Positions 1 to 6,771 of a stretch of DNA of 6,771 bases are shown one piece after another (position 1 is the stretch's first letter; each line of letters opens with the position of its first letter). The position numbers and the translations under genes were made by a program. The notes below the pieces were generated by a model. That model was not told the DNA's origin. It saw nothing but the letters and a program-made list of their open reading frames with translations, and ran no database searches. The DNA comes from Deltaproteobacteria bacterium. GTDB taxonomy: Bacteria; Desulfobacterota; DSM-4660; Desulfatiglandales; HGW-15. The DNA lies in assembly GCA_020342025.1 (NCBI GenBank), contig CP070840.1, positions 387,155 to 393,925 on the forward strand, read 5' to 3'.

Positions 1-1807
1 CGGTATGGCCGAACTATATCGGGCCATGATGACGGGTGACGAAGGGTTTGAAAAACTCATTGCCATCAAGAAGCTCCTCTCCCATCTCACTGTTCAAGAG
101 AATCTGGTCAACGCGTTTGTAGAGGAGGCCAAGCTTGCCGCTCTGCTCCAGCATCAGAATATCGTTCAAATCTACGATTTCGGTAGCATGGACGGGGATT
201 ATTTCATTGCCATGGAGCATCTATTTGGCAAGGATCTCCGTCTCATTACGGAAAAGTTGGAAGAAAAGGGACGAGCGCTCAGTTTGGAATATGCGCTGTA
301 TATTGCTTCCCGGGTCTGTGAAGGCCTCGATTATGCCCACCACCTAAGAGACTTGGAGAGAAAGCCCCTCCACATTATTCATAGGGACATAAGCCCTCCT
401 AACATCTTCATAACCTATGAAGGTGAGGTGAAGATCGTAGATTTCGGCATCGCCAAGGCGGCTACCCAGAACACCGCGACCGTGGAAGGGGTGATCAAAG
501 GGAAGGTCTCCTACATGTCCCCTGAACAGGCCGGCGGGGAAAGTATAGATCAGCGCTCTGACATCTTTTCAGCGGGAATAATCCTTTATGAGATGCTCAC
601 TGGGGGAAGGATGTTTGAGGGAGAACCTTTGCAAATTCTTCCAAAGGTGTGCGAAGCGGAATTTGAGCCGCTAGAGCAGGTGCTCACAGATCTACCCCTG
701 GAACTCTACGAGATCCTGCATCGCGCTCTTGCCAGGGACCCTGAACAGCGTTACCAGTCAAGTGGCGAGATGCTGTCTGACTTGGAAGAATGTATGCATG
801 AGAACGACCTTAGGCCAACCGCCCGGGGGCTTTCTCAAATTATGAGAGAACTTTTCCAAGAAGAGATCGCCGCTGAAGAAGGGACTCTTCGTGAAACGGC
901 TCAGATTCAAACGGTGGATGCGTCAGAACCCGCATTGGAGACCATCGCCCTGACAACAAAGCGTGAAAAGACCAAATTGCTTTCACCCAAGGAGTTGCCT
1001 GGCGTAGGGAAAAGAAGGAAGCCCATGTATGGGGCCATTGCGGTTTTCGCTCTCGTGGTCATCGGTGTCGTGTTCGCTCTCCAGTTCAAGGAGGGCTCCG
1101 TGTCGCCGCCTGATAAGGTGGGCCCCGTATTACCCGTGAAACCCTCTATCCAGGAGCCGGTTCGGAAATCTTCCAAAGCTGGCGTTTTAGAGCCTGAATC
1201 CGCCCAAACCACGTCACCTGTTAACGAAAAACTTGAGGCGGGCATGCAGGCTCTGAAAGAGGATCGGTACTCTGAAGCCGCGGCCCTGTTCCAGGAGGTC
1301 TTGGATCAGGAGCCCGCTTTGAACAAGGATGTCTCGGGTCCTTATGCTCGGGCTTTGGTCGGGCAGGCCAGTATGCTCGCTGAGAAATCCCCCAATAATG
1401 CCGAATCCCTGTTGCTAAAGGCGATCAAATCGGACCCTACAAGCCTCCAGGCCCATTTCCAGTTGGGTCACCTTTATGTGAAACAAAAGGAATTCACTAA
1501 GGCTATTGGGGTCTATCAGAGCGTGGCAAAGTTGGATCCTCAATTTCCTGAGACGTATTTCAATCTTGCTTATATCTACGCAGTGAAAAAGGAATACGCC
1601 AAGGCAGTGGAAATGTATGACCGCGTGGTCGAACTCGCACCGCCTTACCTCGATGAGGCCCTATTCAACCTGGCAATGGTGCAAGAGAAGCAGGGGAAAA
1701 GGGCTGAAAGCATAAAGAACCTTGAGAAAGCCCTGCAGGTTAACCCGAAGAACGAAATGGCAAAGAAGTACCTTCTCAAGCTCAAAAGAGATTCGGGGAA
1801 GCGCTGA
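1..1807 (+). CDS. Membrane-anchored Hanks-type Ser/Thr protein kinase with C-terminal TPR tail (5' partial)
   Basis: Phosphorylates Ser/Thr on target proteins. Residues are numbered from the Met codon at base 5, but that Met is probably not the start: it sits in what reads as the glycine-rich loop (G-M-A-E-L-Y, with a Gly codon at 2-4), so the true start lies upstream. Visible kinase landmarks are the ATP-binding Lys22 (AIKK), helix C Glu41, catalytic loop H126-R127-D128 with Asn133, the D146-F147-G148 motif, and S172-P173-E174 closing the activation loop. All key residues are intact, so it should be active. A Lys/Arg-rich stretch precedes one hydrophobic span at about 342-360. About 407-590 then hold TPR-type helical repeats (for example YFNLAYIYAVKKEYAKAVEM). 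The positive-inside rule puts the kinase in the cytoplasm and the TPRs in the periplasm. Its stop overlaps the next start by one base, implying translational coupling to the LysM lipoprotein. The family call is secure; ligand and targets are unknown. Confidence 0.95.
   Translation, partial: GMAELYRAMMTGDEGFEKLIAIKKLLSHLTVQENLVNAFVEEAKLAALLQHQNIVQIYDFGSMDGDYFIAMEHLFGKDLRLITEKLEEKGRALSLEYALYIASRVCEGLDYAHHLRDLERKPLHIIHRDISPPNIFITYEGEVKIVDFGIAKAATQNTATVEGVIKGKVSYMSPEQAGGESIDQRSDIFSAGIILYEMLTGGRMFEGEPLQILPKVCEAEFEPLEQVLTDLPLELYEILHRALARDPEQRYQSSGEMLSDLEECMHENDLRPTARGLSQIMRELFQEEIAAEEGTLRETAQIQTVDASEPALETIALTTKREKTKLLSPKELPGVGKRRKPMYGAIAVFALVVIGVVFALQFKEGSVSPPDKVGPVLPVKPSIQEPVRKSSKAGVLEPESAQTTSPVNEKLEAGMQALKEDRYSEAAALFQEVLDQEPALNKDVSGPYARALVGQASMLAEKSPNNAESLLLKAIKSDPTSLQAHFQLGHLYVKQKEFTKAIGVYQSVAKLDPQFPETYFNLAYIYAVKKEYAKAVEMYDRVVELAPPYLDEALFNLAMVQEKQGKRAESIKNLEKALQVNPKNEMAKKYLLKLKRDSGKR
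1795..1801 (+). promoter_or_regulatory. Ribosome binding site of the LysM lipoprotein gene, inside the kinase gene
   Basis: GGGGAAG lies five bases before the ATG at 1807, within the last codons of the kinase. Together with the TGATG stop/start overlap at 1805-1809 this supports 1807 as the real start and co-translation of the two genes. Confidence 0.5.
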
Positions 1808-2559
1808 TGAAGTCTGGCTTCCAAAAGATACGGCTCGCAGGTTTGCTGGGATTTACTCTGCTCTGGATTTTTGCAGGTTGTGCGCAGACGCGTGACATGA
1901 GCGAACGACCGCGCAAAGGTCCCGCTTTTTACGAGCATAAGGTAAAATGGGCAGGCGAAAGCCTGTCCATCATTGCCAAATGGTACACGGGCAGCTTCGA
2001 AAATTGGATGGTGTTGGCCAGGAGCAATCCAGGCATCGATCCCAACCGGATCCAGATGGGCGAGAGAGTTCGTATCCCGGAAGATCTTTTGAAAACCCGC
2101 AAGCCCATGCCTGAGAGTTTTGTGGCCAGCTTTGCCCAAGAAAAGGAGAAAGCGCCACCAGCAACACCTGAACTTAAACCATCCAAACCAAAAACGACCA
2201 AGATCGCACCAGCTAAAGAGATAAAGCCTAAACCGCCAGTAAAGCCCGCTTATTATGAACACAAAGTAAGATGGTCAGGTGAGAGCTTGTCCATCATTGC
2301 CAAATGGTACACTGGCAGCCTGGAAAACTGGAAGGCCTTGTCCAAAGCCAACCCCAAAATCAATCCCAGCCGGATCTATAAGGGCCAAGAGATTCGTATC
2401 CCTGAAAATCTCTTGAAAACCCGAGAACCCATGCCAGAGAGCTTTCTATCCCACCCGGTTAAGAGGAAAAAAGAATCACCACCTCCCGAGCCCGAACCCC
2501 CTCCGCCGGATGAGGAAGAACCTCAGCTGTTTGGCCCCAAGCCGTACCCCAAGAAATAA
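1807..2559 (+). CDS. Lipoprotein with two tandem LysM domains
   Basis: A 250-residue predicted cell-envelope lipoprotein. The N-terminus has basic residues (K2, K7, R9), a hydrophobic core at about 10-23 and a lipobox ending A23-G24-C25, so Cys25 should be lipidated after signal peptidase II cleavage. The -3 residue is Phe rather than the usual Leu. Two LysM-like modules follow at about 42-91 and 150-199, each with the GESLSIIAKWYTGS start and a closing G-x-x-[IV]-R-I-P. LysM modules bind the glycan strands of peptidoglycan. The duplicated unit extends past LysM through LLKTR-x-PMPESF (42-105 and 150-213) and is 46 of 64 residues identical by hand count. The modules are joined by a Lys/Pro/Ala-rich linker (110-148), and the protein ends in a Pro/Glu-rich tail. 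There is no catalytic domain, so the role is probably anchoring or sensing at the wall. The one-base overlap with the kinase suggests a joint function. Confidence 0.9.
   Translation: MKSGFQKIRLAGLLGFTLLWIFAGCAQTRDMSERPRKGPAFYEHKVKWAGESLSIIAKWYTGSFENWMVLARSNPGIDPNRIQMGERVRIPEDLLKTRKPMPESFVASFAQEKEKAPPATPELKPSKPKTTKIAPAKEIKPKPPVKPAYYEHKVRWSGESLSIIAKWYTGSLENWKALSKANPKINPSRIYKGQEIRIPENLLKTREPMPESFLSHPVKRKKESPPPEPEPPPPDEEEPQLFGPKPYPKK
1930..2121 (+). repeat. Intragenic tandem duplication, copy 1 (LysM unit)
   Basis: Encodes residues 42-105 of the lipoprotein. It pairs with the unit at 2254-2445 (46/64 identical residues). At DNA level 1960-1995 matches 2284-2319 with only two silent differences (ctg/ttg and acg/act), so this core is more alike than the rest of the unit. 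Confidence 0.85.
2254..2445 (+). repeat. Intragenic tandem duplication, copy 2 (LysM unit)
   Basis: Encodes residues 150-213 of the lipoprotein, the second copy of the unit at 1930-2121. Differences from copy 1 are concentrated in the middle and second half of the module (for example NPGIDPNRIQMG versus NPKINPSRIYKG), while the first helix and the PMPESF end are fixed. Confidence 0.85.
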
Positions 2560-2804
2560 TCACCCTCTGCCCCGCCTCTTTACTTAGCCCAGGGACACCT
2601 TGAGGAAGGAGCAGGAGAAAAGCCACCCCAAATAATACTCTCATGAACTTCCCTACAAAGATTTATAATATGTTATGCTACGAGCACATTCCGGGCACCA
2701 TGTCCCTGACCATACGGAGTCTCCTGGAAAATCTTGGTGCTTCGGTTCCCAAAAAGGGTGAACTGTTTTGTCGACTTGATCATAATATCTTGCTGGCTCA
2801 GCGC

Positions 2805-2840
2805 TAAGCTTACAGGAAATAAGCTCGTCTTTGAGCTTAT
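2805..2840. repeat. TAAGCT/AGCTTA inverted-repeat cluster upstream of the sensor kinase
   Basis: TAAGCTTA at 2805-2812 is an 8-base palindrome. ATAAGCTC (2819-2826) and GAGCTTAT (2833-2840) form a perfect 8-bp stem around a 6-base loop. The TAAGCT hexamer or its complement thus occurs four times in 36 bases, ending 40 bases before the sensor kinase ATG. No T-run follows, so this is not an intrinsic terminator. It could be an operator for a dimeric regulator or a leader-RNA hairpin. The repeats are visible; the function is inferred. Confidence 0.5.
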
Positions 2841-2867
2841 GAATTGAAGGACTTAGGTCTAAGGATT

Positions 2868-2873
2868 GGAGGG
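2868..2873 (+). promoter_or_regulatory. Ribosome binding site that sets the sensor kinase start
   Basis: GGAGGG ends seven bases before the ATG at 2881. An in-frame TTG at 2866 overlaps this site and an in-frame GTG at 2878 is only four bases from it, so ATG 2881 is the best start. Confidence 0.75.
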
Positions 2874-2880
2874 TTCTGTG

Positions 2881-5250
2881 ATGGCCAAGAAACCATCCTA
2901 TGAAGAACTGCAACAAAGGGTCGAGGAATTGGAAAAAGAGGCTGCCAAGAGCAAGGCAGCAGAAGAGGCCTTGAGGGCGAGCGAAAAGAGGCTCTCAGAA
3001 ATTCTAGATGGAAGTTCCATCCCCACCTTCGTCATCGACGGAGATCACGTCATCACCCACTATAATCGAGCTATGGAGAATCTCACGGGTATTTATGCAA
3101 ATGAAATCATCGGAACCGAGAAACAGTGGATGACTTTTTATGCCAAGGAAAGACCAATTTTAGCTGACCTTGTTGTGGACAACGCCTCTGAGGAAGAGAT
3201 CGCCCGTCTATACGGGATCAAGTATCGAAAATCCGAGGTGATAGAAGGGGCTTACGAGGCAGAAAACTTCTTTCCCGATCTGGGGGAGAGCGGGCGGTGG
3301 GTTTTTTTCACCGCAGCGCCATTGAAAGATGCTAAAGGCAGGGTGACTGGAGCCATTGAGACCTTGCAGGACATCAGTCAGCGAAAGCAAGCCGAAGAGG
3401 CTCACCTGAAAGCGCAGAGACTTTACAGAACCCTCCTTGATTTCGCCCCATACCCTATCGTGGTCTTCACCCTAGACGGAAAGGTCTCCTATTTGAATCC
3501 TGCCTTTACGGAAAGCTTCGGCTGGACGCTTAAGGAACTCGAAGGGAAGCGGATTCCGTATGTTCCCCCTGAACTTCAAGAGGAGACCACAGAGAGCATT
3601 AAGAAGCTTTTCGAGGATAAGATCATACTGAGGCATGAAACGAGGCGGCTCACCAAGGATGGCCGCACGCTTGATGTGGTCATGCGGGCAGCGGTCTTCG
3701 CAGAGGATGAAGATGAGCCAGCCGGCGAGCTTGTTATCTTGAGAGATGTGACCGAGCAGAATAGGATTGCGAGAAACAACGAGGCCATGCTCCGTATCAC
3801 TATGGCCCTCCCAGAATACCCTGATTTAGAGGAACTTCTAGATTATATCAGCAGTGAGGTGATCACACTCTTGGATACAGAGGGAGCCGTTGTTGTTCTG
3901 CTTGACGAACAGAGACAGGAGATTTTCTTCCCCGGCGTCGCTTATGACGACACAATAACCAAGAGGAGGGTGAAGGCGGTTCGATTGCCCATACAACAGA
4001 TGGATCAGGTGGTGGCAGGCAAGGGCGCTAGGCTAGGGGAGCCGGTTATTGTCAACGATACGTCCAAGGTGGACAGATCTTATCCAATTCGAGATGAAAA
4101 GCTCGGATACGAGACGAAAAGTTTCCTCCAGGTCCCACTCAAGAGCGGTGATCGAATTATTGGGTTCTTGACGGCCATAAACAAGAAGCTGGGGCTTTTT
4201 GAACAGCCCGATGTTGAATTGCTCAATACCATCGCAGGAACGGTTGTGCTGTCCATTGAAAACGCGAGGTTTTCTGAAGAGCTAAAGCAAGCATACAGAG
4301 AGGTCAGCAGTCTGAACAGGGCAAAAGATAGGGTCATCAACCATCTGTCCCATGAATTAAAGACCCCTATCTCAGTGCTCTACGGCTCTTTTAGGATACT
4401 TGCAAAAAAATTGGCAGGATTGCCAGAAGAGGGCTGGAAGCCGACCTTAGAGAGGGCGCAAAGAAACTTACGACGCATACTGGAGATCCAGCACCAGACG
4501 GACGATATTATGCGTGAGAGACAATACAAGACCTATGACCTCCTTTCATTGATAATTGATGAATGTGCCGATGAGCTGGAGGTGCTCATTGCGGAGGAAG
4601 TGGGAGAGGGCCCTGTCATCGGGCGCATCAGGGAAAGGGTTGAAGAGATATTTGCTCCCAAGGAAATTGTTCCTGAAACAATTAAGTTAGATGAGTATGT
4701 GAAACAAAGACTCGAGCACCTTGAACCATCATTTTCTCACCGCCAAGTGGAAATCAGAAGCCGTCTTAAGCCGACTCCGCCTGCATATTTACCCCGAGAC
4801 GTCCTACAAAAGGTGATTGACGGTCTCGTAAGGAATGCCGTGGAAAATACGCCGGACCTAGGGAAGATGGAGATCCTGGTGCAAAAAAAGGGAATCGGAA
4901 GTGAGTTCGTCCTGCGCGACTACGGGGTGGGAATAACAGAAGAGCATCAAAGTCGCATATTTGAGGGTTTCTTTACGACCCGTGAAACGATGGATTACTC
5001 CACCAAAAGGCCCTTTGACTTCATGGCTGGGGGGAGAGGGGCGGATCTCTTGCGCATGAAGATCTTCTCCGAGCGTTATAATTTTAGGATAGAGATGAGA
5101 TCCTCCAGGTGTCGATTTATACCCCAGACGAGCGATATTTGTCCTGGCAGGATCAGCGAGTGTGACTTCTGTAAGACAGAAGAAGACTGTGACCAGTCTG
5201 GGGGAACCACTTTTACCCTCTATTTTCCCCCAGCTCCGGAAGCCAATTGA
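2881..5250 (+). CDS. Soluble PAS-PAS-GAF sensor histidine kinase with cysteine-rich C-terminal insertion
   Basis: A 789-residue two-component sensor kinase that autophosphorylates a His and passes phosphate to a response regulator. In order: a coiled coil (about 5-38), PAS1 (about 35-165), PAS2 (about 181-295), GAF (about 317-462), the dimerisation/phosphoacceptor domain with SHELKTP and His491, and an HATPase_c domain with N-box Asn652, G1 box D680-x-G682-x-G684, FEGFFTT, and a diverged G2 box A716-G-G-R-G-A-D-L724. About 80 residues with extra helices (about 525-605) separate the two kinase domains, more than usual. After the G2 box, Cys744, 754, 761, 764 and 770 form C-x9-C-x6-C-x2-C-x5-C just before SGGTTF. 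Only one other Cys occurs in the protein (DECADE). There is no membrane span or signal peptide, so it should sense a cytosolic cue. No receiver domain or response regulator gene is in the window, so it is an orphan here. The signal is unknown. Confidence 0.95.
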   Translation: MAKKPSYEELQQRVEELEKEAAKSKAAEEALRASEKRLSEILDGSSIPTFVIDGDHVITHYNRAMENLTGIYANEIIGTEKQWMTFYAKERPILADLVVDNASEEEIARLYGIKYRKSEVIEGAYEAENFFPDLGESGRWVFFTAAPLKDAKGRVTGAIETLQDISQRKQAEEAHLKAQRLYRTLLDFAPYPIVVFTLDGKVSYLNPAFTESFGWTLKELEGKRIPYVPPELQEETTESIKKLFEDKIILRHETRRLTKDGRTLDVVMRAAVFAEDEDEPAGELVILRDVTEQNRIARNNEAMLRITMALPEYPDLEELLDYISSEVITLLDTEGAVVVLLDEQRQEIFFPGVAYDDTITKRRVKAVRLPIQQMDQVVAGKGARLGEPVIVNDTSKVDRSYPIRDEKLGYETKSFLQVPLKSGDRIIGFLTAINKKLGLFEQPDVELLNTIAGTVVLSIENARFSEELKQAYREVSSLNRAKDRVINHLSHELKTPISVLYGSFRILAKKLAGLPEEGWKPTLERAQRNLRRILEIQHQTDDIMRERQYKTYDLLSLIIDECADELEVLIAEEVGEGPVIGRIRERVEEIFAPKEIVPETIKLDEYVKQRLEHLEPSFSHRQVEIRSRLKPTPPAYLPRDVLQKVIDGLVRNAVENTPDLGKMEILVQKKGIGSEFVLRDYGVGITEEHQSRIFEGFFTTRETMDYSTKRPFDFMAGGRGADLLRMKIFSERYNFRIEMRSSRCRFIPQTSDICPGRISECDFCKTEEDCDQSGGTTFTLYFPPAPEAN
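5110..5190 (+). other. Five-cysteine segment in the kinase ATPase domain
   Basis: Codes for residues 744-770 of the sensor kinase, from the RC of SSRC to the DC before QSGGTTF. The spacing is C-x9-C-x6-C-x2-C-x5-C. It holds five of the protein's six cysteines. The position, between the ATP-lid/G2 region and the last beta strands, means a bound metal or a disulfide could directly affect ATP binding. My impression, from memory and not checked, is that similar tails occur in other PAS kinases of sulfate-reducing bacteria. Confidence 0.8.
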
Positions 5251-5275
5251 TATTTTTAGTCCCTGGCCTGATAAT
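5247..5275 (+). promoter_or_regulatory. Putative sigma70-type promoter for the molybdoenzyme gene
   Basis: TTGATA (5247-5252) matches the -35 consensus at 5 of 6 positions and GATAAT (5270-5275) matches the -10 consensus at 5 of 6, with the optimal 17-base spacer. The -35 element overlaps the stop codon of the sensor kinase. Transcription would begin near 5282, leaving a leader of about 120 bases before the ATG at 5406. Confidence 0.55.
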
Positions 5276-5317
5276 TAGCCGTTATAAAAAGGGCCGTCAT
5301 GGCGAGGCAGGCGTGTC

Positions 5318-5336
5318 GTCCCGCTCAGAGCGGGGC
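5318..5336 (+). repeat. GC-rich hairpin in the molybdoenzyme leader
   Basis: CCCGCT (5320-5325) pairs with AGCGGG (5329-5334) around a 3-base CAG loop, extended in RNA by a G-U pair and a G-C pair (5318-5336). CTCAG is also repeated on either side of AGCGGGG (5324-5328, 5336-5340), so an alternative GAGC/GCTC fold is possible. No T-run follows, so it is not a standard terminator. It could be a leader structure or a fragment of a dispersed palindromic repeat. Confidence 0.5.
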
Positions 5337-5392
5337 TCAGGCTAGGATAATTGAGAGGAATATGTCACTCTATTTTTGAAAAACTATACTAG

Positions 5393-5398
5393 GGAGGG
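5393..5398 (+). promoter_or_regulatory. Ribosome binding site that sets the molybdoenzyme start
   Basis: GGAGGG lies seven bases before ATG 5406. The in-frame TTG at 5376 lies upstream of this site and has no such site of its own, so 5406 is preferred. Confidence 0.75.
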
Positions 5399-5405
5399 AG
5401 TTAGA

Positions 5406-6449
5406 ATGAAAGAGAAGATGCGGATTATGAGCGAAAAGCCTTTAAATGCAGAAACCCCCATCGAATCTCTACGTTCTTGGATTACGGCCAATGCCTTATT
5501 CTTTGACCGGAATCAGGGGGAAATCCCGGAAGAGCCCATTTCCCCATCCGACTGGAAACTACTCGTTGGAGGGGAAGTGCAAAATGAACTTCATCTAGAT
5601 TATGACCAAATAACGCATATGCCAAAAGCCATCGTTTCCAATACGCTTGAGTGTTCCGGCAATTCCCGGTCCCTGCTGGAAGAGAAGGCCAAGGGCAATC
5701 CTTGGACAATAGGGGGTGTGGGAAACGCCGTTTGGGGCGGTATCTGGCTGAAGGATATTTTGAATAAGGCTGGGCTGAAGGAGAGCGCGAAACATGTGAG
5801 TTTCCAGGGATTGGACAGACCTCTCGGCTCATCAGGGGTGAAGTTCGAACGCAGTATACCCATTGAAAAGGCCATGTCTTCGACCCTGCTCGCCTACGAG
5901 ATGAACGGTGAACCCCTCCCATTGAAACATGGTTATCCTCTGCGTGCCCTGGCACTGGGTTGGACAGGGGCCAACTGTGTGAAGTGGCTGTATAAGATAA
6001 CTGTCTTGGACCGACCTTTTGAGGGTTTTTACATGGATCAGGTGTATCGTGTATTTCAGAAAGGAGAGGATCCGAAGACGGGGAAAGTCGTAACAAGTAT
6101 GAAGGTGAAATCTATCATTACACAGCCATTGAATGATGAGGCGCTGCCTGTAGGGTCAGTGACCATATTGGGGGCAGCTTACGGGGGAGAAGCTGAGATC
6201 AAGAGCGTAGAGGTGTCCGTGGACAAGGGCAAAAGCTGGAGCTCCGCCACGTTTATAGGCCCGCACGAGTCCTTTGCCTGGAGGCAGTGGCAGTTTGTCT
6301 GGGACGGGACAGAGAAGGGGACTTATACCATCATGGCCCGGGCAATTGATACAAAGGGACGAACACAGCCCATGAAGGCCCAGTGGAATGTCTTGGGCTA
6401 CGGCAACAACGGGATCGAGGAGCATGCCATAACCGTCCGTATCACATAA
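5406..6449 (+). CDS. Sulfite oxidase family molybdopterin-dependent oxidoreductase, no signal peptide
   Basis: A 347-residue enzyme of the sulfite oxidase fold. Residues about 40-205 form the molybdopterin-binding domain and about 232-345 the Mo-co dimerisation (immunoglobulin-like) domain, so it is built like sulfite oxidases and not like MsrP, which lacks the second domain. Cys83 in T-L-E-C-S-G-N-S-R is the expected molybdenum thiolate ligand. Arg88 (Cys+5) and Arg35 (FFDRNQ) align with active-site arginines of vertebrate sulfite oxidase, from memory. VGNAVWGGIWLKDIL, KHGYPLRAL and GWTGANCVKWL are family signatures, and W-x-x-W-x-F-x-W at 292-299 belongs to the C-terminal domain. The usual RNH motif reads R35-N36-Q37. 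There is no Tat or Sec signal, no heme CxxCH motif and no adjacent cytochrome or membrane partner, so location is probably cytoplasmic and the electron acceptor unknown. Oxidation of sulfite or another small oxyanion is possible; the substrate cannot be told from sequence. Confidence 0.9.
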   Translation: MKEKMRIMSEKPLNAETPIESLRSWITANALFFDRNQGEIPEEPISPSDWKLLVGGEVQNELHLDYDQITHMPKAIVSNTLECSGNSRSLLEEKAKGNPWTIGGVGNAVWGGIWLKDILNKAGLKESAKHVSFQGLDRPLGSSGVKFERSIPIEKAMSSTLLAYEMNGEPLPLKHGYPLRALALGWTGANCVKWLYKITVLDRPFEGFYMDQVYRVFQKGEDPKTGKVVTSMKVKSIITQPLNDEALPVGSVTILGAAYGGEAEIKSVEVSVDKGKSWSSATFIGPHESFAWRQWQFVWDGTEKGTYTIMARAIDTKGRTQPMKAQWNVLGYGNNGIEEHAITVRIT

Positions 6450-6487
6450 ACGACAGACATCATGGGATCTCATTTGCATCCGATTGG

Positions 6488-6517
6488 GGCAAACACGTGG
6501 ATTTTGTTTGCCGGCAA
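6488..6517. repeat. Overlapping inverted repeats with three GGCAA/TTGCC half-sites
   Basis: GGCAAACA (6488-6495) and TGTTTGCC (6505-6512) form a perfect 8-bp stem with a 9-base loop. The right arm is shared with a second palindrome, TTGCCGGCAA (6508-6517). The two folds compete for the same arm. It lies in the spacer between the molybdoenzyme and the small lipoprotein gene, 31 bases before the ATG. The T-rich stretch that follows begins several bases after the stem, so a canonical terminator is unlikely. An operator or a processing/stability hairpin are alternatives. Confidence 0.5.
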
Positions 6518-6531
6518 GTATTCCTTATTTT

Positions 6532-6537
6532 AGGAGG
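6532..6537 (+). promoter_or_regulatory. Ribosome binding site of the small lipoprotein gene
   Basis: AGGAGG, a near-perfect anti-16S match, ends ten bases before ATG 6548 and supports that start. Confidence 0.7.
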
Positions 6538-6547
6538 ATATTCGGAT

Positions 6548-6771
6548 ATGCGTCAATGGAATTGGTGTCATCCTTTCAAAATCCTACTGATCGCTTTTGC
6601 TGGTATGGGCATGATTGGCGGATGCGACAGCGGCGAAAAGGTGGTAGATGAGGTGACAGGACATCGGGCTGTCAAACAGTACCATAAGTCGAAAAAAGAC
6701 CTGGAGAAGATAGAGGATCAACAGGCGGAAAGATATAAAGCCATCCCCGATGATGAGAATGAGAATAAGTA
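6548..6771 (+). CDS. Small predicted lipoprotein of unknown function (3' end at window edge)
   Basis: 74 complete codons are visible, and the last two bases of the window (TA) may begin a stop codon, which would make a 74-residue protein. The N-terminus is a lipoprotein signal: K11 near the start, a hydrophobic core at about 12-23 (ILLIAFAGMGMI) and a lipobox I23-G24-G25-C26, so mature residue +1 is Cys26. Asp27 follows the cysteine; in enterobacteria Asp at +2 favours retention in the inner membrane, but this rule may not hold in this lineage. The mature part is short, highly charged and probably helical, with EVTGHRAVKQY then a Lys/Glu/Asp/Gln-rich stretch and an acidic end (DDENENK). I do not recognise a family. 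The spacer of 98 bases to the molybdoenzyme with its own strong ribosome binding site leaves co-transcription open. Confidence 0.8.
   Translation, partial: MRQWNWCHPFKILLIAFAGMGMIGGCDSGEKVVDEVTGHRAVKQYHKSKKDLEKIEDQQAERYKAIPDDENENK

Follow-up and report, generated by a model that had tools for sequence, protein, structure and literature searches.

In the usual description of histidine kinases, the sensors vary while the engine to which they are attached stays the same. The 6,771-nt stretch of DNA analysed here (the window) encodes a histidine kinase with a cluster of cysteines close to its C-terminus, and raises the question of whether the engine itself can carry a metal site or a redox switch.

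A cysteine-rich insertion in the catalytic domain

The gene (2881..5250 including the stop codon; plus strand, as are all features within it) encodes a sensor histidine kinase of 789 amino acids, an open reading frame whose Pfam matches, all above curated cut-offs, follow the order PAS, PAS, GAF, HisKA (residues 481-540) and HATPase_c (residues 641-784). The HisKA match, corresponding to the DHp domain (PF00512; 4321..4500), contains the phospho-acceptor His491, placed by its position in the motif HELKTP (4351-4353). The HATPase_c match, corresponding to the CA domain (4801..5232), contains GLVRNAVENT (4822-4851), RDYGVGI (4915-4935) and EGFFTT (4963-4980; IFEGFFTT in a longer reading), which are the N box, the G1 box and part of the F box. 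Residues 541-640 (4501-4800) form a long spacer between the two domains, for which two more helices were predicted (AlphaFold2/DSSP; model residues 82-105 and 109-122). The G2 box, AGGRGADL (residues 716-723; 5026..5049), was located by motif position and family alignment and is specific to the family described below, in which the commonest forms are AGG[KR]G[ALSF][DE]L. The canonical histidine-kinase G2 box (GxGLGL) with a short last hairpin is not present in this kinase. Because the domain is recognized as HATPase_c and has the N and G1 boxes, we take the altered G2 box and the long hairpin as a variant within the HATPase_c family.

Six cysteines occur in the protein, at positions 562, 744, 754, 761, 764 and 770. 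As the first-pass annotation had pointed out, five of them lie within 27 residues (C744-C770; nt 5110-5190), an arrangement that arose in 6 of 200,000 trials when six cysteines were placed at random over 789 positions. The same annotation had put them inside the ATPase domain, between the G2 box and the C-terminal end motif SGGTTF (5197-5214), and both placements hold, HATPase_c spanning the entire segment. In the AlphaFold2 model, DSSP assigns the penultimate CA strand to residues 736-742 (5086..5106) and the last strand to residues 775-782 (5203..5226). These strands place the cysteine segment within the last beta-hairpin, as some 30 residues inserted between the final two CA strands; at this point those non-member kinases that were readable make a short turn. 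This cysteine lobe (residues 743-772; 5107..5196) was delimited by motif, alignment, model and controls. It is modelled with a pLDDT of 90-95 despite having little regular secondary structure, and a separate prediction of the final 72 residues gives 91-94; an irregular loop predicted at such confidence is what a cofactor-held loop would be expected to show.

The cysteine lobe is a family-wide trait

A protein search using residues 560-789 as the query returned 2990 matches at E ≤ 0.001, for part of which family membership was checked. Among the best 120 of these and the query, 117 of the 121 sequences could be aligned (four were dropped, having no alignment anchor); Cys744, Cys754, Cys761 and Cys770 are present in all 117 and Cys764 in 116. 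Since these first relatives were close and had been found with a query that held the cysteines, a Cys-free profile (A3, residues 655-742) was used to search 395 genomes of one phylum. It identified 106 full-length family matches with E-values of 2.2e-31 or better in 54 of the genomes, followed by two partial family copies (1.6e-18 and 7.3e-15) and by generic kinases from 2.5e-13. The 54 genomes each hold at least one to five full copies, numbers that are lower bounds because the 13 best first-look candidates were scored per genome. All 106 matches were retrieved and verified and are different sequences. The 42 residues past the profile contain seven cysteines in four of them, six in 13, five in 52, four in 36 and three in one (L220, which has an altered C-terminus); the other 105 thus have at least four in the lobe. 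Selection for the cysteines, which had been proposed from the single sequence, is supported by this outcome: the 106 were checked for homologues that share the G2 box and end motif yet lack cysteines, and none was found. Similar tails in deltaproteobacterial kinases, mentioned in the first-pass annotation, were recovered by the homologue searches. With a Cys-holding profile (A1) and a limit of E ≤ 1e-10, matches came from 61 of the same 395 genomes, and those close to the limit included generic kinases.

In total, 520 distinct members were collected, many of them with Cys-holding queries (P0187, a partial match, was left out), and 519 have a complete C-terminus. Counted over a fixed stretch, which may include cysteines of the last strand, there are seven cysteines in five members, six in 34, five in 276, four in 200 and three in four; at least four are therefore present in 515 of 519. 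Three of the remaining four members have three cysteines only, and the fourth combines three with an altered C-terminus. After 15 sequences with fewer than 160 residues upstream and one with a short tail had been dropped, a similarity cut reduced the 520 to 216 dereplicated members with a median pairwise identity of 35%. Cys744 (5110..5112) and Cys761 (5161..5163) are found in all 216 and Cys770 (5188..5190) in 214, as highly conserved as Asn of the N box and Asp and Gly of the G1 box; one Ser replaces Cys761 in a separate 251-member alignment, and for part of the conservation data the numbering was converted by setting C249 as Cys744. The two exceptions at Cys770 are L150, with a cysteine one residue later, and L220. 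Cys754 (5140..5142), which opens the sequence CPG, is present in 169 members and Cys764 (5170..5172) in 146, its place being taken mostly by V or I in the others. Both occur in 100 members, only Cys754 in 69, only Cys764 in 46 and neither in one. The expectation that the five cysteines are conserved together holds for the near-invariant Cys744, Cys761 and Cys770 but not for the remaining pair, one or both of which are missing in 116 of the 216. The conserved core is Cys744, Cys761 and Cys770 plus Cys754 and/or Cys764, rather than an all-or-none set of five. On a FastTree tree built without the lobe, parsimony gave 16 changes for Cys764 and three for Cys754, and mutual exclusion of their losses was not significant on this tree (P 0.26).

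As controls we examined 24 kinases outside the family, namely 20 of the 21 generic matches from the Cys-free profile (G089 was omitted) and four other non-member kinases. The insertion was found in none of them; the last hairpin is a short turn in the 22 that were readable there, L239 being cut by the contig end and L256 not being located. One control, L248, has five cysteines past the G1 box, but they are scattered and accompany a short turn. The cysteine lobe is thus a real, strongly selected and family-wide trait. Altered copies of the kinase also occur: the C-terminus changes after Cys761 in L220 (G041:C82), the kinase module is broken into pieces in different frames in L151 (G301:C71), and a copy of the module has internal stops in L095 (G001:C1:4213443).

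A domain scan of 77 full-length members (109 were selected) found HisKA and HATPase_c in all 77, GAF in 54-55 and PAS in 44. With GAF and PAS so unevenly represented and HisKA and HATPase_c in 77 of 77, the input domains therefore vary across the family and the output module stays constant. In this large family, it is the catalytic engine itself that has a near-invariant cysteine-rich lobe.

A candidate cofactor site and its alternatives

From the cysteine pattern we infer that the lobe probably binds a metal cofactor. More tentatively, it may be an Fe-S cofactor site, most likely for a [4Fe-4S] cluster, within the CA domain of this PAS/GAF histidine kinase family, with Cys744, Cys761, Cys770 and one of Cys754 and Cys764 as the putative ligands.

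The spacing C754-x6-C761-x2-C764-x5-C770 is that of the 17-position EndIII_4Fe-2S loop (PF10576), the [4Fe-4S] loop of endonuclease III and MutY. It occurs in 246 of the 519 members, as well as in four (L258, L259, L260, L265) of seven PF10576 loci taken from four genomes with kinases of the family. The likeness is one of spacing and not of membership, because PF10576 does not match the kinase lobes: in a Pfam scan of 119 lobes (E ≤ 10, HMMER filters) it is not one of the 20 families listed, and none of its matches in G339 lies at the five kinase loci of that genome. Unlike the PF10576 loop, the lobe has an additional invariant cysteine, Cys744, and either Cys754 or Cys764 may be absent. Since Cys744 is invariant even in members with the complete EndIII spacing, the ligand set of the lobe probably differs from that of the EndIII loop, and the difference between the invariant set (744, 761, 770) and the EndIII ligand set counts against the Fe-S reading. 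Other Fe-S Pfam families matched single members of the 119 lobes at chance level only, and no Pfam family or solved structure matches the lobe above chance.

A serious rival to Fe-S is structural zinc: a single Zn bound by four cysteines would staple the hairpin or form a docking surface for a response regulator or the DHp domain, without any sensing. Such lobes are common and require no redox function, the minimum of four cysteines in nearly all members would suit them, and the top Foldseek match of the lobe model, although not significant (E 1.2), is the Pyrococcus PF0610 protein, which has a rubredoxin-like Zn ribbon. However, the scanned stretch contains a single CxxC, and 68 of the 69 dereplicated members with Cys754 but without Cys764 have none there; lack of any CxxC pair is unusual for structural zinc. 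Zinc-finger Pfam models match one or two of the 119 lobes, which is chance level, and a zinc site leaves the fifth cysteine without explanation. We consider structural zinc possible but doubtful, and a [4Fe-4S] cluster somewhat likelier as the putative lobe cofactor.

Alternatively, the lobe could be a metal-free thiol-disulfide switch, its cysteines pairing on oxidation and thereby changing kinase activity. SrrB of Staphylococcus aureus (PDB 6PAJ), described as having a redox-sensitive disulfide in its CA domain (PMC8534201, PMC8774646), is a precedent for redox chemistry at such a place, and five cysteines could form two pairs with one to spare. Three near-invariant cysteines with either of two others nevertheless fit a four-ligand site better, and a disulfide switch appears improbable. 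It is very improbable that the lobe is no more than a contact site for other proteins or part of the fold, with cysteines kept for packing: other residues in the region are highly conserved too (Arg743 in 245, Asp752 in 234, Gly756 in 246 and Phe778 in 236 of 251 members), but the three cysteines are retained where much of the lobe around them has diverged.

If the cofactor is indeed a [4Fe-4S] cluster, it would gate or stabilize the kinase. Oxidation or loss of the cluster would alter the last hairpin, and the altered hairpin would affect the handling of ATP or the docking of the DHp domain. Autophosphorylation would then be gated by redox or iron state, with the PAS and GAF domains reading other signals; the alternative ligands Cys754 and Cys764 would permit a ligation switch. 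Direct gating of this kind is rather unlikely in our estimation, and the last hairpin may lie away from the ATP, which counts against it. Were it true, the kinase engine and not a sensor domain would read the redox or iron state, and with a redox-active cofactor every sensor input would pass a common redox or iron checkpoint. One small domain suffices for a direct test of the cofactor question.

Comparison with known metal- and redox-responsive kinases

Like the histidine kinase SrrB, the lobe kinases have candidate redox-type cysteines in their CA domain. In contrast to the lobe, the accounts of SrrB consulted describe one intramolecular disulfide that is not conserved across all staphylococci, and their sections on it mention no four- or five-Cys insertion (PMC8534201, PMC8774646); the comparison is one of descriptions. 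NreB and AirS are redox- or oxygen-sensing Fe-S histidine kinases whose clusters are described in the same sources as N-terminal (PMC8534201, PMC8774646), whereas the candidate site of the lobe kinases is in the CA domain. The 789-residue kinase has no N-terminal cluster of the NreB/AirS type, Cys562 being its only cysteine outside the lobe. In WalK, a zinc-binding PAS domain is reported as a cytosolic metal site that regulates a histidine kinase (PMC6624279), again in a different domain from the candidate site considered here. No description of a conserved four- or five-Cys insertion in a CA domain was found in the CC-licensed literature searched.

Genomic neighbourhood of the kinase

The kinase gene is accompanied in the window by genes for a Ser/Thr protein kinase carrying TPR repeats at its C-terminus (5-1804; Pfam), its frame open at the 5' end of the stretch, an adjoining LysM protein (1807-2556; Pfam), and a molybdopterin oxidoreductase (5406-6446; NCBIfam). 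The last is nearest to the SorA/SorT sulfite dehydrogenases, though it scores far below their NCBIfam cut-offs (for SorA, 263.9 bits with a cut-off of 600). The Pfam matches of the four genes in the window include no response regulator. Over 120 kinase loci no general neighbour group emerged, the largest group occurring in 23.

A gene that we presume to be of the Rex type lies near the kinase in 12 loci (L011, L037, L040, L047, L048, L054, L058, L066, L068, L075, L079, L205). In 12 of 13 cases it is located upstream of the kinase and on the other strand; the one example scanned, in L079, contains CoA_binding and Put_DNA-bind_N. Several of these loci also share genes for a zinc-ribbon DUF3426 protein and for a phosphoribosyltransferase. 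Because other neighbours are common to them as well, we interpret the Rex-type neighbourhood as synteny conserved within a single orthologous group, not as an independent association. Four loci without Cys754 (L136, L138, L139, L146) have one group of upstream genes on the same strand, at a median distance of 44 bases; the gene from L136, taken as the example, encodes a radical SAM protein, and genes of this group may be co-transcribed with the kinase.
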